From Rhizobium sp. TH135 (GTDB lineage: Bacteria > Pseudomonadota > Alphaproteobacteria > Rhizobiales > Rhizobiaceae): DNA of 64,000 nt. Below are positions 1-64,000 of this stretch, piece by piece. The stretch covers positions 124,001 to 188,000 of the forward strand of contig NZ_PKRP01000001.1 of the NCBI RefSeq assembly GCF_002855515.1. The letters run 5' to 3'. A model generated the notes under the pieces. It searched no databases, had not been told where the DNA came from, and saw only the letters and a list, made by a program, of their open reading frames with translations. A program made the position numbers and the translations under genes. Position 1 is the first letter of the stretch. Every line of letters begins with the position of its first letter.

Positions 1-1
1 C

Positions 2-100
2 GGCACCCATGGAGAAGAGGTCATTCATCCCAAGATGGTGGAACACATCAAGGAACGCATCCTCGACGACCAACAGGCGGCAGCAGCCAATCAAGACTGA
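2..100 (+). CDS. C-terminal end of a gene that starts before the window
   Basis: An open frame enters from the left edge and ends at TGA 98-100, giving 32 residues: acidic and lysine-rich, with HPKMVEHIKERILDD followed by QQ and an Ala run. This looks like a helical C-terminus and not a noncoding frame. The gene converges on the fasciclin gene 53 bp downstream. The family cannot be named from so short a piece. Confidence 0.45.
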   Translation, partial: GTHGEEVIHPKMVEHIKERILDDQQAAAANQD

Positions 101-152
101 TCTGGCCCGGCAAGATGCGGAGCCCGAAGAACAGGCTCCGCCAACGTCAGGC

Positions 153-641
153 TCAGCTGCTCGGCAGCATGACTTTGTCGATGACGTGAATGACGCCGTT
201 ATCCGTGCGGATATCGGCGGACACGACGTTTGCGCCATCCACGGTCACGCCCGCGCCCGACTTGGAGACGGCAAGTGTCCGGTCACCACCGCCCTTGATG
301 GTGCGGACATGGATGGTCCGGCCCGGCAGCATGGTCGAGGTCAGTTCGCGACCCACCACGTGATAGCTCAGGATGGCGGCCAGCTGATCCTTGTTTTCAG
401 GCTTGAGCAGGTTCTCGACGGTCCCGGCCGGAAGCGCGGCAAAGGCTTCGTCGGTCGGTGCAAAGACGGTGAGCGGGCCGCCGCCGGAGAGCGCGTCGAC
501 CAGGCCTGCAGCCTGTGCCGCGGCGAGAAGCGTCTTGAAGCTGCCGGCCTGCTGGGCAGTCTCGACGATGTTGGCGGACTGCGCCGAGGAAGCGGCGACC
601 GTCATGCCTGCGGCGACAATTGCAAATGCGATGCGTTTCAT
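153..641 (-). CDS. Secreted fasciclin (FAS1) domain protein
   Basis: A 162-residue protein with a cleavable signal peptide (MKRIAF, a hydrophobic stretch to about residue 20, then the Ala-Ser-rich end AASSAQSA). One FAS1 domain follows. FAS1 H1 motif is visible as LTVFAPTDEAFAALP near residues 58-72, then the YHVV element, and the H2-like region ends the protein (VSADIRTDNGVIHVIDKVM). Bacterial single-FAS1 proteins are exported and usually linked to adhesion or surface protein interactions; the exact role is unknown. The start was chosen at 641 because AAAGGAGG lies just upstream of that ATG; an upstream extension of the frame lacks a signal peptide. It is a single gene facing the preceding fragment. 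Confidence 0.9.
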   Translation of the reverse strand: MKRIAFAIVAAGMTVAASSAQSANIVETAQQAGSFKTLLAAAQAAGLVDALSGGGPLTVFAPTDEAFAALPAGTVENLLKPENKDQLAAILSYHVVGRELTSTMLPGRTIHVRTIKGGGDRTLAVSKSGAGVTVDGANVVSADIRTDNGVIHVIDKVMLPSS

Positions 642-816
642 GGAAGTCCCTCCTTTGATGGGCCAGACCGACGTCATGTCGATCATCTGAAGCCGACAGG
701 GATACGCGCCCCACCTCGCCCTTGGATCGCGCAGCTTCAGACACTCTTTGTTGAGGGCCGCCCGCAAATCCGATGGCGAAATTGAACGTATTGGCTCATT
801 CCGTTTTCATGAAACG

Positions 817-2073
817 TCAGGACTTGGCGAGCGTCTCGATCCGCGCCAGCAGATCTTCACGGCTGAGGTTGAACTGCGAAGCAATCCACCCCTCCTCTAG
901 TTTGCCTAGGATCTCGCCCACCTTGGGGCCGGCCGCGATCCCGGCTGCGAGCACATCGGCACCCTTGATCGGCAGCACCGGCCGCACGAAGCCCTCGGCC
1001 CGCTTGAGAAGCGCAAACAGCCGCGCACTGCGGGCCATCGCCTTCTGGTCGCCCTCGGCCCGCGCACGGACAGAAGCTAGCTCCAGCTTCAGCACAGAGA
1101 TCATGCCATCCTTGCCGAAGCGATAGAGATCGCGGTCGAAGGCGACATCCGTCACCGTCTCCTGCGGCTTCGGCGCCCGTGCGAAGCGATCAAGTGCCAG
1201 CGCCTCGGCATTGGAAAGCTTGAGCCGCTCAGACAGCGTCACCAGCCTTGCTGCATCCTTCGGCACCATGGCGCAGAGCCTGAGCAGTGCATCAGGCTCC
1301 CAACCGAGTGCCTGTTCGGCCGCGATCAAACCAGGGATCGCGTCGATGCCCCACTTCTCTGTCTCCGGTAGGATTTCGGTCAGAACTCCCGACTGCCGCA
1401 TCCAGAGCAGCGCCCGGCCCGGATCACGCGCGGACAAGAGCTTCTTGATCTCGCTCCACACCCGCTCCGCCGACAGCGTCTTGAGCTGTGCCCGCGCCCG
1501 AGCGCATGCCTTCAGGCCATCCGTATCGGGACGGCCGCTGCCATAATGGGCAAAGAAGCGGAAGAAGCGCAGGACGCGCAGATAGTCCTCGGCAATCCGC
1601 TGCTCGGCATCGCCGATGAAGCGCACCGTCTTCGTCTCGATATCCTTCAGCCCCCCGACGAGATCAACCACCTCGCCGTCGGCGCCGACATAAAGCGCAT
1701 TGATGGTCAGGTCGCGCCGGTCGGCATCCTCCTGCCACGTCGCCCCGAAGGCCACCTGTGCATGCCGTCCGTTCGTCTCGACGTCGCGCCTCAGCGTCGT
1801 CACCTCGTAACCCTTGCCGTCGATCACAAGCGTCACCGTGCCGTGCTCGATGCCCGTCGGCACCGCCTTGATGCCCTTGGCAGCCGCCCTTCCGCTCACC
1901 TCTTCCGGCAAAAGCGTGGTGGCCAGATCGATATCGCCGACGGCAAGCCCCATCAGGCTGTTGCGCACCGCCCCACCGACCACGCGCGTCTCCGCGCCGC
2001 CACTGTTGAGCAGCGTCATCAGCTTCTGCAATCCAGGCTCCTGGAACCAGTCGCGATCGGCAAGATTGGTCAT
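817..2073 (-). CDS. cca: CCA tRNA nucleotidyltransferase / poly(A) polymerase family
   Basis: A 418-residue class II nucleotidyltransferase that adds or repairs the 3' CCA of tRNAs. The N-terminal catalytic core shows the GGAVRNSLMG loop (about residues 33-42) followed by the metal-binding DIDLA (47-51). RRDLTINAL (about 119-127) and EDYLRVLRFFRF (162-173) are the nucleotide-selecting and neck motifs of the family. The start at 2073 gives an ATGA overlap with the stop of the upstream Nudix gene, so translation is probably coupled. It is the last gene of a three-gene minus-strand operon (DUF1285, Nudix, CCA enzyme). Whether it adds CCA or acts as a poly(A) polymerase cannot be decided from sequence. 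Confidence 0.95.
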   Translation of the reverse strand: MTNLADRDWFQEPGLQKLMTLLNSGGAETRVVGGAVRNSLMGLAVGDIDLATTLLPEEVSGRAAAKGIKAVPTGIEHGTVTLVIDGKGYEVTTLRRDVETNGRHAQVAFGATWQEDADRRDLTINALYVGADGEVVDLVGGLKDIETKTVRFIGDAEQRIAEDYLRVLRFFRFFAHYGSGRPDTDGLKACARARAQLKTLSAERVWSEIKKLLSARDPGRALLWMRQSGVLTEILPETEKWGIDAIPGLIAAEQALGWEPDALLRLCAMVPKDAARLVTLSERLKLSNAEALALDRFARAPKPQETVTDVAFDRDLYRFGKDGMISVLKLELASVRARAEGDQKAMARSARLFALLKRAEGFVRPVLPIKGADVLAAGIAAGPKVGEILGKLEEGWIASQFNLSREDLLARIETLAKS

Positions 2074-2702
2074 GCATAGAGCCTTTCGTAGAGCGTGCGG
2101 ATGATCCCCGCCGTAATGCCCCAGATATGCCGTTCCCGATAGGGCATCACATAGAAATGCCGGACGGCCCCCTGCCACATCCGGCTGTCCTGCCGATGAT
2201 TGGCCGGATCCATGAGGAACGACAACGGCACCTCGAAGACGCTGTCCACTTCATCGGGATTGAGCGTCAGCGCAAAGCCCGGCTGCACCACGGCCAGCAC
2301 CGGCTGGATGCGGAACCCAGTCCCGGAGAGATACTGTGGCAGGCGCCCCACCGTCTCGACGAAACGGCGGTCGAGGCCGATCTCCTCCTCAGCCTCGCGC
2401 AGCGCCGCCTCTTCCGGAGAGGCATCCGTCGCATCGATGCCGCCGCCGGGAAAGGCGATCTGGCCCGCATGCTTGCGCAGCTTGTCGGTGCGTTGCGTGA
2501 GAATGATCCGCGCTTCGTCGCAATCGTCGACAACGCCGATCAGCACCGCCGCATCCTTCAGCTTTAGCTGTTCATATTGGAGGATGGTGTCGGGGTTCAG
2601 CACATGGTCGCCATGATCGCGCCAGGCATGCTCAAGCGGCGCTCCCACCTGTTCGAGCGCCCGGCGGCGGAAATCCTCGGCGGTAAAAGTCATCAGGCTC
2701 AC
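2070..2702 (-). CDS. Nudix hydrolase, CoA pyrophosphatase (NudL/UPF0035) type
   Basis: A 210-residue Nudix protein. The motif ILTQRTDKLRKHAGQ leading into FPGGG (about residues 67-88) is the UPF0035 signature that precedes the Nudix box in CoA/acyl-CoA pyrophosphatases. The box itself runs over residues 87-110 with the conserved REAEEEIGL end. It likely splits CoA or a related dinucleotide. The full frame starts with GTG at 2702, overlapping the DUF1285 stop by GTGA; an ATG three codons in (2693) is the alternative start. It is the middle gene of a tightly overlapping operon. Confidence 0.93.
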   Translation of the reverse strand: MSLMTFTAEDFRRRALEQVGAPLEHAWRDHGDHVLNPDTILQYEQLKLKDAAVLIGVVDDCDEARIILTQRTDKLRKHAGQIAFPGGGIDATDASPEEAALREAEEEIGLDRRFVETVGRLPQYLSGTGFRIQPVLAVVQPGFALTLNPDEVDSVFEVPLSFLMDPANHRQDSRMWQGAVRHFYVMPYRERHIWGITAGIIRTLYERLYA

Positions 2703-3322
2703 CGGGACAGTCGATCGAGTTCGTCGGCCGGCATGACGGGGAAGACGGCACCGCGCGAGCGGATCACGAACATCGCCCTGCCCTCGACATCGAGAACTTC
2801 CCCGCGCTCGACGAGATCATACATGACCGCGCGTGACACCAATGCCTCCAGCCGGCCGCGCACAGCGAGATAAGGCTTCAGTTCGTGGATCTCGCCGACA
2901 ACCTCGAAGCGGAGCGTATGCTCCGGCCCCGCCTCGACCACATCGCCGACATTGGTGCGAAAGGTCAGCACCGACTCACCCGCCTCTTCCGTCACACTCA
3001 TCTCGACGGCGACAAAATGCGCATCCTGAACGCGGATGCCGACCTTTTCCACAGGCGTGACGAGGTAGGTTTTCCCGTCCTCATCCTTGCGCAAAACGGT
3101 CGAAAACAGGCGCACCAGAGGCTCCCGACCGATCGGGGTCCCCATGTAGAACCAGGTGCCGTCGGCCCTGATTTCCATGTCGAGATCCCCGCAGAACGGC
3201 GGTTCCCAGCGTTCCACCGGCGGTAGTGATGCCTTTCCGCCCGATGTTTGCGCTGACGCGCGCGAAATCAGCGCAGCAAGGCCTGCCGCATCCGTCGTCG
3301 CCTTCAGCGTATCGCTTGCCAT
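2699..3322 (-). CDS. DUF1285 family protein
   Basis: A 207-residue cytoplasmic protein of the DUF1285 family, found mostly in proteobacteria, with no settled function. Visible family features are the PPVERWEPPFCGDLDM block (about residues 35-50), the DGTWFYMGTPI segment and the C-terminal half rich in beta strands ending YDLVERGEVLD. It leads the minus-strand operon with the Nudix and CCA genes and shares a 160-bp divergent spacer (3323-3482) with moxR, which must hold both promoters; no clear operator was seen there. Confidence 0.85.
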   Translation of the reverse strand: MASDTLKATTDAAGLAALISRASAQTSGGKASLPPVERWEPPFCGDLDMEIRADGTWFYMGTPIGREPLVRLFSTVLRKDEDGKTYLVTPVEKVGIRVQDAHFVAVEMSVTEEAGESVLTFRTNVGDVVEAGPEHTLRFEVVGEIHELKPYLAVRGRLEALVSRAVMYDLVERGEVLDVEGRAMFVIRSRGAVFPVMPADELDRLSR

Positions 3323-3482
3323 TTTTGCGTCCCGGTTTTGTCTTTAGCCTATAACAGTCACGAGATAGTCATTCAAAACGTCCTTGTCAGCCGTCCTCTC
3401 GCCAATAAGTTAGTTTCAGTAACATGCACCTTCGCGCGTCCGTTCGATTCTCCGGACCAGGCCAAACCAATTGGAGCAGACC

Positions 3483-4496
3483 ATGGGCATGATGCCAAAT
3501 CCTGATGTCGCACTGGATGAGAAGGCGATCGTCGTGGAGGCCGAAAAGGCCCTCGCCGACATTGCCACGATCCGCCAGGAGGTGGCGAAGGTCATCTTCG
3601 GCCAGGAAAAGGTCGTCGAAAACACCCTGCTCGCAATCCTCTCCGGTGGCCACGCCCTCCTCGTCGGCGTGCCCGGTCTTGCCAAGACCAAGCTCGTCAC
3701 CACGCTCGGCACCGTTCTCGGCCTCGACGCGAACCGCATCCAGTTTACCCCCGACCTCATGCCATCGGATATTCTCGGCACCGAAGTCATGGACCAGGAC
3801 GACACGGGGCGCCGCTCCTTCCGCTTCGTCAAGGGTCCCGTCTTCGCCCAGCTGCTGATGGCCGACGAAATCAACCGCGCCAGCCCGCGCACCCAGTCGG
3901 CGCTTCTGCAGTCGATGCAGGAATATCACGTCACCATCGCCGGCCAGCCTTACCAGCTGCCCGCCCCCTTCCACGTGCTCGCGACCCAGAACCCGCTGGA
4001 GCAGGAAGGCACATATCCGCTGCCCGAAGCACAGCTCGACCGCTTCCTACTGCAGGTCGACGTGCTCTATCCGGAACTGGCTGCCGAACGTCAGATCCTG
4101 CTCGAAACGACGGGTGTCAGCGACCGCCGCGCAAGCGCCGTGATTTCCAGCGAGCGCCTCCTGGAAATCCAGAAGCTGATCCGCCAGATGCCCGTTTCCG
4201 ACACCGTCGTCGACGCGATCCTCACGCTCGTCCGCTCCGCCCGCCCCGGCCATGGCAACGCGTCCACCGACAAGAATGTCGCCTGGGGTCCCGGCCCGCG
4301 CGCCGGTCAGGCGCTCATGCTTTGCGCCCGTGCCCGAGCCCTCTATGAAGGCCGCCTCGCGCCCTCGATCGATGACGTCTACTCGCTCGCCGAGCCTGTG
4401 CTCGAACACCGCATGGCGCTGACCTTCCCGGCCCGCGCCGAGGGCATGACCGTTCGCGACGTCATCGCGAGCCTCGTTTCCGACCTGCGCAAGTAA
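3483..4496 (+). CDS. MoxR-type AAA+ ATPase
   Basis: A 337-residue AAA+ ATPase of the MoxR/RavA branch. Walker A GVPGLAKTK sits near residues 62-70 and Walker B LLMADEIN near 124-131; the sensor region ATQNPLEQEGTYPLPEAQLDRF is typical of MoxR. These proteins act as chaperones for VWA-domain partners, and the next genes encode such partners. Start: the ATG at 3483 follows GGAG at a good distance; a TTG at 3471 is in frame but overlaps that ribosome site. It heads the four-gene Bat-like operon (3.5-10.3 kb). Confidence 0.95.
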   Translation: MGMMPNPDVALDEKAIVVEAEKALADIATIRQEVAKVIFGQEKVVENTLLAILSGGHALLVGVPGLAKTKLVTTLGTVLGLDANRIQFTPDLMPSDILGTEVMDQDDTGRRSFRFVKGPVFAQLLMADEINRASPRTQSALLQSMQEYHVTIAGQPYQLPAPFHVLATQNPLEQEGTYPLPEAQLDRFLLQVDVLYPELAAERQILLETTGVSDRRASAVISSERLLEIQKLIRQMPVSDTVVDAILTLVRSARPGHGNASTDKNVAWGPGPRAGQALMLCARARALYEGRLAPSIDDVYSLAEPVLEHRMALTFPARAEGMTVRDVIASLVSDLRK

Positions 4497-4512
4497 GGGA
4501 GGCCTTAACCGC

Positions 4513-5430
4513 GTGGCATTGATCGGCCAGATCGTCGAGCAGACCCCAGGAAGCGAAGTGCTGAAGCGCGCCCGCCAGCGCGCTGTGCTGGTGCCCGACT
4601 GCATGGTCGAGGCAAAGCGCATCGCCAACACCGTGATTGCCGGCTGGCATGGCCGCCGCAAGCGCGGCATCGGCGAGAATTTCTGGCAGTTCCGCCCCTA
4701 TGCCGATGGCGAGAGCTTCTCGCGCATCGACTGGCGCCGCTCGGCACGCGACGACCATATGTATATCCGGGATCGCGAATGGGAGGCCGCCCACACCGTC
4801 TGGCTCTGGGCCGACATGTCGCCGTCGATGATGTACAAATCGACGTTCGCCTCTGTCTCCAAGGAAAGCCGCGCGCTCGTGCTGATGCTGGCCCTTGCCG
4901 AAATCCTCGCCCGCTCCGGCGAACGCATCGGCTGCCCCGGCATCATGGAGCCGATCTCGGCCCGCAACGCCGCCGAACGCCTGGCAACGGCGATCATGCA
5001 TGCCCCTATCACCGAAGGCCTGCCCGACACCCGCATGATCCGGGGATCGAGCGACATCGTGCTGATCGGCGATTTCCTTGATGATGCAGACCGGGTCATG
5101 GAACGCATTACGCCGCTCGCCCGCCGCGGTCTGCGCGGCCATGTGGTCGAGGTCGCCGATCCCGCGGAAGAGACCTTCCCCTATACCGGCCGCACGGAAT
5201 TTACCGATCCCGAGACTGGTGAAAAGCTGACCTCCGGTCGCGCCGAGACGCTGCGCGACGACTACCAGCAGGCCTATCTCGCCCGCCGCGACTCGATGTC
5301 GGACCAGCTCCGTCGCATGGGCTGGAGCTTTACCCACAACCGCACCGATCGCCTCGCTTCCGAGGCCCTCGTCGCCGTGCACATGCACCTGTCGGGCATG
5401 CCGCCCGCTGCCATCAGGAGTGCGGGCTGA
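4513..5430 (+). CDS. DUF58 protein (VWA-like, MoxR partner)
   Basis: A 305-residue protein. The DUF58 hallmark is visible as the YADGESFSRIDWRRSAR stretch near residues 63-79. It is followed by the VWA-like strand WLWADMSPSM, whose DxSxS is a partial metal-ion-dependent adhesion motif. DUF58 proteins are encoded next to MoxR almost everywhere and are thought to be its clients. It starts with GTG at 4513, with GGGAGG nine bases upstream. Its TGA overlaps the ATG of the next gene. Confidence 0.92.
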   Translation: MALIGQIVEQTPGSEVLKRARQRAVLVPDCMVEAKRIANTVIAGWHGRRKRGIGENFWQFRPYADGESFSRIDWRRSARDDHMYIRDREWEAAHTVWLWADMSPSMMYKSTFASVSKESRALVLMLALAEILARSGERIGCPGIMEPISARNAAERLATAIMHAPITEGLPDTRMIRGSSDIVLIGDFLDDADRVMERITPLARRGLRGHVVEVADPAEETFPYTGRTEFTDPETGEKLTSGRAETLRDDYQQAYLARRDSMSDQLRRMGWSFTHNRTDRLASEALVAVHMHLSGMPPAAIRSAG

Positions 5431-8252
5431 TGTTCGGATTGCCGCTAGCCTTCGGCGCTCCCGCCATTCTCGGTGCCCTGCTCGCGCTGCCGCTGATCTG
5501 GTGGCTGCTGAAGCTCACCCCGCCGCGCCCCAAGGCGGAAATCTTCCCGCCGCTTAAGATCCTGGCCGGCGTGTTGAAGCGCGAGGAAACGCCTTCGAAA
5601 AGCCCGTGGTGGCTGACGCTCCTGCGCATGTTGATGGCCGCCATCGTCATCTTCGCGTTGGCCGACCCCGTGCTCAATCCGCGCAACTCGACCCTGTCGG
5701 GTGACGGCCCGCTGCTGCTCGTCGTCGACAACGGGTGGGCAACCGTCGGCGACTGGGAGCGTCGCGTGGAGACTGCAACAGCGCTGATCAGCGATGCCGC
5801 CGACCGCAGCCTGCCCGTCTCGATCGTCTTCACAGCGGACGCAACCCATGACGCGATCCCCGGCACGCCTGCCGTGGCGCTGGAAAAGCTCGCCGCCGCA
5901 ACGCCCCATCCGCTTCGCCCTGATCGTGTGCGAACGATCGAGGCCCTGCGCACGACCTTTTCCTCGGAACGCCCCGGCACGCTCGCCTATGTCTCCGACG
6001 GCATTGCCCGCGATGCGGAAGACCCCTTCCTCTCGGATCTGGCGAGCCTCTCACCCGCCGAATTCCGCATCGTCGAAGGAGACGGCGCAGCAAGCGTGGC
6101 AATCACCGGTGCCAACAATGGCTCGGATGCCCTGACCGTGACGCTCTCGCGCCTGAACGCCTCGGAACCTCGCAGCCTTATTGTCGATGCCCAGGACCGC
6201 CAGGGCCGCGTCATTGCCTCCGGCCAGGTCGATTTCGCAGCGGGCACGTCAGAAGCCTCCGGCGAGATCGCCGCGCCCTTCGAACTGCGCAACGATTTCG
6301 CCCGCCTCTCGATCGCAGGCATCGCCTCGGCTGGCGCGACCCACCTTCTCGATGACGGCTTCCGCCGCCGCAAGGTCGCCCTCGTGTCGGGCGACAGCGG
6401 TGATGGCTTCCAGCCGCTTCTCTCGCCGCTTTACTACATCGAGCGCGCCCTCGGGCCCTATGCCGATGTGGTCAAGCCCGGCCAGACGGATCTCGCCGTC
6501 GCCATCCCTGAGATCCTCAACCAGAACCCGTCCGCCCTCGTGCTTGCCGATGTCGGCCGCTTGCCCGCCGACGTCTATGATCCGCTGCAAGCCTGGATCA
6601 ACCGCGGCGGCACGCTGATCCGCTTTGCTGGCCCCCGTCTAGCCGCAGCACCGTCAGACGACCCACTCGTGCCCGTCATCCTGCGTCAGGGTGAACGTGC
6701 ACTCGGCGGCGCCCTCTCCTGGGCCGAGCCGCAGCCGCTTGCCGATTTCCCGACCTTCGGCCCCTTTGCCGGCATGCCGCGCCCCGAAGGCATCCTCGTC
6801 AAGCGCCAGGTACTGGCCGAACCGACGCCTGACCTCGCCGCCCGCACCTGGGCAAGCCTTGCCGATGGCACCCCGCTTGTGACCGTCGAGGACAACGGCG
6901 CCGGCCGCATCGTGCTCTTCCACGTCAGCGCCGAGGCCACCTGGTCCGACCTGCCGATCTCGGGCACCTTCGTCGAGATGCTCCGCCGCATCGTCCAGCT
7001 CACCCGCGTCGGCGCTGCCGAAGCGGAAGGCAGCCAGGCGACCGCCCCTTCGCTTCCGCCCTTCCGCCTGCTCACGGAACGCGGCGCGCTGACTGCCGAG
7101 GCCGGCACGGCAAAGCCCCTCTCGCTCGGCCCCGACCGCCCGGAAGCCGCGACCTTCGACAACCCGCCCGGCCTCTACGGCACGGAAGACGGCTTCACCG
7201 CACTCAACCTGTTGCCCGCAGATGCGACGCTCCGCCCGCTCCCCTCGCCGACAGGGCTCACCGTGACCCGCGACCCCATGGCCGGAACCGCCGCAACACC
7301 GCTGAAGCCCAGCCTCTTGACCCTCGCCTTCCTGCTTCTGGTGATCGACAGCCTGATCGTGCTCTTCATGGGCGGCGCCTTCTCGCGCATGCCGAAGCGT
7401 GCGCCCGCTGCCGCAGCTTCGATCCTCGCGCTTGCCGTAGCGCTCGCCGCCGTCGCTCCCGCGGGTCAGGCGCTGGCGCAGTCGGCCGATGCCAAGCCCG
7501 GCGACGAACAGATCCTCGAACGCCTCGACAACACCCACCTTGCCTATGTCATCACCGGCGAACAGGATGTTGATCGCATCTCCGAACAGGGCTTGGCTGG
7601 CCTCACCGATTTCCTTACCTACCGCACGACGCTCGAACCCGAGCCACCTGTTGGCGTTGATATCTCGAAGGACGAACTCTCCTTCTACCCGATCATCTTC
7701 TGGCCGATCTCGGCCAGCGCACCCATGCCGTCGGCGGCTGCCATCAGCCGCATCGACGCCTATATGCGCGCCGGCGGCACCGTGCTGTTCGACACCCGTG
7801 ACCAGGGCTCGATGCTGGGCGCAGACTCTGGCGCATCGCCAAACGGCGAACGCCTGCAGGCAATCCTCGCCAATATCGACATCCCGCCGCTGGAGCCGGT
7901 CCCCTCAGACCACGTGCTGACCCGCGCCTTCTACCTGCTGCAGGGATTCCCCGGCCGCTACAGCGGCAGCCCCCTCTGGGTGGAATCCCGCCAGGAAGCC
8001 CAGTCGAGCAACAGCGCGGTCGCTTCCTCCGGCGATGGCGTGACGCCGATCATGATTACCGGCAACGACCTGCTCGGCGCCTGGGCGATCGACGCGAATG
8101 GCGCAAGCGTCCTGCCCGTCGTGCCAGCCGACGAGATGCAACGCGAAATGTCCTTCCGCTCCGGCGTCAACATCATGATGTACATGCTGACCGGCAACTA
8201 CAAGGCAGACCAGGTCCACGTGCCTGCGCTGCTCGAACGACTGGGGCAGTGA
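5430..8252 (+). CDS. BatA-like / DUF4159 membrane protein
   Basis: A 940-residue protein. The N-terminus has the BatA-type double membrane anchor: a hydrophobic helix at about residues 8-25, a KLTPPRPK linker, and a second helix at about 62-80. A VWA-like region (LLLVVDNGWATVGDW) follows, then a long periplasmic part, another pair of hydrophobic segments near residues 625-645 and 660-685, and a C-terminal DUF4159 domain (ILERLDNTHLAYVITGE through GGTVLFDTRDQ) resembling a class I glutamine-amidotransferase fold. It probably works in the envelope with MoxR and the DUF58 protein. Only 4 bp separate it from the next gene. Confidence 0.88.
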   Translation: MFGLPLAFGAPAILGALLALPLIWWLLKLTPPRPKAEIFPPLKILAGVLKREETPSKSPWWLTLLRMLMAAIVIFALADPVLNPRNSTLSGDGPLLLVVDNGWATVGDWERRVETATALISDAADRSLPVSIVFTADATHDAIPGTPAVALEKLAAATPHPLRPDRVRTIEALRTTFSSERPGTLAYVSDGIARDAEDPFLSDLASLSPAEFRIVEGDGAASVAITGANNGSDALTVTLSRLNASEPRSLIVDAQDRQGRVIASGQVDFAAGTSEASGEIAAPFELRNDFARLSIAGIASAGATHLLDDGFRRRKVALVSGDSGDGFQPLLSPLYYIERALGPYADVVKPGQTDLAVAIPEILNQNPSALVLADVGRLPADVYDPLQAWINRGGTLIRFAGPRLAAAPSDDPLVPVILRQGERALGGALSWAEPQPLADFPTFGPFAGMPRPEGILVKRQVLAEPTPDLAARTWASLADGTPLVTVEDNGAGRIVLFHVSAEATWSDLPISGTFVEMLRRIVQLTRVGAAEAEGSQATAPSLPPFRLLTERGALTAEAGTAKPLSLGPDRPEAATFDNPPGLYGTEDGFTALNLLPADATLRPLPSPTGLTVTRDPMAGTAATPLKPSLLTLAFLLLVIDSLIVLFMGGAFSRMPKRAPAAAASILALAVALAAVAPAGQALAQSADAKPGDEQILERLDNTHLAYVITGEQDVDRISEQGLAGLTDFLTYRTTLEPEPPVGVDISKDELSFYPIIFWPISASAPMPSAAAISRIDAYMRAGGTVLFDTRDQGSMLGADSGASPNGERLQAILANIDIPPLEPVPSDHVLTRAFYLLQGFPGRYSGSPLWVESRQEAQSSNSAVASSGDGVTPIMITGNDLLGAWAIDANGASVLPVVPADEMQREMSFRSGVNIMMYMLTGNYKADQVHVPALLERLGQ

Positions 8253-8256
8253 GACC

Positions 8257-10326
8257 ATGACGCTCGAATTCGCCCCCTTCATTCCCTGGATCGCCATCGC
8301 CTCACTCTCAGTGCTGGCCGTGGTGCTTTCCGTCCTTGGCTTCCTGCGCAACGTGCGCGGCACGGCCATCCGCCTAGCCGCCTCGATCGCCGTGCTCGCG
8401 GCCCTTGCCAACCCGCTCCTTCTCCAGGAAGAGCGCGATCCGCTGACAACAGTCGTGCCCGTCATCGTCGACCGCAGCCAGAGCCAGCAGATCGCAGGCC
8501 GCGTCGAACAGACCGACCAGGCGCTCCAGGGCATCCGCGACCGCCTTGGCCGCTTCCCGAATATCGAGCCGCGCATCATCGAGGTCACCGATCCCGGCGA
8601 CAGCGACGCCCCCTCCACCAAGCTCTTTGAAGCCTTGGCTGCCGCGACCACCGACGTTCCGCCGACCCGAGTCGGCGGGGCCATCTTCGTCACCGACGGC
8701 CAGGTGCATGACATCCCCGGTGAAAATCAGGCGCTCCCCTTCGATGCTCCCGTCCACTCCCTAATCACCGGCAAGGCCGACGAATTCGACCGCCGCATCG
8801 AAATCCTGCGCGCCCCGCGCTTCGGCATCGTCGATGAAGAACAGGAACTCACCTTCCGCGTCTTCGATGACGGTGAAGCCTCGAACCAGCCCGCCGACGT
8901 CTCGGTCAAGATGAACGGCGAAGACCTCGGCATCGTCCCGGCCGTACCCGGCGCCGAGACCTCGTTTGCCTTCCGCGTGCCTCGTGGCGGCAACAATGTG
9001 CTGGAATTCTCGGTCGCCGCGACACCGGGCGAAGTCACCGACGTGAACAACCGGGCGATCCATCTGATCGAAGGAATCCGCCAGAACCTGCGCGTGCTGC
9101 TCGTGTCTGGCGAACCCCATGCTGGAGAGCGCGCCTGGCGCAACCTCTTGAAATCGGACGCCTCGGTCGACCTCGTGCACTTCACCATCCTGCGCCCGCC
9201 GGAAAAGCAGGACGGCACGCCGATCAACGAGCTATCGCTAATCGCCTTCCCGACCCGCGAACTCTTCGTCGAAAAGATCAATGATTTCGACCTGATCATC
9301 TTCGACCGCTACCAGCATCGCGGCGTCCTCCCGATCCTCTATTACGACTACATCGCCGAATATGTCCGAAACGGCGGTGCGCTTCTGATCGCCGCCGGCC
9401 CCGAACATGCAGGCCAGGATTCGATCGCGCTCACTCCGCTCTCCTCGGTCCTGCCCGCCACTCCGACCGGCGACGTGCACCAGGCCGGCTTCTATCCGCG
9501 CCTCTCCGATCAGGGCAAACGCCACCCGGTGACCCGTGGCCTCGATGGCTCTGCCGTCGAGCCGCCGCAATGGGGCCGCTGGTTCCGCAGCGTCGATGTC
9601 GGCCGGACCGACGGCGAAACGGTCATGACCGGCGACGGCGATCGCCCCCTGCTCGTCCTCAACCGCGCCAATGAAGGCCGGGTCGCCATGCTGCTCTCCG
9701 ACCAGGGCTGGCTCTGGGCACGTGGCTTCGAAGGCGGCGGCCCGCATGTCTCGCTCTATCGCCGCATCGCCCACTGGCTGATGAAGGAGCCGGAACTCGA
9801 GGAAGAGGCGCTGAAGGCCCGCGCCACCGGCCGCACGCTGGAAGTCACCCGCCAGACCATCGGTGACGCCCCCGGCCCGGCGACGATCACCACGCCGTCG
9901 GGCGAGACGATCGCGCTCAATCTCTCGGAAATCCAGCCCGGCCTCTATCGCGGCGAACGCCGCATGACCGAAACAGGCCTCTTCACCATCACCAATGGCG
10001 ACTTCTCCACCCTCGTCCATGTCGGCGCCGTCGACGCCCCCGAATTCCGCGCGATGATCTCGACCACGGACACGCTGTCCCCGATCAGCGATGAAACCCG
10101 TGGACTCACCGCCCGCCTCGACGACGGCGACGCCTCCGTCCGCATCCCCGACATCCTGCCGGTGCGCGGCGAAGTCCGCGTCGCCGACGACCGCCGCATG
10201 CTGATCAGGTTGACCGACGAGACTGTGCTGAAGGGCGTGAACACTCTGCCGCTGTTTGCGGGATTTGCTGGCTTGGGGATCTTGTTGCTAGCTGTCTCGG
10301 CCATGTGGTGGCGCGAGGGGCGGTAG
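8257..10326 (+). CDS. Large membrane protein of the MoxR/Bat operon
   Basis: A 689-residue protein with two N-terminal membrane helices (about residues 8-28 and 33-50), a VWA-like segment around TTVVPVIVDRSQSQQ, a large soluble part with a glutamine-amidotransferase-like fold (GGALLIAAGPEHAG region, LLSDQGWLWARG), and one C-terminal helix (LPLFAGFAGLGILLLAV) just before the end. In rhizobia this gene closes the moxR-DUF58-DUF4159 operon. The function is unknown; by position it is part of the same envelope complex. The 3' end converges on an acetyltransferase gene. Confidence 0.85.
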   Translation: MTLEFAPFIPWIAIASLSVLAVVLSVLGFLRNVRGTAIRLAASIAVLAALANPLLLQEERDPLTTVVPVIVDRSQSQQIAGRVEQTDQALQGIRDRLGRFPNIEPRIIEVTDPGDSDAPSTKLFEALAAATTDVPPTRVGGAIFVTDGQVHDIPGENQALPFDAPVHSLITGKADEFDRRIEILRAPRFGIVDEEQELTFRVFDDGEASNQPADVSVKMNGEDLGIVPAVPGAETSFAFRVPRGGNNVLEFSVAATPGEVTDVNNRAIHLIEGIRQNLRVLLVSGEPHAGERAWRNLLKSDASVDLVHFTILRPPEKQDGTPINELSLIAFPTRELFVEKINDFDLIIFDRYQHRGVLPILYYDYIAEYVRNGGALLIAAGPEHAGQDSIALTPLSSVLPATPTGDVHQAGFYPRLSDQGKRHPVTRGLDGSAVEPPQWGRWFRSVDVGRTDGETVMTGDGDRPLLVLNRANEGRVAMLLSDQGWLWARGFEGGGPHVSLYRRIAHWLMKEPELEEEALKARATGRTLEVTRQTIGDAPGPATITTPSGETIALNLSEIQPGLYRGERRMTETGLFTITNGDFSTLVHVGAVDAPEFRAMISTTDTLSPISDETRGLTARLDDGDASVRIPDILPVRGEVRVADDRRMLIRLTDETVLKGVNTLPLFAGFAGLGILLLAVSAMWWREGR

Positions 10327-10372
10327 CCCTCATACCTCAACTGTTGTGAGATCTGCGAGTTGACGAGGCTAC

Positions 10373-10885
10373 CTAGGCAGACGCTTTGGGATAGTGGCGA
10401 TAGACGAGATCATCCGGCGCAGGCCGCGCGGCAGCGCGATCCAGAACAGCACCGAGCCGCATGGCAAGACGTGCCGATCTCACGTTCTCAGCATCGACAT
10501 AACTCACGAGGCTTGGGAGCCGCCGGACTTCTATTGCCCAATGAAGCATCGCAGCGGCGGCTTCCTTTACATATCCCAATCCTTCGAACTCCGAATACAC
10601 GAACCAGCCCAGTTCAAATTCCGGAAACAGTGGACCGGCATTGATCACAACCTGACCGATACAGGCACCCGTCGCCAAATCATCAATCATCAAAGCACCA
10701 CAGCCGAACAGTTCCCATTGGGCATGGTCACTGCAGAACATGCCCCAGGCTACAGAGTCGGGGAACGGGCCACCCATAAATTGCGCTCGTTCCGAAGCCA
10801 TCAGTTGCCGATAAGCGGGCCAGTCGTCGGACCGCATGGCACGCAGGATAAGACGAGAGGTGCTGAATGTCGGTATCGGGTGCAT
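10373..10885 (-). CDS. GNAT N-acetyltransferase, RimJ/RimL type
   Basis: A 170-residue acetyltransferase. It opens with the RimJ-like TSRLILRAMRSDDWPAY, has the core strands GACIGQVVIN and FELGWFVYSEFEGLGYVKEAAAAML (acetyl-CoA loop region), and ends with the ENVRSARLAMRLG helix typical of this subfamily. Substrate is unknown; relatives acetylate ribosomal protein N-termini or small molecules. It is a single gene, convergent with the Bat operon. Confidence 0.88.
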   Translation of the reverse strand: MHPIPTFSTSRLILRAMRSDDWPAYRQLMASERAQFMGGPFPDSVAWGMFCSDHAQWELFGCGALMIDDLATGACIGQVVINAGPLFPEFELGWFVYSEFEGLGYVKEAAAAMLHWAIEVRRLPSLVSYVDAENVRSARLAMRLGAVLDRAAARPAPDDLVYRHYPKASA

Positions 10886-10973
10886 CGAAGATTTGCGCTC
10901 AGGTCATTTCAGTGACGCTCGCAAGCCTACAAAGATCTTCCCCTCGATGCTACCGACAAAACCCGGCCAGACC

Positions 10974-11507
10974 TCACCCCGCCAGCGCCTTGGCCTTATC
11001 CCGCGCCAGGCCACGCGACGCAGGGATGCCCTTTGGAAACCCGCTGCGATCGCCAAAGTCCCTGATCTCGCCGCGGTGACGCATATGACGCCCGGTCGTG
11101 GCGCCCACGGCGAGCAGATCGAGCAGTGTCACGCCGGCGACTATCACCAGCGCGATCGCCACATTATCCCGCTTCGGATTGTCCGAATGCAGGGCGGAAC
11201 CCAGCGTGACGATATCGATCCCGTCACCGGCGATGCGACTTGCAAGCCCCACCTCCTTGTCGACCGAGAGCGTCATCATGCCGGCCCCGATCTCGCGAAG
11301 GCCGTAGGCTCTGACCATGGTCTCCTGCCCGTCTAGGCCGAGCGTACGGGTGATACGATGTGCCCCGAAGAGCTCGACAAGCCCGAGGCCGATGCTGAAC
11401 CAGCCGAGATTGCGGGCAAGCCGGTCGGAAGACGAAAGCGAACTTGGTCCCTTTTCGAGAACCTTTGGATCACTCTTGGAGCGCTTGAGAGTGCTGAATA
11501 GATTCAC
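10974..11507 (-). CDS. Small membrane protein of unknown role
   Basis: A 177-residue protein starting with GTG (11507) behind a clear GGAGG. It has hydrophobic segments around residues 34-52 (LGWFSIGLGLVELFGAHRI), 68-85 and about 115-135 (VAIALVIVAGVTLLDLLAVG). Homologues in rhizobia are annotated as cyclase/dehydrase-associated or DUF4267-like membrane proteins, without proof. It lies 14 bp downstream of the alcohol dehydrogenase gene on the same strand, so the two are probably cotranscribed. Confidence 0.7.
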   Translation of the reverse strand: MNLFSTLKRSKSDPKVLEKGPSSLSSSDRLARNLGWFSIGLGLVELFGAHRITRTLGLDGQETMVRAYGLREIGAGMMTLSVDKEVGLASRIAGDGIDIVTLGSALHSDNPKRDNVAIALVIVAGVTLLDLLAVGATTGRHMRHRGEIRDFGDRSGFPKGIPASRGLARDKAKALAG

Positions 11508-11521
11508 GGCAGTACCTCCGG

Positions 11522-12697
11522 TTACGGCTTCAGGACAACCTTGATGCAGCTGTCCTGTTTGTCGCGGAACACCTTGTACATCTCAGGCCCCTCTTCGAGC
11601 CCGACGGTGTGGGTGATGACGAAGGAGGGGTCGATCTGCCCCTTCTCGATGCGGCGAATGAGATCATCGGTCCAGCGCTTCACATGGGTCTGGCCCATGC
11701 GGAAGGTCAGCCCCTTGTTCATCGCCATACCCATCGGGATCTTGTCGACGAGCCCGCTATAAACGCCGGGGATGGAGATGATGCCGCCGGGCCGGCAGAC
11801 ATAGATCATTTCGCGCAGGACATGCGGCCGGTCATTCTCGAGCATGACCATCTGCAGGGCGCGATCGACCAGACTGTCCGGATGGCTCATCGAGACGTGG
11901 CTTTCCATACCGACGGCATCGATGCACTTCTCAGGCCCCTTGCCCTTGGTCAGTTCGTTGAGCCGCTCGATGACACTCTCTTCCTTGAAATTGACTGGGA
12001 TTGCCCCGCCAGCTTCTGCCATTGACAGCCGCTCGGGCAGATAATCGATCGCAACCACCTGGGCTGCTCCCAGCAACACCGCGCTGCGGATCGCCATCTG
12101 GCCGACCGGGCCGCAGCCCCAGACGACGACGGTGTCCGTTGGTTCGATCTCGCACTGCACCGCAGCCTGCCAGCCGGTCGGAAGGATGTCGCTCAGGAAC
12201 AGCGCCTGCTCGTCGCTCATGCTGTCCGGCACCTTGATATGCGTACTGTCGGCATAGGGCACCCGCAGATACTCGGCCTGCCCGCCCGGATAGCCGCCGG
12301 TCAGGTGCGTGTAGCCGAACAGGCCACCCGTCGCGTGGCCGAACGCCTTTTCCGCCAGTTCCTTTTTGCGATTGCTCGTTTCGCAGACGGAGAAGTTGCC
12401 GCGTAGGCACTGTTCGCATTGACCGCAGGAGATCGTGAAGGGAATGACCACCCGGTCTCCCTTCTTCAAGGAGCCGTTGAGGCCCGACCCGACCTCGACC
12501 ACTTCGCCCATGGTCTCGTGGCCCATGATGTCACCGGGCATCATCGCCGGGATCATGTTGTGGAAGAGATGCAGGTCCGAGCCGCAGATCGCGCAACTCG
12601 TCACCTTGATGATCGCATCGCGCGGATCTTCGATCTCTGGATCGGACACCCGATCACACCGGATGTCCTCCTTGCCGTGCCAAACCAGTGCGCGCAT
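11522..12697 (-). CDS. Zinc-dependent alcohol dehydrogenase (glutathione-independent formaldehyde dehydrogenase-like)
   Basis: A 391-residue medium-chain dehydrogenase. Catalytic zinc ligands are seen in CGSDLH (Cys38) and GHE (His60-Glu61). The structural zinc lobe has Cys91, Cys94, Cys97 and Cys105. The Rossmann motif is [13 protein letters not shown]. The long insert after the zinc lobe ([29 protein letters not shown]) is typical of the FdhA-like, glutathione-independent branch. Start at 12697 is supported by GAGGAAG upstream; the frame runs further up without a site. Substrate not known. Confidence 0.92.
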
Positions 12698-12816
12698 CGG
12701 GTCTTCCTCGTTACTTTGTTCAGATCGATGCCAGCACAACAAGCCCTGCGCCGAACGGTTCCCGAAGTTCGCGCATACTCTCGACAAGCACCGGACAATT
12801 GGCGATGCTGCCTGCC

Positions 12817-13272
12817 ATGACGACGCATCTGCCCATTTCCGACACCGTCCCCGAAGCCGCCCGCGACGCGATCCTCGCCAGCATCAAGGCGCACAATGAC
12901 ACCCTGCTCGGCCCGACAGACCGACGTGATCTCTTCATTCCTATCACGACAGACGACGGCGCCGTCGACGGTGGGCTCGTCGGCTATACCGGTCGCGGTT
13001 GGCTCTACGTGGAATTGCTCTCGGTCCCTGAGCGGCTGCGCGGTCAGGGCATGGCCGGCCGATTGCTGGCAAGCGCCGAAGAAGAGGCGAAGGCGCGCGG
13101 CTGCATCGGTGCCTATATCGACACGATCAATCCCGTGGCCTGCCGTGCCTATGAGCGCGCCGGATACACTGTCTTCGGAAGGATTGAGAATTTCAGTCAG
13201 GACCAGGATATCTGCTGGCTGATCAAGCGGTTCGATATCGATCTTGAATCGGGACAGAAGGACCAGTCGTGA
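12817..13272 (+). CDS. GNAT N-acetyltransferase
   Basis: A protein of about 151 residues with a GNAT core: [19 protein letters not shown] is the beta4/acetyl-CoA P-loop (QGMAGRL), then [23 protein letters not shown] and the FGRIENF end. This is the family of MarR-free stand-alone acetyltransferases that act on small amines; substrate unknown. Two in-frame ATGs (12805 and 12817) lack a strong ribosome site; 12817 gives the usual family length. It is divergent from the alcohol dehydrogenase. Confidence 0.82.
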
Positions 13273-13275
13273 AAA

Positions 13276-13296
13276 GGGCCGCGTATCCTGCGGCCC
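13276..13296 (-). terminator. Rho-independent terminator of the 28-residue peptide gene
   Basis: GGGCCGC, a 7-base loop, then GCGGCCC; on the minus strand the stem is followed by TTTT. It lies directly behind the stop of the small gene at 13306-13392 and overlaps the region right after the acetyltransferase stop. Confidence 0.75.
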
Positions 13297-13305
13297 TCAT
13301 CCAAC

Positions 13306-13392
13306 TTAGAAAATCAGCTTGAACAACAGGACCACCACGATCAGGCCGATGAGGAAAATAGCGCCGATCGTGCCACCGATGAATTTCAGCAT
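13306..13392 (-). CDS. 28-residue single-helix membrane peptide
   Basis: ATG at 13392 follows GGAGACTGAC, a good ribosome site, and the frame stops with TAA at 13308-13306. The product, 28 residues, starts MLKFIGGTIGAIFLIGLIVV and ends LLFKLIF: a glycine-containing hydrophobic helix with one lysine near each end, as in stand-alone membrane micropeptides. A Rho-independent terminator follows 9 bp after the stop, which together with the ribosome site argues for a real, separately transcribed gene. Too short for usual gene finding. No function known; possible roles are a regulatory subunit of a membrane protein or a toxin-like peptide. Confidence 0.7.
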   Translation of the reverse strand: MLKFIGGTIGAIFLIGLIVVVLLFKLIF

Positions 13393-13479
13393 GTCAGTCT
13401 CCTGTTTCATTCGAATGCGAATTGGACAGGGAAAACCGATCGAAGCCCACTTGGTTCCTTAGACAATCGACAGCGGCAC

Positions 13480-14049
13480 TCAGGCGGATGCATAGGCCTT
13501 GCTCAACGCGAAATCATCAACAGGCGATGTTTCGGCATTTTCCGCCCCGCACACCCGCCAGGCAATCACGCCCTTCAGCCGGTCATGCACATCGTGGCCG
13601 AGCGGCACGATCAGCACCCGGTTCGGATCAACAGGTCCTGGAAAATCGAGCGCCTTGTAGGCCACCTTCTCGAAACCGAGCGGCATATAGTATGGCGGAT
13701 CACCGATCAGGATGACGCCTTCCGAACCCTTGCGCCGGGCAGCCTCGATGGCGATGCGGACGAGTTCGCGGCCGATGCCCCGGTTCTTGTGGGAAGGACG
13801 CACGGCAAGCGGCCCGAGCAGATGCCCTTGAACGCCGCCGGCCAGCACTGGCGTCATGCGAACGGAAGCGATCGTTTCGCCATTGTCGGCGCAGATGAAG
13901 GAAAGCGAGCGGTCATGCGGCCCCTGCTCGCGAATGCGGGCTGCCGCACGGGTGTGCCGGCCAGGACCGAAAGCTTCTTCATTGATGAGTTCGATGACAG
14001 CGTCGTGCGACGCATCCTCGGTGAGGTAGACAAGGCCAGAGTGAAACAT
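13480..14049 (-). CDS. GNAT N-acetyltransferase (YhbS-like)
   Basis: A 189-residue acetyltransferase. The core is LLGPLAVRPSHKNRGIGRELVRIAIEAAR (beta4 and the RGIG acetyl-CoA loop) followed by VILIGDPPYYMPLGFEKV, the PYY...GF pattern typical of the YhbS group. The start at 14049 (MFHSGLVYLTED) is chosen because homologues begin there; the frame extends upstream. It is divergent from the GST gene. Confidence 0.85.
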   Translation of the reverse strand: MFHSGLVYLTEDASHDAVIELINEEAFGPGRHTRAAARIREQGPHDRSLSFICADNGETIASVRMTPVLAGGVQGHLLGPLAVRPSHKNRGIGRELVRIAIEAARRKGSEGVILIGDPPYYMPLGFEKVAYKALDFPGPVDPNRVLIVPLGHDVHDRLKGVIAWRVCGAENAETSPVDDFALSKAYASA

Positions 14050-14297
14050 GGATGACCGAAACCAGAAGACAGACAGCAATAGGGTTCACGCGCACGGATC
14101 TCGTGCGTTTGAGAGCTTCAGCGTCGTCGTGGGTTCCGTGCTGTGGTCATCGGGGCCTTCAGATCTTGAGTTTTGTTCCGATAGCAGCAAATTTTCCGCT
14201 CGTCCAACGGAAAACGCACTGTTCAATCGTCAGCCCCTCGCAATCCCAGCCAACAACCGTATTTTCCGGATCAAGTTCAAACGAGAAGGAAGCGACC

Positions 14298-15281
14298 ATG
14301 GGCAGACTGGTGGATGGCGTCTGGCAGGACGTCTGGTACGACACGAAATCGACCTCCGGGCACTTCAAGCGGGCGGATTCGAGCTTCCGCAACTGGGTGA
14401 CCGCAGACGGCTCCGCCGGTCCTTCGGGCAATGGCGGCTTCAAGGCCGAGGCCGGTCGCTACCACCTCTACGTCTCCTATGCCTGCCCCTGGGCGCACCG
14501 CACCCTAATATTCCGTGCCCTGAGAGGCCTCGAAGACCTGATCTCGGTTTCTGTCGTCGATCCGCTGATGCTGTCGAACGGCTGGGAATTCCACGATCGC
14601 GAGGGCGCCACGCCCGACCATCTCTTCGGCTCGGATTACCTCTGGCAGGTTTATGTGAAAGCCGATCCGACCTTCTCGGGCCGCGTGACGGTCCCGGTCC
14701 TCTGGGACAAGAAGGAAGGCACGATCGTCTCGAACGAAAGTTCGGAGATCATCCGAATGTTCAACTCGGCCTTCGATCACCTGACCGGCTCGACCCTCGA
14801 CATGCACCCGCAAGACCTGCATGCCGAGATCGACGACGTCAACAAGCGCATCTACGACACCGTCAACAACGGCGTCTACAAGGCCGGCTTCGCCACCACC
14901 CAGGAAGCCTATGAAAGCGCCGTCTATCCGCTGTTCGAGACACTCGACTGGCTGGAGAAGCGACTGACCGATCAGCGCTATCTCTTCGGCAACCGCATGA
15001 CAGAGGCCGACTGGCGTCTCTTCACCACGCTCGTCCGCTTCGACCCCGTCTATGTCGGTCACTTCAAGTGCAACATCCGCCGCATCGCCGATTATCCGGC
15101 CCTGTCAGGCTATCTCCGCGACCTCTACCAGACGCCTGGGATCGCCGAGACGGTCGAGATGCGCCACATCAAGCACCACTATTATCGCAGCCACACCATG
15201 ATCAATCCGACAGGCGTCGTTCCCGTCGGTCCGGCGGAGGACCTGATGGCTCCGCATGGCCGGGAAAAGCTCGGCGCCTGA
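14298..15281 (+). CDS. Glutathione S-transferase, Xi class (glutathionyl-hydroquinone reductase-like)
   Basis: A 327-residue protein of the ECM4/YqjG group, which reduces glutathionyl-hydroquinones with glutathione. The hallmark active site YACPWAHRT is at about residues 63-71 with the catalytic Cys. The thioredoxin-like VPVLWDKKEGTIVSNESSEIIRMFN and the helical domain with NRMTEADWRLFTTLVRFDPVYVGHFKCN (with the conserved Tyr) are all present. Start at 14298 has AGAAGG upstream. It ends 2 bp before the stop of the convergent Nudix gene. Confidence 0.93.
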   Translation: MGRLVDGVWQDVWYDTKSTSGHFKRADSSFRNWVTADGSAGPSGNGGFKAEAGRYHLYVSYACPWAHRTLIFRALRGLEDLISVSVVDPLMLSNGWEFHDREGATPDHLFGSDYLWQVYVKADPTFSGRVTVPVLWDKKEGTIVSNESSEIIRMFNSAFDHLTGSTLDMHPQDLHAEIDDVNKRIYDTVNNGVYKAGFATTQEAYESAVYPLFETLDWLEKRLTDQRYLFGNRMTEADWRLFTTLVRFDPVYVGHFKCNIRRIADYPALSGYLRDLYQTPGIAETVEMRHIKHHYYRSHTMINPTGVVPVGPAEDLMAPHGREKLGA

Positions 15282-15283
15282 AC

Positions 15284-15790
15284 CTACCAATAATGCGCGG
15301 GGGAGATCTCCCCGCGCAGCTCCGCGATCCGCCGGCGGGTCGCTTCGGTCGTGGCGTCCGGCAGTGCGTCGAGAGGGAAAAACCCGCATTCCGCAATTTC
15401 CCGATCTGCCGGCCGTTCGGCGGTCTGCCGGACATCGGCCCGATAGAGCAACACGTGGTCGCGGCCGCTTACCTTGGCATTGAAATAGACATGAAAGAGT
15501 TCGGGGTCGCTGACAGCCTCCAAGTTCCCCTCCTCTCGCATTTCCTTGAAAAGCGCCTCAATCGCCGTCTCGCCGCGCTCCACCCCACCACCGGGCAGAT
15601 GCCAGCCCGGCACATAGGTGTGGCGGACGAGAAAGATCCGGCCCGCCTCGTCGAAACAGGCAGCCCGCACCCCGAGCGTCATGCCGCGGCTCAAGGCGAA
15701 ATACACATGCAGAAGACGAACAAGGAACCTCTTCGGCCATCCGAGCCTTTCGCTATCGGTGCCGGTCCCGGCACCACCCGCTGGCGTCAT
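15284..15790 (-). CDS. Nudix hydrolase
   Basis: A 168-residue Nudix protein. The box begins with a normal GGGVERGETAIEALFKE (about residues 67-83), but its end reads MREEGNLE where the consensus has REUxEExGU: the Gly is one place early and a Lys replaces the usual Arg. The EE pair that holds the metal is kept. Substrate unknown. It is divergent from the metallophosphoesterase gene with 41 bp between starts. Confidence 0.87.
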   Translation of the reverse strand: MTPAGGAGTGTDSERLGWPKRFLVRLLHVYFALSRGMTLGVRAACFDEAGRIFLVRHTYVPGWHLPGGGVERGETAIEALFKEMREEGNLEAVSDPELFHVYFNAKVSGRDHVLLYRADVRQTAERPADREIAECGFFPLDALPDATTEATRRRIAELRGEISPAHYW

Positions 15791-15831
15791 TTTCCTTGCC
15801 CCTCGGTTTCAGCGTCGTTAAGAGAAGCGCC

Positions 15832-16743
15832 ATGTTCAAGCTCGCCCACATCTCCGACGTGCATCTCGGCCCGCTGCCGAACCTGACGATCCGGGAATTG
15901 GCCTCGAAGCGGATTACGGGCTATGTGAACTGGCATCGCAACCGCCGCAAGCACCTTTTCCCCAATGCGCTGGAAATGACCCTGAAGGCATTGCGCGCCG
16001 AAAACCCCGATCACCTCGCGATCACCGGCGACCTCGTCAACCTCGCCTCCAAGCTTGAGGTCAAACTCGTGGCCGAATGGCTGAAGGAGGCAGGCGCGCC
16101 GCTCGACACGTCAGTCGTCCCCGGCAACCACGACGCCTATGTGCCCGGTGCCCATGAACGTGCAGTCCACGCCTGGTACGACTACATGCGTGGCGACGAC
16201 GATCCGCTGATCTTCCAGGACGACCACAAGCTGTTCCCCTATATCCGACGCCGTGGGCCCGTCGCTCTGATCGGCTGCTCGACCTCGATCGCCACCCCGC
16301 CCTTCTCCGCCCAGGGCTATTTCAGCGGCCGCCAGGCTCGCGAAACGGCAGCGCTTCTGAAGGCTGCCGGTGAAGAGGGTCTCTTCCGCGTCGTCATGAT
16401 CCACCACCCGCCGATCCGCGGAGCCGCGCCTCAGCACAAGCGTATGATCGGCATCCGCCGTTTTGCGGCCGCCATCCGCACCGGCGGCGCGGAACTCGTG
16501 CTGCACGGTCACACCCATCTCAACACGCTCTACTGGCTGGCCGATCGTGAAAAGAAAGTCCCCGTCGTCGGCATAGCCTCGGCAAGCCAGGGCCCCGGCG
16601 CCAAGAAGCCCGCCGCCGGTTACAATCTGTTTTCGGTGGATGGTGAAGCGGGCAAATGGCAGCTCGACTGGCAGCGCTACAAGATCGAAAGCGAAGACGC
16701 CCCCCTGAAGCTCGACCACAGCGAGCGCCTGCTCGGCGGCTAA
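15832..16743 (+). CDS. Calcineurin-like metallophosphoesterase
   Basis: A 303-residue two-metal phosphoesterase. All ligand motifs are visible in order: ISDVHLG (residues 7-13), ITGDLVN (about 63-69), PGNHD (about 97-101), MIHHPP (about 190) and LHGHTHLN (about 223-230). This architecture includes cyclic-nucleotide phosphodiesterases (CpdA-like) and DNA/RNA-phosphate enzymes; the substrate cannot be told. Start at 15832 (MFKLAHISD) fits the family start. Confidence 0.92.
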   Translation: MFKLAHISDVHLGPLPNLTIRELASKRITGYVNWHRNRRKHLFPNALEMTLKALRAENPDHLAITGDLVNLASKLEVKLVAEWLKEAGAPLDTSVVPGNHDAYVPGAHERAVHAWYDYMRGDDDPLIFQDDHKLFPYIRRRGPVALIGCSTSIATPPFSAQGYFSGRQARETAALLKAAGEEGLFRVVMIHHPPIRGAAPQHKRMIGIRRFAAAIRTGGAELVLHGHTHLNTLYWLADREKKVPVVGIASASQGPGAKKPAAGYNLFSVDGEAGKWQLDWQRYKIESEDAPLKLDHSERLLGG

Positions 16744-16745
16744 GT

Positions 16746-17522
16746 TCAGCCTGCCTCCACGGCAGCTGCGATCGCTAAAGCCACCGCCTCCGGCGCCTCA
16801 TCGATCAGCATGTGACCGACAGCTTCGATCAGGGTCACCTCAGTAGTCGCCCATATGGACTCGGCTTGCCTGACCGGCAGGATTGGATCTTCCGTCCCCC
16901 AGAGTAGCCGTGTTTCCACGCTAAGCCCCTCGAACGAGGAAACAGGCAGCGTGCCCTGCCCGATCCGCCCGTCGGTGTACACGAGGAAGGAATTCAAGAT
17001 CTCCATCAGCCGCTGAGTGGCTCCGGGAAGACGACGAGCATCAGCAAGCCGCTCAAGACCCGCCGCATCTATCATGCTCCCCGGGGCAGACATCTCCACC
17101 AAGCCCAGTGCCAAGTCTTCAAGCCCAACCGCCGAACCATAACGCCTCAGCGCCTCATGATTGATCTCGGGGCCGAAACCACCCGGCGCCAGCAGCGTCA
17201 GGGAGCACACACGATCGGAGGCTTTCAGCGCAATCAGGCTAGCAATCGCCCCGCCCATCGAATGTCCGCAGATATGAAAGCTGGATATCCCGCGACGATC
17301 GATATCGCCGAGAATGGCTCTGGCCATCACACCGGCATGTCCAATACCGTCAGCATCGAGCGAGCGGCCATGCCCCGGTAGATCATAAACGACAAGCGAT
17401 AGGTCTGCGTCGAGCCGGCGCAAAACCGGCTCCCATGCTGCCCCAATCCCGCCAAAGCCATGCAGCAGCACAAGCGGGGGCTTCGCCGAGGACATATGTC
17501 GAACCTCGGCGAAGAGCGTCAT
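16746..17522 (-). CDS. Alpha/beta-fold hydrolase
   Basis: A 258-residue hydrolase with oxyanion loop HGFGG (about residues 21-25), nucleophile elbow GHSMGG (Ser about 95), acid WGTEDPILP and catalytic His in EAVGHMLIDEAP. The spacing fits the classic esterase/lyase lid type. Its ATG lies 4 bp after the leuA stop with AAGAAGG upstream, so it is probably translated with leuA; an internal ATG at 17495 is the alternative. Substrate unknown. Confidence 0.88.
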   Translation of the reverse strand: MTLFAEVRHMSSAKPPLVLLHGFGGIGAAWEPVLRRLDADLSLVVYDLPGHGRSLDADGIGHAGVMARAILGDIDRRGISSFHICGHSMGGAIASLIALKASDRVCSLTLLAPGGFGPEINHEALRRYGSAVGLEDLALGLVEMSAPGSMIDAAGLERLADARRLPGATQRLMEILNSFLVYTDGRIGQGTLPVSSFEGLSVETRLLWGTEDPILPVRQAESIWATTEVTLIEAVGHMLIDEAPEAVALAIAAAVEAG

Positions 17523-17526
17523 GGCT

Positions 17527-19254
17527 TCACGCCTTCTTCTGCTCGTCGAGCACGCGGTTGGCGGCCGAGACGATCGCCTCCAGCGAGGCTGTCACGATGT
17601 TGGTGTTGATGCCGGCACCAAACAGTTTGCCGCCCGCATGTGCCATCTCGACATAGGCGATGGCCGCTGCGTTCGAGCCATGCTGCAGCGAATGCTCGGA
17701 ATAGTCCTGTACCGAGAGATCGATGCCGAGATAGGTCGAGAGCGCATTGACGAAGCCGTCAATCGGGCCCGTCCCCTTGCCCTCGATCCGCTTTGTCTCG
17801 CCATTGTCGGTGATTTCGGCCGCAACGACTCGAATGCCCTTCTGATCCGTACCCGCCGGATAGGTATGGTGGTCAACGAATTTCAGCCGCGCGCCGGTCT
17901 GGTCGACATAACGCTCGATGAAGCGCTCGTAGATCTTCTTCGACGGCAGTTCCTTGCCTTCCTCGTCGGTGATCCGCTGGATGTCCTCGCGGAACTCGAT
18001 CTGCAGATTGCGCGGCAGGTTGATGCCGTAGTCTTCCTGCAGGATATAGGCGATGCCGCCCTTGCCCGACTGCGAATTGATGCGGATGATCGCCTCATAG
18101 GTGCGGCCGACATCCTGCGGATCGATCGGCAGATAGGGCACTTCCCAGACCGGGTGATTGGCGGTCTTGATCGCCTTCATGCCCTTGTTGATCGCATCCT
18201 GGTGCGAGCCGGAAAAGGCGGTATAGACCAGCTCGCCGACATAAGGGTGGCGCTCGGGAATGACCATCTCGTTGGAATATTCATAGACCGCCTTGATCCG
18301 CTCGATGTCGGAGCAGTCGAGCTCGGGATCAACGCCTTGCGTGAACATGTTGAGCGCCAGCGTCACGATGTCGACATTGCCGGTGCGCTCGCCATTGCCG
18401 AACAGCGTGCCCTCGACGCGGTCAGCGCCGGCCATCAACCCGAGCTCGGTAGCCGCAATGCCCGTGCCGCGGTCATTGTGCGGATGCAGCGAGATCAGCA
18501 CGTTCTCGCGGTTGTCGATGTTGCGGCACATCCATTCGATCTGGTCGGCATAGATGTTCGGCGTCGCCATCTCGACGGTCGACGGCAGGTTGAGGATCAG
18601 CTTGTTTTCCGCCGTCGGCTTCACCTCGGCGATGACGGCGTTGCAGATTTCCAGCGCCACCTCGAGCTCGGTGCCGGTAAAGCTCTCCGGCGAATATTCG
18701 AAACGATAGCCGCCATTGTCCCGATTGGCGGCCTTGGCCGCCATGTCCATGATCATCTTGGCGGCATCGACGGCAATCTGCTTGATGCCGGCGACATCCT
18801 TGCCGAACACCACGCGACGCTGCAGTTCCGAGGTCGAGTTGTAGAAATGGATGATCGGCTTGGTGGCCCCCTCCAGCGCCTCGAAGGTCCGCGTGATCAG
18901 CTCGGGCCGGCACTGCACCAGCACCTGCAGCGACACATCGGCCGGCACACCGCCCTCTTCCACGCACCACCGGGCAAAGTCGAAATCGGTCTGGGACGCA
19001 GACGGGAAACCGATCTCGATTTCCTTGAAACCCATGTCGAGCAAGAGCTGGAACATGCGGGCCTTGCGGTCATGGCCCATCGGGTTGACCAGCGACTGAT
19101 TGCCATCGCGCAGATCGACCGAGCACCAGATCGGCGCCTTGTCGATCACCTTCGACGGCCAGGTGCGGTCCGGAATGGCGATCTGTGGATAAGGGCGGTA
19201 CTTCTGCGAAGCGTCCGGCATGCCCTGCTTCACGGTATGGGTCTTCAAAATCAT
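17527..19254 (-). CDS. leuA: 2-isopropylmalate synthase
   Basis: A 575-residue enzyme that condenses acetyl-CoA with 2-oxoisovalerate, the first step of leucine synthesis. The catalytic domain begins with WCSVDLRDGNQSLVNPM (metal-binding Asp and the DGNQ signature), has LHPHNDRGTG with the zinc His pair, and GERTGNVDIVTLALN. The long C-terminal allosteric domain gives leucine feedback control. The length fits the LeuA type 2 (long) form. It is preceded by a 41-codon Leu-rich leader and followed at 4 bp by an alpha/beta hydrolase gene. Confidence 0.96.
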   Translation of the reverse strand: MILKTHTVKQGMPDASQKYRPYPQIAIPDRTWPSKVIDKAPIWCSVDLRDGNQSLVNPMGHDRKARMFQLLLDMGFKEIEIGFPSASQTDFDFARWCVEEGGVPADVSLQVLVQCRPELITRTFEALEGATKPIIHFYNSTSELQRRVVFGKDVAGIKQIAVDAAKMIMDMAAKAANRDNGGYRFEYSPESFTGTELEVALEICNAVIAEVKPTAENKLILNLPSTVEMATPNIYADQIEWMCRNIDNRENVLISLHPHNDRGTGIAATELGLMAGADRVEGTLFGNGERTGNVDIVTLALNMFTQGVDPELDCSDIERIKAVYEYSNEMVIPERHPYVGELVYTAFSGSHQDAINKGMKAIKTANHPVWEVPYLPIDPQDVGRTYEAIIRINSQSGKGGIAYILQEDYGINLPRNLQIEFREDIQRITDEEGKELPSKKIYERFIERYVDQTGARLKFVDHHTYPAGTDQKGIRVVAAEITDNGETKRIEGKGTGPIDGFVNALSTYLGIDLSVQDYSEHSLQHGSNAAAIAYVEMAHAGGKLFGAGINTNIVTASLEAIVSAANRVLDEQKKA

Positions 19255-19413
19255 GGTCTTCGTCTCTTCTCGTCCTCGTCGGCGTGAACGGCTGATAGCA
19301 AATCAGCACAAGTTTGACACGTCCGAACGAACCCTTCTCAGGGAATTACTGATGTCGATAGGGGATTTTCGAGGAGCAATCGCCAAACGGCTAACCCGGC
19401 CGCCGGGCGCTCC
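19255..19413 (-). promoter_or_regulatory. leuA leader region with alternative hairpins
   Basis: Between the leader peptide and leuA the transcript can form mutually exclusive stems. GCCGGG, encoding the end of the leader peptide, can pair with CCCGGC just after its stop; that same CCCGGC can instead pair with the following GCCGGG. A longer stem GAGGAGC...GCTCCTC encloses the second. This is the layout of an attenuator, where ribosome position decides the fold. I do not see a run of U behind the GCTCCTC arm, so control could be Rho-dependent or translational and not classical termination. Confidence 0.55.
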
Positions 19414-19539
19414 TCAATGGACCCGGCAACCGCGGATAAGGCCGAGAAGAAGAAGCGAGTTTGGCACCGACGCGACTAAGCAGGCCGCAGCGCGGGCCGT
19501 CATTTCTGTCGCAGCAAAGGTTGTGCCGTTGGTCTTCAT
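19414..19539 (-). CDS. leuA leader peptide (Leu-codon rich)
   Basis: A 41-residue frame starting at ATG 19539 that ends NSLLLLGLIRGCRVH. Four consecutive Leu codons (CTT CTT CTT CTC) then GGC CTT give five Leu codons in six. It sits 159 bp upstream of leuA. Leu-codon leaders are the sensor of leucine attenuation in proteobacteria. There is no ribosome site upstream, and the promoter -10 ends 7 bases before the ATG, so the mRNA may start at or near the ATG (leaderless), as known for trpL of Sinorhizobium. Confidence 0.72.
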   Translation of the reverse strand: MKTNGTTFAATEMTARAAACLVASVPNSLLLLGLIRGCRVH

Positions 19540-19546
19540 GTGATCA

Positions 19547-19575
19547 GGAATAACGCGATGAATTGAATCGCGCAA
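19547..19575 (-). promoter_or_regulatory. Likely promoter of the leu leader and leuA
   Basis: On the minus strand TTGCGC (19575-19570), a 17-base spacer and TATTCC (19552-19547) resemble the alphaproteobacterial vegetative promoter. The expected start point falls at about the leader ATG. It overlaps the 3' flank of the brnA gene. Confidence 0.45.
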
Positions 19576-19580
19576 GGGTG

Positions 19581-19829
19581 TTATTCGGCGGCGGATTTCG
19601 GGGGCTGCTTGAGGCGCTCGCGTATCCATAGTGAGACCAGCTTATGTCGCGAGGTATTCAAACGCGCGGCCTCAGCGTCGAGCGCGGACAGCTCCTCCTT
19701 CAGCAACTCGAGTTCGATGACCGCGTGCTCCCAATTGACACGTCGTGCATTGGCCCAATCGAAATACTCGCTGACATCTTCTCCGTCGTCGAATTTTTGG
19801 TCCAGTTCAGCCGCTGTTATGGTCTTCAT
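19581..19829 (-). CDS. brnA: BrnA-family antitoxin
   Basis: An 82-residue protein. The N-terminal TAAELDQKFDDGEDVSEYFDW matches the BrnA antitoxin start (ELD...DDGEDVSEY); the C-terminal half ends with a ribbon-helix-helix-like helix (TSRHKLVSLWIRERL). In BrnTA systems BrnA binds the toxin and represses the operon. Its start overlaps the end of brnT by 23 bp, and toxin-first order is normal for brnTA. Confidence 0.82.
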   Translation of the reverse strand: MKTITAAELDQKFDDGEDVSEYFDWANARRVNWEHAVIELELLKEELSALDAEAARLNTSRHKLVSLWIRERLKQPPKSAAE

Positions 19830-20079
19830 AATACTTTATCTCCGCCTTTCTGGCCCTGCGAACAGAAATGATCCGGATTTTGTTGTACCGGAGCGTGAAG
19901 TATCCCACCCAGAACTTGTCATCGATAAGACCGATAATACCATAACGAACTTCATCCTGCGAGCGGGCGTCGACGGTTAGCCCAAGCCCCGGGCGCCACA
20001 ACTCCTGCGCCGCCACGAAATCGATTCCGTGCTTCGCCTTGTTCGCCTCACTCTTGGCCGGATCGAATTCAAACTCCAT
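19807..20079 (-). CDS. brnT: BrnT-family ribonuclease toxin
   Basis: A 90-residue RelE-fold toxin. BrnT features are visible: FEFDPAKSEANKAKHGIDF at the N-terminus, the GLIDDKFWVGYFTLR strand, and the C-terminal IRIISVRRARKAEIKYYE with the Arg residues used in RNA cleavage. Start ATG 20079 is preferred over a TTG two codons up. It forms a complete-looking toxin-antitoxin pair with the overlapping brnA. Confidence 0.85.
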   Translation of the reverse strand: MEFEFDPAKSEANKAKHGIDFVAAQELWRPGLGLTVDARSQDEVRYGIIGLIDDKFWVGYFTLRYNKIRIISVRRARKAEIKYYEDHNSG

Positions 20080-20131
20080 GCGCAAAACCTAGCGCAACCC
20101 TTACGATTGCACCAGATCGAGCACACTCACA

Positions 20132-20356
20132 TCACCGCCGCCCGAACTGTGCGATCAAGGCCGCAACCAGGAAGCCAAACGCAATCACACCCCAGACCAT
20201 GCCGCCATCGGTGACATTGCTGCCATCAGACGTCACACAACTCGACTGCGATGCCGCGATACAATCGCGCCAGATCCAGTAGCGGGTGTGGAACACGAAG
20301 CCGAAAAAACCTGCCGCAAAGCCCAGGAAAATCGCGCGGATGCGTATCCGTCTCAT
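20132..20356 (-). CDS. Small two-helix membrane protein
   Basis: A 74-residue protein with a basic start (MRRIRIRAIFLG), a hydrophobic segment at residues 7-22, a loop with two cysteines (DCIAASQSSC), and a second helix (MVWGVIAFGFLVAALIAQF) near the end. The loop cysteines could form a disulphide outside the membrane. Its ATG overlaps the stop of the transporter gene by ATGA, so it is translated with benE. Function unknown. Confidence 0.65.
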   Translation of the reverse strand: MRRIRIRAIFLGFAAGFFGFVFHTRYWIWRDCIAASQSSCVTSDGSNVTDGGMVWGVIAFGFLVAALIAQFGRR

Positions 20357-21534
20357 CCCCTTGCCTTGGCGAGCTTCACCAGCCCGAGCATCGCCACCCC
20401 GGCAATCAGCCCCCAAAACGCCCCCGAGATCCCTAGGATCGAAATCCCCGACGCCGTAACCAGGAACGTCACGGCCGCCGCCTCACGCGTCTCCGGCACC
20501 TGGAACGCCGCAACCGAAGACCCCGAAAACGCCCCGATCAGCGCCAGACCCGCGACCGATTGAATGAGGATCGGCGGCGCCAGCGACACGAAGCCGGTCA
20601 CGGCACCGGCCGCCAAGCCCAGCAGCACATAACCGATGCCGGCAATGATTGCCGCCCAATAGCGCCGCTTTGGATCCGCATGGGCATCCTCGCCCGCGCA
20701 CATTGCCGCCGTGATCGCTGCAAGATTGACCGCATGCCCGCCAAACGGCGCTGACAGGGCCGAAAACAGACCCGTCACGGCAAACATCGGCCCCGGCTTA
20801 GGCTCGTATTTGTTGACCTTGAGGATCGCGATACCCGGAATGTTCTGTGAGGCCATGGTGACGATGAAGAGCGGCAGCGCGATCGAGATCAGCGCCGGCA
20901 GCGTGAATTGCGGCGCAACGAATTCTACCGGCGGCGCGAGCGACGCCGCCCAGCTCGCCATGGCGCCATCCGGCAGGTCGACGCCGAAGACGATGACAAC
21001 GACGAAGGTCAGCAACGCAGCCGGCACCGCATAAAGCCGCTTGAAGGCCGCGACGACAGCCCAGACGACGAGGATCGGCAGACCGAGAGCCGCATCGAAG
21101 GCCACCGCCTTGAACGGCGCAAAGCAGAGATTGAGGATGACGCCGGCCAGCATCGCATTCGCAATCGGCGCCGGGATCGCAGCCACCGCGCGCCCGAAAG
21201 GTCGTATCAGGCCCGCAAGAATGATCAGCGCCGCACAGACGAGGAACGCGCCCACCGCTGCCGGAAAGCCACCCAGCGGAATGCCCGCCGTCGCCATGAG
21301 CGCCGCCCCCGGCGTCGACCAGGCAACCGAGACCGGCAGCTTCGTCCAGACACTCAAAACGATCCCGCAGATCCCCATGGCGACCGACAGCGCCATCAGC
21401 CCGGAAGCCGCCTCGTAATCCGTCGCACCCACCCCCTTCAGCCCCTGCAGGACGACGGCAAAGGAACTGGCAAAGCCGACAAAGGCGACGAGCACGCCCA
21501 TGAAGGCAGCCTGGGGGGAGAAGTCTTTCAGCAT
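20353..21534 (-). CDS. BenE-family benzoate/H+ symporter
   Basis: About 393 residues and roughly 11-12 hydrophobic helices. It begins LKDFSPQAAFMGVLVAFVGFASSF, the usual BenE start, and holds the family motifs AWSTPGAALMA and TMASQNIPGIAILK. BenE proteins import benzoate or related aromatic acids with protons; no benzoate catabolic genes are nearby, so the substrate here is open. Start is uncertain: ATG 21534 fits the family, ATG 21591 extends it; neither has a strong ribosome site. Confidence 0.88.
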   Translation of the reverse strand: MLKDFSPQAAFMGVLVAFVGFASSFAVVLQGLKGVGATDYEAASGLMALSVAMGICGIVLSVWTKLPVSVAWSTPGAALMATAGIPLGGFPAAVGAFLVCAALIILAGLIRPFGRAVAAIPAPIANAMLAGVILNLCFAPFKAVAFDAALGLPILVVWAVVAAFKRLYAVPAALLTFVVVIVFGVDLPDGAMASWAASLAPPVEFVAPQFTLPALISIALPLFIVTMASQNIPGIAILKVNKYEPKPGPMFAVTGLFSALSAPFGGHAVNLAAITAAMCAGEDAHADPKRRYWAAIIAGIGYVLLGLAAGAVTGFVSLAPPILIQSVAGLALIGAFSGSSVAAFQVPETREAAAVTFLVTASGISILGISGAFWGLIAGVAMLGLVKLAKARG

Positions 21535-21634
21535 GGCAGGACTCACAGCACCGGTCTCGATAGACGACAGCCGAACCAAATTTACGTCCATCTGGCAAGG
21601 CAGGCGCGGCCACCGCAAGACCTGCAGCCGGTGT

Positions 21635-22819
21635 TCAGGCGCCGGTCGCGGTCATTATGGCGCCGTCCCACGAGGCTTGCTCTACCGGGTCTGGCTCCTC
21701 GTAGAGCCGCACGCGGTTTCGCCCCGCCCGTTTGGCGACATAGAGCGCATGGTCCGCGCGCGCGGCGAGCCGCTTGGTTGACATCTCCTCCGTTGCCACC
21801 GAGGCACCGGCGCTCAGCGTCACGGGGATCGTCACGCCTTCATAGACGACGGTAAGGGCTTCCACCGCCTGGCGAAGCATCTCGCCGATCGCCAGCATTT
21901 CGTCTTCGGAGGCGCGGGGCAGATAGAGGCCGAATTCCTCGCCACCCGTCCTGGCAAAATAGGCGCCTTCGCCCAGCCGCGCCGCCATCGCCTGGGCCGC
22001 ACTCTTCAGCACCAGATCCCCGGCCAGATGGCCGTAGAGGTCGTTCACCCGTTTGAAGTGGTCGAGATCTATGACCATGAAGCCGCCGCCTTTAGGTGCG
22101 AGCTTCGGCAGCCGATCCATCAGCCAGTAGCGATTGTGAATGCGTGTCAGGCTGTCCGTCTCCGTCAGCGCGATGAGCCGCTGCTCTGCCCGCTCCTGGA
22201 CAAGGATGAGAACGAACATGGCGATCGCAAACTGGCACAGGATCAGCACCAGAAAGGTCGCAGCCGGCGGAAAGCGAAAGAGCTCAGGGGTCACGATCCC
22301 TGCAATCGTCGTCAAGGCGATCAGCGCCTTGAACGCCAGCGCAGCCGCAAGCCCGTACCGGCTGCCAAGCCGTTCCTGCTGTGGATCGGACAAGGCGAAG
22401 GCGGCGCTGCCAAGGGCATAGAGCGCCATGGCGGTCAGGAATGCCGAAGCGCGGTAGAGATTGACCAGGTGAAACTGCGTGACGAGGGCCACGACGGTGA
22501 GCACGGCAGGCGCCAGCATCAGCCACCACCAGCGCCCGGCCGGCCGCTCTGTCAAAAGATTGGCAAGGCCAATGAAGAACAGCGTGTAGGCCACGGGCCC
22601 TGTGGTGAAGGATACGAAGGTCCACGTCGCGTAATCGACCACCTCCTGCTCGCCAGCCCCGGCAATCAGAGATCCCAGCGCCAGAATGAGAAAGGCGACC
22701 GCCATCTTGCCAAGCCCCCGGTTTCGACGCGACCGGTAGCGCAGATAAAGGAAGCACAACGCGCCCACCGTCAGAGACAGAGGATGCAGGATCAGAATGG
22801 TCGCGAGGTCGAGATGCAT
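21635..22819 (-). CDS. Membrane diguanylate cyclase (GGDEF)
   Basis: A 394-residue protein: six to seven N-terminal membrane helices up to about residue 205, then a GGDEF domain with DSLTRIHNRYWL, DLDHFKRVND and the active-site ARTGGEEF (catalytic GGEEF). It should make c-di-GMP. The RxxD product-inhibition site expected a few residues before the active site is not conserved (RLGEGAYFAR), so feedback inhibition by that route is unlikely. A single gene; the 273-bp spacer to nspC holds divergent promoters. Confidence 0.92.
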   Translation of the reverse strand: MHLDLATILILHPLSLTVGALCFLYLRYRSRRNRGLGKMAVAFLILALGSLIAGAGEQEVVDYATWTFVSFTTGPVAYTLFFIGLANLLTERPAGRWWWLMLAPAVLTVVALVTQFHLVNLYRASAFLTAMALYALGSAAFALSDPQQERLGSRYGLAAALAFKALIALTTIAGIVTPELFRFPPAATFLVLILCQFAIAMFVLILVQERAEQRLIALTETDSLTRIHNRYWLMDRLPKLAPKGGGFMVIDLDHFKRVNDLYGHLAGDLVLKSAAQAMAARLGEGAYFARTGGEEFGLYLPRASEDEMLAIGEMLRQAVEALTVVYEGVTIPVTLSAGASVATEEMSTKRLAARADHALYVAKRAGRNRVRLYEEPDPVEQASWDGAIMTATGA

Positions 22820-23019
22820 GAGTTGTCCAGGACGTAACCGTTACCTCTGCAAGTAACAGCGCAGAGATTTCCGATTGCTGAAGACTGCCCGGCGCCCAAC
22901 GCATGGCTGCACTCGCAGGAATGCAAGGCGGCAGGTCGCGAGTCGTCTAACCCGCTGCGTCATCTGCCCTTCATGAAAATCGGGCAGGCAATCTCTGTGC
23001 CGAAACCCTGAGCTTCCGC

Positions 23020-23048
23020 TTGCCTTTTTACCCCCTTTTGCCTATGGG
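23020..23048 (+). promoter_or_regulatory. Candidate nspC promoter
   Basis: TTGCCT (23020-23025), 17 bases, TATGGG (23043-23048). It lies in the 273-bp divergent spacer and would start the nspC operon transcript at about 23055. Based only on consensus match. Confidence 0.35.
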
Positions 23049-23092
23049 ACCCCTCCGACGCATTCGGGGCGTCCCGTTCACTTCCGCCAGAT

Positions 23093-24217
23093 ATGGCTGG
23101 GTTCACGAAGGATAGAGCCTTGATCCAGACTCCCTATTACCTGATCGACAAGTCCAAGCTGCTCCAGAACATGGAGAAGATCGCGACACTGCGCGAACTC
23201 TCCGGCGCGAAAGCCCTGCTGGCGCTCAAATGTTTCGCCACCTGGTCGGTCTTCGACTTCCTGCGCGATTACATGGACGGCACGACCTCCTCGTCGCTCA
23301 ACGAAGTCCGCCTCGGCCACGAGCGCTTCGGCAAGGAAACTCACGCCTATTCCGTGGCCTATGCCGACTACGAAATCGACGAAGTCGTCTCCCATGCCGA
23401 CAAGATCATCTTCAATTCGATCGGCCAGCTGACCCGCTTCGAGAGCCAGTCCTCCGGCATCATCCGCGGCCTGCGCCTGAACCCAGGCGTATCCTCTTCC
23501 AGCTTTGATCTGGCTGATCCCGCCCGCCCCTTCTCTCGCCTGGGCGAATGGGATCTGAAAAAGGTCGAGCCGGTCATGGAGCTGATCTCAGGCTTCATGA
23601 TCCACAACAACTGCGAAAACGGCGACTTCGACCTTTTCGATCAGATGCTCGGCGACATCGAACAGAAGTTCGGTCCCCTGCTGAAGAAGGCCGAATGGGT
23701 CTCACTCGGCGGCGGCATTCATTTCACCGGCGAGAACTACCCGCTGGAGAAGTTCGCGGAGCGCCTCAAGCGCTTCTCCGGCGAGTTCGGCGTCCAGGTC
23801 TATCTGGAGCCCGGCGAAGCCTCGATCACCAAGTCGACCACGCTCGAAGTCACCGTGCTCGACAAGCTTTACAACGGCAAGGATCTTGTCGTGGTGGATT
23901 CATCCATCGAAGCGCATCTCCTCGATCTCCTGATCTACCGGGAAAGCGCGAAGGTCCACCCCAACCAGGGACCGCACCGGTACCAGGTCTGCGGCAAGTC
24001 CTGCCTTGCTGGCGATATCTTCGGCGAGTTCAATTTCGAACAGGAATTGAACATCGGCGACCGCATCTCGCTGCAGGACACCGCCGGCTACACGATGGTC
24101 AAGAAAAACTGGTTTAACGGCGTGCAAATGCCGGCAATCGCCATCCGCGAACTGGATGGCAGCCTCAGGACGGTCCGTGAGTTCGACTACACGGACTACG
24201 AACAAAGCCTGTCTTGA
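23093..24217 (+). CDS. nspC: Carboxynorspermidine decarboxylase
   Basis: A PLP fold-III decarboxylase of 374 residues (or 365, see start) that turns carboxynorspermidine or carboxyspermidine into norspermidine/spermidine. The PLP lysine is in LLALKCFATW; the glycine-rich phosphate site GGGIHFTGENY and the C-terminal CGKSCLAGD with the catalytic Cys of this family are present. The alternative spermidine route is common in rhizobia and the next gene is its partner synthase. Start: ATG 23093 has no ribosome site; TTG 23120 (then IQTPYYLIDK, the usual family start) has AAGGA at good spacing and may be the true start. Confidence 0.93.
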   Translation: MAGFTKDRALIQTPYYLIDKSKLLQNMEKIATLRELSGAKALLALKCFATWSVFDFLRDYMDGTTSSSLNEVRLGHERFGKETHAYSVAYADYEIDEVVSHADKIIFNSIGQLTRFESQSSGIIRGLRLNPGVSSSSFDLADPARPFSRLGEWDLKKVEPVMELISGFMIHNNCENGDFDLFDQMLGDIEQKFGPLLKKAEWVSLGGGIHFTGENYPLEKFAERLKRFSGEFGVQVYLEPGEASITKSTTLEVTVLDKLYNGKDLVVVDSSIEAHLLDLLIYRESAKVHPNQGPHRYQVCGKSCLAGDIFGEFNFEQELNIGDRISLQDTAGYTMVKKNWFNGVQMPAIAIRELDGSLRTVREFDYTDYEQSLS

Positions 24218-24267
24218 AATCCTTCAAGCCCAGGTTCTGACGATTGGACATAGGAGTTGGTCCCATT

Positions 24268-25506
24268 ATGAAGAAGAACGTGCTCATCATCGGCGCCGGC
24301 GGCGTCGCGCAGGTGGTTGCCCACAAGTGTGCGCAGAACAACGACGTGCTCGGCGACATCCACATCGCCTCGCGCACCAAGGCGAAGTGCGACGCCATCA
24401 TCGCTTCGGTTCACGAGAAGAAGGCGATGAAGCAGGAAGGCGTTCTCGAAGCCCATGCGCTCGACGCTCTCGACATCGAAGCCACCAAGGCCCTGATCAA
24501 GAAGCTCGGCACCGAGATCGTCATCAATGTCGGCACCGCCTTCCTCAACATGTCGGTGCTCCGCGCCTGCATGGACACCGGCGTCGCCTACATCGACACC
24601 GCCATCCATGAAGAGCCGAACAAGATCTGCGAAACCCCGCCGTGGTACGGAAACTACGAGTGGAAGCGCGCGGAAGAATGCGCTGAAAAGGGCATCACCG
24701 CCATCCTCGGCGCCGGCTTCGATCCAGGCGTCGTCAATGCCTATGCCCGTCTCGCCAAGGACGAATATCTCGACAAGGTGACCGACGTCGACATCGTCGA
24801 CATCAATGCCGGCAGCCATGGCAAATACTTCGCCACGAACTTCGACCCGGAAATCAACTTCCGCGAATTCACCGGCGTCGTCTATTCCTGGCAGGGCGGC
24901 GAATGGAAGGTCAACAAGATGTTCGAGATCGGCAAGGACTACGACCTGCCGGTCGTCGGCACCCGCCGCGCCTATCTCTGCGGCCATGACGAAGTGCATT
25001 CGCTGGCCAAGAACATGGACGGCGCCGACGTGCGCTTCTGGATGGGCTTCGGCGATCACTACATCAACGTCTTCACCGTCCTGAAGTCGATCGGCCTCCT
25101 GTCCGAACAGCCGGTCAAGCTCGCCGACGGTTCCGAAGTGGTCCCGCTCAAGGTCGTCAAGGCCTGCCTGCCGGATCCTGCCTCGCTTGCCCCCAACTAC
25201 GAAGGCAAGACCTGCATCGGCGACTACGTGAAGGGCTTCAAGGACGGCAAGGAAAAGACCGTCTTCCTCTACAACGTCGCCGACCACAAGGAAGCCTATA
25301 ACGAAGTGGGCAGCCAGGGCATCTCCTACACCGCCGGCGTCCCCCCGGTCGCAGCTGCAATGCTGGTGGCCACCGGCGAATGGGACGTGAAGAAGATGGC
25401 CAACGTCGAAGAACTGCCGCCCAAGCCCTTCATCAACCTCCTGAACAAGATCGGCCTGCCGACCCGTATTCAGGACGAGGATGGCGACCGGGCTGTGGAG
25501 TTCTGA
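24268..25506 (+). CDS. Carboxynorspermidine synthase (saccharopine dehydrogenase family)
   Basis: A 412-residue NADPH-dependent enzyme that joins aspartate semialdehyde to a diamine, giving the substrate of NspC. The N-terminal Rossmann motif IIGAGGVAQVVAHK starts at residue 6; GAGFDPGVVNAYAR and the DINAGSHGKYFATNFDPEINFRE block match the LYS9-like synthase. It lies 50 bp after nspC with GGAG before the ATG: a two-gene polyamine operon. Confidence 0.93.
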   Translation: MKKNVLIIGAGGVAQVVAHKCAQNNDVLGDIHIASRTKAKCDAIIASVHEKKAMKQEGVLEAHALDALDIEATKALIKKLGTEIVINVGTAFLNMSVLRACMDTGVAYIDTAIHEEPNKICETPPWYGNYEWKRAEECAEKGITAILGAGFDPGVVNAYARLAKDEYLDKVTDVDIVDINAGSHGKYFATNFDPEINFREFTGVVYSWQGGEWKVNKMFEIGKDYDLPVVGTRRAYLCGHDEVHSLAKNMDGADVRFWMGFGDHYINVFTVLKSIGLLSEQPVKLADGSEVVPLKVVKACLPDPASLAPNYEGKTCIGDYVKGFKDGKEKTVFLYNVADHKEAYNEVGSQGISYTAGVPPVAAAMLVATGEWDVKKMANVEELPPKPFINLLNKIGLPTRIQDEDGDRAVEF

Positions 25507-25544
25507 GAGCGCGGGCTAAGCGCTTGAGGATTGAGGGAATGCGG

Positions 25545-25570
25545 ACCCCGCCGGAGCGATCTGGCGGGGT
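25545..25570 (+). terminator. Hairpin after the polyamine operon
   Basis: ACCCCGCC, a 10-base loop and GGCGGGGT form a perfect 8-bp stem 38 bp after the synthase stop. Only a weak T content follows, so efficiency is uncertain. Confidence 0.5.
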
Positions 25571-25673
25571 TACAAGTTTCTGCAGTTACACAATGGGTTT
25601 AGTGGCGTCAAAATAGCAAGCGTCACGCCAGATCACACATGTTATGCTGTGATGCAAAATGGGAGAGATCAAC

Positions 25674-26192
25674 ATGAAGACCGTGTATACCATCGGCTAT
25701 GAGGGTACCGACATTGATCGCTTCGTTCAGACGCTTAAAGCGGTCGGCGTTCAATCCGTTGCGGACGTTCGCGCTGTCCCTCTTTCTAGGAAGAAAGGTT
25801 TTTCCAAAAACGTCCTTCGAGATCGGCTTGCACAAGAAGGTATTCGGTACTTGCCAATGCAAGATCTGGGAGATCCGAAGGCAGGGAGAGAAGCGGCAAA
25901 GGCGGGCAACTACGAGCTATTCCGGAAAATCTACACGGCCTATATAGAGCAATCCAACGTCGTTCCCGTAGTTGCAGATTTGGCCGACAAAGCCGAAGAC
26001 AGTAGTACCTGCCTACTTTGCTTCGAGCGTGATCCTAAGACATGCCACCGCCTTATAGTGGGTGAGAAAATGGCGATGTTTGGATATCAGATGATGCATC
26101 TCTATGCCGATGATCCAAATCGGTACGTTCGAAACAGAGAGCGACTTACGGTTAGAGCAGAAGGCCTTGCTTTGCATGAGGCGGGTATATGA
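25674..26192 (+). CDS. DUF488 family protein
   Basis: A 172-residue protein with the DUF488 pattern: start VYTIGYEGTDIDRFVQTL, DVRAVPLSRKKGFS (Arg/Ser cluster), and the LLCFERDPKTCHR motif with two cysteines and a His near residues 120-132. The function of the family is unproven; the conserved charged site suggests an enzyme acting on nucleic acid or nucleotides. Start at 25674 follows GGGAGAG; an ATG 15 bp earlier overlaps that site. Base composition is clearly lower in GC than the neighbours. Its last 41 bp overlap tail-to-tail with the next gene. Confidence 0.85.
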   Translation: MKTVYTIGYEGTDIDRFVQTLKAVGVQSVADVRAVPLSRKKGFSKNVLRDRLAQEGIRYLPMQDLGDPKAGREAAKAGNYELFRKIYTAYIEQSNVVPVVADLADKAEDSSTCLLCFERDPKTCHRLIVGEKMAMFGYQMMHLYADDPNRYVRNRERLTVRAEGLALHEAGI

Positions 26193-26958
26193 GGCTAATT
26201 AAAAGCCACTGATCCTGAAAGCGATGCTGGTTACCCATAAGAAACATAAGGTCATTTGAGGGAATAGCGACTTCCAGCTTAGCGCGGAATTTATCTTCCC
26301 ACATGCTCCCGTAGTTGCTTTTGCAGTTCCAAAAAAGCGCACCCACTTCCCAGTCGACCAACTTGTGACGGAAAGAGACGTTTCCGGTTTCTGAAGCGCA
26401 TTCATATCGATAGTAGAAGTCAAATGGCAGCTTTCGCAGCCGCCGAATCGAATGCTTATCTTCATCGAATAACCCGCCTTGCTTCTGCTCTTGTGCAAGC
26501 TTGGCAATCTCATCGTCCGTCCAGTCCGGGTTGGAAACCGGCTCGATGTCGAGACCTAAAACACGGGTCGGCTTCAAAAGAGCCAATGAGCTTTGCGTCT
26601 CAGCCTGATGGGAAACGATATCATCGAAAGAACCAAACAACTTCAGCTTAGACAGCAGACCGCGCCTTGCCATCCATTCCTTTTTGGTCGGTACTGTCGC
26701 ACCCGGCAAAATGGTATCTACTTTGATCGAATAGCTCTCAGGACGATGATCACCTCGGGCCTTTTCAACCTTCGCGTCTATCCACTGCCATTTCCGAAAC
26801 TGATGCTCTTCCGCAATATGGCGAAAAGGAACTGGGAATAGTCTAATCAGGGCGCCACTTTCAAGCATCCCCGCGACGCAGGATGTTTCTGCGTACTTGC
26901 CGCTAGGCGACGGATATGTCTTGCAAAGGATTAGTATTTTCTGGTCGAAGACTGGCAT
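26152..26958 (-). CDS. Uncharacterised partner of DUF488
   Basis: A 268-residue soluble protein with no family I can name. Visible features: an N-terminal strand KILILCKTYPSPSGKYAETSCVAG, an RLFPVPFRHI segment, acidic RPESYSIKVD, and a C-terminal DWEVGALFWNCKSNYG stretch. GGAGGGG lies just before the ATG at 26958. Low GC like the DUF488 gene, with which it shares 41 bp at the 3' ends. The pair appears to have arrived together and may act together. Confidence 0.7.
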   Translation of the reverse strand: MPVFDQKILILCKTYPSPSGKYAETSCVAGMLESGALIRLFPVPFRHIAEEHQFRKWQWIDAKVEKARGDHRPESYSIKVDTILPGATVPTKKEWMARRGLLSKLKLFGSFDDIVSHQAETQSSLALLKPTRVLGLDIEPVSNPDWTDDEIAKLAQEQKQGGLFDEDKHSIRRLRKLPFDFYYRYECASETGNVSFRHKLVDWEVGALFWNCKSNYGSMWEDKFRAKLEVAIPSNDLMFLMGNQHRFQDQWLLISLIYPPHAKQGLLL

Positions 26959-26990
26959 CGCCCCTCCACAGCCATCTATATATTTCAAAC

Positions 26991-27260
26991 ATGCCCAAAT
27001 CGCCTTATGATTGCAAATATCAAATATTTGGCGGCGCGGAGATAGTAGGCTCCACCCATGCCAACATGAAGGAAATTCGGGTGCGGTTCGGGAAACAGGT
27101 CTGGCGTTTCGCCTTCGCCTTTGATCCGTCCCACAGCGCCATCATCCTCTGCGGCGGCGACAAGCAGGGCATGAGTCAGACGCTGTTTTACAAGACCGTG
27201 ATCCGCAAGGCCGATACCCGGTTTTCAGCCTGGCTCAAGCAGAAACGCAATGGACACTGA
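26991..27260 (+). pseudogene. 5'-truncated RelE/HigB-type toxin gene
   Basis: The C-terminal two thirds of a RelE/ParE-family toxin is intact: GSTHANMKEIRV, then WRFAFAFDP, AIILCGGDKQG, and LFYKTVIRKADTRFSAWL. Family members normally have about 40 more residues before GSTHANMKE; here that part is replaced by about 22 unrelated residues in low-GC DNA that is antisense to the start of the neighbouring gene. The toxin therefore looks decapitated by the insertion of the DUF488 cassette. It still overlaps its antitoxin gene by 11 bp. Confidence 0.7.
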
Positions 27261-27564
27261 CTGGAAAACACTGCGCGCAGAACTGCCCGACGACGTCCGC
27301 GCACGGCTCGATGCCAAGCGCAATGAGCGACGGCTGGGCAAGGCGCTGGCCGAGGTCCGCAAGGCCATGCAGGCCACCCAACAGGATGTCGCAGCCCGGG
27401 CCGGTATGACGCAGAACACCGTGTCGAAACTCGAACGCGCCGACGACGTGCTCCTCTCCTCCGTCGTCCGCTACATGCGCTCGATCGGCGGCGGCGTCGA
27501 ACTCGTGCTGAAGGCGCCAGATGGCAAGGAAAGCCGTGTCGATCTGACAACAGAAGCGAACTGA
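27250..27564 (+). CDS. XRE-family antitoxin
   Basis: A 104-residue protein with a helix-turn-helix: ATQQDVAARAGMTQNTVSKLERAD near residues 43-66. This is the usual antitoxin/repressor downstream of RelE/HigB-type toxins of this order. It has normal high GC and looks intact, although the toxin before it is truncated, so it may survive as an orphan regulator. Confidence 0.82.
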   Translation: MDTDWKTLRAELPDDVRARLDAKRNERRLGKALAEVRKAMQATQQDVAARAGMTQNTVSKLERADDVLLSSVVRYMRSIGGGVELVLKAPDGKESRVDLTTEAN

Positions 27565-27635
27565 GCATATCCACCCCGCCCCCACCATGGTACGAGGCCG
27601 CCACACACCACCCACACCCGCCGAGACACCCGCCC

Positions 27636-28139
27636 ATGCCCCCTGCCCTCCAAACCGACCTCACCGCCACGCTGCGTCCCCTCCTCACCGAACTCCACCA
27701 GTCCCCCGACCTCTTCCAGACCTGGGATGCCCATCTGGAGCTTGTCGCGGCCGGCGGTCTTGTGGTGGTGAAGTCGAAGCGGGCGAAGGGGCTGGTCGAC
27801 AGCCTGTTCTGGGGCCGGGCGCCGGGATCCTCGGAGAACAAGCAGTTGCCCGAGGCGACCGCCTTTGCCGCCATCGACCGTTTTCTCGGCCTCGGCGCCC
27901 ATCTCGCTCTGTCGGATGCGCTGCCCGAAGGTGCAGTGCTCGACGCGGCCTACCCCCACTGCGCGGTGAAGCTCTCCTATCGCAAGAAGGGCGCCCCGAA
28001 GGCGAGATCGCTGTCGATGATCTTCATCGGCTTCAACGACGAGGCAGAGGCGCTTGGCCATGCCGAGCGTTCAGGCGATGCACTGCCGCTGGTCAGGACT
28101 CGGCCTTTGATGGGCGAGCGCCTGCACGAATGGCGCTGA
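27636..28139 (+). CDS. Hypothetical protein
   Basis: A 167-residue soluble protein. Features: helical N-terminus (LRPLLTELHQSPDLFQTW), VVVKSKRAKGLVDSLFWGR, and a C-terminal KARSLSMIFIGF strand followed by DEAEALGHAERSG. Codon use is normal for the window. A different frame over the same DNA (27587-28159) is also open but is very Arg/Pro-rich and was not chosen. Family unknown. Confidence 0.6.
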   Translation: MPPALQTDLTATLRPLLTELHQSPDLFQTWDAHLELVAAGGLVVVKSKRAKGLVDSLFWGRAPGSSENKQLPEATAFAAIDRFLGLGAHLALSDALPEGAVLDAAYPHCAVKLSYRKKGAPKARSLSMIFIGFNDEAEALGHAERSGDALPLVRTRPLMGERLHEWR

Positions 28140-28220
28140 ATCAATCCCTCTTTGCCTGAGACAAGGGAACTTTTGGGCGTCCACGGGCTTTCTCCGCCAC
28201 GACAACGAAGGAGTTTCCCC

Positions 28221-28559
28221 ATGTCCGCCAAGTTCCTGCGCGCAGCCCTGGTCACCACGCTTGCCCTCGCCGGCCTTCCGCTCGCCGCGCCCTTTGCAGC
28301 CACCGCGTCGGCGCAGGGCGTCGAGTTTCGCATCGGCCCGGATGGCGTTCGCCCGATCATCCGCGAGCGTGACGTCGACCGCCGCGATCGCAACCGTGGC
28401 TGCAGCCCGCGCGAAGCCCGTGCCGCGGCTGCCGAAGAAGGCCTTCGCCGCGCCGAAGTGGTGCGCGTCACCGATCGCAGCGTGACCGTGCGCGGCTTTA
28501 CCCGCCGTGGCCCCGAGCAGATCCGCTTTGCCAATCGCCGTGGCTGCCCGATCATCTGA
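28221..28559 (+). CDS. Small exported basic protein
   Basis: A 112-residue protein with a signal peptide (MSAKFLRAALVTTLALAGL, then Ala-rich to about residue 32, cleavage near ASAQG). The mature part is short and basic with two cysteines, GCSPREARAAAAEEG and the terminal RRGCPII, probably one disulphide. AAGGAG before the ATG supports this start; a Rho-independent terminator follows. Likely periplasmic; function unknown. Confidence 0.75.
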   Translation: MSAKFLRAALVTTLALAGLPLAAPFAATASAQGVEFRIGPDGVRPIIRERDVDRRDRNRGCSPREARAAAAEEGLRRAEVVRVTDRSVTVRGFTRRGPEQIRFANRRGCPII

Positions 28560-28591
28560 TCGCAGCCTCTGAAGTCCAAGACATGAAAAAA

Positions 28592-28613
28592 GCCGCCGGA
28601 TCGCTCCGGCGGC
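28592..28613. terminator. Bidirectional Rho-independent terminator
   Basis: GCCGCCGGA, a 4-base loop and TCCGGCGGC, with A6 before and T6 after. It can end both the exported-protein gene on the plus strand and the clpP gene on the minus strand. Confidence 0.9.
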
Positions 28614-28640
28614 TTTTTTGTTTGTTGTCAGGCGAAAGCC

Positions 28641-29225
28641 TCAACCGATGTCGGCGTGGCTCTCGATGATACGGCCGACCAGGCCATAGGTGACGGCGTC
28701 TTCGGCGGAAAGCCAGTAGTCGCGGTCGATATCCTTGGCGATCTTCTCCTGGCTCTGGCCGGTGGCCTTCGCGTAGATCTTGATCAGGCGCTCGTTCATC
28801 TTGATGATTTCGCGGGCCTGGATCTCGATATCCGAGGCCATGCCGCGGGTGCCGCCAGACGGCTGGTGCATCAGGAAGCGGGTGTTCGGCAGGGCCAGAC
28901 GGCGTTCCTTCGGAACCGCGACGAAGATCAGCGAGCCGGCAGATGCCGCCCAGCCGGTCGCGATGATGAAGACCTTCGGCTTGATGAAGCGGATCATGTC
29001 ATGGATCGCGTCGCCGGCTTCCACATGGCCGCCCGGCGAGCAGACGAACACGCGGATGTCTTCATCGGAAGCGGCAGCGAGCGCGACGAGCTGCGTGCAG
29101 ACCTTCTGCGCCAGCTCCATGGTGATCCCGCCATAGATGAAGATCGAACGCGACTTGAAGAGGTTCGCTTCCGTTTCCTTGCCGATCGGCAGTTCCTTGC
29201 TCTTGTCGTCTTCGTCTTCGTTCAT
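28641..29225 (-). CDS. clpP: ATP-dependent Clp protease proteolytic subunit
   Basis: A 194-residue ClpP. The serine protease triad is readable: Ser95 in GWAASAGS, His120 in LMHQPSGG, and Asp169 in [11 protein letters not shown]. The N-terminus is acidic ([15 protein letters not shown]) and there is no transit or signal peptide. It would form the chamber for ClpA/ClpX substrates. No clpX is adjacent, so this is one of the extra, stand-alone ClpP paralogues that rhizobia carry. The start at 29225 was chosen for the family length; a GTG one codon up is possible. Confidence 0.93.
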
Positions 29226-29411
29226 CACAGGGGACAGTCCTCGTTGGTTTGGCTTATCCGCACATAGTGCGTCTGCAGGCTTAAGACAATGCGGGAAAAA
29301 GACAAGCATGGAAGCGATGAACAGGAGGTTGACACACATGCTTCGCCACCCGGTGTTCAACACCCGTTCTTAATATTAGCGGGATAATCTGCCGCTGACG
29401 AAGGAGCCCCC

Positions 29412-30755
29412 ATGACGAACACCATCCGTCTTGCCGAATTGATCGAGGCACTCAGCCACGCGCTCGACATGACGGAAGGCCAGCCCGCCGGCCATTGCGT
29501 CCGCTGCTGCTTCATCGGCACGCGGATCGGCCAGGCGCTGGGCCTCGGTGAAGAGGCGCTGCGCGATCTTTATTACACGCTGCTCTTGAAGGATCTCGGC
29601 TGCTCATCCAACGCAGCCCGCATCTGCGAACTCTATCTGGCCGATGATCTGAAGTTCAAACACGACTTCAAGCTGGTCGATGGCTCCTTCCCGCAGATCC
29701 TCAAATTCGTGCTCTCGCACACCGGCATGGAAGCGGGCCTCGCCGAACGCTTCCGCGGCATTCTCAACATTTTCAAGAATGGCGGCGAGATCACGACCAG
29801 CCTGATCCAGACACGCTGCCAGCGCGGCGCCGAGATTGCCCGCCAGATGCGCTTCTCCGAAGAAGTGGCAAAGGGCATTCTCGATCTCGACGAACATGTC
29901 GATGGCGGCGGCCAGCCACAGGGGCTGAAGGGCACGGAAATCCACCTCTTTGCCCGCATCGCCCTGATGGCGCAGGTCATCGACGTCTTCTTCGTCCACC
30001 AGGGGCCGGAGGCCGCCCTTACCGAAATCCGCAAGCGCGCCGGCGGCTGGTTCGATCCCGAGATCGTCACGGTCTTCGAAACGCTCGCCACGCCCGTCTT
30101 CTTCGCCGAACTCGGCGCGGACAATCTGGAAGCCTATGTGCTGGCGCTCGAACCCGGCCGTCAGGCCATCCTCGCAGACGAGGACTATCTCGACGACATC
30201 GCCGCCGGCTTTGCCCGCGTCATCGATGCCAAGAGCCCCTATACGTCAGGCCATAGCGACCGCGTCGCCCTCTTCACCGACCTGATCGCCGAGGAGCTCG
30301 GCATGCCCTCGGCAGAGCGCCGCCGCCTGAAGCGTGCCGCCCTCCTGCATGACATCGGCAAGCTCGGCGTCTCCAACAGCGTGCTCGACAAGCCGGGCCG
30401 GCTCGAGGGCGAGGAGTGGGAGCAGATGAAGCGCCACGCGGAATTCTCCGAGACCATCCTCTCGCGCATCGCAGCATTCGCCGATCTCGCCTTGATCGGC
30501 GGCGCCCATCACGAAAAGCTCGATGGTTCCGGCTATCCGCGAGGCCTCAAAGGCGACCAGATCTCCTTCGAGACCCGCATCGTCGCAACCGCTGACGTCT
30601 TCGATGCACTAACCGCCGACCGCCCCTATCGTGCGGCTATGCCGGTCGCAAAAGCGCTTGCCATCCTCTGGGAGGGGGCGGGCCGTCACCATGACGAGAC
30701 CTGCATCGCCGCCCTGGAACGGGCGCTTGCCCGGGCAGAACTCAAGGCAGCGTGA
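29412..30755 (+). CDS. Tandem HD-GYP phosphohydrolase
   Basis: A 447-residue protein made of two HD-GYP-like halves. The C-terminal half (from about residue 260) is complete: LLHDIGKLGVS and HHEKLDGSGYPRGLKGDQI hold the HD and GYP motifs of c-di-GMP phosphodiesterases. In the N-terminal half the matching sites have decayed: LLLKDLGCSS replaces the HD motif and DEHVDGGGQPQGLKG replaces HHE..DGSGYP. The first half may serve as a regulatory or dimerisation domain. GAAGGAG stands before the ATG. No membrane segments. Confidence 0.92.
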   Translation: MTNTIRLAELIEALSHALDMTEGQPAGHCVRCCFIGTRIGQALGLGEEALRDLYYTLLLKDLGCSSNAARICELYLADDLKFKHDFKLVDGSFPQILKFVLSHTGMEAGLAERFRGILNIFKNGGEITTSLIQTRCQRGAEIARQMRFSEEVAKGILDLDEHVDGGGQPQGLKGTEIHLFARIALMAQVIDVFFVHQGPEAALTEIRKRAGGWFDPEIVTVFETLATPVFFAELGADNLEAYVLALEPGRQAILADEDYLDDIAAGFARVIDAKSPYTSGHSDRVALFTDLIAEELGMPSAERRRLKRAALLHDIGKLGVSNSVLDKPGRLEGEEWEQMKRHAEFSETILSRIAAFADLALIGGAHHEKLDGSGYPRGLKGDQISFETRIVATADVFDALTADRPYRAAMPVAKALAILWEGAGRHHDETCIAALERALARAELKAA

Positions 30756-30770
30756 AAGTGCCGAAACCAA

Positions 30771-31271
30771 TTAGGGAATTTCCGATATTCCTGGAGGTGT
30801 GATCTGGGAGTGCAGACCGGTGGTCACCTGCAGGGTAAAGTGATCAGTGCCCTTTTGCGGCTCGTCATCACCAAGCCCGATCGAGAGAACCGTCGAAGAC
30901 TGCTGCCACTCGGCAACGATTTCCAGACCACCTTCGCGCGACGGCTGGATATGCCCACGCCACTGCGTCTCCATGGGACAGTCGGCGACGCCGTTGCGCC
31001 AGCTCACCTGAAAGGCGATCGTCTCGTCCACCATCCGCCCGCTGAGCTCATAGGGAATGCCGCGACAGCCCTTGCCGGGTGCGTTGTTAACGAAATAGCC
31101 CTGCAGCAACCCGTCGCGCCCGCGATCCAGCACCATCACCGAGCCGTGCCTGTTGACCCAGGTGGAGGTACCCGCGGCGATATCGAGAGGCAAGCGCCCC
31201 TCGCCGCGCGGCGCCGCCAGCAAGACGGTCGGCCAGAGAACCGATGCAAACAACAATGCAACCACTGTCAT
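30771..31271 (-). CDS. Avidin-family biotin-binding protein (rhizavidin-like)
   Basis: A 166-residue exported protein: signal peptide to about residue 21 (ending LLAAP), then one avidin beta-barrel. Its motifs line up with rhizavidin of Rhizobium etli: STWVNRHGSVM (Trp38, Asn40, Ser44), LQGYFVN (Tyr59), GCRGIPYELSG (Cys69), IAFQVSWRN (Trp91), DCPMETQW (Cys98, Thr102, Trp104), EIVAEW and GTDHF (Asp143). The two cysteines match the disulphide of dimeric avidins. Some loop residues that contact biotin differ (PMET where rhizavidin has NSAT). Start at 31271 follows GGGAGGG. Convergent with the HD-GYP gene. Confidence 0.82.
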   Translation of the reverse strand: MTVVALLFASVLWPTVLLAAPRGEGRLPLDIAAGTSTWVNRHGSVMVLDRGRDGLLQGYFVNNAPGKGCRGIPYELSGRMVDETIAFQVSWRNGVADCPMETQWRGHIQPSREGGLEIVAEWQQSSTVLSIGLGDDEPQKGTDHFTLQVTTGLHSQITPPGISEIP

Positions 31272-31367
31272 GCCAACCCTCCCGAAGTATCCGCGAATCA
31301 ATATCAACACATGGTTGATTAAGAATTTATGGATATAGCGATGAATCGGTCGCGTTTCCTCGGGCTG

Positions 31368-31799
31368 TCACCGGGCGATGCGCGTCGAGAGGATGATCGA
31401 CGACAGCGTCCGCTCGACACCCGAGAGCTCGCCGATCCGGTCGATCAGGCGATCGAGTTCCGAGATCGACGGCGCAGCGACAATGGCGATCAGGTCGTAA
31501 GGGCCGTTGACGGAATAGAGCGCAGACACCTCGCGGATCGCGTTGAGCTCCGCAGTGACAGCGGACAGCGCCTTGGGCGCGATCGTGATCATCACATGTG
31601 CCCGGATCAGCCCGCTCTGATAGGCATCCGACAGCCGCACCTGATAGCCGGCAATGACCCCCTGCCCCTCCAGGCGCTCAAGCCGCGCCTGGACGGTCGT
31701 GCGCGACAGATCGAGCCGCCGGGCAAGTTCGGCCACCGGCATGCGGGCGTTTTCCGAAAGCAGGGACAGTAGCTCCCGATCCTTGTCACTGATCTGCAT
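31368..31799 (-). CDS. Lrp/AsnC-family transcriptional regulator
   Basis: A 143-residue regulator. Helix-turn-helix: MPVAELARRLDLSRTTVQARLERLEGQGVI near residues 20-49, then the RAM ligand-binding domain with SALYSVNGPYDLIAIVAA. Start at 31799 has AAGGA at proper distance; an ATG three codons earlier has none. It is divergent from a saccharopine-dehydrogenase-like gene, which is its likely target, with an amino acid (lysine or a related one) as effector by inference. Confidence 0.93.
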   Translation of the reverse strand: MQISDKDRELLSLLSENARMPVAELARRLDLSRTTVQARLERLEGQGVIAGYQVRLSDAYQSGLIRAHVMITIAPKALSAVTAELNAIREVSALYSVNGPYDLIAIVAAPSISELDRLIDRIGELSGVERTLSSIILSTRIAR

Positions 31800-31950
31800 T
31801 TCGCCCATTCCTTACGTCGATCTGTTCATATGGATACTGCATATTGGACATATCGTCACTTGGAATCGACATGCACCGCAGCCACACTGGTGGGATCAGT
31901 GAAAACAGGCTCGTGTCACACGGGCTCTCATGCATGCGAGGGGCAAATCC
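31800..31950. promoter_or_regulatory. Divergent Lrp / dehydrogenase control region
   Basis: A 151-bp spacer with an AT-rich core at about 31828-31856 that holds three phased CATAT elements (CATATGG, CATATTGG, ACATATCG). Repeated AT-rich half-sites about one helical turn apart fit binding by an Lrp octamer. Both promoters must lie here. Confidence 0.45.
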
Positions 31951-33054
31951 ATGAAACACGTCACCATCATCGGCGCCGGCAAGATTGGCGGAGCGATTGC
32001 GCGCATGCTGGCTGAGACCGGAGACTATCAGGTTACCGTCGCCGATCGCAGCGCCGAACAGCTGTCCAAGCTCGACGCCCATCCGGCGGTCAAGACCGCT
32101 GAAATCGATATCGCCGATGCCGCCGCCCTCGACAGCCTGCTCTCCGGCCAATTCGCCGTGCTCTCCGCCGCCCCCTTCCACCTGACCGGCGCGATTGCCG
32201 AAAGTGCAGCCCGCACCGCGACCCACTATCTCGACCTGACCGAGGATGTCGCCACCACCCGCCATGTCGAAGACCTCGCCCGCGGCGGCCGTTCCGCCTT
32301 CATCCCGCAATGCGGCCTTGCGCCCGGCTTCATCTCGATCGTCGCGCATGACCTCACCAAACATTTCGAGACACTGGATACGGTCCGCATGCGCGTCGGC
32401 GCGCTGCCGCAATACCCGTCGAATGCGCTCAACTACAATCTGACCTGGTCGACCGACGGGCTGATCAACGAATACATCGAGCCCTGCGAGGCGATCGTCG
32501 AAGGCAAGCTGTCTGTCGTGCCGGCCATGGAAGAGCGCGAGGAATTCTCCCTCGACGGCGTGACCTACGAGGCCTTCAACACCTCGGGTGGCCTTGGCAC
32601 CCTGGCCAAGACGCTGGAAGGCCGCGTGCGCACGATGAACTACCGTACCATCCGTTATCCGGGCCACCAGGCGATCATCAAGGCTCTTCTGAACGACTTC
32701 AACCTGAAGAACCGCCGCGACGTGCTGAAGGACCTGTTCGAAAACGCGCTGCCCGCCACCATGCAGGATGTCGTCGTCATCTTCGTCACCGTCTGCGGCT
32801 GGAAGGACGGTCGTTACCTGCAGGAAACCTATGCCAACAAGGTCTATGCCGGTGTGGTCGCTGCCAAGAAGATGAGCGCCATCCAGATCACCACGGCCGC
32901 CGGCATCTGCACGGTTCTCGATCTGCTCGCCGACGGCACGCTGCCGCAGGCCGGTTTCGTGCGCCAGGAAGAAATCGGCCTCGAAGCCTTCCTTGCGAAC
33001 CGCTTCGGCCGGGTATATGACCCCGAGGTGATGAAGGTCGCCAAGGCGAGCTAA
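31951..33054 (+). CDS. Saccharopine dehydrogenase-like / lysine dehydrogenase-like oxidoreductase
   Basis: A 367-residue NAD(P)-binding protein. Rossmann motif VTIIGAGKIGGAIARML at residues 4-20, the HYLDLTED motif, and CGLAPGFISIVAHDL (the catalytic-domain loop of the family). Enzymes of this group include lysine 6-dehydrogenase and saccharopine reductases. The divergent Lrp regulator supports an amino-acid catabolic role. GAGGGG precedes the ATG at 31951. It is a distant relative of the carboxynorspermidine synthase at 24.3 kb but not a duplicate. Confidence 0.82.
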   Translation: MKHVTIIGAGKIGGAIARMLAETGDYQVTVADRSAEQLSKLDAHPAVKTAEIDIADAAALDSLLSGQFAVLSAAPFHLTGAIAESAARTATHYLDLTEDVATTRHVEDLARGGRSAFIPQCGLAPGFISIVAHDLTKHFETLDTVRMRVGALPQYPSNALNYNLTWSTDGLINEYIEPCEAIVEGKLSVVPAMEEREEFSLDGVTYEAFNTSGGLGTLAKTLEGRVRTMNYRTIRYPGHQAIIKALLNDFNLKNRRDVLKDLFENALPATMQDVVVIFVTVCGWKDGRYLQETYANKVYAGVVAAKKMSAIQITTAAGICTVLDLLADGTLPQAGFVRQEEIGLEAFLANRFGRVYDPEVMKVAKAS

Positions 33055-33073
33055 GAATTCTCCGGGGGGAGGC

Positions 33074-33122
33074 AGGACCGGAAGGTCCTCGAGGGGCGGT
33101 TCGTCTGACGGCGGACCGCCCC
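33074..33122 (+). terminator. Paired hairpins after the dehydrogenase gene
   Basis: Two stems in a row: AGGACC-GGAA-GGTCCT (33074-33089) and GGGGCGGT, a 14-base loop, ACCGCCCC (33093-33122). No T run follows, so termination may depend on Rho; they could also protect the 3' end. Confidence 0.5.
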
Positions 33123-33292
33123 TATCGCGTTCCCGGCACGGCATCCGCCACCCACTACCGTCGAAACAAGTTGATCATCGAGATACACTGTTTCTTTAGC
33201 CACCTAAGTTAGGATATCCTCATTCTTGGATCTCCTGAAGCAGCGCGGCGCAGAGGTTCGATCCAGAGCCTTTTGGCACGATTGGGCGGGAC

Positions 33293-34657
33293 ATGATCGG
33301 AAAGGGCAGTCAGGAGCACAAGGTCGCTCGGGTGATCCGCGTCTATCAGGCCGTGTCGCTCGCAGTGGCTGCCTTCGCCCTTTTCTGGACCGTCATCTTC
33401 TTCGTCAATGGCCGCCCGATGATGGCGCTGGCCGAACTCTTCCCCGTCGTAGCCGCCCTCATCTGCTTTGCCCTGGTCACCCGCGGCCGGCTTGATCTCT
33501 TCCTGCTCGTTGCACAATTCAGCTTCCTGATCTTCGTCATCGCCTTCTGCCTGATGTTTGACGTGCCGCAAAATGGCGCACCGCGCGTCACCCATCTCTT
33601 CCTGCCGGTGCTCGGCATGCTCGCCTATATCAACCACCTGCGTCGCCCCTCGCGCCTGCAGCTGTCAGTCATTGCCGCGAGCCTCGTGGCCTTCGTCGTC
33701 CTCCATGCGGCAGATCTGCGCCTGCCCTTCGCCCAGCCGATCCCGCCGGAACTGCATCGCTACGGCATGTGGCTCAACCCGGCGATGGCAGCCCTGATCT
33801 TCTGCGGCGCGATCTATATGCTGCAGCGGCGTCTCTCCGCCCCGCGCGGCATCGCCCGCGATCTGCTGGCTGCGCTTCGGCACGGTGAACTCACCCTCGC
33901 CTACCAGCCCCAGACCGATCGGCAGGGCAAGGTTCTGGGCGCCGAAGCCCTGCTGCGCTGGAACCACCCGACCCGCGGCCCCATCTCTCCCGCCACTTTC
34001 ATTCCAGCTGCCGAGGAAATGGGCCTGATGCCGATCGTCGGCACCTATGTTCTCGAACAGGCCCTGGAAACTCTCGTCCGCTGGCAGGCCGACCCGCAGC
34101 TCAGCGCCCTCAGGCTCTCGGTCAACGTCAGCGCCAGCCAGTTCAACGAGGATGATTTCGAGACGACTCTGCGCGACCTCATCACCCGCTACAACATCGA
34201 CCCGACACGACTGAGGCTGGAGCTTACCGAAAGCGTGCTGATCGCCGGCCTTGAACCGGTCGCGGAAAAGATGGCGGCCCTGAAAGCGCTCGGTCTGACC
34301 TTCTCGCTCGACGATTTCGGAACCGGCTTCTCCTCACTCGCCTATCTGCGCCGCCTGCCAGTAAGCGAGCTCAAGATCGACCGCAGCTTCGTCGCCACGG
34401 TCGCCGATAACGATCGCGATGCAGCCCTCGTCCGCTCGATCCGGGCAATCGCCACCGATCTTGGCCTCGAAACCGTGGCGGAAGGCGTGGAAACCCCAGC
34501 CCAGCTCGCCTTCCTCGAAGCAACCGGCTGTCGGATCTTCCAGGGCTATCTCTTCGGCCGGCCGATGCCGCTGGCCGATTTCGAACTGTCCGTCGTCGCG
34601 CCTCAGCCGCAAGCCACGGCATCGCAGCGCCCCTCCCCGCGCCTCGCCGCCGGCTGA
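33293..34657 (+). CDS. Membrane EAL-domain c-di-GMP phosphodiesterase
   Basis: A 454-residue protein: about six membrane helices up to residue 180, then an EAL domain without a GGDEF partner. Active-site motifs are intact: [11 protein letters not shown] (EAL), [20 protein letters not shown] (DDFGTG metal site), IDRSFV and ETVAEGVET. It should break down c-di-GMP. The membrane part looks like an uncharacterised sensor. GGGCGGG is just before the ATG. It ends 19 bp from the stop of the convergent aldehyde dehydrogenase. Confidence 0.93.
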
Positions 34658-34676
34658 GCGGCGGCAACGCACATCG

Positions 34677-36116
34677 TCAGCCGAACCGCCCGAGCATCTT
34701 CAGCATGAAACTCGCCATGCGCCCATAGGGCGGGTAGAGGAACTTCACGCCCGAGATCGCCGACTGTTTGAGAACCGGCTTCTCCTTGCTGAGCGCCAGG
34801 AACCCCGCCTCGCCGTGATAGGCGCCGTAGCCGGAAGCACCAACGCCGCCGAAGGGCAGATCGTCCTGGGCGAGATGCAGGATCGTGTCGTTGACCGTGA
34901 CGCCACCGGCAATCGTGCCCGAAAGCACCCGCTCCTGCGCCTGCTTGTCGTCGCCGAACCAGTAGAGCGCCAGCGGCCGGTCGCGATGGTTGACATAGGC
35001 AATCGCCTCGTCCAGCGTGTCATAGGGCACGATCGGCAGGATCGGCCCGAAGATCTCTTCCTGCATCACGGTGGTGTCGTCGGGCGCGCCGATCACGGCA
35101 ACCGGTGAAAACACGCGGGCGTCGGGATCATGCGGACCGCCAAGCTCGACCACCTCGGCGCCCTTGTCGCGGGCTTCCTCGACGAGCCGGGTGAGCCGCG
35201 CGTAGTGGCGTGGGCTGATGATCGAGGTGTAGTCGGCATTGGCAGGCAGGCCGGGATATTGCCGGACGACCTCCGCCTTCACGGCGGCAAGGAAATCCTG
35301 AACCCGCCCGCGTGGCACCAGCGCGTAATCGGGCGCGACACAGGTCTGGCCGGAATTCAAAAGCTTACCCCAGACGAGGCGCGGCACGGCCTTGTCGAAC
35401 TGCACGGAGGCATCGAGGATGGCGGGCGACTTGCCGCCGAGTTCGAGGGTAACAGGCGTCAGGTTCTTCGCCGCCGCTTCTGCCACCTTGCGGCCGACAG
35501 CAGTCGAGCCGGTGAAGACGAGGTGGTCGAAGGGGGCAGCGCTAAAGGCAGTCGCCACGTCGGGCCCGCCGGTGACAACGACCACCTCGTCCTCGGAAAA
35601 CGTCTCGGCGACGGCCTTGGCCAGCACCTCGGAAAAGGCGGGCGTCAGCTCGGAGGGTTTCAGCATCGCCCGGTTGCCGGCAGCAAGACCGCCTGTCAGC
35701 GGCGAGAGCATCAGGTTCAGCGGATAATTCCAGGGAGCGACGATCCCGACCACGCCAAGCGGCTGGCGAAGGATGACGGCCGATGCGGGCTTGCCGGTCC
35801 AGGCGAGCGACACGCTTCGCGGCCGCATCCAGCGCTTCAGCTGCCTGCGCGCATGGCGGATCGCGGCGCGCACCGGCACAACATCGGTGAGCTCAGTGAC
35901 CACAGCCGGCCGATTGCCGAAATCCTGCGAGATCGCTGCGGCAAAGCGCTCCTGCCAGGCCTCCACCATCCGATCGAGCCGCACCAGGCGATCGTCGCGG
36001 GTGGCATGAGCAGGCGTGACGTCCTTCGCCCAGGCCGCCTTTTGCGCGGCAAGCAGGGCGGCGATGCGCGCGGCGGGATCTGCAGCCTCTGCTTTCGGCG
36101 ATACCTGTCCGTCCAT
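34677..36116 (-). CDS. Coniferyl-aldehyde dehydrogenase-type aldehyde dehydrogenase
   Basis: A 479-residue NAD(P)-dependent aldehyde dehydrogenase. IVAPWNYPLNLMLSPL, LELGGKSP (general-base Glu) and NSGQTCVAPDYAL (catalytic Cys) are all present. The length, the APWNYP variant and the C-terminal hydrophobic segment (FLYPPYGRMASFMLKML) fit the class 3-like coniferyl aldehyde dehydrogenase group. Start at 36116 with GAGGAA upstream. Aromatic or fatty aldehydes are likely substrates. Confidence 0.92.
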   Translation of the reverse strand: MDGQVSPKAEAADPAARIAALLAAQKAAWAKDVTPAHATRDDRLVRLDRMVEAWQERFAAAISQDFGNRPAVVTELTDVVPVRAAIRHARRQLKRWMRPRSVSLAWTGKPASAVILRQPLGVVGIVAPWNYPLNLMLSPLTGGLAAGNRAMLKPSELTPAFSEVLAKAVAETFSEDEVVVVTGGPDVATAFSAAPFDHLVFTGSTAVGRKVAEAAAKNLTPVTLELGGKSPAILDASVQFDKAVPRLVWGKLLNSGQTCVAPDYALVPRGRVQDFLAAVKAEVVRQYPGLPANADYTSIISPRHYARLTRLVEEARDKGAEVVELGGPHDPDARVFSPVAVIGAPDDTTVMQEEIFGPILPIVPYDTLDEAIAYVNHRDRPLALYWFGDDKQAQERVLSGTIAGGVTVNDTILHLAQDDLPFGGVGASGYGAYHGEAGFLALSKEKPVLKQSAISGVKFLYPPYGRMASFMLKMLGRFG

Positions 36117-36207
36117 GGCGGTTTCCTCTCGTTTTTTCTTCTTGTCCAATGTGGGCAGTTTACGCCTGTTTGTTCAAGGGAGAACAAATGATTTTTGGTG
36201 CGGCTCA

Positions 36208-36401
36208 TCTCCCCCCTTGCGGGGGAGAACGGAAAATCGAAGGCTTAGGCGAGCGCAAGCCGCCTAAACTTCAGATTTTCCAAGAGAGGGGCAGCGTTCT
36301 GTTGGTGCTCAGCTTACCGAGCCCCCCTCTTGCGAAATCTGAGGTTTGGCCCTGATCGGGCCAATTCCTCGATTTCGCTTTCTCCCCCGCAAGGGGGGAG
36401 A
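36208..36401. repeat. Palindromic intergenic element, copy 1
   Basis: A 194-bp element bounded by exact 21-bp inverted ends, TCTCCCCCCTTGCGGGGGAGA at 36208-36228 and its complement at 36381-36401. Each end is itself a hairpin. The inside folds too: GGAAAATC...GATTTTCC enclosing TTAGGCG...CGCCTAA, and TTGGCCC...GGGCCAA. It encodes nothing. It resembles the MITE-like palindromic elements common between genes in rhizobia. A related copy in reverse orientation is at 37129-37403. Confidence 0.85.
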
Positions 36402-37128
36402 TTGGCCGCCGCATGCTTCGCCGCCGGTCGGGATTGCTCCCTCCGGGTGGGCTGAAATTTGTCTCGGACGAGGCGCCAGAAGCAACCTGTCTAAGTAGTC
36501 TATGTGGCTCCTTCCGGCGCCCCGTTCGGCGTTTTTTTCCCGCTGCATGCGTCTCTCTGGCAAGGCGGCGACGGTCTTCGGGACCTTCGTCCCGAGGAAT
36601 GACCGGGCGCGGGTCCGGCTGCGACGTCACCATGAGATGACGCTTCAGCCTGGCCGGTGGCCCGGGAGGTTCCCGCCGGATGGTGCACCAATCCGACCGG
36701 GACCCTCGCCCGGGGGATGATCGTCTGGCCATTGGCGGCCCGGCGCTCATCCCCGCCGTTTGTTTCGCCCCGCTGTCTGGATGTTCGCGACAGCGCTGGC
36801 GCCTTGTCTGTGTGCCTCTGAGGCACGTCCTTCCAATCAGGGGTTTCAGGCGTCAGGCATCCGACCGTCCGCCATCACTTCCACCCCTTCGTCCGGAGGG
36901 AGACCGTTGCAGCGGGCCGGGGGTCTGTACCTGCGAGAGTACTCGCCCCCGGCGCCGGCCCCGCCTCGCCTGACATCGCATCGTCAGGTGTATCCGAGGG
37001 CGGGACGGGGATGAGTCTAAGGGGGTGGAAATGGTGGGGGATGAAAAAACATGTCGGGGTTTGATTTTGTTGGGAAATCGCTGCGGAGCGTCCCCCTTCT
37101 TTTGCCGATTTGCGGCTCACGGGGCCTA
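36402..37128. other. Gene-free 727-bp segment between the inverted elements
   Basis: No convincing gene on either strand: the open frames here are Arg/Pro-rich and lack ribosome sites. The DNA is very GC-rich, rich in self-complementary stretches, and has one long hairpin followed by T7 near its left end (listed separately). It may be the debris of a mobile element or hold a structured RNA. Confidence 0.4.
36472..36531 (+). other. Hairpin with T-run, possible small RNA end
   Basis: GGCGCCAGAAG (36472-36482) pairs with CTTCCGGCGCC (36511-36521), 11 bp with one G-T pair. A second small stem (CGCC/GGCG) and TTTTTTT follow on the plus strand. This is how the 3' end of a bacterial small RNA would look, but no upstream gene or promoter is clear. 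Confidence 0.3.
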
Positions 37129-37403
37129 TCTCCCCCCTTGCGGGGGAGACTTCGGAGCGATGGCCGAAGGCCAGAAATCGATCCAGTGAATCGATTTCAG
37201 CGAACGGAGGCCTGAGCGCGACGCCGCGCGAAGGCTGTGAGAGGAATTGGCCCGATCAGGGCCAAACCTCAGATTTCGCAAGAGGGGGGCTCGGTGAGGT
37301 GAGTACCAACTGAACCGTGCCCCTCTCCTGGAAAATCTGAAGTTTAGGCGGCTTACGCTCGCCTAAGCCTTCGATTTTCCTTCCTCCCCCGCAAGGGGGG
37401 AAG
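37129..37403. repeat. Palindromic intergenic element, copy 2 (inverted)
   Basis: About 275 bp. It starts with the same 21-bp hairpin end as copy 1 (37129-37149), and its other end (37384-37401) keeps an 18-bp core of it. From about 37240 to 37380 it is the reverse complement of copy 1 with few changes; about 90 bp at 37150-37240 are extra. The compensating pairs in the TTAGGCG/CGCCTAA stem are kept. Confidence 0.82.
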
Positions 37404-37451
37404 TAGCGTCGATGCTACCCGTGCGCGCCATGGTCGGCATCGCCGAACGCG

Positions 37452-38597
37452 TCAGCGATCAAACACGGTCGGAAACAAACGTTCTTTTAAATCTGCAAAT
37501 ACTCCATCGAGCCCCGGCATCAACGATGCTGCAGTTATGCCCATCAAACGCAATTCTTGCATCACCTTGGCGCGAGCCGACTTAGGTAGATCGAACGCTT
37601 TAAGGTAGCGACACCCCCTAGCGTCTTCGTGGAGCTTCACGAACTGCTCGACGTTGTCGACTGTACATATGCTGCACCATGCTTGTTGAGCGACCGCTCT
37701 CGGATTCGACAAAGGATAGGGCTGGAAGAATGTTACATGTGGACGAACATTTAAGGTCGAAAGGCTAGGAGCCTGATCCTGATGCCATCTCTCGAGTTCG
37801 AACTCAAAGATCCTTACTGAACCCTCCGTTTCGTTGGTGACACCCGAGAAGGCAAAGTAGGCTGCAACAAATGGAGAGGCGCTCCAATCAAGAAGCGGAG
37901 TAGGGAAACCATGGTGCTGAAGCAGATACCAAAACGATGCTCGATCGTCAGGATCCTTCAGGTCAAACCGGCGATCCAGCACATTGATGGCTGAACTTAG
38001 AGCCCTGCGAACATCATCAACCGCAAACCGGTAAAGATCTTTGCGAGAGGTACGATGAAATGACGTTCGAAGGGGATAAGGCTTCATTTGCCCCCTGAAC
38101 ACCGATTGATGCTCCCTTTGGGAAAGAACATAATCCCGGAACGAGTCCCAGTCTTTAATTGTCTCGTCAGCGAGAACGATGCTGGAGTTCGGCACACCCG
38201 GTCTGTGCGCGACGCCTGACAATGTGCCTACTGTCTTACTCGATCCATCAGTAGCCCGATCCAGTGTTGTCAAGGCTACATCCATTCGATCAGCCTTTAC
38301 ACTAAGGGAGACCAAGACTTCATTTGGCAGAACAAACCCCTGTGAAGCTTTGGCCAGATCGCTTGTAGAAGCCGGAATCGCCTCACCGACCATTTCGTAC
38401 TCGACCCTAGCGACGAACGATGCAGATTCAGCACGGCCAGCTATCGAAAATTTAGTGATGAACACGAGATCGTTCTCAAGCCCCTCCTGAAAGAAGGTAG
38501 CACGACCTTGATATCCACTTGGAAGGTCATCGATTTCGATGACGCACAATCCCTTTGCGTAACCAAGAAGTTCACCGAACCATTGTCCTGCCAGCAT
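37452..38597 (-). CDS. FRG-domain protein
   Basis: A 381-residue protein whose C-terminal half has the FRG domain: SVFRGQMKPYPLRTSFHR (Phe-Arg-Gly, about residues 165-182), then LLQHHGFPTPLLDWSASPFVAAYFAF. The N-terminal 150 residues form a beta-rich region of unknown type. FRG domains are found on phage, plasmid and island genes, several in defence loci; the biochemical role is unknown. GC is well below the neighbours and it lies beside the inverted repeats: probably acquired. No partner gene is present. Weak ribosome site at the ATG 38597. Confidence 0.85.
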   Translation of the reverse strand: MLAGQWFGELLGYAKGLCVIEIDDLPSGYQGRATFFQEGLENDLVFITKFSIAGRAESASFVARVEYEMVGEAIPASTSDLAKASQGFVLPNEVLVSLSVKADRMDVALTTLDRATDGSSKTVGTLSGVAHRPGVPNSSIVLADETIKDWDSFRDYVLSQREHQSVFRGQMKPYPLRTSFHRTSRKDLYRFAVDDVRRALSSAINVLDRRFDLKDPDDRASFWYLLQHHGFPTPLLDWSASPFVAAYFAFSGVTNETEGSVRIFEFELERWHQDQAPSLSTLNVRPHVTFFQPYPLSNPRAVAQQAWCSICTVDNVEQFVKLHEDARGCRYLKAFDLPKSARAKVMQELRLMGITAASLMPGLDGVFADLKERLFPTVFDR

Positions 38598-38682
38598 ACA
38601 AACTGCCCCACCACCGCCAAAACACTAAAATAAGCTGTAACACCCCACAAGAACAACTATCAGCTTCAGGCGCGCACAAAAA

Positions 38683-38708
38683 ACCCGCCGGCCATACAAC
38701 CGACGGGT
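38683..38708 (-). terminator. Rho-independent terminator of the FAD/GcvT gene
   Basis: ACCCGTCGG, an 8-base loop and CCGGCGGGT on the minus strand (9 bp, one G-T pair), followed by a run of six T. It lies 30 bp after the stop. Confidence 0.8.
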
Positions 38709-38738
38709 CCATAACTCTCAGAGCGAACCGCCCTGCCC

Positions 38739-41300
38739 TCAGCTGCGCGGCTTCAAGTTCTCAGGATCATACAGCGGCTTGTAACCCACCGCTGCGACCT
38801 CGACCGGGAAGCTCTCGGCGAAGTATTCCACGTTCAGCTTCCGACCCACCTCGCAATATTCCGCCGGCAGATAGGCGAGCGCGATGTTCTTGCCGATCGT
38901 CGGGCCATAGGCCACCGACGTCGTGTAGGAGCGACGTCCAAGGCTGTCGATCAGGACTTCGCCGGTATCAGGATCCATGACCGGCATGGAGCCGACCGGG
39001 TAGCGGGCGACACCCGACTTGTCGACATTGTCGGTCATCACGAGCGTGCAGAGCATGGCCGGCTGCTTGTCGCGGGCCTTGTATTCGAGATGCTTGGCCT
39101 TGCCGCGGAAATCGGCTTCTTTGACCTTCGGACGGGCGAGATCGGCTTCGATCAGGTTGTACTGGGTCAGAAGATCGGCGTTCTGCAGGCGCAGGCTCTT
39201 TTCCATGCGGCGGGAATTGGCATAGGTCTCGACACCGAAGGCCATGACGCCGGTGGCGCGCAGAGCATCCCAGACGGCAAGGCCGTCTTCGTACTTCATA
39301 TGCAGTTCCCAGCCCTGCTCGCCGACATAGGAAATGCGGAAGGCGGTGACCGATTTGCCGGCGATTTCGATCTGCTTGATCGCGGCGAAGGGGAAGTTTT
39401 CGGGGTCGAGACCGGCGGGGTCCGCGACGGCCTTTTTCAGCGTATCGCGGGCGTTCGGGCCCCAGATGCCGATGGTGATGTATTTTTCCGACGTGTCGGT
39501 GATGGTGACATCGAGGCCGCGATCCTGGGCGACGCGCTTCATGTAGTGGAAGTCGCGCGGTCCGGCGTCGGCACCATTGACCAGGCGGCAGCGGTCGGCG
39601 AGCCGGAAGACGGTGAAGTCGGCGCGGACCATGCCCTCGTCGTCGAGGAAGTGGGTGTAGATGCCCTTGCCGATATTCGCATCACCACCGATCTTGGCAG
39701 CGCAGAGCCATTCCAAGAGCTCGACATGGTCAGGACCTTCGATGTCGACCATATGGAAATGGCTAAGATTGACGATGCCGCAATCCTCGCTCATCGCCAG
39801 ATGTTCGGCATTCGAAACGCGCCAGAAGTGTCTGTTATCCCACTCGTTTTCACGAACAGGAACGCGATCGCCGTATTTCTCCAGGAGGTGCTCGTTGGCG
39901 GCGTAGCCATGCGCACGCTCCCAGCCGCCGAGTTCCATGAAGTGACCGCCGAGTTCGACTTCGCGCTCATACATCGGCGAGCGCTTGGCGCCGCGACCGC
40001 TGGCATAGGGTTCGCGGGTGTGAACGGCGGGGAAGTAGATCTTCTGGGCGGCCTCGTAGCAGCGGCCGGCGATGAAGTCTTCGGTGAGCTGGTGCGGGTA
40101 GAAGCGGGCGTAATCGATCGAGTTGTGGTCGATCTCGGTGCGGCCATCGGTCATCCAGTCGGCGATCAGCTTGCCGTAACCGGGGCCGTCCTTGACCCAG
40201 ATGGCGACGCAATACCAGAGGCCACGCACCTTCTGGCTTTCGCCGCAGGACGGGCCGCCAGCAGCCGAGACCTGCAGCAGGCCGTTGAACGAATGGCTCT
40301 CGTTATAGCCGAGCTCGCCAAGGATCGGGGTGAGTTCCATGGCGCGCTCGAGCGGCTCAAGGATCTGCTCCATTTCGAGGTCGCGCTGCGAGGGCGAGAG
40401 GCGTGCCTCGTGCTTTTCCAAGAGTTCGCGCGGATGGCACATGCGCGGATTGTGCTGCTCGTAATAGCCCCATTCGATCTGGCCGCCTTCCGAGGTCTTC
40501 GGGTCGCCGGTGTCGCGCATATAGGCCGAATTGCCCTGGTCGCGCAGCAGCGGGTAGCCGATGTCCTTGCCGGTGCCTTCGAACTCGTTGTACGGACCGA
40601 AGAAGGTGAGCGGATGGTCGACCGGCATGACCGGCAGGTCTTCGCCGACCATTTCCGCAATCAGGCGGCCCCAGAGGCCGGCGCAGACCACGACGTGGTC
40701 GGCCATGATCGTGCCGCGATGGGTGACGACGCCCTTGATGCGACCACCCTCGACGATGAGAGACTGGGCCGGCGTATTGCCGAACATTTGGAGCTTGCCG
40801 GACTTTTCCGCCGCATCGACAAGCTTGCCGGCAACAGTCTGGGAGCGCGGGATGACGAGGCCGGCATCGGGATCGAACATGCCGCCCATGACCTGGTCTT
40901 CCTCGATCAGCGGGAAGAGTTTCTTGATTTCGGCGGGCGAGACATAGTGAGCGCGGGTGCCGAAAGCCTTGGCAGAGGAGAGCTTGCGCTTGATCTCTTC
41001 CATCCAGGTGTCGTCGCCGGTGCGGGCGACTTCGAGACCGCCGATACGGGCGTAGTGGCCCATCTTCTCGAAGAAATCGATCGAATACTGCGTGGTCCAG
41101 ACCGAGAGATAGTCGTGGCTCGTGGTGTAGCAGAAGTCCGAGGCATGGGCGGTCGAGCCGATGTCGGTCGGAATACCCGACTTGTCGATACCGACGATGT
41201 CGTCCCAGCCGCGCTCGATGAGATGATGCGCGATCGATGCGCCGACGATGCCGCCTAGACCGATGATGACGACTTTCGCCTTGGTCGGAAACTCTGCCAT
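38739..41300 (-). CDS. FAD oxidoreductase-GcvT fusion (dimethylglycine/sarcosine dehydrogenase-like)
   Basis: An 853-residue two-part enzyme. The N-terminal half is a DAO-type FAD domain (VVIIGLGGIVGASIAHHL at residues 8-25; the TAHASDF loop next to the flavin). The C-terminal half is a folate-binding GcvT-type aminomethyl domain (FRISYVGEQGWELHMKYEDG; FRGKAKHLEYKARD). Such fusions oxidatively demethylate dimethylglycine, sarcosine or related N-methyl compounds and pass the C1 unit to tetrahydrofolate. Start at 41300 gives the normal N-terminus. A single gene with its own terminator. Confidence 0.92.
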   Translation of the reverse strand: MAEFPTKAKVVIIGLGGIVGASIAHHLIERGWDDIVGIDKSGIPTDIGSTAHASDFCYTTSHDYLSVWTTQYSIDFFEKMGHYARIGGLEVARTGDDTWMEEIKRKLSSAKAFGTRAHYVSPAEIKKLFPLIEEDQVMGGMFDPDAGLVIPRSQTVAGKLVDAAEKSGKLQMFGNTPAQSLIVEGGRIKGVVTHRGTIMADHVVVCAGLWGRLIAEMVGEDLPVMPVDHPLTFFGPYNEFEGTGKDIGYPLLRDQGNSAYMRDTGDPKTSEGGQIEWGYYEQHNPRMCHPRELLEKHEARLSPSQRDLEMEQILEPLERAMELTPILGELGYNESHSFNGLLQVSAAGGPSCGESQKVRGLWYCVAIWVKDGPGYGKLIADWMTDGRTEIDHNSIDYARFYPHQLTEDFIAGRCYEAAQKIYFPAVHTREPYASGRGAKRSPMYEREVELGGHFMELGGWERAHGYAANEHLLEKYGDRVPVRENEWDNRHFWRVSNAEHLAMSEDCGIVNLSHFHMVDIEGPDHVELLEWLCAAKIGGDANIGKGIYTHFLDDEGMVRADFTVFRLADRCRLVNGADAGPRDFHYMKRVAQDRGLDVTITDTSEKYITIGIWGPNARDTLKKAVADPAGLDPENFPFAAIKQIEIAGKSVTAFRISYVGEQGWELHMKYEDGLAVWDALRATGVMAFGVETYANSRRMEKSLRLQNADLLTQYNLIEADLARPKVKEADFRGKAKHLEYKARDKQPAMLCTLVMTDNVDKSGVARYPVGSMPVMDPDTGEVLIDSLGRRSYTTSVAYGPTIGKNIALAYLPAEYCEVGRKLNVEYFAESFPVEVAAVGYKPLYDPENLKPRS

Positions 41301-41479
41301 AGCCTTGTGAACCCTGATGTCTGGGAGTGAATGATGTGGCACCGATCTTAAAAGCCCGGGCGGGGCATTTGCAGCCTGTCTGCGACATTCTGCAAGAGAC
41401 CCACGACCACTTGTCCACGCCCTGATCCGCCGGATCGCGGCGAGAGGGTGGCTTTGCATACCGCAGAGAGGACAAAAAA

Positions 41480-41503
41480 GGGCGTCGGTTATCACCGACG
41501 CCC
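41480..41503 (-). terminator. Rho-independent terminator of the PNPOx-like gene
   Basis: A perfect 10-bp stem GGGCGTCGGT/ACCGACGCCC with a 4-base loop; on the minus strand it is followed by TTTTTT. It stands 55 bp after the stop of the 41558-41989 gene. Confidence 0.9.
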
Positions 41504-41557
41504 GTCTTCTCCGTTGCCGCATGGCGCTTTTGCGTCACGCGGCGATGTTGCGATCCG

Positions 41558-41989
41558 TCAGAGGCGGATGGTGCCGTTGTCCTCGCCATCCCAATACTGA
41601 ACCGTATCGGCATGGACCTTGATCAGCACCAGGCCGGGCGTCGCGGTGCCCTCGGGAAACCAGCGGTCGAGATCGGAATTCCAGTGGCCTTCGAAGACGG
41701 CCTGGTCGGCGATCAGGCTGGCGCGGCCCTCGGCAGTGATGAAGATGCCCGGCTTGCCGAGCAGGCTGGGCGGCGCGGTGAAGCTGAGAGTCACGGTGGA
41801 ATCGGCCGTCAGCTCGCGGATCTTGGCGGTGTCGGTATAGGAAAAGAAATAGCTGTCGCCATCATATTCGACGTCGCCATTGTTGCTCATCGGCCGACCG
41901 GCGATGGCGCCGTCTTCCGCCCGGGTGAGCATCATGCAGAAATCGATCTTCTGCATCTTCTTGGCAAGTTCGGGGAGAGTGAGTGTCAT
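41558..41989 (-). CDS. Pyridoxamine 5'-phosphate oxidase-like (general stress) protein
   Basis: A 143-residue split-barrel flavin-binding protein. IDFCMMLTRAEDGAIAGRPM (about residues 15-34) is the strand pair with the GRPM flavin-binding turn; YFFSYTDTAKIREL and VTLSFTAP follow, as in the general-stress FMN proteins. GGAGGCACCC precedes the ATG at 41989. It likely binds FMN, F420-like or haem cofactor; substrate unknown. Confidence 0.88.
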   Translation of the reverse strand: MTLTLPELAKKMQKIDFCMMLTRAEDGAIAGRPMSNNGDVEYDGDSYFFSYTDTAKIRELTADSTVTLSFTAPPSLLGKPGIFITAEGRASLIADQAVFEGHWNSDLDRWFPEGTATPGLVLIKVHADTVQYWDGEDNGTIRL

Positions 41990-42223
41990 GGGTGCCTCCG
42001 GCTTCTGATGTCCGGGACAAGCCCGAAGGCGACCATTTGTTCCGGAGTGAAAGGCGCAGCCCGCGATCGTCGGGATAGGCCGATAAGCCGGTGGATCGCC
42101 ATTTTGCGGCCTATCTTCAGCCTCAGTTGGATCAATCTTTGCCGATAGGCGTTGTTCCACGCTGCCTGAGAAGCCGAAAACGGCCACCCCTCCCCGGCAG
42201 CCGAACATGGAAGGAGAATTGCC

Positions 42224-42757
42224 ATGAAGAAAATGCTCATCCTGAGCCTCGCCACCCTGCCCGTCTTCACGAGCGCCGGCATCACCGCAGCGGCCGACAT
42301 GACGGCTGGCGCCCCGGCTCCCGCCGTCATCGAGAGCGACCGCGTCGGTGGTGTGCGCATCGGTTACCTGGATTGCCAGATCGGTGGTGGCCTCGGCTAC
42401 GTGCTCGGCTCTGCCAAGACCGCAGACTGCGCCTTTACCTCCGTCATCGACGGCGAACCGCTCGACACCTACACCGGCTCGATCAAGAAGTTCGGCGTAG
42501 ATCTCGGCTTCACCACCAAGAGCCGCGTGATCTGGGCCGTCTTTGCTCCGACCGCCGGTTATCACAAGGGCTCGCTCGGTGGTCTATATGGCGGTGCGAC
42601 CGCAGAAGCGACCGTCGGCGCCGGCATTGGCGCCAACGTCCTCTTCGGCGGCACCTCCGGCTCGATCCATCTGCAGCCGGTCAGCGTCTCCGGCCAGATC
42701 GGCCTGAACATCGCCGCCACCGGCACCTCTATGACGCTGCAGCCGTCTGCTATCTGA
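42224..42757 (+). CDS. DUF992 exported protein
   Basis: A 177-residue protein with a signal peptide (MKKMLILSLATLPVFTSAG, cleavage near ITAAA). The mature part matches DUF992: VRIGYLDCQIGGGLGYVLGSAKTADCAF with two cysteines, YTGSIKKFGVDLGF, and WAVFAPTAGYHKGSLGGLYGG. These proteins are common periplasmic or envelope proteins of Rhizobiales; the role is not known. GAAGGAG stands before the ATG and a strong terminator follows. Confidence 0.92.
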   Translation: MKKMLILSLATLPVFTSAGITAAADMTAGAPAPAVIESDRVGGVRIGYLDCQIGGGLGYVLGSAKTADCAFTSVIDGEPLDTYTGSIKKFGVDLGFTTKSRVIWAVFAPTAGYHKGSLGGLYGGATAEATVGAGIGANVLFGGTSGSIHLQPVSVSGQIGLNIAATGTSMTLQPSAI

Positions 42758-42785
42758 TCGGCAGCATCAGTCAGATCATGAGAAA

Positions 42786-42811
42786 GGCGCCTCGCAAGGG
42801 GCGCCTTTTTT
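42786..42811 (+). terminator. Rho-independent terminator of the DUF992 gene
   Basis: GGCGCC, an 8-base loop, GGCGCC, then TTTTTT at 42806-42811. It ends the DUF992 transcript before the convergent ABC transporter gene. Confidence 0.88.
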
Positions 42812-42843
42812 GATGTCCTGGAGTATGACGGCTGACGTCGGTG

Positions 42844-44676
42844 TTAGCCCTCCGCCTCCAGAAACCCACCCGACTGCCGCGCCCAGAGACCGGCATAATG
42901 GCCGCCGAGCGCGAGAAGCTCGGCATGCGTGCCCTGCTCGACGATGCGGCCCTTGTCGAGGATCACGAGTCGATCCATGGCGGCGATAGTCGAGAGACGG
43001 TGAGCGATCGCGATGACCGTGCGATCCTGCATCAGGCCTTCGAGACTGGTCTGGATCGCCTGCTCGACCTCCGAATCCAGTGCAGAGGTAGCCTCGTCGA
43101 GGATCAGGATCGGCGCGTTCTTCAGGATCACCCGGGCAATCGCGATGCGCTGGCGCTGGCCGCCGGAGAGTTTCACCCCGCGTTCGCCGACATGGGCATC
43201 AAAGCCGGTGCGACCGTTCCAGTCGGACAGCCGTTCGATGAACTCGACCGCATGCGCCTGGCGCGCTGCTTCGATCACCTCCGCGCGCGTGGCCGAGCGG
43301 CGGCCATAGGCGATGTTGTCGTGGATCGAGCGATGCAGCAGCGAGGTGTCCTGCGTGACGACCGAAATATTCTGACGGATGCTCGCCTGCGTCGTGTGCG
43401 CCACGTCCTGTCCGTCGATGGTGATACGGCCAGATTCGAGATCGTAGAAGCGGAGCAGCAGGTTCATCAGCGTCGACTTGCCCGCACCTGAGCGGCCAAC
43501 GAGACCGATCCGTTCGCCGGGTTTCATGTCGAGCGAGAGGTTCTCGATGATCCCGCCCTTGCGGCCATAGTGGAACGAGACGTCGTCGAAGCGGATTGCG
43601 CCCTGGGTAACCACCAGCGGTCGGGCGGCTGGCGTGTCGGTGAGCCCGATCGGCTTGGCGATCGTTTCCATCGCCTCATGCACCGTGCCGACCTGATCGG
43701 AGATCTGGGTGATCTCCTGCGCCACGCGGGCGGATGTGCCAGAGATCTGCAGCGTCATCGGCAAGACCATGGCGACCACATCGATGCCGATGGCGCCATC
43801 GACCCAGAGCCGGACGGCAACCCAGGTCGTTCCGGCGATCAAGAGGCCGGAGAGGATGGTGAGGCCGATGGAGAAGAGCGACAGCCAGCGATGCTGGGTG
43901 ATCATCCGGCCGGTATGCTTGTCTACGCTTTCGCGCACGAAGGCATCCTCCTCCTCGGGCCGGGCGAAGAGCTTCACCGTCATGATATTGGTGTAGCTGT
44001 CGACGATGCGACCGACCATTTCCGAGCGCGCATAGGCAATCGCCTTCGAGCCGCGGCGGATCTGCGGCACGATCAGGATGAGAAAGCCGATATAGGCAAT
44101 CGTCCACAGCGCCACCGGCAGCACCAGCCACCAGCTGGCGGCAGCCAGAAAGGCCGACGTGATGACGCCAAGAGCTGCGAGATACCAGACGACCGAGATG
44201 ATCGAGACAACCGAGCTTCGAAGCGTGTGGCCGATTTCCAGGATGCGCGAGCCGATGCGACCGGCAAAATCATTCTGGAAGAAGGAAATGTTCTGGCGGA
44301 TGACATGCCAGTGGCTCTGCCAACGGACCATGTTGGTCACACCCGGCGCAATAGACTGGTTGAGCACCAGCCCCTGCAGCGTCGTCACCAGCGGGCGGAT
44401 GACGAGGACCAGGACAATCAACCCGAAGATCAGCCCGGAAGCTTCGGAAAACACCTGTTCTTTCGGCGTTGAGGTCAGCACCTCCACAAGCCGCCCCATC
44501 AACACCGGGATCGCAGCATCGGCAATGGCGACGAGCAAGCTCGCGAGCAGAAGTGCGATGAACAGGCCCTTCGCCTGGCGCACGAAGAACCAGTAGAAAT
44601 TCAGAAGTCCTTCCGGCGGATCCCCCGGCGTCTCGCGGGCGGTGGGAACGATAATGGTCTCGAAATAGCGGAGCAT
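42844..44676 (-). CDS. ABC transporter, fused permease-ATPase (exporter type)
   Basis: A 610-residue half-transporter: six membrane helices in the first 340 residues, then an ATPase with Walker A GRSGAGKSTL, signature VKLSGGQRQRIAIARV, Walker B LILDEATSALD and the switch His in AIAHRLSTI. Type IV exporter that would work as a homodimer; relatives export lipids, peptides or drugs. The start at 44676 (MLRYFETII) has only a weak ribosome site. It stands 126 bp downstream of the regulator gene on the same strand. Confidence 0.92.
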   Translation of the reverse strand: MLRYFETIIVPTARETPGDPPEGLLNFYWFFVRQAKGLFIALLLASLLVAIADAAIPVLMGRLVEVLTSTPKEQVFSEASGLIFGLIVLVLVIRPLVTTLQGLVLNQSIAPGVTNMVRWQSHWHVIRQNISFFQNDFAGRIGSRILEIGHTLRSSVVSIISVVWYLAALGVITSAFLAAASWWLVLPVALWTIAYIGFLILIVPQIRRGSKAIAYARSEMVGRIVDSYTNIMTVKLFARPEEEDAFVRESVDKHTGRMITQHRWLSLFSIGLTILSGLLIAGTTWVAVRLWVDGAIGIDVVAMVLPMTLQISGTSARVAQEITQISDQVGTVHEAMETIAKPIGLTDTPAARPLVVTQGAIRFDDVSFHYGRKGGIIENLSLDMKPGERIGLVGRSGAGKSTLMNLLLRFYDLESGRITIDGQDVAHTTQASIRQNISVVTQDTSLLHRSIHDNIAYGRRSATRAEVIEAARQAHAVEFIERLSDWNGRTGFDAHVGERGVKLSGGQRQRIAIARVILKNAPILILDEATSALDSEVEQAIQTSLEGLMQDRTVIAIAHRLSTIAAMDRLVILDKGRIVEQGTHAELLALGGHYAGLWARQSGGFLEAEG

Positions 44677-44802
44677 GAAATTGTCTCTGAAAATGGGAGG
44701 CGGCGGGGCAGTGCAGGCGGGAGACTCAAGCGAGCACTGGACGACAACTCCTAGCACTCCACGCTGGCAATGGGACAATTTCGCGACGGCGCTCAGACCG
44801 TC

Positions 44803-45630
44803 TCAGACCGGCCCCGCTCGCTCATCGCCCACCAAGGCACGGATTCGATCTGCGACCTCGGGGTCGATCGGCGTGTAGACCATCAGGTTGAGATCGACCC
44901 GTCCGTCGACGGCGAAGGCGGAGTATTCGAGATCGATGGTGCCGAGGACAGGATGCGCCAACCGCTTGGCCCCTTCCCCGGGAACGCTGATCTCGTTCTC
45001 GGCCCAGATCCTGCGAAAGTCGGCGCTCACTTCGGAAAGCTCATCGACAAGGTCGCCGATCTGCGACACCGCGCCGGCTCTGGCGGCATCGGCTCGAAAA
45101 GCGGCGATCGAAAAGCGCGCAATCGCCTCCCAGTCATGCTGCTTGGCGCGGACCTCGGGATTGCGAAACAGATAGCGCAGCATATTGCGCTCGCCCGGCG
45201 GCAGCTTTCCGTAATCGGAGAGAACGATGGTGGCCGCCCGGTTCCACGCGACCACATCCCAGGTTGCAGTCTTCACCACGGCGGGGCAGGTGTCGAGCCG
45301 GTCGATGAAGCGCTGCAAGCGCGGGCTGACGCCGTCCACGGACGTGTAGCGCGCCTCAGGCGGACGCCCCAGCCCTAACATGAACAGGTGCTCGCGCTCC
45401 GCTTCCGTCAGCAGCATGGCCCGTGCGATGCGGTTGAGCACATCGGCGGAAGGCGCACCACCGCGCCCCTGTTCGAGCCAAGTATACCATGTCGGACTGA
45501 TATTGGCGCGCTGGGCAATTTCCTCGCGCCGCAGACCCGGCGTGCGTCGACGTCCGGACAGGCCAAAGGTGGCCGGGTCCAGACGCGTCCTGCGGTCGCG
45601 AAGAAAACTTGCCAATGTCGTCGCGGCCAT
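44803..45630 (-). CDS. XRE-family regulator with MmyB-like ligand domain
   Basis: A 275-residue regulator. The N-terminal helix-turn-helix follows the MmyB pattern LRDRRTRLDP...RRTPGLRREEIAQRANISPTWYTWLEQGRG (residues 9-56). The C-terminal domain (WDVVAWNRAATIVLSDYGKLPPGERNMLRYLF; VELSEVSADFRRIW; TIDLEYSAFAVDGRVDLNLMVY) is the MmyB-like PAS-type sensor thought to bind fatty acids. It is divergent from a short-chain epimerase gene, its likely target, as is usual for this regulator type. Confidence 0.92.
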   Translation of the reverse strand: MAATTLASFLRDRRTRLDPATFGLSGRRRTPGLRREEIAQRANISPTWYTWLEQGRGGAPSADVLNRIARAMLLTEAEREHLFMLGLGRPPEARYTSVDGVSPRLQRFIDRLDTCPAVVKTATWDVVAWNRAATIVLSDYGKLPPGERNMLRYLFRNPEVRAKQHDWEAIARFSIAAFRADAARAGAVSQIGDLVDELSEVSADFRRIWAENEISVPGEGAKRLAHPVLGTIDLEYSAFAVDGRVDLNLMVYTPIDPEVADRIRALVGDERAGPV

Positions 45631-45641
45631 GAAGGACTGCC

Positions 45642-45690
45642 TATCCTGAGAGTTATTATACCATGATAAGATCACTACTTTAACAGGATA
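45642..45690. promoter_or_regulatory. Candidate operator between regulator and epimerase
   Basis: In the 105-bp divergent spacer there are two nested dyads: TATCCTG (45642-45648) with CAGGATA (45684-45690), and the imperfect TTATTAT-ACC-ATGATAA (45653-45669) in the middle. Symmetric sites at this position fit binding by the MmyB-type regulator. Confidence 0.45.
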
Positions 45691-45735
45691 ACAGATCTGC
45701 CATTGCTTGTCCCGTTCACTGGAAAGGATACAGGC

Positions 45736-46626
45736 ATGCAAATCTTCATCACAGGAGCCACCGGCTTTATCGGCTCGGCCGTCATTCCCGAACTGCTCAG
45801 CGCCGGACACCATGTTGTGGGGCTAACCCGATCGCAACGAGGCGCCGATATGCTGCGGAAGGTTGGCGCGGAGGCGCATCTGGGCGCACTTGAGGACTTG
45901 GACAGCCTCTCCCGCGGGGCCGAGAGGTCGGATGCCGTCATCCATCTCGCCTTCGACCATGATTTCTTAAACTACGAGGCCAATTGCCGGAAGGATGCCG
46001 ACGCGATTGCAGCGCTTGGTAAGCCGCTTGTCGGCTCCGACCGCCCGATGCTGATCACCTCGGCAATTGGCATGGGCATCGCAACCCCAGGCGAATTGGC
46101 CAAGGAAACCGTACTCGACCTCCAGCATGGGAACCCGCGCATCGCGTCCGAAAAGGCGGGACAAGGCCTGCTTCAGGCGGGCGTCAACCTCATCACCATC
46201 CGCCTCTCGCAAATTCACGATATCAGGCGCCAGGGCCTGGTCAGCTATCTCATCGACGCGGCACGGGCGCGAAACACGGCAGCCTACGTCGGGGATGGCG
46301 CCGGCCGCTGGTCGGCCTGCCATGTGAGCGACACCGCCCTGCTGTACCGGCTGGCCCTGGAAAAGGGTGAACGCGGTGCGCGCTACCACGCCGTCGAAGA
46401 GGAAGGCATCAGTCTTCGCAACATCGCTCACGCGATCGGTGTGCGGTTCGACCTTCCGGTGCAATCCGTGACGGCAGAACAGGCCCCGGATTATCTCGGT
46501 GCCATGTCAGGCTTTGCGACCTTCGACATGCCGGCGTCATCAGTGCTGACACAGGCAGCACTGGGCTGGAAACCAACCGGTCCCGGCCTCCTAGACGACA
46601 TCAGGGCCATGCCACGCGAAACCTGA
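45736..46626 (+). CDS. NAD(P)-dependent epimerase/reductase (extended SDR)
   Basis: A 296-residue extended short-chain dehydrogenase. ITGATGFIGSAVIPELL at residues 5-21 is the cofactor glycine motif (TGATGFIG). The catalytic YxxxK is not in its standard form; the corresponding region reads TSAIGMGIATPGEL. Substrate unknown; relatives reduce small carbonyls or act on sugars. GGAAAGG precedes the ATG. Divergent from and probably controlled by the MmyB-type regulator. Confidence 0.85.
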   Translation: MQIFITGATGFIGSAVIPELLSAGHHVVGLTRSQRGADMLRKVGAEAHLGALEDLDSLSRGAERSDAVIHLAFDHDFLNYEANCRKDADAIAALGKPLVGSDRPMLITSAIGMGIATPGELAKETVLDLQHGNPRIASEKAGQGLLQAGVNLITIRLSQIHDIRRQGLVSYLIDAARARNTAAYVGDGAGRWSACHVSDTALLYRLALEKGERGARYHAVEEEGISLRNIAHAIGVRFDLPVQSVTAEQAPDYLGAMSGFATFDMPASSVLTQAALGWKPTGPGLLDDIRAMPRET

Positions 46627-46646
46627 CGCGCGAAGCCCTGATCGCC

Positions 46647-48158
46647 TCACGTCCCGCAGAACGTCCGCGTTACCCGCTCGTCCGGTCTGGGCGGCACCCG
46701 CAGATCGGCGGTACTGGGATCCTCTGCATAGGGATTGGCAAGCGCCTCGACGAGACGATGGAAGAAGGAGAAGTCGCCATAAACAGCAGCGGCGATCGCC
46801 TCTTCGATGCGATGGTTGCGGGCGATCAGTGCCGGATTGACCGCCTCCATCGCGGCCTGTCGCTCGGGCGCTGACCTGTTGTCGTCGATGCGGGCATGCC
46901 AGCGGGCGAGCCAGTCGGAGAGACCCGGCTGAGGGACCGTGAAGAGATCGGTCAGCGTTTCCACGGCTGCCCCGCCGACGACTTTGGAGAGTGCGCGGAA
47001 GGTCAGTGTAAAATCCGCCTCGCCCTGATGCATCAGCTCGAGGAAGTCGGTGACAAGCTGGCGGTCGTCTTCACCCTCGCCCGTCACACCGAGCTTTGCC
47101 GCAAACAGCGCCAGCCATTCAGCCTGGAAGACATCGCCGAAGGCCTTGAGCACGCCGTTAGCCGCCTCCAGCGCTTTTTCTTCGTCTGCATCAAGGAGCG
47201 GCAGCAGGCATTCGGCGAGCCGCGCGATGTTCCATTGGCCGATACCGGGCTGGTTGGCATAGGCATACCGGCCGCGCTGGTCGATCGAGGAGAAGACCTT
47301 GCGCGGATCATATTCGTCGAGGAAGGCGCAAGGGCCGAAATCGATGGTTTCGCCCGAGATCGCCATGTTGTCGGTGTTCATCACGCCATGGATGAAGCCG
47401 ATCGACAGCCAACGGGCAATGAGCCGCGCCTGCCGTTCCGCAACCAAGGTCAGCATGGCGAGATACGGGCTCTCGGCCCCCCGCGCTTCCGGATAGTGTC
47501 GGTCGATGACGTGGTCGGCGAGCATCTGGACGGCTTCTTCATCGCCTTGTGCGGCGAAGAACTGGAAGGTGCCGACGCGGATGTGGCTGGCAGCGACCCG
47601 GGTGAAGACGGCGCCCGGCAGCATGGTCTCGCGCATCACGGTTTCACCGGTCGCAACCGCCGCAAGCGCCCGTGTTGCAGGCACGCCAAGCGCGGCAAAC
47701 GCCTCCGACACGATGTATTCGCGCAGAACCGGGCCAAGGGCCGCCATGCCATCGCCATTGCGCGAAAACGCTGTTGGCCCCGATCCCTTGAGCTGAATAT
47801 CGTGGCGGCGCCCCGCGCGATCGACGACCTCGCCGAGAAGCAGCGCCCGCCCATCACCGAGCTGCGGGTTGAAATGGCCGAACTGGTGGCCCGCATAGGC
47901 CTGCGCCAGCGGCTCGGCGCCAACGGGGATCACCTGCCCGCCGAACAGCTGGGCGAGACGCGCGCTATCGACATCCGCAACATCGAGCCCCAACTCCTCC
48001 GCCAGCGCCTGATTGAAGCGGATCAGCTGCGGTGCGCGGGCGGCGGCAGGTTTCGCCGGTCGGTGGAAGCGCTGCGGCAGGCGGGCGTAAGTGTTGTCGA
48101 AGGAAAACAAAGGGCACTCCTGGTCCGGCAGCAGGCCGGACAATGTCATGGGCATCAT
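46647..48158 (-). CDS. selO: SelO pseudokinase, protein AMPylase
   Basis: A 503-residue YdiU/UPF0061 protein. SelO transfers AMP to protein Ser/Thr/Tyr residues and is linked to redox stress. Family marks: AYAGHQFGHFNPQLGDGRALLLGE (about residues 86-109), DIQLKGSGPTAFSRNGDG, HGVMNTDNM and IDFGPCAFLDEYDP. It ends FCGT: the penultimate-region Cys takes the place of the selenocysteine found in animal SelO. ATG 48158 or the adjacent 48155 is the start. Confidence 0.95.
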   Translation of the reverse strand: MMPMTLSGLLPDQECPLFSFDNTYARLPQRFHRPAKPAAARAPQLIRFNQALAEELGLDVADVDSARLAQLFGGQVIPVGAEPLAQAYAGHQFGHFNPQLGDGRALLLGEVVDRAGRRHDIQLKGSGPTAFSRNGDGMAALGPVLREYIVSEAFAALGVPATRALAAVATGETVMRETMLPGAVFTRVAASHIRVGTFQFFAAQGDEEAVQMLADHVIDRHYPEARGAESPYLAMLTLVAERQARLIARWLSIGFIHGVMNTDNMAISGETIDFGPCAFLDEYDPRKVFSSIDQRGRYAYANQPGIGQWNIARLAECLLPLLDADEEKALEAANGVLKAFGDVFQAEWLALFAAKLGVTGEGEDDRQLVTDFLELMHQGEADFTLTFRALSKVVGGAAVETLTDLFTVPQPGLSDWLARWHARIDDNRSAPERQAAMEAVNPALIARNHRIEEAIAAAVYGDFSFFHRLVEALANPYAEDPSTADLRVPPRPDERVTRTFCGT

Positions 48159-48220
48159 CCAGATATGGGATCACGCGGCGGCGAGACAAGCAAAACCGCA
48201 GGGCATGACCGGGTTTCGGC

Positions 48221-48886
48221 CTAAGGCAAAGCTTTGCGTTCGGCGGCGAGCGGAGCGGGCGGCAGCGGAGGCGCGTCGAGACCGACAAAGGGATCAGCCC
48301 AGGCGGGCAAGGCCTCCAAGCGCCCATACCACGCCTCAATGGCCGGATAATCGCCAAGCGGCAGGCCGGCCACATCATTGAACGGCAGGAAGGACGCCAT
48401 GCGGAAGTCGGCATAGGAGAGGCCACTGTCGAGCAGGAAGGGGCGTTCAGCCAACTCCGCCGCGAGAAGACCGGCGGAGCGGTGGAAAGCGGCAAGCCCT
48501 TCCTCCACCGATGCCGGATCGACAGGGCCGATGCCATAACGCTGCTTGGTGCCGAATTCGAAATGCACCATGTCGCAGGCATGGACGAAATTGGCCTTGC
48601 CCCAGCTCAGCCACCGGATCATCTCGGGTTCTTCGTCGTCGTTACGCCAAAACCCCTCGCCGGAGAGCCGCGAAAGCCGGCAGGCGATGGCATCCGCCTC
48701 CCAGAGGCTGCGCCGGCCCTCCTCCTCCAGGATCGGGATCGAAAGACCTGGATTGAGCGCCCTGTATTTCTCAGCCTGTCCGGGCGAAAAGGGCGATGCA
48801 AAGACAAAGTCCACCGGCGAGCCCAGATGCCGGGCGACGGCCACGGCAAGGCGTGGATTGGGATTGCGACTGTAGTGCAGCTTCAT
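48221..48886 (-). CDS. Glutathione S-transferase
   Basis: A 221-residue GST. The thioredoxin domain starts MKLHYSRNPNPRLAVAVARHLG with the Ser/Asn/Arg set used by bacterial GSTs, has LNPGLSIPILEEEG (cis-Pro) and LWEADAIACRLS (glutathione-binding Glu-Ala/Ser region). The helical domain has LDSGLSYADFRMASFLPF. GGGAGGA is before the ATG at 48886. Substrate unknown. The 240-bp spacer to the next gene (48887-49126) holds a TTGCGG-N18-TACGAT promoter-like pair. Confidence 0.9.
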   Translation of the reverse strand: MKLHYSRNPNPRLAVAVARHLGSPVDFVFASPFSPGQAEKYRALNPGLSIPILEEEGRRSLWEADAIACRLSRLSGEGFWRNDDEEPEMIRWLSWGKANFVHACDMVHFEFGTKQRYGIGPVDPASVEEGLAAFHRSAGLLAAELAERPFLLDSGLSYADFRMASFLPFNDVAGLPLGDYPAIEAWYGRLEALPAWADPFVGLDAPPLPPAPLAAERKALP

Positions 48887-49126
48887 GATAGTCCTCCCGC
48901 CTCGTCTGGACACGGGCAGCACATGCCGCCTCACACAACCGATCCACAGGAAGCCACGGAACCGCAAGGTGGTCCAGCCTTCTGCCGCGCATGCCCGGAT
49001 TTGGCTGTTGGTCGAAGCCATCGCGCAGTACCGATCCCTTGCGGGCAAATGACCGGACGCGCTACGATCGGCGATGAAGTCCCGGAAGGCCATGCGGCCT
49101 CTCTGGCCAATGCCTGCGAGACCCCA

Positions 49127-49627
49127 ATGCGCCCTGCCCGACAGCTGATTGCCGCCCTGATGCTCCCTCTTGCAGCGCTTGCCGCCTGCACGACGACCGA
49201 AGACGCCAATCGCGCGCTGCAATCCCGCTGGATCGGCCAGCCGGCCGAGCGCTTCTTCGCAGCCTATGGCCCACCGATCGACGAATATCCGCTATCCTCG
49301 GGCAAGATCTACACCTGGCGGGGTGGCGACAAGACACGCTACATCCCACCGGTCTACTCGCGTCCCGAACCGGCGCGCACCATCGTGCGCACCGAAACCC
49401 GCCAAGACGGCTCGGGCCAGACGGTGACCCAGACCCGGGTGATCACCCGCGACCCCTTCTGGGAGCCGGAAGTGATCACGCCCGGTCGCTACGAGCAGCT
49501 CTTCTGCGAATTGCAGATCAACACCGACGCATCAGGCGTGATTTCGACGATCCGCGCCAGCAACGACACCACCGGCAACGGCTTCAGCCTCTCCCGCTGC
49601 GCGGAAGTCCTGGGCGTCGGGAAGTGA
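49127..49627 (+). CDS. Putative lipoprotein
   Basis: A 166-residue protein with a lipoprotein signal (lipobox LAAC, Cys21) and a short mature part: WIGQPAERFFAAYGPPIDEYPLSSGKIYTWRGG, a repeated RTIVRTETRQDGSGQTVTQTR strand, and CELQINTDASGVISTIRASND near the end. The W.G....F...G.P....L..G...Y.W pattern recalls small outer-membrane lipoproteins of the SmpA/BamE type but is not a firm match. Likely envelope. Confidence 0.72.
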   Translation: MRPARQLIAALMLPLAALAACTTTEDANRALQSRWIGQPAERFFAAYGPPIDEYPLSSGKIYTWRGGDKTRYIPPVYSRPEPARTIVRTETRQDGSGQTVTQTRVITRDPFWEPEVITPGRYEQLFCELQINTDASGVISTIRASNDTTGNGFSLSRCAEVLGVGK

Positions 49628-49759
49628 TGACTTTGAAGTAATTCTGAAAGCAACAACTGCGGAATTAAGATTAGAAGCAATACATCGCTTGAACGAACGA
49701 TCAGACGATGTCTGTTTTGAGCCAGGATTCAACGCGACCAACCGGGCGCTAAGGATGCA

Positions 49760-50638
49760 TCAGTTGATCGATGCGACCTCTGCGGCCATCGCGCGGTCAT
49801 CCTGTGAGGCCTTGGGCAGAAGCGCGTCGCAGGCGCCCTTGTGGCCGGTCAATTCCTTGACGAGATCATAGGTCGCGTCGGCGAGCGTCCAACGGACGGC
49901 AGCCTGCAACCCTTCCTGCGACTTGCTGCCGATCTTGATGTCGAACAACTCGTCGGAGAAGAAGCGGAAGACCGAGGCGAAGACTTCGCGACCGACCGCC
50001 TGCTTCGAGTAGGAATTGGCCTTGATGATGCGGGTGGACTTGGTGTCCGTGACCCGAATGTCGACGGCGGCTGTCACGGCAAAACGTCGGGCACCGGCAC
50101 CGGCACCTCCGACGCTTGCCTCGAGGCCACCGGAATAGGTGTTGAAGTCAAGCTGGGTGATCACCCCGTCGATGACATAATCGGAGCCACGCAGCGCACC
50201 CTTGACCAGCGGCCGGAAGGGCAGGCTCTCATCACCGACCACAACATTGCCGCCATCCCCCAGGATCTGCTCGCGAGCACGGGCGATTTCCCATTCGGAG
50301 ACGGCCGTATTCGACCGATTGACCTGCTTCACGCCCGCCTTTTGCAGCAGGGACACCATCATGCCAGCACTGTCGCGCGGCAGATAATTGCCGGTTTCTT
50401 CAGACGAATAACGCCCGGTTTGATCCGTGATCACATGCACGGCAAAGATGCGCGGGTAGCGCTGAACTTCGGGTGTCTTGCTCAGGCATTCCAGAGCTGC
50501 ATCAACAGGCGTGCGTGTCGCAATCGGAACAGGGCCGAGGAAGGGTTCCTTAGGGGCTTGCTCCGCCGTTTGCGATTGGCAGGCGGCGAGAAAAATGACC
50601 GGAGCAAGCAGGAGGCCACGCAATATACCAGAAGTCAT
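49760..50638 (-). CDS. hfaB: CsgG/HfaB-family outer-membrane secretion lipoprotein
   Basis: A 292-residue lipoprotein (signal to Cys20 in FLAAC). The CsgG fold is visible: RIFAVHVITDQTGRYSSEETGNYLPRDSAGMMVSLLQKAG near the N-terminus, SDYVIDGVITQLDFNTYSGG with the pore-loop region, the AAVDIRVTDTKSTRIIKANSY strand and the C-terminal helices VFRFFSDELFDIKIGSKSQEGLQAAVRWTL. CsgG forms the ring pore that exports curli subunits; HfaB does this for the holdfast anchor of Caulobacter. It lies 10 bp behind the HfaA-like gene. No CsgE or CsgF is present. Confidence 0.85.
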   Translation of the reverse strand: MTSGILRGLLLAPVIFLAACQSQTAEQAPKEPFLGPVPIATRTPVDAALECLSKTPEVQRYPRIFAVHVITDQTGRYSSEETGNYLPRDSAGMMVSLLQKAGVKQVNRSNTAVSEWEIARAREQILGDGGNVVVGDESLPFRPLVKGALRGSDYVIDGVITQLDFNTYSGGLEASVGGAGAGARRFAVTAAVDIRVTDTKSTRIIKANSYSKQAVGREVFASVFRFFSDELFDIKIGSKSQEGLQAAVRWTLADATYDLVKELTGHKGACDALLPKASQDDRAMAAEVASIN

Positions 50639-50648
50639 GCCTCGGGCC

Positions 50649-50987
50649 TCAATTGTTCAGGATCGAATTGTTGCTGTCGGTCTGGGTGATCGTCTGGGCA
50701 CCCGAATTGGTCTGGGTGGTCGTGATCGTGTTGCCGGATCCGTTGATCGTGATGGTCGTGGCATTCCCGGTCTGCTGCGTGCCCAATCCCGCCGCCGAAC
50801 CGACGCCCGTCGCGGGGAATTTGCCCTGCAATTCCAGACGTGTGCGTTCGAGATTGAGAAGCACCTGGCGCTCATTGGCCGAGCGGAACTGATAGGGCCG
50901 ATCTTCGCCAAGACCATTCGCGACCGCCGCCGAGGGCGCCATGACAGCGAGCACCAACAGCCCCGCAGAATATCTAGAAACGTCCAT
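50649..50987 (-). CDS. hfaA: HfaA-like short curlin-type subunit
   Basis: A 112-residue exported protein (signal peptide to about residue 23, AVANG). The first mature part YQFRSANERQVLLNLERTRLEL is like HfaA; the last 45 residues are a curlin-like tract rich in Q, N, T, G and S (QQTGNATTITINGSGN, then TQTNSGAQTITQTDSNN). It has no Cys and no charges in that tract, as amyloid subunits do. GGGGGG is before the ATG. First gene of a two-gene unit with the CsgG-like gene. Confidence 0.75.
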   Translation of the reverse strand: MDVSRYSAGLLVLAVMAPSAAVANGLGEDRPYQFRSANERQVLLNLERTRLELQGKFPATGVGSAAGLGTQQTGNATTITINGSGNTITTTQTNSGAQTITQTDSNNSILNN

Positions 50988-51237
50988 AACACCCCCCTAA
51001 AATTCTACAGCTTACTCGTCTCTTCCTACCTGTAATCTAAGGATGGGATAGCACTAAAGACAGCCGGAGACAGCGAAAATCTACTGCAAAAATAGATAAG
51101 CCGAGAAGACACCGGAAACTCGTTGCCGAAAGACAACACCATTTAACAACAACGCACAAACCACTGATGACACTGGACAATAGAAGATTGATGACGCAAC
51201 AATCATACGACGTCGAGCGAACGTATAGGTCAACTCC

Positions 51238-51654
51238 ATGCGTATATTTATATCTATGACACTTGCTATCGGTCTAGCTGCCTCTCCGGTGGCGGCTGAG
51301 ACGAATACGGTGGAAAATTTTGTCCGCGCCATGGTAGAGTTGAAGCGCGCTGGGGCGACTTGTGAGCCCTATGTGCAAGGCTCTCCGCTCAGTCTCATGG
51401 CTGGCATCGACGCCTATTTTGTTGCGTTGAAACAGCCCGTCCCCAACACCGTGGACGAGCGGACCAGGGACAGCATCGGCAAATTGATCAAGCAGCATGC
51501 GGCTTACATTTGCTCGACGAAACTTGTGAAAGCGCAGAACAATTACATCAGCGCTGCTGCGAGTTACATGGACAACAAGCCGGCGGAATGGCCGGATGCG
51601 CCCTGGATCGACTTCCCGCAGTGGTGTCAGGACCCGGCCTGCGCGGAATACTGA
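51238..51654 (+). CDS. Exported protein with four cysteines, in the fibre locus
   Basis: A 138-residue protein with a signal peptide (to about residue 20, SPVAAE). The mature part is helical with Cys42, Cys92, Cys130 and Cys135, likely two disulphides; it ends in a Trp/Pro-rich tail (WPDAPWIDFPQWCQDPACAEY). It is transcribed opposite to the fibre genes and lies between hfaA and the HfaD-like gene. No family recognised; position suggests a periplasmic helper of the fibre system, unproven. Confidence 0.68.
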   Translation: MRIFISMTLAIGLAASPVAAETNTVENFVRAMVELKRAGATCEPYVQGSPLSLMAGIDAYFVALKQPVPNTVDERTRDSIGKLIKQHAAYICSTKLVKAQNNYISAAASYMDNKPAEWPDAPWIDFPQWCQDPACAEY

Positions 51655-51711
51655 CATCCGGTTTCCGAGCTGCACTCAGACGAAGTTCGCGCCTCGTCAG
51701 AAGGAAATTCC

Positions 51712-52776
51712 TCAGCGTTCGATTACGACCGCATTGCCGGTCTGGGACACGGCGCCCGCGTTGGCACCCTGGACGGACTGGCTGTATTCTGCCGACTGCA
51801 ACACGTCGACGGTCTGCGAAGACCCATCTTCAGCCGTCGCTTTCAGGACAATCATGTTGACGTAGTTGTTGGAGTTCTGCGTGATGTTCGGCGAGGTGAT
51901 CTGCGTAAGCCCCTGAAGGGTCATCACCTCGACGCGGTTGTTCACAACCTGCTCGCCATTGCTGGAGGTCTGCTCCAGATAGCCGATGTTCTCCGCCTCG
52001 ATGTAATTGGCGATATTGGTGCCGTTCTGGCTGATCGAACCCCAGCGCGCGCCATCTTCAAGCCGCACGACATTGTTGATGATCTGATCGCCGGAAAAGT
52101 CGCGGATCACTTCATCGACGTTGCGCGCAACGATAATATTGCCGAGATTGCTCCCCTCCTGAACGATCGCACCCGCACCACCCGCACCCGTGACATCAAT
52201 CTGGTTGTCGACACGCTGCTCCGCCTGCTTGGTGAAATTCTGGGAGCTGAGCGCCACCGACTGCTCGGAATAGACCAGGTTCATGGTGTTGGTGCCCGAC
52301 TGGCGCAGCGTGCCCGGAAGGTCCGGCAGAACAAGGCTGTTCTTCGCGTGCTGCACCGAACCATCGGCGAAATACTGCTCGACATTGCCGATATCACCGC
52401 CGACGACGGCGTTGCCGGTGTTGGACGCCTCCTGTTCGAGCGTTTCAAGCGCGGAGACCGCATTCAGGATGATGTCATTGACAGAGAGCTGCCTGCCCTC
52501 GAAATCCTGGCGGACGCTATCGAGCGGCCGATCGCTGACATCGATGATGTTACCAGCATTGGCCGCAGTCTGGCGCGCCGACTTCGCAAGGGACACATTG
52601 GTCCAGCCGAGCGCCTGACTTGCATCCTGCTGCCCCTCAAAGCTCTGGACGATCTGCGCCGACCGAACAAGTTCCTGCGCCGGAATGAGCGCAAGCGGCT
52701 CAGCGACCGGAAGACCGGGCCAGGCAACCAGAACCGCGCATGTCACGACTAAGGAAACTCGATATCTCCGGGACAT
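51712..52776 (-). CDS. hfaD: HfaD-like repeat adhesin
   Basis: A 354-residue exported protein (signal to about residue 25) with a repeated beta-strand pattern. Six Q-x-[A/G/S]-x-N-x-x-N units are seen: QTAANAGN, QEASNTGN, QSGTNTMN, QEGSNLGN, QNGTNIAN, QNSNNYVN. They alternate with F-x-G/D-type turns such as DFEGRQLSVNDII and DFSGDQIINNVV, and the protein ends SQTGNAVVIER. This is the curlin/HfaD-type stacked-rung pattern of amyloid-like adhesins. ATG 52776 is taken as start; a GTG four codons up is possible. By context it is the client of the CsgG-like pore. Confidence 0.75.
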   Translation of the reverse strand: MSRRYRVSLVVTCAVLVAWPGLPVAEPLALIPAQELVRSAQIVQSFEGQQDASQALGWTNVSLAKSARQTAANAGNIIDVSDRPLDSVRQDFEGRQLSVNDIILNAVSALETLEQEASNTGNAVVGGDIGNVEQYFADGSVQHAKNSLVLPDLPGTLRQSGTNTMNLVYSEQSVALSSQNFTKQAEQRVDNQIDVTGAGGAGAIVQEGSNLGNIIVARNVDEVIRDFSGDQIINNVVRLEDGARWGSISQNGTNIANYIEAENIGYLEQTSSNGEQVVNNRVEVMTLQGLTQITSPNITQNSNNYVNMIVLKATAEDGSSQTVDVLQSAEYSQSVQGANAGAVSQTGNAVVIER

Positions 52777-52839
52777 CGGAACAAACACCTTGGCTCATCA
52801 TGAGCCAGGCCCCCACACATTCATCGACAGAAATGAAAA

Positions 52840-52865
52840 GGCCAGGCTGACGGATCAGCCTGGCC
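52840..52865 (-). terminator. Rho-independent terminator behind the twelve-repeat gene
   Basis: GGCCAGGCTGA, a 4-base loop, TCAGCCTGGCC, then TTTT on the minus strand. An 11-bp perfect stem 10 bp after the stop, so the twelve-repeat gene is transcribed apart from the HfaD-like gene. Confidence 0.88.
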
Positions 52866-52875
52866 AAAGCTTCAA

Positions 52876-53856
52876 TCAGTTCATGTCGCCGATCGAGTTG
52901 GCAACGTTGGTTGCGCTCTGAACGACGGCCTCGACGGTGCCATTGGCATCGATCAGGTTCGAAGCATTCTGAGAGACGAACGCGACCTGGCTGATGCCAA
53001 GGCCAACATCGATTTCATCGATCGAAACGAGGTTGGTTGCGTTGACTGCCGTCTGCTCAAAGTCCCAGATATTCGAATTGCTGCCGACGGAATCGGCCAC
53101 GTTGCGAGCCTTCTGATCGACCGCGGAGAACTGCGCGAGTGTGTAGTTCACGCTCTTGACCGAGACGCTGTTGATGACGTTCGTCGCATCCTGCGTGGAC
53201 GGAACGACCTCGCCGTCGACCGTAGCATTCCCATCAATCCACTTCTTGAACTGGATCGTGTTCAGGGCATCCTGATCTCCGACAGCAACCTGTTCGATCT
53301 TGTCGAGGTCCGGCGCATCCAGATCGACCGTAATCAGATTGGACGCATTCACAGCAGTCTGACTCACATCGAGGACGGTGTCCGCGACAGCGATGTCGTT
53401 CGTGGCGTACTGGTCAACAAATGCACCCTGCTTGATCCAGTCGAGCACGTTGGCTGTTCCCGGAATATCGTCGTCGCCGAGCGATACGGAGTTGGCAACG
53501 TTGGTCGCGCTCTGGGTCACATCGTCAATAGTGACGTAGTCACGCTCCATTTCCCACTTGTGCTTTTTCCAATTCCAGTCCCAGCTATAGCCCGATTCAA
53601 TGCTGTTCTCAGCATCCTGCTCGACGGCGGATTTCTGCAGGATCGTATCCAGGTTGCCAGCGCTCGCCTTGGAAACAAGGTTTGCCGCGTTTACGGCTTC
53701 CTGCACCCCTACTTTCACCTTGGTCACATCTTCGATGTCATTCAGGGCTTCCTGAATGCCGATCGCAAACTGGCTGATATCGGCATCCACGTCCGTCGCA
53801 AACGCCGACGTCGACGCCATCAGCGCCAATACTGAAGCTGCGATTACACTTTTCAT
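52876..53856 (-). CDS. Exported twelve-repeat curlin-like protein
   Basis: A 326-residue protein with a signal peptide (MKSVIAASVLALMASTSAFA). It carries twelve copies of Q-x-A-x-N at residues 35, 52, 80, 115, 149, 166, 195, 222, 248, 268, 296 and 313. Spacing is irregular but mostly either 17-20 or 26-35 residues, so short and long gaps recur. Copies fall into two kinds, e.g. SQTAVNASNLI / VQSATNVANSV and DQDALNTIQF / DQKARNVADSV. One insert (about residues 90-108) is Trp/Lys-rich. No Cys. The layout fits a stacked beta-solenoid or amyloid fibre. GGAGAGAGACC precedes the ATG; it has its own terminator. Probably exported by the HfaB-like pore. Confidence 0.78.
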   Translation of the reverse strand: MKSVIAASVLALMASTSAFATDVDADISQFAIGIQEALNDIEDVTKVKVGVQEAVNAANLVSKASAGNLDTILQKSAVEQDAENSIESGYSWDWNWKKHKWEMERDYVTIDDVTQSATNVANSVSLGDDDIPGTANVLDWIKQGAFVDQYATNDIAVADTVLDVSQTAVNASNLITVDLDAPDLDKIEQVAVGDQDALNTIQFKKWIDGNATVDGEVVPSTQDATNVINSVSVKSVNYTLAQFSAVDQKARNVADSVGSNSNIWDFEQTAVNATNLVSIDEIDVGLGISQVAFVSQNASNLIDANGTVEAVVQSATNVANSIGDMN

Positions 53857-54592
53857 GGTCTCTCTCCTCTGCTTCACCTATCGCCCCGATTTCAATCCGT
53901 ACTCAACCACCTCAGACAGAGAATAGGTCGTACCAGACAACAGAGCTTCTCACTCCCCCAGAGTCATTCTGGAGAATATCAAATAAATTCAACGATATTT
54001 TTCAGCCATACAGAAGATACGCGGCTTTTCTGATTACAGAACAAGAACGTTCGCACTCGCAGCAATGACGCAGCCACTCAATACAGCACTCAAACATAGC
54101 GATATTTCAATGGTTGCGTAACAATACTAGTGGCGAAACAGACTTCTGCCAATAAGATACAAGCACGCCTTCTTTGCTTGCGTCAATACTGTATTAACAC
54201 AAAATTAATGACGATAAATGACACTGGATTGCCGGTTTATTTCGTTTTCGAATCAGCCGCTTGAATATCTTTAGTTGCACGAGCGACTGAATGTTCCGCC
54301 AAAACACCCCAAAATTAGCGTGGTTTCGGCGTGCAAAACGAGCGCGTCGAGGGCTGCGCGACCATGCGTGCGGCGCGGTCGCGAAGTATCCGTCTGTTCT
54401 ACTGTCGGTCCTGCACAAGGCTCCGCCGCAGACGCCATCGCCCACCCCCGGCATTCGACGTAGGCTTGTCTGAGCCTTTGCCGTGGACATCCGCGGACGG
54501 GTTACGCTAGGCTTAGGGATGGTTTAAGGGGACGATCGGCGGGACCGAATTCCGGCCGCCTTGAGTCGACCAATTAGAGGGACGAAAAAGAC
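53857..54592. other. 736-bp spacer upstream of the repeat-protein gene
   Basis: No gene I can support. The left two thirds is AT-rich (about 53930-54240), as expected for the control region of a strongly regulated surface gene on the minus strand; the right third is GC-rich and leads into hupE. An open frame at 54194-54490 (minus) has no ribosome site and odd composition. Confidence 0.5.
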
Positions 54593-55165
54593 ATGTTGAA
54601 GCGCCTTTCATTCACCGCCGCCCTGCTCTCGCTGGCAGCAAGCCCAGCCTTCGCGCACCTGGATCCGGCAGCCCATGGTTCGCTGATGGCAGGCATCTCG
54701 CACCCGCTCTTCGGCGCCGATCACATCCTGGCAATGGTCGCTGTGGGTGTCTGGGCAAGCCAGATCGGTGGTCGCGCACTCTGGGCCGTCCCAGCTGCCT
54801 TCGTCTCGATGATGGCCGTTGGCTTCGGCCTCGCCGTCGCGGGCGTCGGCCTGCCCTTCGTGGAGCCGGCGATCCTCGCTTCGGTCATCGGCCTTGGCCT
54901 GCTGGTCGCCGCCGCCGTGCGCCTGCCGGTCGCAGCGTCCGCCGCAGTCGTCGGCATCTTCGCCCTCTTCCATGGCCATGCCCATGGTGGTGAACTGGGT
55001 GCCGCGGGCGCTCTGTCCTTCGGCCTCGGCTTCCTGATCGCAACCGCCGCCCTGCATGGCGCCGGCGTCGCGCTCGGCCTTGGCGTCACCCGCTTCGGCC
55101 CGGCTGTCGCCCGGATCCTCGGCCTCGCAACCGCTATCGGCGGTGCCGCGATCGCCTTCGGCTGA
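54593..55165 (+). CDS. HupE/UreJ family membrane protein
   Basis: A 190-residue protein with a cleavable signal (to AFAH) and six hydrophobic helices. The HupE/UreJ pattern HPLFGADHILAMVAVGVWA (residues 37-55) and the later FALFHGHAHGGEL (His-rich, helix 4) are present; these histidines are thought to bind nickel or cobalt. No hydrogenase or urease genes are near. A ribosome-like GAGGGACG lies before the ATG. A strong terminator follows. Confidence 0.9.
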   Translation: MLKRLSFTAALLSLAASPAFAHLDPAAHGSLMAGISHPLFGADHILAMVAVGVWASQIGGRALWAVPAAFVSMMAVGFGLAVAGVGLPFVEPAILASVIGLGLLVAAAVRLPVAASAAVVGIFALFHGHAHGGELGAAGALSFGLGFLIATAALHGAGVALGLGVTRFGPAVARILGLATAIGGAAIAFG

Positions 55166-55203
55166 CACCACCCTTCGGGCCGCCTAACGGCTCTTTCATT
55201 CGA

Positions 55204-55248
55204 CCGCCGCGAAGCCCGGTTCCATGCCGGAACCTTCGCGGCGGTTTT
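55204..55248 (+). terminator. Rho-independent terminator of hupE
   Basis: CCGCCGCGAAG (55204-55214) pairs with CTTCGCGGCGG (55234-55244), 11 bp perfect, with an inner CCGG stem in the loop and TTTT behind. Confidence 0.85.
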
Positions 55249-55297
55249 GCGTTTCGGTCCGCCGACAGACCGCGCCCGGCCAAGCGACGACGGCAGA

Positions 55298-55336
55298 GAA
55301 TGAGCAAAATATTCTCATTTGCCCATTTTATTTGCT
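55298..55336 (+). promoter_or_regulatory. Dyad operator upstream of the amino-acid transporter
   Basis: AATGAG (55298-55303) with CTCATT (55313-55318) around an AT centre, and an overlapping dyad GAGCAAAATA (55301-55310) with TATTTGCTC (55328-55336). Such nested AT-rich dyads about 75-110 bp before the first gene fit a LysR-type or similar regulator. Confidence 0.45.
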
Positions 55337-55410
55337 CTTTTCTCTCATCCCTCACGGGCTGCGATCTGCGAAGACGGCGATACCGAATTATGCAATGAAA
55401 GGACCTTCCG

Positions 55411-56184
55411 ATGCGTTGGCTCAAGACGATCGCAGTGGCTGCAACCCTGCAGACTCTCATTTTCCCGCAGGCCTTCGCTGGCGAGAACCTCGACCAGATC
55501 AAGGCGGCAGGCGTCATCAAGATTGGCACCGAGGGCACCTATGCGCCCTTCACCTTCCACAATGCCGACAACAAGCTTGTTGGTTTTGATGTCGAAATCG
55601 GCGAAGCCGTCGCCGCCAAGCTTGGCGTCAAGGCTGAGTTCGTCGAAGGCAAGTGGGATGGCCTGATCGCCGGCCTCGACGCCAACCGCTATGACGCCGT
55701 CATCAACCAGGTCGGCATCACCGAGGCCCGCAAAGAAAAGTACGACTTCTCCGATCCCTATATCGTTTCCAAGGCCGTACTGGTCGTCAAGAACGACAAC
55801 GACGAGATCAAGAGCTTCGAGGATCTTGATGGCAAGACGTCTGCCCAGTCGCTGTCGAGCAATTTCGGCAAGATCGCCGAAGCGGCCGGCGCCGAACTCG
55901 TCGGCACCGATGGTTTCGACCAGTCGATCCAGCTTGTGTTGACCGGTCGCGCCGACGCCACGATCAATGACAGCCTCTCCTTCCTCGACTTCAAGAAGCA
56001 GAAGCCCGACGCGCCGGTGAAGATCGCCGCCGAAAAGGCTGAAGCAGATGCCTCCGGCATCATCGTTCGGAAGGGTGATCCGGAACTGGTCGCCGCGATC
56101 AACCAGGCGCTGGCAGACATCAAGGCCGACGGCACCTATCAGAAGATCGCCGACACCTATTTCGGCCAGGACGTCTCGAAGTAA
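55411..56184 (+). CDS. Amino-acid ABC transporter substrate-binding protein (cystine-type)
   Basis: A 257-residue periplasmic protein: signal to about residue 23 (QAFAG), then a family-3 solute-binding fold: IKIGTEGTYAPFTFHN, LVGFDVEIGEAVAAKLG, WDGLIAGLDANRYDAVINQVGIT and YDFSDPYI. The order SBP-permease-ATPase and the sequence resemble the TcyJ/FliY cystine set; the ligand is inferred. First gene of a three-gene operon. Confidence 0.92.
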   Translation: MRWLKTIAVAATLQTLIFPQAFAGENLDQIKAAGVIKIGTEGTYAPFTFHNADNKLVGFDVEIGEAVAAKLGVKAEFVEGKWDGLIAGLDANRYDAVINQVGITEARKEKYDFSDPYIVSKAVLVVKNDNDEIKSFEDLDGKTSAQSLSSNFGKIAEAAGAELVGTDGFDQSIQLVLTGRADATINDSLSFLDFKKQKPDAPVKIAAEKAEADASGIIVRKGDPELVAAINQALADIKADGTYQKIADTYFGQDVSK

Positions 56185-56278
56185 TCTCTACCCTCCCCTC
56201 GAGGGGGAGGTGGGAGAACGCCACCGGTCGCAGCGGCTTTGCCTCTCGGTCGGGGCAAAAGCATCTTTGTTGTCCAAT

Positions 56279-56307
56279 GCGGCAGGGGCGCTTCTCGTCC
56301 CTGCCGC
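56279..56307 (+). other. mRNA hairpin between binding protein and permease genes
   Basis: GCGGCAGGG pairs with CCCTGCCGC (9 bp, 11-base loop) in the 160-bp spacer; the first part of the spacer (56190-56215) also folds (CCCTCCCCTCGAGGGGGAGG). Stems here often stabilise the upstream message so that more binding protein than permease is made. Confidence 0.5.
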
Positions 56308-56344
56308 AAAATCGTTTCGGTTCCCGTTCTCAAGGATACCCCCA

Positions 56345-57025
56345 ATGCCGCACTGGCTCGACCTGATGCTGACCTCGCTGCCGACCCTCTTATGGGCCGG
56401 TGTGAAGTTCACCATTCCCCTGACGCTGCTGTCGTTTGCATTCGGCATCACCCTCGGCCTGATTACAGCAGTGACGCGGCTGTTTGCGGCAAAGCCTCTG
56501 GTGCTGGTCGCGCGCTTCTATGTGTGGGTGATCCGTGGCACGCCGCTTCTGGTGCAGCTCTTCGTCATCTTCTACGGCCTGCCAAGCGTCGGCATCCTGC
56601 TCGATGCCTTTTCCGCCGCCCTGATCGGCTTCACGCTGAATGTCGGTGCCTATACCTCAGAGATCATCCGCGCCGCCATCTCTTCCGTGCCCAAGGGACA
56701 GTGGGAGGCGGCCTATTCGACCGGCATGACCTGGGGTCAGGCCATGCGCCGCACCATCCTGCCGCAGGCCGGCCGCGTCGCCGTGCCGCCGCTGTCCAAC
56801 ACCTTCATCTCGCTGGTGAAGGATACCTCGCTTGCCGCGGCCATCACCGTGCCGGAGCTCTTCCAGTCGGCCCAGCGCATCGTCGCCACGACCTACGAGC
56901 CGCTGATCCTCTATATCGAGGCGGCCCTCATCTACCTGGCGCTCAGCTCCGTTCTGTCGGCGCTGCAGGCGCGGCTCGAAACCCGCTTCGCCCGTTATGG
57001 CGGGATGCTGGAGGCTAACCGATGA
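56345..57025 (+). CDS. Amino-acid ABC transporter permease
   Basis: A 226-residue HisM-type inner-membrane permease with five to six helices. The EAA loop that contacts the ATPase is EAAYSTGMTWGQAMRRTILPQAGRVAVPPL. YVWVIRGTPLLVQLFVIFYGLP is the signature before it. Its TGA overlaps the ATG of the ATPase gene. Confidence 0.93.
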   Translation: MPHWLDLMLTSLPTLLWAGVKFTIPLTLLSFAFGITLGLITAVTRLFAAKPLVLVARFYVWVIRGTPLLVQLFVIFYGLPSVGILLDAFSAALIGFTLNVGAYTSEIIRAAISSVPKGQWEAAYSTGMTWGQAMRRTILPQAGRVAVPPLSNTFISLVKDTSLAAAITVPELFQSAQRIVATTYEPLILYIEAALIYLALSSVLSALQARLETRFARYGGMLEANR

Positions 57026-57777
57026 TCACGCTCTCCCATATCGTCAAGCGCTTCGGCGACGCGACCATCCTCAACGATATCTCGCTCTCGATCCCCGAGG
57101 GCAGCGTGACCGCGCTCGTCGGCCCCTCCGGCGGCGGCAAGAGCACGCTGTTGCGCTCCATCAATCTTCTCGAGCAGCCGACATCCGGCAGGGTGCAGAT
57201 CGGCGCGCACGGGATCGACTTCACGCCGGGGCGCAAGGTTGCCTTTGCGGAACTCCAGAAGATCCGTTGCGAGACCGGCATGGTCTTCCAGAACTTCCAG
57301 CTTTTCCCGCATCGGACCGCGATCGAGAATGTCATGGAGGGCCTGATCACGGTGCAGAAATGGCCGCGCGACAAGGCCCATGCCCGCGCCACAGAGCTTC
57401 TGCAAAAGGTCGGCATGGCCCACAAGGCTGATGCCTGGCCGTCGGAACTGTCAGGCGGCCAGCAGCAGCGCGTGGCGATCGCACGTGCCCTGGCGCCTTC
57501 CCCGAAAGTCCTGCTTTGCGACGAGCCGACCTCAGCGCTTGATCCGGAACTGGCCGGCGAGGTGGTCGACGTGTTGAGCCAGCTGGCGGCCGAGGGCACG
57601 ACCATGGTCATCGCCACCCACGACCTTCGCCTTGCCTCGAAGATCGCAAGCCAGGTGGTGTTTCTGGAGGCGGGCGTCGTGGTCGAAACCGGGACCGGCG
57701 AGCAGATCTTCCGCAATCCTGAGCGCGAGCGCACGAAGCGCTTCGTCTCCTCGATCAGCGCCGCCCAGGCCCTCTGA
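57022..57777 (+). CDS. Amino-acid ABC transporter ATPase
   Basis: A 251-residue ATPase: Walker A GPSGGGKSTLL, signature LSGGQQQRVAIARAL, Walker B VLLCDEPTSALDPEL and switch HDL (ATHDLRLA). Translation is coupled to the permease through an ATGA overlap. Confidence 0.94.
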   Translation: MITLSHIVKRFGDATILNDISLSIPEGSVTALVGPSGGGKSTLLRSINLLEQPTSGRVQIGAHGIDFTPGRKVAFAELQKIRCETGMVFQNFQLFPHRTAIENVMEGLITVQKWPRDKAHARATELLQKVGMAHKADAWPSELSGGQQQRVAIARALAPSPKVLLCDEPTSALDPELAGEVVDVLSQLAAEGTTMVIATHDLRLASKIASQVVFLEAGVVVETGTGEQIFRNPERERTKRFVSSISAAQAL

Positions 57778-57823
57778 TCGAGGGCGCTCGACGCGCCGCA
57801 GCCGACGACAAAGAAATACGAGG

Positions 57824-57853
57824 AAGGGCGGCGCGAGGGATCGCGCCGCCCTT
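57824..57853. terminator. Strong hairpin between convergent ABC and MCP genes
   Basis: A perfect 13-bp stem AAGGGCGGCGCGA / TCGCGCCGCCCTT with a 4-base loop lies between the ends of the two genes. T-runs are short (TT at the ends), but it probably ends both transcripts. Confidence 0.75.
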
Positions 57854-57885
57854 CTCATGTGTTCGATCGGAGCTGATCCGATGGA

Positions 57886-59811
57886 TCAGAACTCCTGCCA
57901 ATCACCATTGACCGCGGCATTGCCGTGGAAGGCAGTGGCCAGCTTGCGCCCCAGCGCCTTGGCCGGCGACGGCCGATGGGTCTCTGCAGCAGTGGGCGCA
58001 CGGGGACGCGACGCAACGGGCGTGCCGTGGTCGACCACGCGGAACTGGGCGAGAAGACCGTTCAGGGCCACGACTTCCTGCGCCAGACCGTAGCTCGCAG
58101 CCGTCGTCTCTTCGACCATGGCGGCGTTCTTCTGCGTGTCCTGGTCCATCTGGTTCACAGCCGTGTTGATCTGCTGCAGGCCCGACGACTGCTCCTGGGC
58201 AGATTCGACGATGGCAAGCACATGGCGGTTGATTTCCTGGACTTCAGCAACGATCGTTTCCAGCGCCTTGCCGGTATGGCCAACCAACTGCACGCCTTCC
58301 TGAACCTGCTCGTTGGAGGTCGTGATCAGCGACTTGATCTCCTTCGCAGCGGTGGCAGAGCGCTGAGCAAGTTCACGCACTTCCTGAGCAACAACCGCAA
58401 AGCCCTTGCCAGCTTCGCCAGCGCGGGCAGCCTCCACGCCGGCATTCAGCGCCAGCAGGTTCGTCTGGAAGGCGATTTCGTCGATTACGCCGATGATATT
58501 GGAGATCGACTGTGAGGACTGCTCGATCTTCTCCATCGCAATGACGGCGCGGCGGACGATATCGCCCGATTCCTCGGCACCAGACTTGGCGCGCGAGACG
58601 AGCTGGCCCGCTTCCTGGGCGCGCTTGGTCGAATCCTTGACCGTGGTGGTGATTTCCTCAAGTGCTGCAGCCGTCTCTTCGACGGCAGCGGCCTGCTGTT
58701 CGGTGCGCTTGGAGAGATCGTCTGCGGCAGACTTGATCTCGTTCGAGCCCGCATCGATGCCACGGGCATTGGCCGCGACCCGCGACAGCGTATCCTCAAG
58801 CTTCGAGGCCGAGTTGTTGAAGTCCGTGCGCACGCCGTCGAGCGAGGCGACGAAGGGCTGCTGGATGCGGAAGGAAAGGTCCCCCTCGGCAAGCTTCGAC
58901 AAGGCGAGCGCCAGATTGTCGACCGCAAACTTCACGTCCTCGGTTTCCCGCAGCGACTGCTCGTGGCGGACCAGGCGCTCCTGTTCGCTCATGCTGCGAT
59001 TGGCCTCGGCCTCCCGCTCGAGGCGAACGCGATCCTTGGCATTGGCGCGGAAGATTTCCGCGGCCTGGGCGATCTGGCCGATTTCGTCCGACCGGTCGAG
59101 GCCTGGAATATCCTCCTCGACATTGCCGGCAGCGAGACCGGCAAGGCGGGCGCGCAGGCGAAGCATCGGCCCCGTGATCCCGACCTGGGAGATATAGAGC
59201 GCGACGGCAAAGGCGATGACGAGGCCGATGGCGACACCAGCCACGCTGGACCAGGTGGTCGACTGAACGGAAGCGCCGAGTGCTGCCGTGCCATCGGTCA
59301 GCAGAGCCTGCATGGCCTGATTGTGATTGCCGCTGAGGGTAGAGAGCTGGCCGAACAGCTCTTCATGCTGGCTCTGCAGTTCGGTGACCTTCGCAGTATC
59401 ACCGGCTGCGGCAGCGGCCAGCATCTGGTCGAGATTGTCCTTCAACTCGCCGACAAATCCGACCAGCTCCTTCATGGCATCCGCCCGGCTCGGCAGTTCA
59501 TTGCTGACCCGGCCGTAACGCTCATAGGCCGTCTTGAAGTTCTTCTCGTAGCGCTCGCCCAGAGCCTTGTACGCTTCGGACTTCGGATCCATGTCGGCCA
59601 TGCGCAGCGACATCGAGACGGAGGTCCAGATGGCAGCGGAGGCGCGTGCACCGAGGATCGTCAGATCGGTCTCGCGGGTGAGCAGGCTCTGATAGCTCTG
59701 GTTTGTGGAGTTGAGGGCGACCGCCAGCCAGGCGGAGGTGGCGGTAGACATGATTGCCAGAACGAGCAGGGCGCACAGCACCTTGCTTCGGATCGTGAGC
59801 TTTTCCAACAT
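57886..59811 (-). CDS. Methyl-accepting chemotaxis protein
   Basis: A 641-residue chemoreceptor. First helix at residues 10-32, a periplasmic four-helix-type sensor with a helical repeat to about 188, second helix at about 190-212, HAMP, then a long signalling coiled coil whose tip FAVVAQEVRELAQRSATAAKEIKSLI binds CheA/CheW. It ends DWQEF, the tether for CheR/CheB methylation enzymes. AAAGGA stands before the ATG at 59811. Ligand unknown. Confidence 0.95.
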   Translation of the reverse strand: MLEKLTIRSKVLCALLVLAIMSTATSAWLAVALNSTNQSYQSLLTRETDLTILGARASAAIWTSVSMSLRMADMDPKSEAYKALGERYEKNFKTAYERYGRVSNELPSRADAMKELVGFVGELKDNLDQMLAAAAAGDTAKVTELQSQHEELFGQLSTLSGNHNQAMQALLTDGTAALGASVQSTTWSSVAGVAIGLVIAFAVALYISQVGITGPMLRLRARLAGLAAGNVEEDIPGLDRSDEIGQIAQAAEIFRANAKDRVRLEREAEANRSMSEQERLVRHEQSLRETEDVKFAVDNLALALSKLAEGDLSFRIQQPFVASLDGVRTDFNNSASKLEDTLSRVAANARGIDAGSNEIKSAADDLSKRTEQQAAAVEETAAALEEITTTVKDSTKRAQEAGQLVSRAKSGAEESGDIVRRAVIAMEKIEQSSQSISNIIGVIDEIAFQTNLLALNAGVEAARAGEAGKGFAVVAQEVRELAQRSATAAKEIKSLITTSNEQVQEGVQLVGHTGKALETIVAEVQEINRHVLAIVESAQEQSSGLQQINTAVNQMDQDTQKNAAMVEETTAASYGLAQEVVALNGLLAQFRVVDHGTPVASRPRAPTAAETHRPSPAKALGRKLATAFHGNAAVNGDWQEF

Positions 59812-60208
59812 GAAGTGTTCCTTTCGGGCACGAATAACGTGGAGCCAGGGCGCAGGACGTCGCGCCGCCGCCGCATGCGACTGCGGCACCGATCGGACAC
59901 CATTCGCAGGTAAGGCTGCGCTTTTGACGCCCCTGAACCACAAATCAAAAAAAGTTGGGAAGCCCATTCATTGGGCCAAAGAACGAGACCTGCGGTGACC
60001 GGAAGCACACTGCCCGACAGGATCTCAGAAGTGAAAACCCGTCACGACCGGCATGTCCGTCGGAGGTCAACCGCGGAGAACAAGGACTGTCCGGAAGATG
60101 CTGTCATCCGCAACCATCTGTCGAACGAACGAATATCGAGATATCGTGAACAAATGGTTAGACCCGGCGCCTTCGGTTGTGTCCGGAGCAGCACTCGCCC
60201 TCTGGATA
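59812..60208. other. 397-bp spacer upstream of the chemoreceptor gene
   Basis: No gene or strong hairpin found. It must hold the promoter for the chemoreceptor gene on the minus strand. Small frames on both strands are without ribosome sites. Confidence 0.45.
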
Positions 60209-60559
60209 TCACACCGGTGGGTCGGTCACGAAAGGCATGATATCGACCCCATCTCCGGGAAACACGGTGATGTGTGGATGGTCGACGAAGAGCCGGGCGG
60301 CGGCCTCCGCCGTCTCGGCCTCGACGATCAGATAGCCGCAAATGGCATTCGCCGCCGGCGAGACGCCAGCCAGCGTGACCCGCGTCGTCTTGCCAACCAT
60401 GCCGCCTCGATTGACGATGGCTGCCGCATTGCGCTCTTCCCAATCGATCCATTGCGGAATGCCGGCGGCATCGATGGCATCCTGCTCAGCCTTGGGCAGG
60501 TTGCGAAAGCGCGTGAAATCCTCGTGCTTCATTGTGTAGACGGCGAGAAATTTCGGCAT
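60209..60559 (-). CDS. YciI-family protein
   Basis: A 116-residue protein with the YCII/DGPF-type pattern: MPKFLAVYTMKHEDFTRFRNLPKAEQDAIDAAG and GYLIVEAETAEAAARLFVDHPHI, in which the His after AARLFVD is the family's catalytic-like residue. Function of these small dimeric proteins is unclear. It is downstream of queF, same strand, 78 bp apart. Confidence 0.85.
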   Translation of the reverse strand: MPKFLAVYTMKHEDFTRFRNLPKAEQDAIDAAGIPQWIDWEERNAAAIVNRGGMVGKTTRVTLAGVSPAANAICGYLIVEAETAEAAARLFVDHPHITVFPGDGVDIMPFVTDPPV

Positions 60560-60637
60560 GTCAGCGGCTCCGGGTCGGTTAAGGACATGCCGGAGGCTAG
60601 CGCTTCGGGGGACCGAAGTCACCCGAAGCATTGGCGA

Positions 60638-61102
60638 TTAGCCGCGACCGCGATAGGTGGCGACACCCTGCTCCGGCAGCCAGACGCCCTTGGGCGCCTC
60701 GCCGGTCTGCCAGAAGACGTCGATCGGGATGCCACCGCGCGGATACCAGTAAGCGCCAATCCGCAGCCACTTCGGATCGAGAAGCTCGACGATGCGCTTG
60801 GCGATATAGACCGAGCAATCCTCGTGGAAGGCACCGTGATTGCGAAAGGCAAAGAGGAAGAGCTTCAGCGACTTCGATTCCACCAGCCAGTCGCCGGGGA
60901 TGTAATCGATGACGATATGGGCAAAATCCGGCTGGCCGGTCATCGGGCAGAGGGACGTGAACTCGGGTGCTGTGAAGCGGACGACATAATCCGTGCCGGC
61001 ATTGCCATTCGGCACGCGCTCGAGAACGGCGGTTTCCGGGCTGGTGGGTGCTTCCACGCTCTGGCCGAGCTGGGTCAACCCGGACGTATCGGTCTTGCTC
61101 AT
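60638..61102 (-). CDS. queF: NADPH-dependent preQ0 reductase
   Basis: A 154-residue QueF of the short (YkvM) type that reduces 7-cyano-7-deazaguanine to preQ1 for queuosine in tRNA. Catalytic Cys in [14 protein letters not shown] (about residue 52), the substrate motif [18 protein letters not shown] and HEDC are all present. It is 11 bp downstream of the cation exporter gene. Confidence 0.95.
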
Positions 61103-61113
61103 GGGATATCCTT

Positions 61114-62028
61114 TTATTCTAAACGCCCGAATTCGATGCCGGCGCCATGCGCCACTTCGTTTTCAGGCTCTACATGAATGGTGACGCGCGTGCCCGGCAC
61201 CGCCTTGTGCACCGCCATTTCCAGCCGGTCGCAGATCACATGCGCGTCGCGCACGGTCATCTTCGATGGCACGACCAGATCGAAGGCGACGAAGGTCGCG
61301 GCCCCTGCCCGGCGCGAGCGCAGGTAATGCACGCCGAGCGAGCCTTCGGAATTCTCCTTGATCGCCTGACGAATGGCCTCAGCCTCGTCCGGTGACACGG
61401 CGATGTCCATCAGGCCTGCCACCGACTGCGCAATCACCTTCCAGCCCTGCCAGATGATGTTGAGGGCAACCAGGATCGCGAGAACCGGATCCAGAATGGC
61501 ATAGCCGGTCGCTAGTACCAGAAGAAGGCCGATGATGACGCCGATCGAGGTCACCACGTCGGACATGATGTGCTGGCCATCGGCCGACAACGCCGGCGAG
61601 CGATGGCTGCCGCCGACCCGGATCAGCAGCGTTGCCCAAGCTGCATTGATGATGGCAGCAAGGCCGTTGATCGCCAAGCCAAGGAACGGCGCTTCGGGCA
61701 AAGTGGGGTTCTGCAAGGCCGGGATCGCCTCGCGGATGATCAGCAAAGCTGCGACAACGATCAGCACCCCCTCGAGCACCGCCGAGAGATATTCCGCCTT
61801 GTGGTGACCATAAGGGTGATCGTCATCAGCCGGCTTCTGCGCATAGCGAATGACGAAATAGGCGATGAAGGCGGCAATCACATTGACGGTCGATTCCAGA
61901 CCATCGGAGAGCAGCGCGACCGAGCCCGTCACCCACCAGGCGAGAAGCTTCAGCCCCATGACCCCGAAGGCAAGCGGAATGCCCCAGAAGGCGATGCGCC
62001 GCACCAGATTACTGTCCTCAGCCGCCAT
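61114..62028 (-). CDS. Cation diffusion facilitator exporter
   Basis: A 304-residue six-helix exporter. Metal ligands: SDGLES in helix 2, [12 protein letters not shown] in the loop, [10 protein letters not shown] in helix 5. The C-terminal cytoplasmic domain ends [14 protein letters not shown]. Members export Zn, Mn, Co, Ni or Fe; the Asp-rich sites here do not decide the metal. Start at 62028 has GGGAAG at good spacing; an ATG two codons up is too close to it. A promoter and leader hairpin are just upstream. Confidence 0.92.
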
Positions 62029-62083
62029 GGCCATCTTCCCTGCAGATGCGAGTGAATTGCAGCAGCAATTCCAAAAACGACAA

Positions 62084-62107
62084 AACCGCCCGGCAAAGCG
62101 GGCGGTT
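62084..62107 (-). promoter_or_regulatory. Terminator-like hairpin in the exporter leader
   Basis: AACCGCCCG / CGGGCGGTT (9 bp, 6-base loop), followed on the minus strand by TTTTGTCGTTTTTG. It lies about 56 bp before the exporter start and only about 12 bases after the predicted transcript start. Outer bases CGACA...TGTCG extend the stem. It could be an attenuator. Confidence 0.6.
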
Positions 62108-62125
62108 CGTTTGAATGTCGGCAGT

Positions 62126-62154
62126 GTAATGGCGAAGGGTTAAGGCGAGGTCAA
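62126..62154 (-). promoter_or_regulatory. Promoter of the cation exporter
   Basis: TTGACC (62154-62149), 17 bases, CATTAC (62131-62126) on the minus strand, a good sigma-70-type match. The expected start point is near 62119. Confidence 0.6.
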
Positions 62155-62262
62155 GGCGAAAGGGCGGGTGTGCACAGGGGGATGTGTGACGAGAATTGAG
62201 CAGGTCCTTGCTGCAATACGGTGATTTTGAGATACTACCGATATCAACAAGCGGAGACGGCC

Positions 62263-62514
62263 ATGTCGACGATCACCATCGCGATTACCGACGCCATGAA
62301 GGAGTGGATCGACGCGAAGGCGCAGAGCGGTGACTTCCAAGGTCCGGCTGACTATGTCGTTGATCTCATCAGGCGGGAGCAAGAGCGCGCCAACAAGATC
62401 ACATCAATGCAGACATTGGTGGACGAAGGCCTAGCCAGCGGCATTGGCCACCGATCCAAGCAAGAGTTGCTCGAAGCCGCCCTCACCAACGTCCGGGCGA
62501 GGCGCGAAGGATAA
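62263..62514 (+). CDS. parD: ParD-family antitoxin
   Basis: An 83-residue protein. The N-terminal ITIAITDAMKEWIDAKAQSGDFQGPADYVVDLIRREQER is the ribbon-helix-helix of ParD (CC2985 type). It binds the toxin with its C-terminal tail and represses the operon. Its stop is 1 bp from the parE ATG. Confidence 0.88.
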   Translation: MSTITIAITDAMKEWIDAKAQSGDFQGPADYVVDLIRREQERANKITSMQTLVDEGLASGIGHRSKQELLEAALTNVRARREG

Positions 62515-62515
62515 C

Positions 62516-62803
62516 ATGGTGTATCGGCTAACATCAAAAGCCGAACTTGACATCATCGCCATTGCGGAAGTGGGCCTGTCCAAATGGGGCCGAGCACTGG
62601 CGGAGGAGTATATAGATGGGCTCTATGCACTCTTTGACCGGATTGCCTCCTCACCGCGCATGGCGAGAGAGCGAAACGAACTAGCTCCGCCAGTTCGGGT
62701 CCAGCGCTACAGGGCGCATCTGGTTCTCTATCTAGTGGAAGGCGACGACATCCTCATTGTACGCCTTCGCCATGGCCGGGAAGACTGGCAGTCAGACCCG
62801 TAG
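62516..62803 (+). CDS. parE: ParE-family toxin
   Basis: A 95-residue RelE/ParE toxin: YRLTSKAELDIIAIAEVGLSKWG, FDRIASSPRMARER, YRAHLVLYLVEGDDILIVRLRHGREDW with the usual C-terminal strand. Complete, with its ParD directly before it. ParE toxins act on DNA gyrase. A 7-bp stem (GCGCGGC/GCCGCGC, 62817-62838) follows between this and the convergent trpE(G). Confidence 0.88.
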   Translation: MVYRLTSKAELDIIAIAEVGLSKWGRALAEEYIDGLYALFDRIASSPRMARERNELAPPVRVQRYRAHLVLYLVEGDDILIVRLRHGREDWQSDP

Positions 62804-62853
62804 AGAAGCTGTCTCAGCGCGGCCTTTTCAAGCCGCGCCCCGCCCTCGCCTCC

Positions 62854-64000
62854 TCAGGCCGCCTTGACCTTCTTCCGCTTTGCGAGCTTCTCCACGACGT
62901 TTTCAATCATCCGCATGCCGGCGTCGCCGCCGAGCGTCATGATCGATTCCGGATGAAACTGGACGGCGGCCACCGGTTCCTTCGCGTGTTCGATGCCCAT
63001 GATCGTGCCGTCCTCGCTTTCCGCGGTGATCACGAAATCACGGTGCAGCGTTGCCGGATCGGCAAAGATCGAGTGGTAGCGGCCGACGGTCACTTCCTTG
63101 CCCAGACCTTCGAAGACGAGGCCGGGTTCGAGCACGCGGATGCGCGACGGCTTACCGTGCATGGGAACCGCCAACTGGCGCAGGTCGCCGCCATAGGCTT
63201 CGGCCAGCGCCTGCAGGCCGAGGCAGACGCCGAAGATCGGCAGCTCGCGGGCGCGCGCCTTCTTGATCGTCGCCTTGCAATCGAAATCCGTCGGTGACCC
63301 CGGACCGGGCGACAGCACCACGAGATCCGGATTGAGACGGTCGAAGATCTCCTCCGGCACCGGCGTGCGCACGGTGTTCACCGTTGCCCCCGTCTGGCGG
63401 AAATAATTGGCGAGCGTGTGGACGAAGCTATCCTCGTGGTCGACGAGCAGGATGTTGACGCCCTCGCCCACGCGGGCCACGCCGCGCTTGGACTTCGGAT
63501 CGGACTTGGCGTCACGGATGGCGGCGATCATGGCGGAGGCCTTCAATTCGGTTTCGGCTTCTTCTTCCTGCGGGTCGCTGTCATTGAGCAATGTGGCACC
63601 AGCGCGCACCTCGGCAATGCCGTCCTTGATGCGCACGGTGCGCAGCGTCAGCCCCGTGTTCATGTCGCCGTTGAAGCCGACCATGCCGATCGCGCCGCCA
63701 TACCAGGCGCGCGGGCTCTTCTCGTGCTTTTCGATGAAGCGCATGGCCCAGAGCTTCGGCGCACCGGTGACGGTGACGGCCCAGGCATGGGAGAGGAAGC
63801 CGTCGAAGGCATCCATGCCGTCGCGGAGCCGCCCCTCGATGTGGTCGACGGTGTGGATGAGGCGCGAATACATCTCGATCTGCCGGCGACCGATGACCTT
63901 GACCGAGCCCGGCTCGCAGACGCGAGACTTGTCGTTGCGGTCGACGTCGGAGCACATGGTCAGCTCGCTCTCGTCCTTCTTGGAGTTGAGGAGCTTCAGG
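62854..64000 (-). CDS. trpE(G): Anthranilate synthase fusion TrpE(G), 3' part
   Basis: The frame is open from the right edge, so the 5' half lies outside. What is here: the end of the chorismate-binding component ([26 protein letters not shown]-like [35 protein letters not shown]) and a full TrpG amidotransferase ([32 protein letters not shown] with the nucleophile Cys; FHPESI with the His). It makes anthranilate for tryptophan. The fusion is typical of rhizobia, where a trpL leader precedes it; that leader would be beyond the window. Confidence 0.95.

Follow-up and report, generated by a model that had tools for sequence, protein, structure and literature searches.

Organization of the Locus

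Five reading frames were confirmed at positions 49760-53856 of the window, which is the whole stretch of 64,000 nucleotides of Rhizobium sp. TH135 DNA that was analysed. The first of them encodes an outer-membrane pore lipoprotein of the HfaB/CsgG family (49760-50638, minus strand; 292 aa, lipobox LAAC). At a distance of 10 bp its gene is preceded by that of a small exported HfaA-like protein rich in Q, N and G (50649-50987, minus strand; 112 aa), as had been claimed from the sequence. Cys4, an exported four-cysteine protein of 138 aa, is encoded on the plus strand (51238-51654). Two exported repeat proteins, likewise foreseen, are encoded on the minus strand: RepB (51712-52776), proposed here as the minor subunit or nucleator, and RepA (52876-53856; 326 aa, arm pattern (ab)6), proposed as the major fibre subunit. 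The signal peptides of these proteins are predictions judged by eye.

A GC-rich hairpin with a stem of 11 pairs, then TTTTC, is located between repA and repB (52840-52865, minus strand), where it could act as an attenuator or mRNA stabilizer. Such a stem is present in 16 of 17 loci (0.25 expected), and the stems differ from locus to locus. The 736-bp stretch upstream of repA (53857-54592), which extends up to the HupE/UreJ gene at 54593, is possibly regulatory. It contains a promoter-like match (54152-54124, minus strand); the whole scan gave 5 such matches vs. 2.4 expected. Of eight frames flanking the locus, one had no Pfam match; the others were assigned to an epimerase, SelO, GST, HupE/UreJ and an amino-acid ABC transporter, and none to a polysaccharide export or glycosyltransferase gene.

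Outer-Membrane Pore

The expectation that the protein starting at 49760 is a CsgG/HfaB-type lipoprotein was borne out by its lipobox and by the match to Pfam CsgG (PF03783), which reaches 53.9 bits at a cut-off of 20.8 (E 1.9e-14). CsgG in the PDB is matched with E 5.1e-8, and the NCBIfam HfaB equivalog NF037935 with 161.5 bits, which is below its cut-off of 300. In the tree, the module pores form their own clade (19 rows, support 100/100), separate from the side that contains 12 curli CsgG rows (26 rows, 100/100); they are placed on the HfaB side, yet outside the 22-row Hfa clade. The pore is therefore a member of an HfaB-side clade apart from both curli CsgG and true holdfast HfaB. Its identity to the nearest relative (locus L006) is 99%.

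Repeat Proteins RepA and RepB

The arms of RepA and RepB have the form Q-x-[AG]-x-N. The longer pattern Q-x-[AGS]-x-N-x2-N occurs 6 times in each protein, the shuffled means being 0.04 for RepA and 0.07 for RepB, and for neither protein was the observed count reached in any of 2000 shuffles. The curlin spacing Q-x-G-x2-N was found in 0 of 33 RepA/RepB homologues, none of which matched Pfam Curlin (PF07012). RepA and RepB are paralogues, as judged from their profile comparison (99.4%).

In RepA the arms alternate as (ab)n, the arm labels being our own; this alternation is unbroken in only 7 of 16 homologues. RepA of the window and that of L006 (69% identity) differ by one 99-residue block, which corresponds to two arm pairs, and by three gaps of 2-3 residues. 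Homologues in the alignments range from 225 to 765 aa for RepA, whose repeat number varies, and from 344 to 416 aa for RepB, whose length is nearly constant. According to PMC3521004, CsgA varies in repeat number and CsgB hardly varies in length.

The AF2 model of RepB (pLDDT 81.2, pTM 0.80) is all-beta, and the fold is predicted to be a beta-solenoid; this prediction covers RepB alone. Foldseek gave no significant match for the model (best E 0.017). The VIA matches included CsgA twice, once with Z 12.1 (rmsd 8.7, 166 aligned) and once with Z 8.4 (rmsd 8.3, 111 aligned), and the unrelated solenoids SufB/SufD scored as high as CsgA (Z 12.3). Profile comparisons of RepA with CsgA, RepB with CsgA and RepB with CsgB, made with single E. 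coli sequences, gave less than 1% each. Eight proteins presumed to be HfaD from their position and a motif were compared in the same way, RepA reaching 3.7% and RepB 7.9%. LRR_5 (Pfam) was matched weakly in 3 of 16 RepA homologues (best E 0.0088). PDB sequence searches with the Cys4, RepA and RepB alignments returned nothing meaningful (best E 0.016, methyl-coenzyme M reductase).

Small HfaA-Like Protein and Cys4

The small protein is found in 16/16 near-relative loci, and its alignment displays a conserved N-terminal motif of the NG[LF]..E/D....QFR type and a C-terminal Q/N segment. Comparison with 12 true HfaA proteins (hhalign) gave 94.6% over 29 columns, which comprise the C-terminal Q/N segment only. 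The NCBIfam search produced no HfaA match for this protein, and its match to Pectate_lyase_5 (Pfam) was under the cut-off. Since the QFR motif after the signal peptide recalls E. coli CsgF, an assignment as CsgF was considered; it was rejected upon profile comparison, which gave 3.7% with one CsgF and 10.8% with 23 CsgF rows, the latter aligned elsewhere.

Four invariant cysteines are seen in the Cys4 alignment. The AF2 model (pLDDT 82.6) predicts an all-helical fold. Cys4 had no family match in the libraries searched, and Foldseek found no better match to the model than E 2.5. Among the VIA matches listed, the best was a helical-bundle protein with Z 8.5 (rmsd 3.2, 105 aligned), which according to the tool is within the chance level of helical bundles. 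Comparison with E. coli CsgC (hhalign) gave 0.12%. We propose that Cys4 is a periplasmic helper or chaperone.

Distribution of the Locus

All five families occur together at 16/16 near-relative loci, in three gene orders. These loci come from Rhizobiaceae, Devosia and Roseobacteraceae, so that the earlier designation of the system as rhizobial was too narrow. Within the genus the locus is patchy (11/63 genomes). RepB and Cys4 are found in an identical set of 11 of the 63 same-genus genomes. This shared set, together with the overlap of Cys4 with the hfaB end in Loktanella, rules out Cys4 as a chance neighbour. The four-cysteine protein had been described as exported and lying opposite to the other genes, which stands. 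It is not a bystander but a conserved component of the locus (16/16 near-relative loci). Among 386 genomes of the class, with up to 10 candidates scored per genome, Cys4 was detected in 1, its own.

Twenty other HfaB-family regions were searched with profiles of the module. Cys4 was found in 0/20 (E <= 0.05). The HfaA profile matched weakly in at least 4 (best E 1.4e-7, L100), the RepA profile in at least 4 (best E 1.7e-4, L094) and the RepB profile in at least 3 (best E 0.024). At the sister-pore loci L135-L137 the module was not found. LuxR-type genes adjoin repA in 5/6 roseobacterial loci; in Loktanella, a gene for polysaccharide export and one for a tyrosine autokinase come after it. Among the titles and abstract starts listed from the open PMC literature, none described this locus.

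Comparison with Known Systems and Proposed Function

HfaA, HfaB and HfaD anchor the Caulobacter holdfast, and CsgG exports curli. With the curli system of E. coli (csgBAC, csgDEFG) the locus shares a pore of the CsgG family and a pair of exported Q/N repeat subunits that are paralogues, the repeat number changing in one of them and hardly at all in its partner; a beta-solenoid, predicted here for RepB, is a further common feature. It differs from curli in the Q-to-N step of its repeats, which is one residue shorter than in curlin, and in the clade of its pore. The original prediction of missing CsgE and CsgF proved correct: the genome yielded no match to the CsgE, CsgF or Curlin families, the E. 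coli control being positive, and other helpers are therefore needed. Alphaproteobacterial curli with CsgH (PMC3521004, PMC4838910) resemble the locus in the class of the host, in a reduced helper set and in having, close to the genes of the subunits, one for a small partner protein with cysteines; the subunits of the locus, however, are not curlin by Pfam or by spacing. Cys4 is predicted to be helical, whereas CsgC and CsgH are reported to be beta-strand proteins, CsgH having seven strands (PMC4838910).

These features are best explained, with a probability of about two in three, by a self-contained curli-like surface-fibre system in which RepA is the major subunit, RepB the nucleator and Cys4 a helper. 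RepA and RepB would be synthesized as signal-peptide precursors, held unfolded in the periplasm with the help of Cys4 and passed in this state through the HfaB-type outer-membrane pore. Outside the cell they would fold into Q/N-laddered beta-solenoids, which stack into fibres. RepA could then be the variable major subunit, and RepB, with its nearly constant length, a minor subunit that nucleates or anchors the fibre. The hairpin may keep repA mRNA in excess, and the HfaA-like protein may be a surface anchor associated with the pore. The transport route, the formation of fibres or amyloid and adhesion as the function are all inferred, as are these individual roles. Against this reading stand the lack of a significant Foldseek match for RepB, the SufB/SufD scores as high as that of CsgA, the profile comparisons with CsgA and CsgB, the missing Curlin matches, the weak LRR_5 matches of some RepA homologues, the arm alternation unbroken in only 7 of 16, the patchy occurrence within the genus and the fact that neither family nor fold hints at what Cys4 does; many beta-solenoid proteins, moreover, do not polymerize (PMC10192328).

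Alternatively, the locus could encode an Hfa-type anchor, in which RepA, RepB and the HfaA-like protein, exposed by way of the HfaB pore, serve as an exopolysaccharide tether rather than a free fibre. As in the hfaA, hfaB, hfaD locus of Caulobacter, an HfaB-side pore comes immediately after a small protein that resembles HfaA, here in its C-terminal segment only, and the Loktanella polysaccharide export gene and autokinase fit such a tether; unlike that locus, the present one adds RepA, RepB and Cys4. We nevertheless consider this reading unlikely, because the pore falls under the HfaB equivalog cut-off and outside the Hfa clade, the comparison with presumed HfaD proteins gave no clear profile match, and the eight flanking frames contain no polysaccharide export or glycosyltransferase gene. 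From the original prediction of an amyloid-like anchor or fibre system, the pore and the exported repeat proteins are retained, with RepB as a predicted beta-solenoid, and the Hfa holdfast anchor is not.

Somewhat less likely still is a non-amyloid surface coat or adhesin, where RepA and RepB, carried by the pore, would stand singly on the surface as folded solenoids without polymerizing. The RepB model matches non-fibrous solenoids equally well, and RepA diverges fast, as exposed adhesins do (69% identity to L006 vs. 99% for HfaB). The regular repeats, changes by whole units and a length-stable paralogue, on the other hand, resemble the polymerizing pair CsgA/CsgB as presented in PMC3521004. 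A true csg operon diverged past recognition is disfavoured and very improbable. Such an operon would account for the CsgG-family pore and two paralogous repeat subunits, and roughly every second alphaproteobacterial genus with curli is likewise without CsgE and CsgF (PMC3521004); against it are the split of the pore from curli CsgG at 100/100, the lack of Curlin, CsgE and CsgF matches in the genome and the absence of curlin spacing from all 33 homologues.

Implications

The curli-like fibre system favoured here might represent a further class of CsgG-family-dependent amyloids beside curli and the Hfa anchor, distinguished by two alternating Q-x-[AG]-x-N arms and by Cys4 as a helical, cysteine-bearing periplasmic gatekeeper in place of CsgE, CsgF and CsgC; this tentative proposal is given somewhat less than even odds. 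Safe amyloid production by bacteria has been studied mainly with curli as the model. A parallel system that combines a pore of this kind with other subunits and another helper would show which parts of the curli logic are essential. For some rhizobia, Devosia and marine roseobacters, the locus would also be a plausible source of an attachment factor.

Five-Gene Module and Its Conservation

The segment 49760–53856 of the window holds five genes: hfaB for an HfaB-type pore (49760–50638, minus strand), a gene for an HfaA-like small protein (50649–50987, minus), cys4 on the opposite strand (51238–51654, plus), repB (51712–52776, minus) and repA (52876–53856, minus). RepA and RepB are exported Q/N repeat proteins, and Cys4 is an exported four-cysteine protein (these three names are ours). 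The five genes are one module, well supported as a unit. Genome contigs were scanned for pores closely related to that of the window, and homologues of all five genes were found at 16 of 16 loci: seven rhizobial (L006–L010, L013, L021), three of Devosia (L011, L012, L014) and six roseobacterial (L015–L020). Since the scan begins from the pore, this figure shows how well the module is conserved among the pore's near relatives and is no census. Two Loktanella plasmids likewise carry all five homologues. The nearest relatives of the window locus belong to an Allorhizobium MAG (HfaB 99% identical), Rhizobium rosettiformans and Peteryoungia.

RepB is present in 11 of 63 same-genus genomes and Cys4 in exactly those 11; Cys4 was found in 0 of 20 other HfaB-family regions. 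Some pore match occurs in 24 of 297 genomes of the family sample, where the only close match is the own genome and the next is 37% identical. The position of cys4 varies: between hfaA and repB on the opposite strand (rhizobial loci), ahead of hfaA (Devosia), or sharing its first or last four bases with the end of hfaB, with repA–repB in the other orientation (Loktanella). A LuxR-type gene (cluster c7) lies near repA in 5/6 roseobacterial loci, with GerE confirmed in the three LuxR-type-gene loci scanned; by analogy, these genes recall CsgD.

In R. rosettiformans W3, repA consists of two overlapping frames (L008:3455–4767), owing either to a frameshift or to misassembly. An amino-acid ABC transporter adjoins the module both in the window (55411–57777) and in Loktanella (L017:3866–6073), which is probably coincidence because the identity is just 34–44%.

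Pore and Its Relation to Curli and Hfa

The locus was originally predicted to be a stand-alone fibre locus of CsgG/Hfa type, forming an amyloid-like anchor or fibre without CsgD, CsgE and CsgF. The CsgG part of this prediction is borne out: the window pore scores 53.9 bits against Pfam CsgG (cut-off 20.8), and its match to the E. coli CsgG of known structure has E 5.1e-8. CsgE, CsgF and Curlin gave no match in the own genome, with the E. coli control positive in each search; nor does this genome hold a second match to the window pore at E 0.001.

In a pore tree of 93 rows, the module pores form a single clade (19 rows, 100/100) on the HfaB side of the deepest split, the far side being made up of 12 curli rows and 14 unlabelled Rhizobiaceae rows (26 rows, 100/100). 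Identity with Hfa was not sustained: the Hfa rows are a separate clade (22 rows, 100/99), and the window pore scores 161.5 bits against the NCBIfam HfaB equivalog, below its cut-off of 300. In profile comparison with eight presumed HfaD proteins, a set picked by position and motif, RepA gave 3.7% and RepB 7.9%. The module would work most like curli, from which it is set apart by pore clade, repeat and helpers.

The AFD group, with a different exported partner, requires two changes on the pore tree. The pores of L135, L136 and L137 are placed as sisters of the module pores and lack the other four genes; the exact sister is unsure, since the tree method warns of long branches meeting. Near the L136 and L137 pores, an exported protein resembling a rhizobial outer-membrane barrel was seen by eye.

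Another HfaB-family group in Alphaproteobacteria is represented by L087–L097, L099 and L100. Inspection by eye indicates that many of these loci pair the pore with an exported protein of ~350 aa with a mature start like AFD.VDW.W, and that small exported proteins and regulator-like genes are close by; one genome (G310) has five pore copies. The C-terminal region of a Rhizobiaceae HfaB-family pore (L098:4440–5861, minus strand) scores 26.7 bits against an OmpA cut-off of 27.2 and possibly ties the pore to peptidoglycan. In the HfaB-family loci L085 and L086, a long HfaA-like protein is accompanied by a protein of ~400 aa and by an open frame that spans about 1030 aa and continues past the end of the sequence analysed; they are a candidate for yet another export locus.

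Repeat Proteins and Helpers

RepA, RepB, Cys4 and the small protein had no Pfam match above cut-off, and NCBIfam gave none for them up to E 1; their homologues have scattered weak Pfam matches only. RepA and RepB are paralogues (profile comparison 99.4% over 314 columns), both built of Q-x-[AGS]-x-N arms. Window RepA is (ab)6, a and b being our labels for two alternating arm kinds; the alternation is unbroken in 7/16 RepA homologues, has exceptions in the others and is less regular in RepB. The extended motif Q-x-[AGS]-x-N-x2-N occurs six times in each protein, a count never attained in 2000 shuffles of each, and zero times in E. coli CsgA and CsgB, which, run alongside, showed five curlin motifs each. 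The curlin kernel is given in PMC10192328 as N-$-Psi1-$-Psi2-$-Q-X-G-X-X-N, and the Q-to-N step of RepA/RepB is one residue shorter. Q-x-G-x2-N is found in 0/33 RepA/RepB homologues, and Pfam gave no Curlin match among them.

Homologues as opened, some with unverified starts, range over 225–765 aa for RepA and 344–416 aa for RepB. Compared with its counterpart in L006, the nearest relative, window RepA (69% identity; HfaB 99%) differs by one 99-residue block, corresponding to two arm pairs, and three gaps of 2–3 residues. The same contrast, with CsgA variable and CsgB constant, is described in PMC3521004.

Structures were predicted for RepB and Cys4. The RepB model (alignment of 17 sequences) is all-beta, with pLDDT 81.2 and pTM 0.80. 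Foldseek returned nothing significant for it, Pontibacter CsgA being third (E 0.16). Among the best in VIA-align were SufB/SufD (Z 12.3) and Pontibacter CsgA (Z 12.1, rmsd 8.7, 166 aligned), with the E. coli CsgA fibril at Z 8.4 (rmsd 8.3, 111 aligned). The model supports a solenoid, with curli not specifically favoured. AlphaFold2 with thin alignments often put CsgA in the other hand (PMC10192328), and this effect may account for the high rmsd. The Cys4 model is all-helical (pLDDT 82.6) and had no telling match in structure comparison; its four cysteines are invariant in the alignment.

Near its N-terminus the small protein carries a conserved motif that ends in [QD]FR, and at its C-terminus lies a Q/N segment. 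The latter matches 12 true HfaA proteins at 94.6% over 29 columns; NCBIfam gave no HfaA match. A CsgF-like N-terminus was considered and rejected, as the profile comparison failed.

Hairpins between repA and repB

A GC-rich hairpin followed by TTTTC lies between repA and repB (window 52865–52840). Terminator-like matches across the region are near chance (6 versus 4.8 expected); a stem of at least 10 pairs with at most one mismatch is present in 16/17 repA–repB intervals versus 0.25 expected from dinucleotide shuffles. The exception, L018, forms a longer stem that includes G-U pairing. Stem sequences vary between groups, and thus structure is kept rather than sequence. Because T-rich tails occur mainly at the Devosia and rhizobial loci, the hairpin may act in these groups by partial termination, whereas in the others it may stabilise the mRNA. 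A second hairpin just ahead of the repB start (window 52807–52791, minus strand), with similar stems in folds of other rhizobial loci, could control RepB translation.

Proposed Function

By analogy with CsgG, HfaB would export RepA and RepB unfolded; RepB would seed and RepA extend the fibre. The HfaA-like protein could be located at the pore, while Cys4 could hold subunits soluble or gate the pore. How the subunits are transported, whether they form fibres and what Cys4 does are all inferred. No description of the module was found among the titles and abstract starts listed by searches of the open PMC library. The module would represent a variant of a known, pore-dependent kind of system, set apart by its pore from both curli and Hfa, with a predicted function.
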